Assembly: GCA_016209155.1 (NCBI GenBank) | Contig: JACQWU010000187.1 | Span: 1-9,017, forward strand | Direction of reading: 5' to 3' | DNA: 9,017 nucleotides | DNA from: Candidatus Desantisiibacteriota bacterium | GTDB lineage: Bacteria; JACRDZ01 | Part shown: positions 1 to 9,017 of the stretch, one piece after another | Position numbering within the stretch: the first letter of the stretch is position 1 | How the letters are laid out: each line of letters starts with the position of its first letter | The notes under the pieces: model-generated | Told to the model about the DNA's origin: nothing | What the model saw: the letters and a program-made list of their open reading frames with translations, nothing else | Databases searched by the model: none | Program-made: the position numbers and the translations under genes

Positions 1-2504
1 ATGAGCTTAATATGTTATCAGATGGGTCAATCCATTGTTATTTTATCAGTAATTGGAGCGCAAATGCTTTTGAGGTACAAACAGTTGCTACCGGTTTTAA
101 TAATGGAGCATGGCATCATGTTGTTTTAACTTATAGTGGGACCTCCACAGCAGCAGGGGTAAACATATATGTCGATAATATTAATAGACCCCTTACAGTT
201 ATAAGGAATTCTTTAACAGGAACAATGCTTAATGATATAACGCTTAAAATAGGTACAAGAACAAGTGACGCATCATTAAGACTTAATGGTATTGTTGATG
301 AAGTGGCTGTATACAGTCGTGTTTTAAGCGCAACAGAAATAGGACTTCATTATATTAACACAAAACTTTTACGTACAAACGGATCACAAATTACATCTTT
401 AGAGAAGTTTTATGGAAATAATTCTCTGCTGGTTAATGGGGCAGAAGTTATTTATAATTCCACAACAAGAGTTACAGCACTTGACAGAATTCCATTTTTG
501 GATAGTACAAAATTTAGAAAAAAATGGGTGTATTCAGATACATGCCGTCTTTCAGCTCATGTATATAATGCAGGCACAGTTGGTTACCCAAAATTAGGAA
601 TAAAGGGCTGGGGATATGTGGGAGGGACATATACTAAACTTATAGATACAACCCGTATTTGCAGTGAAGCATCTCCGAATGCATTAGATTGGCGTACCAT
701 TACTCTCGGTGTAGGCCTCGATACAACAATAGCAAAAAGATGGAAAATACAGGCATTTTTATCCGGCAGTAATTCTTTATCTAAAATTTACTTTGACAAT
801 GTTTCAATCGATAATGGAAGACCTGTATTCAGGTATACGGGAGGTCCTGTCGGTATAACATACGATACTATTCCGTTTGATACAACAGTTGAGCATTGGG
901 CATCACGTGTTTCAAGAAAAGCTGATAATGCAAATATTCAAACTAATACATTGTACTATTATGGTATAATTGCGGAGGATAATGCTAGGATTGATTCAAC
1001 ATATAGTAATACAGGTGCTGAAACAGGAACCAATTTCGGTTATTTTGGCACTTCACCGCTTGGCGCAAGCGGGGTTGAAGATTATGTCTATACGGATACA
1101 GTGGCTCCGTGGTTTGACAGCACTGTATGGGCAAGACGCCGAAATTATTGGGAATTTGCCGCAGGGTTATGGAGAAATGATACAACAAGTTATGGATATA
1201 CATATGATTCAGTTATGGCGGATAATACTACAAAAATGAATGGAACTACAAAAACAGTATTCAATTATAATACTACAAGAGCTGATTTTAGTATGGAAAC
1301 TTTTTTAGGAACATGGGCAAATCCTGCGGGTAAAGGTGTGGGAAATAAATATAAATGGGGCGATTGGATAAGACTTGAGGTTAGGACAAATAAAGAAGAA
1401 TTGACATATCCAACTGTAACTGCAGATTTTTATAATGTTAATCCGCTTACATCCGGATTGACTCCCGGCACATACATAGGTAAAGATGGATCAGGCAGAT
1501 ACATATTTACGTTCAATTATGAAATAAGGGTCCCAAGACCGGATTATGGTGAGTATGGCGCGAATGATTATCCAGTACCGCCATTTAATGCGGCTTCCGG
1601 ATATATAATACCGTTTATTGCAAGAGACAGAGTTGGAAATTCAAGTCCAAATGATGTTAGTTTTTCTGTAATGCTTGACAACAGCCCGCCGAATTGGACA
1701 TGGATTGAAAAGAGCGCAGGTTCAGGATATGGCACACTAAATATATGCGAATCCTACTGGATGTTTAATGGAAATTCGTCAAGCCCTGTGTATGATTCAT
1801 CCGGCAGGACTGACTATGTGGGAACAATGTTTGGAGGGGCAAAAATGGAGAAAGAAATGTATCTAACCCCTGATCAATCTACTCTCACAGTCTTAAAGCT
1901 TGACAGTGACAACAGTTATGTGCGTTTTAGATATGTTTCTCCTGATAATCCTGTTGATTTACTGGGTGGAAAAGGTTTCACAAAAGTTACATGGGAAGCA
2001 TGGATGTATGTTAACAGTACTGCAGGATTTGATGGCCAGGAGCAGTCAATTGTAAGTACATGGAATGATGCCGGCGGTGCACGCACATGGAAGTTTGGTG
2101 TGGATGGTACCAAGTTAAGATTGGATCTTCGTGTGGTTGGAGATAGCGGTGCTTATCCGGCTTATAATACAACAATGTCAGGACTTATTACCGTACCGGG
2201 TAATTGGTATCATGTTGTTGCTGTATATGATGCGGCTCCGACTTCACCCAGAAAAAATGTTCAGTTCTATGTTAATGGAAATTTAAAAGCTGAATATGAC
2301 AGGGCAACAAATGGAGCTGTTCAAGCTAAAGAAGCAGCTGAAAATTTAATTGTCGGCGGAGCAGGTAACGGCACAATTCTAAATTTCAACGGGCATATTG
2401 ATGAAATGTATATTTACAGCGGCGCATTAACTCCAACGCAAATTAAGGAACATTATCAACAAAGAGGTGTGCGCATAAGAAAACAGAAACCACCGATAAG
2501 ATAG
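1..2504 (+). CDS. Large exported LamG-domain surface protein (5' partial)
   Basis: The reading frame is already open at the left edge (first full codon at 3) and the visible protein begins inside a LamG domain, so the true start and any signal peptide lie outside the window; the ATG at 12 is only an internal Met. Residues below count from that Met. LamG/jelly-roll domain 1 covers about 1-118 (AWHHVV at 33-38, IVDEVAVYSRVLSATEI from 94). A carbohydrate-binding-like sandwich covers about 130-270 and ends in KIYFDNVSIDNG. An Ig/FN3-like, Tyr- and Thr-rich middle covers about 270-590. LamG domain 2 covers about 605-815 (NWYHVV at 731-736, GHIDEMYIYSGAL from 794). LamG-type folds in bacterial surface proteins usually bind glycans or proteins, so adhesion or polymer binding is inferred. 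The protein stops about 15 residues after LamG 2 with a basic tail and no visible sorting signal. No catalytic motif is recognised. It lies 84 bp upstream of another secreted multidomain protein and is probably co-expressed with it. Confidence 0.85.
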   Translation, partial: ELNMLSDGSIHCYFISNWSANAFEVQTVATGFNNGAWHHVVLTYSGTSTAAGVNIYVDNINRPLTVIRNSLTGTMLNDITLKIGTRTSDASLRLNGIVDEVAVYSRVLSATEIGLHYINTKLLRTNGSQITSLEKFYGNNSLLVNGAEVIYNSTTRVTALDRIPFLDSTKFRKKWVYSDTCRLSAHVYNAGTVGYPKLGIKGWGYVGGTYTKLIDTTRICSEASPNALDWRTITLGVGLDTTIAKRWKIQAFLSGSNSLSKIYFDNVSIDNGRPVFRYTGGPVGITYDTIPFDTTVEHWASRVSRKADNANIQTNTLYYYGIIAEDNARIDSTYSNTGAETGTNFGYFGTSPLGASGVEDYVYTDTVAPWFDSTVWARRRNYWEFAAGLWRNDTTSYGYTYDSVMADNTTKMNGTTKTVFNYNTTRADFSMETFLGTWANPAGKGVGNKYKWGDWIRLEVRTNKEELTYPTVTADFYNVNPLTSGLTPGTYIGKDGSGRYIFTFNYEIRVPRPDYGEYGANDYPVPPFNAASGYIIPFIARDRVGNSSPNDVSFSVMLDNSPPNWTWIEKSAGSGYGTLNICESYWMFNGNSSSPVYDSSGRTDYVGTMFGGAKMEKEMYLTPDQSTLTVLKLDSDNSYVRFRYVSPDNPVDLLGGKGFTKVTWEAWMYVNSTAGFDGQEQSIVSTWNDAGGARTWKFGVDGTKLRLDLRVVGDSGAYPAYNTTMSGLITVPGNWYHVVAVYDAAPTSPRKNVQFYVNGNLKAEYDRATNGAVQAKEAAENLIVGGAGNGTILNFNGHIDEMYIYSGALTPTQIKEHYQQRGVRIRKQKPPIR

Positions 2505-2572
2505 ATAAGATAAATAATGAAACATATATACTGTTTTTTAACTAGATTATTATAGATAGATTAATTGATAAA

Positions 2573-2578
2573 AAGAGG
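2573..2578 (+). promoter_or_regulatory. Ribosome binding site setting the ATG 2589 start
   Basis: AAGAGG lies 10 nt upstream of ATG 2589. The longer TTG start at 2565 has no Shine-Dalgarno sequence and would place MIKRGRII in front of an otherwise standard signal peptide, so ATG 2589 is preferred. Confidence 0.6.
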
Positions 2579-2588
2579 CAGAATAATT

Positions 2589-5500
2589 ATGAAAAAAATT
2601 AAATTTGGATTATTATTAATAGTTAGTATTCTTTTATTTGTATGGTCACAGCAAGCTTATGCAAAACAGATAATTAGTGCCATCCCACATGACCGCGCAG
2701 TGGATATTTATTGGGCAATTCCAAAATATAATCCTGATGGTTCTCCCTGCAGTGATCTTGCCGGAGTTTTTTTATTCCGCAGTATAAGCAAAGACGGGCC
2801 CTTTTCACTTGTAAATCCAAAAGTGGTTCCTCCAAATCAACGCTGGTGGCATGATGACCAAAAAATTAATAGAATAAAATATTTTTATAAAATTAAGGCT
2901 GTAGATGATGTGGGAAATTTAAGTGATTTTTCTCCTATGATTGAGGTTATCCCCTCAGGCGATGATGTACCGCCTGAACCTGTAGAGATTTTTGTTAAAT
3001 GCTGCCAGACTCCGCCTGATGTAGAAATCTCTTGGAGTCCGTCGGTAGATGATAAGGGTTTGTCTCATTACAATATTTACAGATCTTTAACAGAGATTAA
3101 AGATGAATATCTTTCACGTAACCGTAAAGGGATGCCTTCATTAATCGAACCCGCAATAAAAGTTGATGCTTCAAATTTAAAATTTATAGATAAAAAGGCT
3201 AAACCCGGGACAGTTTATTATTATAATGTTACAGCAGTTGATACCTCTGATAATGAATCAAAAGCCTCCAATACAATTTTTCTTAGAGTATGCGGTAATG
3301 ATATCAGCGCTCCAATTGTTGAGTCAGTATCTGAAGATACATATAATAAGCCTAAGAAAACCGGCAAGGAAATAACGGTGGTATTGGTCGGAGAAGCAAA
3401 ACTTGCAGCTTCCTATACTCTGGGACAATTTGCAGTTGAACTGCCAATGAAGGAAACTGCAAAACCCGGTACTTATTTTGCAATTTACACAGTTAAACCC
3501 GGGGATAATGGTACTCTTATTCCTTTAAGCGGAAAGCTGATAGATCCTGCCGGGAATATAACTGAGAAAAAAGGTGAGAATACAATAACAATAGATACTA
3601 TTCCACCCGCACCTGTAAAAGATTTAACCGCATCCACCGGATTTGATACTACTTTTGATGGTAAAAAAATGGATGTGTTTTCAAAAGTTGAACTTAAATG
3701 GGGAAAAAGCGATGATGCAGAGTATTATAAGATTTACCGTTATAATGAGCCTATTACAGAACAGAATATCAGTAAAGCTTTCGTTATAGCAAAACATCTG
3801 TCAAATGATACATTGTATTATAAAGATAGAACCGCAACTCCGGGACAGGTTGTATATTATACTACTGTCGGTAGTGATCTGGCGGAAAATGAGGCTGTTG
3901 TTTCTTCATGCGAGATAAAAGTAGCGGCAGATTCTTATCCGCCCAATATTGCAAAAGTTGTTGAAGATACACTCGGAATACCTCAAAAAGCAGGGAATAG
4001 GATTCAGGTAGTTTTATATGGTGAACCGTCATGCATTGCTTTATTTGATGTTGGTTCAAAAATAACCGGAGTCCCGATGAATGAAGTACTTATTGGGTCA
4101 GTTCATACAGGTACATATTCGGGAAGTTATGTGATTAAAGAAGATGATGACGTTGATAATATTCCTGTATTAGCGCATTTACGTGATGCTTTTGGGAATG
4201 AATCTATTTTGAAAACAGAAACCGGAATAACGATAAAAACACATTCAACAGATACCACTCCTCCTGAAATCACAAAAATTTTTCATAATAGTAAAGGAAT
4301 TGTTCTTGTTGAGAATCCTGAAGAAGGAGTTTTAACAGTCACAATGGAGGGTGAACCGGATGGAATCGCTTTCTTTGATATAGGAACAATGGTAAGAGGC
4401 ATAAAACTTTATCAGACAGAAACAAAAGGTGTTTATGAAGGTTCTTATAAAGTAGTAAAAGGCGATAACATTGGTAATGCTAAAATAACAGGGTATCTTT
4501 CAGATGCAAGCGGCAATGTTTCAACTAAAATATGCGATGATCCTGTTACAATCGATACGTCTGTAAGAATAAATGTGCAAAAGGAACCTGCAATTGAATT
4601 TCTAACAGCTGACAGTACAAGTACTGTTGGGATAGTAGCTATAGTTAATGATGCTCATAATAAACCTATAACCGGCAGAAAGATTGAATTTTCCTTGATT
4701 AGCAATTACGGAACTGTAACAACAGTAAATAGTATTACTGATAAAGACGGTAAAGCTAAAGGACAATATCAGGCAGGTATGGTTGTTCAGACAGCTTATA
4801 TTTGCGCGGAAGATGTTGAAACAGGCGCTGCAGGTATTACATATATTAAAATGACGAAAAGTACGGAATGTCAGATAACTCTGCGTTCTATGCAGAGGAG
4901 ATTCAGGACCTCAAACGGGATTTATTATATTGATATGGATGCTCATCCTGAACGAATTACAGCGGATGGCGCAAGTGTATCTATTATTACAGCTACAATA
5001 AGAAAAATAGGCGAAAGCGGAAAACTCGGACCAAAAAAGAGTGAAGAAACACCAACCAATATAAATACTGATGAAAGAATAAAAGGTGAGAAAGTTAAAT
5101 TTACGATTACTTCTCATCCTGATGATTCTCCCGGATCACTTCGTATACATCCAAAATATCTTGATGTTGTGGCAGACGGCTCAATCACAGATGATAACGG
5201 TGAAGCCAAAGCTATATATACAGCAGGGACAAAGATAGGGCTCACTATTATTCATGCGGTTGCCCCTCTTTCACCGGATAAAGGAGAACCGATTGCAGAA
5301 ATGGTTGGTATTTTATTAATAGCAGGAGAAGTACGGTATTTAACAATTATAGCTAAACCTGCTCTTCTTGATGCTGATGGAAAAAGTACATCTAATATTA
5401 CAGTTAAAGCTGAAGACAGCTTCAATAATCCATGTCGTGATATAAATGTTTCAATTGAAATAATACCTCCTCTCCCCGAAGCCGGAAAGATAGGAGTACA

Positions 5501-6128
5501 AGGCAGTGGACAGCAGTATACCACGAATGAAACCGGAGAAGCGGTGGCTGTGTATACGGCAGGAATTGTGCCCGGAAAAGTTACAATAAGGGCTACTGTT
5601 TCTTCTAATACACCTATTGATGATGCAGTTGCTTCCTATGCACAGGGGAAATACGAACAGGCAATTACTGTTTTTAAAGCAGCAATAGCAGAATATCCTC
5701 AGGATAACTGGACTGATGATTTATATTATATGATGGGCTATAGTGAAGAGCTTTTAAATTATTACAATGATTCCATAAACAGCTATAATGAAGTAGTAAG
5801 ATTCTATTTTGGCGGCCCATGGGCGGATAATGCTTTATATAGAACAGGACAGGTATATGAAAAAATGGGAGATTATTCTAAAGCAATTGATGCGTATACT
5901 GAACTTATAAATAATTCATATCTCCTGGAAAGCAGGGAAGTTTATAAGAATAATCTTATTGATAATGCATTATTCCGGATGGGAGTAATGTATGAACGTC
6001 TGGAACATTATGTTATGGCAAAAAAATGCTATATTGATTTAATTGATCGTTTTAAAGATACAGATGAAAATGCACTTATTGCAGATGCAGAAAGAGCCCT
6101 TGAAATACTAAGAGCCAGTGGATACTAA
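2589..6128 (+). CDS. Secreted FN3 / Ig-like / invasin-like protein with C-terminal TPR repeats
   Basis: This 1179-residue protein starts at ATG 2589. The N-terminus (MKKIKFGLLLIVSILLFVWS, then QQAYA|KQ) is a Sec signal peptide with probable cleavage after residue 25. FN3-like modules lie at about 26-122, 127-235 and 338-450, with YYYNVTAVD-type strands; a CC pair and a later Cys flank the second. Three copies of a repeat centred on 'V.L.GEP...A.FD.G' and ending 'G.L.DA.GN' lie at about 241-337, 451-553 and 556-658. Big_1/invasin-like domains lie at about 661-757, 762-912 and 913-1008; the last shows ADGKSTSNITVKAED and TNETGEAVAVYTAG. A TPR block covers about 1010-1179 (YAQGKYEQAITVFKAAI, YEKMGDYSKAIDAYTELI, YERLEHYVMAKKCYIDLI). 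FN3 and Big_1 stalks are typical of surface or periplasmic proteins, and TPRs bind proteins, so a structural or assembly role in the envelope is inferred. No catalytic site is seen. An intrinsic terminator follows the stop codon. Confidence 0.85.
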   Translation: MKKIKFGLLLIVSILLFVWSQQAYAKQIISAIPHDRAVDIYWAIPKYNPDGSPCSDLAGVFLFRSISKDGPFSLVNPKVVPPNQRWWHDDQKINRIKYFYKIKAVDDVGNLSDFSPMIEVIPSGDDVPPEPVEIFVKCCQTPPDVEISWSPSVDDKGLSHYNIYRSLTEIKDEYLSRNRKGMPSLIEPAIKVDASNLKFIDKKAKPGTVYYYNVTAVDTSDNESKASNTIFLRVCGNDISAPIVESVSEDTYNKPKKTGKEITVVLVGEAKLAASYTLGQFAVELPMKETAKPGTYFAIYTVKPGDNGTLIPLSGKLIDPAGNITEKKGENTITIDTIPPAPVKDLTASTGFDTTFDGKKMDVFSKVELKWGKSDDAEYYKIYRYNEPITEQNISKAFVIAKHLSNDTLYYKDRTATPGQVVYYTTVGSDLAENEAVVSSCEIKVAADSYPPNIAKVVEDTLGIPQKAGNRIQVVLYGEPSCIALFDVGSKITGVPMNEVLIGSVHTGTYSGSYVIKEDDDVDNIPVLAHLRDAFGNESILKTETGITIKTHSTDTTPPEITKIFHNSKGIVLVENPEEGVLTVTMEGEPDGIAFFDIGTMVRGIKLYQTETKGVYEGSYKVVKGDNIGNAKITGYLSDASGNVSTKICDDPVTIDTSVRINVQKEPAIEFLTADSTSTVGIVAIVNDAHNKPITGRKIEFSLISNYGTVTTVNSITDKDGKAKGQYQAGMVVQTAYICAEDVETGAAGITYIKMTKSTECQITLRSMQRRFRTSNGIYYIDMDAHPERITADGASVSIITATIRKIGESGKLGPKKSEETPTNINTDERIKGEKVKFTITSHPDDSPGSLRIHPKYLDVVADGSITDDNGEAKAIYTAGTKIGLTIIHAVAPLSPDKGEPIAEMVGILLIAGEVRYLTIIAKPALLDADGKSTSNITVKAEDSFNNPCRDINVSIEIIPPLPEAGKIGVQGSGQQYTTNETGEAVAVYTAGIVPGKVTIRATVSSNTPIDDAVASYAQGKYEQAITVFKAAIAEYPQDNWTDDLYYMMGYSEELLNYYNDSINSYNEVVRFYFGGPWADNALYRTGQVYEKMGDYSKAIDAYTELINNSYLLESREVYKNNLIDNALFRMGVMYERLEHYVMAKKCYIDLIDRFKDTDENALIADAERALEILRASGY

Positions 6129-6150
6129 TTGTACACGAAGTTAAAATTTA

Positions 6151-6191
6151 CGAGCAGGACAGGTTAACGACTTGTCCTGCTTGTTTTTTTT
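6151..6191 (+). terminator. Strong intrinsic (Rho-independent) terminator
   Basis: A hairpin begins 22 nt after the stop of the FN3/Ig/TPR gene. CGAGCAGGACAGG (6151-6163) pairs with CTTGTCCTGCTTG (6171-6183), 13 bp including a few G-T pairs, around the loop TTAACGA. Eight T residues follow at 6184-6191. The core AGCAGGACA/TGTCCTGCT is a perfect 9-bp stem. It should end transcription of the upstream unit, so the ResB-like frame that begins right behind it would need its own promoter, and none is obvious. Confidence 0.85.
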
Positions 6192-6197
6192 AAAGAA

Positions 6198-6287
6198 AAT
6201 TTAGAATCAGAAATATATCATTCATGGTGGTATATTACCGTTCAAATATTACTTTTTATAAATATTTTAATATGCAGTATAGAACGG
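6198..6287 (+). other. In-frame ResB coding remnant without a start codon
   Basis: The frame of the ResB-like gene stays open upstream of TTG 6288 back to a TAA at 6165-6167. From about 6198 it reads NLESEIYHSWWYITVQIL followed by LFINILICSIERL. In ResB-family proteins the segment before the second membrane helix typically reads like '.YHSWWF...LL.LN...CS..RLP', so this looks like genuine homologous coding sequence. It contains no ATG, GTG or TTG; the only near-standard codon further up, CTG 6177, lies inside the terminator stem. The first ResB helix and its Gly-Thr-x-Ile-Pro-Gln-type motif are not found upstream. Either the gene was cut here or an unusual start is used. Confidence 0.7.
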
Positions 6288-7451
6288 TTGCCGCAAAATT
6301 TGAAAATTACCCGGCGTAAGACAGATATACTGTTGTTGACCAAAGAAACTGTAAATAGTATGCCTGTAAAATATGAATTTACATCCAATGATATATCGGA
6401 TTCATGCAAAAACGAAAATGTAGACGAAAAATTTAATAATATACTTGAGTATTTGAGGAAAAAGAATTATGATATAATAAATAAATCCGGCATATCAGGT
6501 GTAAAAGAAAGTGCGTCTTTAAGTGATGGAAACTGGTTTTTTGCGGAGAAAGGGAAAATCAGATATTGGGGTTCATATTTAACACATTTTGGTATTTTGC
6601 TTTTTATAACCGGATATATAACGGGAAAAGTGTTCGGTTTTTTAGGTACAGTGTATATTTATAATGATACTGACATAAATTATTGTTATAATTGGTATGA
6701 GAAAAAGGATAAATTATTTGATTTTAAAGTTTATCTGGAAAATTTAGATATAATTTTTTATCCCGTAAAAGCAAAACTTGAAATTATTTCATTAAATGAT
6801 AATAGAAGAATTATTCAAAATATTAATGAAAATGAAAAAGTTTATCTGGAAATTGGAAATTATACTGTGATTTTGGAATTTAGCGGTTTTATACCTGATG
6901 CTATGGTAAAAGACGGTATGGTTTATCAAATTTCAAAAGTTGCAGCTAATCCCTGTTTTATTTTTAAAATTTATGATAAAAATAAAAATTTTCTGTTTAC
7001 GCATTTTTTATTTTTAGATAAAAGTTATGTGAATTCTCTGGAAAATTTAGGGTTTAGATTGGAAGTAAAAAAATATAAAGCTGTTGAAAGTGAAATAAAA
7101 GGCGATTTGATTTTTTTGAATAATGAGCAGATATTAAAAAGAGAAACTTTAAAAATTAATAAACCTGTAAATTTTAAAGGAAAAAATTTTTATTTGGTAA
7201 CCTACGGACAGGATGAATTTAAAAATACCAGGATTGGCCTGCAAATTACCGAAGATCCTGGTATATATATTATATGGAGCAGTTTTATATTTATGTTATC
7301 AGGAATTATTATTTCATTTTTTATTTATCATATAAAAATATATACATATAAGGATAATAACTCTATTATAATAGGAGGCATATGCGGCAAAAGTAATTAT
7401 ATAGTAGAGAAGGAGCTAAAAAAAATAAAGAAGGAGATAGAAAATGATTAG
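6288..7451 (+). CDS. resB: ResB-family cytochrome c biogenesis protein, N-terminally truncated
   Basis: ResB (also called Ccs1/CcsB) works with CcsA/ResC in System II cytochrome c maturation, keeping apocytochrome ready for heme attachment on the outer face of the membrane. TTG 6288 is the first standard start codon in the frame, but it has no Shine-Dalgarno sequence; ATG 6360 is equally poor. From TTG 6288 a membrane segment lies at about 94-115 (WGSYLTHFGILLFITGY, conserved-type His at 100), followed by an extracytoplasmic beta-rich region at about 120-320. The typical ResB ending comes next: DPGIYIIWSSFIFMLSGIII (from 323), a His at about 348, and an IIGGICGKSNYI tail. Residues matching ResB continue upstream to about 6198, while the first helix is missing. 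The body has no internal stop and overlaps the lipoprotein gene by 8 bp. No CcsA partner is present. It may be a functional short variant, a recent pseudogene or an assembly junction. Confidence 0.75.
   Translation: MPQNLKITRRKTDILLLTKETVNSMPVKYEFTSNDISDSCKNENVDEKFNNILEYLRKKNYDIINKSGISGVKESASLSDGNWFFAEKGKIRYWGSYLTHFGILLFITGYITGKVFGFLGTVYIYNDTDINYCYNWYEKKDKLFDFKVYLENLDIIFYPVKAKLEIISLNDNRRIIQNINENEKVYLEIGNYTVILEFSGFIPDAMVKDGMVYQISKVAANPCFIFKIYDKNKNFLFTHFLFLDKSYVNSLENLGFRLEVKKYKAVESEIKGDLIFLNNEQILKRETLKINKPVNFKGKNFYLVTYGQDEFKNTRIGLQITEDPGIYIIWSSFIFMLSGIIISFFIYHIKIYTYKDNNSIIIGGICGKSNYIVEKELKKIKKEIEND
7431..7436 (+). promoter_or_regulatory. Ribosome binding site of the lipoprotein gene
   Basis: AAGGAG lies 7 nt before ATG 7444, inside the 3' end of the ResB-like frame. 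It is the clearest Shine-Dalgarno sequence in this unit. With the 8-bp overlap it suggests that the two genes are transcribed together and translationally coupled. Confidence 0.75.
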
Positions 7452-8247
7452 AAAAAAGTTGATATTGATATTGTTTGTTTTTTTAAGTTTTTACCTGTTC
7501 TCCTGTGCAGTAAATAAAGAGGAGGTTAAAAAAGCAGGGCCTTCAATTATTGGTATAGTATATGATGAAAGTGGAATTCCTCTTGATAGAGCTATAATTT
7601 CAATTTATTTGTCAAATGCGAATTTATTTCATGGCCCTGATAACTACCATTCCAATTTTACGGGAAATGACGGTGCTTTTAGTTTAGATTTACCTGATGG
7701 AAATTATTATATTGTAGCCCGGAAAAGAATAAACGGGGCTTATACCGGACCGCTAACCAATGGAGATTATAACGGGGAGTACGCAAATAATCCCATAAAG
7801 GTAATTTCAGGAAAAACCGTAAAAGTGGAAATTACAGCTCAGAAAATAGAAGGTTTAATGCTGTACAGCCCTATGAATGCATCTAGAAATCATATTCAAT
7901 TAAAGGGTATAGTTAAAGATAAATCCGGAAATTTTAAGGAAGGTATGTTTGTTGTGGGATATACAAGTCCTACAATGTGGAATAAACCGGATTATATTTC
8001 TCAACCTACTAATGCAAAAGGTGAATTTGTACTATATGTGGATAAACCCGGCACATACTATTTATTAGCTAAACAGGTTTTTAAAAAGCCTCCTGTCGTC
8101 GGTGAGCTGGTTGGAAATTATGCAGGATCGAATGATCATGGTATTGAAGTAAAAGATGAGAAAGGAATTGTTGATCTGATATTAATTGTCGCCCCTTTTA
8201 CAGAGGAGCAGTTAAAACAACTTAATAAAAAAATAGAAACAAAATAA
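7444..8247 (+). CDS. Lipoprotein with two carboxypeptidase-regulatory-like domains
   Basis: This 267-residue protein has a strong SD sequence in front of its ATG. It begins with KK and a hydrophobic run ending LFSC, with Cys21 as the probable lipidation site. Phe at -2 is not the usual lipobox residue, but Ser at -1 and Ala at +2 fit, and Ala at +2 would allow outer-membrane sorting in a diderm. Two CarboxypepD_reg-like beta sandwiches follow. The first is at about 34-133 (IIGIVYDESGIPLDRA, GNDGAFSLDLPDGNYYIVAR). The second is at about 152-250 (LKGIVKDKSGNFKEG, NAKGEFVLYVDKPGTYYLLA). Each ends with a similar 'GNY...I.V..G' element, so the protein is an internal duplication. There is no peptidase catalytic domain; the name refers only to the fold. 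Domains of this kind occur on many surface proteins. The 8-bp overlap with ResB suggests a link to heme or cytochrome proteins at the cell surface, which is inference. Confidence 0.8.
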   Translation: MIRKKLILILFVFLSFYLFSCAVNKEEVKKAGPSIIGIVYDESGIPLDRAIISIYLSNANLFHGPDNYHSNFTGNDGAFSLDLPDGNYYIVARKRINGAYTGPLTNGDYNGEYANNPIKVISGKTVKVEITAQKIEGLMLYSPMNASRNHIQLKGIVKDKSGNFKEGMFVVGYTSPTMWNKPDYISQPTNAKGEFVLYVDKPGTYYLLAKQVFKKPPVVGELVGNYAGSNDHGIEVKDEKGIVDLILIVAPFTEEQLKQLNKKIETK

Positions 8248-8260
8248 AATCGGTGCAATT

Positions 8261-8336
8261 TGTCATTCCTGCGAAGGCAGGAATCCAGATGTTTTAAAAG
8301 CTCTGGATTTCCCAATTAAATATGTTTGGAATGACA
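8261..8336 (+). repeat. 76-bp palindromic REP/MITE-like element
   Basis: The outer arms TGTCATTCC (8261-8269) and GGAATGACA (8328-8336) are perfect inverted repeats. Two hairpins sit inside. ATTCCTGC (8265-8272) pairs with GCAGGAAT (8277-8284) across the loop GAAG, and AATCCAGA (8282-8289) pairs with TCTGGATT (8302-8309). The outer and first inner arms overlap, so alternative folds compete. The wording 'GTCATTCC(T/C)GCG..GGCAGGAATCCAG' matches a palindromic repeat style that is common in intergenic DNA of diverse bacteria. It lies between the lipoprotein and U32 genes. No clear target-site duplication is seen and no T-run follows, so a terminator role is doubtful. Confidence 0.8.
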
Positions 8337-8402
8337 GCCAAAGAAGCGTTTACTCACATCAATAACCGAGGCGATACGTTTGGAAAAGGAGCAGAGTCTT
8401 GA
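8322..8402 (+). CDS. Small ORF (26 aa) overlapping the start of the U32 gene
   Basis: ATG 8322, or ATG 8331 within the same frame, opens a frame reading MFGMTAKEAFTHINN and then RGDTFGKGAES. Its TGA stop (8400-8402) overlaps the TTG start of the U32 gene as TTGA. Neither ATG has a convincing Shine-Dalgarno sequence, and both lie in the right arm of the palindromic repeat. The codons after 8336 look like normal coding usage (GCC AAA GAA GCG, CGA GGC GAT ACG) and are less AT-rich than the flanks. The family is not recognised. It could be a real small peptide coupled to the U32 enzyme, the C-terminal remnant of a longer gene cut by the repeat, or chance. The SD of the U32 gene lies inside this frame, as in coupled gene pairs. 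Confidence 0.35.
   Translation: MFGMTAKEAFTHINNRGDTFGKGAES
8386..8391 (+). promoter_or_regulatory. Ribosome binding site deciding the TTG start of the U32 gene
   Basis: AAGGAG ends 7 nt before TTG 8399. The U32 frame is closed upstream by TAA 8363-8365 and has no ATG for more than 100 codons downstream, so TTG 8399 is the best start. Confidence 0.75.
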
Positions 8403-9017
8403 AATATTCTCCCAAAATAATTGCCCCTGTAAATAGTTTTGAAGAAATAAAAATATTACATAATGCCGGAGCAAATGAGTTTTATGGCGGGTATCTTCCT
8501 TCCTATTGGGAAAAAAAATATTCTTTTTTATGTTCTCCAAGCGGAAGAACATTCAAAGAAGCACATATAATAGAATTTAATAATCTAAAAAAAATAATAA
8601 ATTATTGTAAAAAAAATGGACTTGTTTTTTCATTGACACTAAACGCCCCTTTATATCTCCCTGAGCAGTATCCTTTGTTATTTAAATTAATAGAAGAATA
8701 TACGGGTGCAGGCGGGGAAAATATAATTGCTGCTGACATAGGACTTATTTTATCATTACAGGAAAAACAATATCCGGTTATATTACATCTGGGAACAAGC
8801 GGTGCAGTACTTAACCATTTTACCGCAATGTTTTATAAAGAGATGGGTATAAAAAGAATAGTACTGGAGAGGCAATTAACTGTAGCTGAAATAACTGAAA
8901 TAGTAAATTGTGTTACTGATGTAAAATTTGATGTGTTCATATTAATTGGGAAATGTCCAAATATTGAAGGATTGTGCACTTTTTTACATGATTCGCCTGA
9001 CAGAAACTGGCATTGTG
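8399..9017 (+). CDS. Peptidase U32-family protein, probable Fe-S type (3' partial)
   Basis: The frame starts at TTG 8399 and stays open to the window edge (206 complete codons). The N-terminus KYSPKIIAPVNSFEEIKILH followed by NAGANEFYGGY is the opening strand of the U32 barrel. LHLGTSGAVLNH at about 129-140 and the 'VLERQLTVAEITEIV' stretch at about 155-169 match the conserved positions that in relatives read 'l.R.Ls..EI'. Cys186, Cys193 and Cys206 form C-x6-C-x12-C (GKCPNIEGLC...NWHC). The U32 proteins UbiU and UbiV bind a 4Fe-4S cluster through four cysteines, and UbiU begins with a comparable C-x6-C, so cluster binding is likely; a fourth Cys would lie beyond the window. U32 members act in prephenate-dependent tRNA hydroxylation, rRNA hydroxylation and O2-independent quinone hydroxylation, and some are called collagenase-like proteases. 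The subfamily cannot be set from this fragment. Confidence 0.8.
   Translation, partial: MKYSPKIIAPVNSFEEIKILHNAGANEFYGGYLPSYWEKKYSFLCSPSGRTFKEAHIIEFNNLKKIINYCKKNGLVFSLTLNAPLYLPEQYPLLFKLIEEYTGAGGENIIAADIGLILSLQEKQYPVILHLGTSGAVLNHFTAMFYKEMGIKRIVLERQLTVAEITEIVNCVTDVKFDVFILIGKCPNIEGLCTFLHDSPDRNWHC

Follow-up and report, generated by a model that had tools for sequence, protein, structure and literature searches.

The ResB/Ccs1/CcsB family (PF05140) belongs to System II of cytochrome c biogenesis. In these proteins, the transmembrane histidine that ligates haem sits in the third helix (TM3), and TM1 of CcsB was reported to coevolve with TM8 of its partner CcsA (PMC6299221). A different kind of precedent comes from curated metagenome assemblies, in which local assembly and scaffolding errors were sought and corrected (PMC6784885, PMC6031116).

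The window analysed here covers contig C88 of draft genome G000 from end to end (9017 bases). G000 is an assembly of 352 contigs with a completeness of 78.8% and a contamination of 2.28%. It carries a resB gene whose start and first membrane helix are genuinely absent from this draft sequence. As judged by comparison of sequences, this loss is most probably a local assembly or scaffolding error rather than new biology. The distant reference was G001, a 98% complete genome from another family of the same phylum. The nearest relatives compared belong to the same phylum only, at about 30% ResB identity to the window, and a scan of GTDB genome contigs for closer relatives came to two contigs only. 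The features on which the argument rests are as follows.

2589..6128, plus strand: upstream gene for a large surface-type protein with fn3, Ig (Big_1, Invasin_D3) and TPR domains, complete at its 3' end
6150..6191, plus strand: intrinsic terminator, a 16-pair hairpin (6150-6184) with a T-run; one found against 0.1 expected from shuffles
6185..6207, plus strand: interval of the deletion junction, from the terminator T-run to the first residue alignable with ResB, placed by alignment and tblastn
6207..7451, plus strand: ResB remnant with TM2, TM3 (conserved His), the extracytoplasmic domain and TM4, lacking TM1, start codon and Shine–Dalgarno sequence (SD)
7444..8247, plus strand: downstream gene that overlaps the ResB stop and encodes a CarboxypepD_reg domain protein; the same neighbour is found in G001 and G003

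The remnant matches the Pfam ResB profile with 131.4 bits, against a cut-off of 24.6. Its frame is open from 6168, directly behind the last preceding stop (TAA 6165-6167), to 7451. The profile match starts at residue 15 (base 6210), which corresponds to profile position 52, and the first 51 positions are absent. Similarly, tblastn with the G001 ResB aligns from residue 61 of that protein, at window base 6207. Hydropathy analysis recovers only TM2, TM3 and TM4 in the remnant, against four helices in three relatives, while the TM3 histidine, within the motif THFGILL, is aligned and invariant. The initial annotation had read the second ResB helix in frame right behind the terminator T-run, and the remainder of the frame as free of stops and coupled to its neighbour. 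Both readings hold, since similarity begins at 6207-6210 and the ATG at 7444 lies just ahead of, and overlaps, the ResB stop at 7449-7451, a coupling as expected. That annotation also proposed aligning the protein from 6168 onward with full-length ResB and named a lack of similarity before 6288 as counter-evidence; similarity is indeed present there.

A first helix encoded in another frame was considered and rejected, as only about 70 nt separate the upstream stop from the ResB-like part, half of them terminator. When residues 1-95 of the G001 ResB were searched across the assembly, the matches were C88 itself and a weak one on C177 (E 0.096), which was taken as chance.

Related genomes, which the initial annotation suggested consulting, contain the missing N-terminus in the same genetic context. 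In G001, the large Ig/fn3/TPR gene is followed after 368 nt by a four-helix ResB (436 aa, N-terminus MLTKRLGDRIYQFFKSRKLAVSLLFLL) and then by the CarboxypepD_reg gene, the same three-gene order as in the window. In G003, a full-length ResB (437 aa) precedes the same downstream gene, and the contig starts just before ResB. The upstream gene of the window is 33% identical to the gene located 5' of the full-length ResB in G001 (1132 alignment columns), and the downstream gene is 33% identical to its G001 counterpart (261 alignment columns). Moreover, the upstream gene ends at a stop at 6126-6128 with the C-terminus ...RASGY*, resembling ...LRGY* in G001. Because the flanking genes are the G001 neighbours in the same order, both sides of the junction belong together. 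This comparison supports a local loss, which took the 5' leader together with roughly 60 codons, at least about 180 nt as judged by G001.

Several further elements were observed around these genes. A long inverted repeat with arms GATAGATAG...CTATCTATC, which looks like a MITE-type element, occupies the gap between the Ig/TPR and ResB genes in G001 (L020 ~3535-3815). In the window, a REP-like palindromic repeat, GTCATTCCTGCGAAGGCAGGAATCC, lies 3' of the downstream gene (8260-8340). When the terminator was considered as a repeated mobile element, its matches in the genome were only short, partial and terminator-like. ResB genes of the window type adjoin carboxypeptidase-regulatory-domain and moaA-like genes, with no CcsA alongside (L019:226-2325, L020:3854-5949).

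The window ResB is not the only copy in G000. A second one, on C144 (L018:4589-5575, minus strand), has lost 71 nt relative to G001 and G003, and a third, on C77, is cut off by the contig end. CcsA-type proteins, the CcsA/ResC partners of System II, are encoded on C77 and C62; in the stretches read, no CcsA was seen beside the window ResB or its full-length relatives in G001 and G003. All four phylum genomes combine System I (CcmE) with System II (ResB), and ResB is present in each of them in two or three copies. System I genes of the CcmA/B/C/F/H-like types were also seen in G000, on contig C153 (L041:1-5372).

The broken second ResB on C144 led to a wider test of the draft genome, in which G001 frames were aligned to G000 DNA and G000 frames to G001 DNA, covering 395,733 bases of G000 (13%) and 1,076,194 bases of G001 (40%). 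Nine frame-changing breaks were found in 180 matched G000 frames (54,968 aligned residues), each of them a net loss. Their sizes were about 28, 71, 100, 133, 140, 158, 220, 353 and 385 nt, the 28-nt case being uncertain because the proteins are only 36% identical there. In the reverse comparison, in which G001 served as the single control genome for the break rate, no frame-changing break occurred in 129 matched frames (40,245 residues). The G000 sample was partly non-random, with C88, C77, C144, C62 and C153 picked for their cytochrome genes; about four of the nine breaks lie on C77, C144 and C62, none on C88 or C153, and about six on contigs taken by number, versus none in G001. Over the coding sequence compared, this amounts to about one break in every 18 kb, so that a single break is not surprising for a window of 9 kb. 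Apart from the second ResB, the broken genes, whose names were read from the sequences rather than assigned by family search, have their junctions at the following positions.

L017:7380: Mfd, on contig C77
L050:13839: P-type ATPase, on contig C3, 78% identical to that of G001
L058:1549: pyruvate phosphate dikinase
L040:3262: DHH/CBS/tRNA nucleotidyltransferase-type protein
L055:2691: LytS-like sensor
L098:13056: AbiEii-like protein
L098:5704: multihaem cytochrome

Additionally, the transketolase C-subunit gene on C153 seems, by eye, to have lost its start likewise. A reference-free scan found about a dozen long G000 frames without a start in at least the first 25 codons, against two or three in G001. 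The internal N-runs of G000 vary from 9 to 106, like scaffolder leftovers, in a count that leaves out runs filling a whole contig.

Genome decay would normally also give stops and indels of 1-2 nt. Premature stops within the matches were not in excess, however, at 6/178 in G000 versus 4/130 in G001, and no clear 1-2 nt indels were found among the G000 breaks. Deletions of about 70-400 nt in housekeeping genes, with no clear small indels and no excess of stops, therefore fit assembly errors better than gene decay. An assembly error is favoured at the resB site because many deletions of the same kind occur elsewhere in the draft genome. The pattern it would leave is present: the flanks are collinear in relatives with the segment missing, and the defect recurs in unrelated genes while being absent from the control genome. 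We infer that the loss arose in the assembly and not in the cell. On this reading, small local errors are frequent in the draft genome to which the contig belongs, and the stretch from the terminator to about codon 61 of resB (promoter or leader, SD, start and TM1; at least about 180 nt) was probably dropped when two pieces of one locus were set next to each other. The organism itself would most likely carry resB as an ordinary full-length four-helix System II gene. Thus, the misjoin considered in the initial annotation survives in its local form, which the similar deletions across the genome favour, but not as a long-range joining, given the gene order conserved in G001.

A real, recent deletion of the resB leader, start and TM1, leaving a young pseudogene, is considered unlikely, although several observations agree with it. 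The remaining frame is open and conserved, the second ResB is broken as well, and the junction falls neatly behind the terminator, as that of a real deletion could. The CcmE and CcmF/A/B/C/H-like genes of G000 mean that System II may be redundant, which could make its loss tolerable. The relatives are also distant, at about 30% ResB identity within the phylum, so a lineage-specific loss at this site keeps some probability. Yet breaks of the same size class affect unrelated housekeeping genes with no excess of premature stops, and the three other phylum genomes have CcmE while retaining full-length ResBs.

It is highly improbable that translation from a weak start or a non-canonical one, namely CTG 6177, TTG 6288 or ATG 6360, yields a working short ResB. 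An open frame of 387 codons does run from 6288, the TM3 histidine is retained and the downstream gene overlaps, and a start after TM2 would preserve the N-in topology with two helices. However, the in-frame CTG 6177 falls within the terminator stem. The first in-frame ATG, GTG or TTG is TTG 6288, followed by more TTGs and by ATG 6360, and anti-SD pairing reaches only -1.1 kcal/mol at TTG 6288 and -0.9 kcal/mol at ATG 6360, against -8.8 and -7.9 kcal/mol for the next two genes (7444 and 8399). No SD-backed start of the kind expected of a translatable gene was found in the first 20% of the ResB frame. Among the ResB genes of the three other phylum genomes, six match from profile position 2 (a seventh, on C207 of G002, matches only from position 149), and the reported coevolution of CcsB TM1 with CcsA TM8 also speaks against dispensing with TM1. 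The initial annotation was therefore right that no standard start codon, SD or first helix precedes the remnant, while its suggestion of a non-canonical start gained nothing in support. That a real ResB without TM1, from a non-standard start or one after TM2, still works in haem export is barely credible.

The joining of two unrelated loci by rearrangement or long-range misjoin, also raised in the initial annotation, can practically be dismissed despite the abrupt junction right behind the terminator, because both flanking genes are the G001 neighbours; of that proposal, what stands is that the leader and about 60 codons were lost locally.

The finding is an ordinary one. As about one frame-breaking deletion occurs per 18 kb, genes of G000 that seem to be lost or to lack their 5' end, and unusual junctions, should not be taken as biology until the reads are checked.

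Compared with the ResB/Ccs1/CcsB family (PF05140), the window remnant is alike from TM2 to the C-terminus, in its TM3 histidine and in the gene neighbours shared with G001, and it differs in lacking the first ~60 residues including TM1, the start codon and the SD. The C144 paralogue, of a short type (351 aa in G003, 361 aa in G001), likewise has its break in the region of TM1 and TM2, where the 71-nt deletion left no filler. Unlike the window remnant, it keeps its start and TM1, loses TM2 and shifts in frame. The error proposed here from sequence comparison resembles the local assembly errors of short-read metagenomes in the small loss within a collinear locus, the many cases per assembly and the variable N-runs (PMC6784885, PMC6031116).
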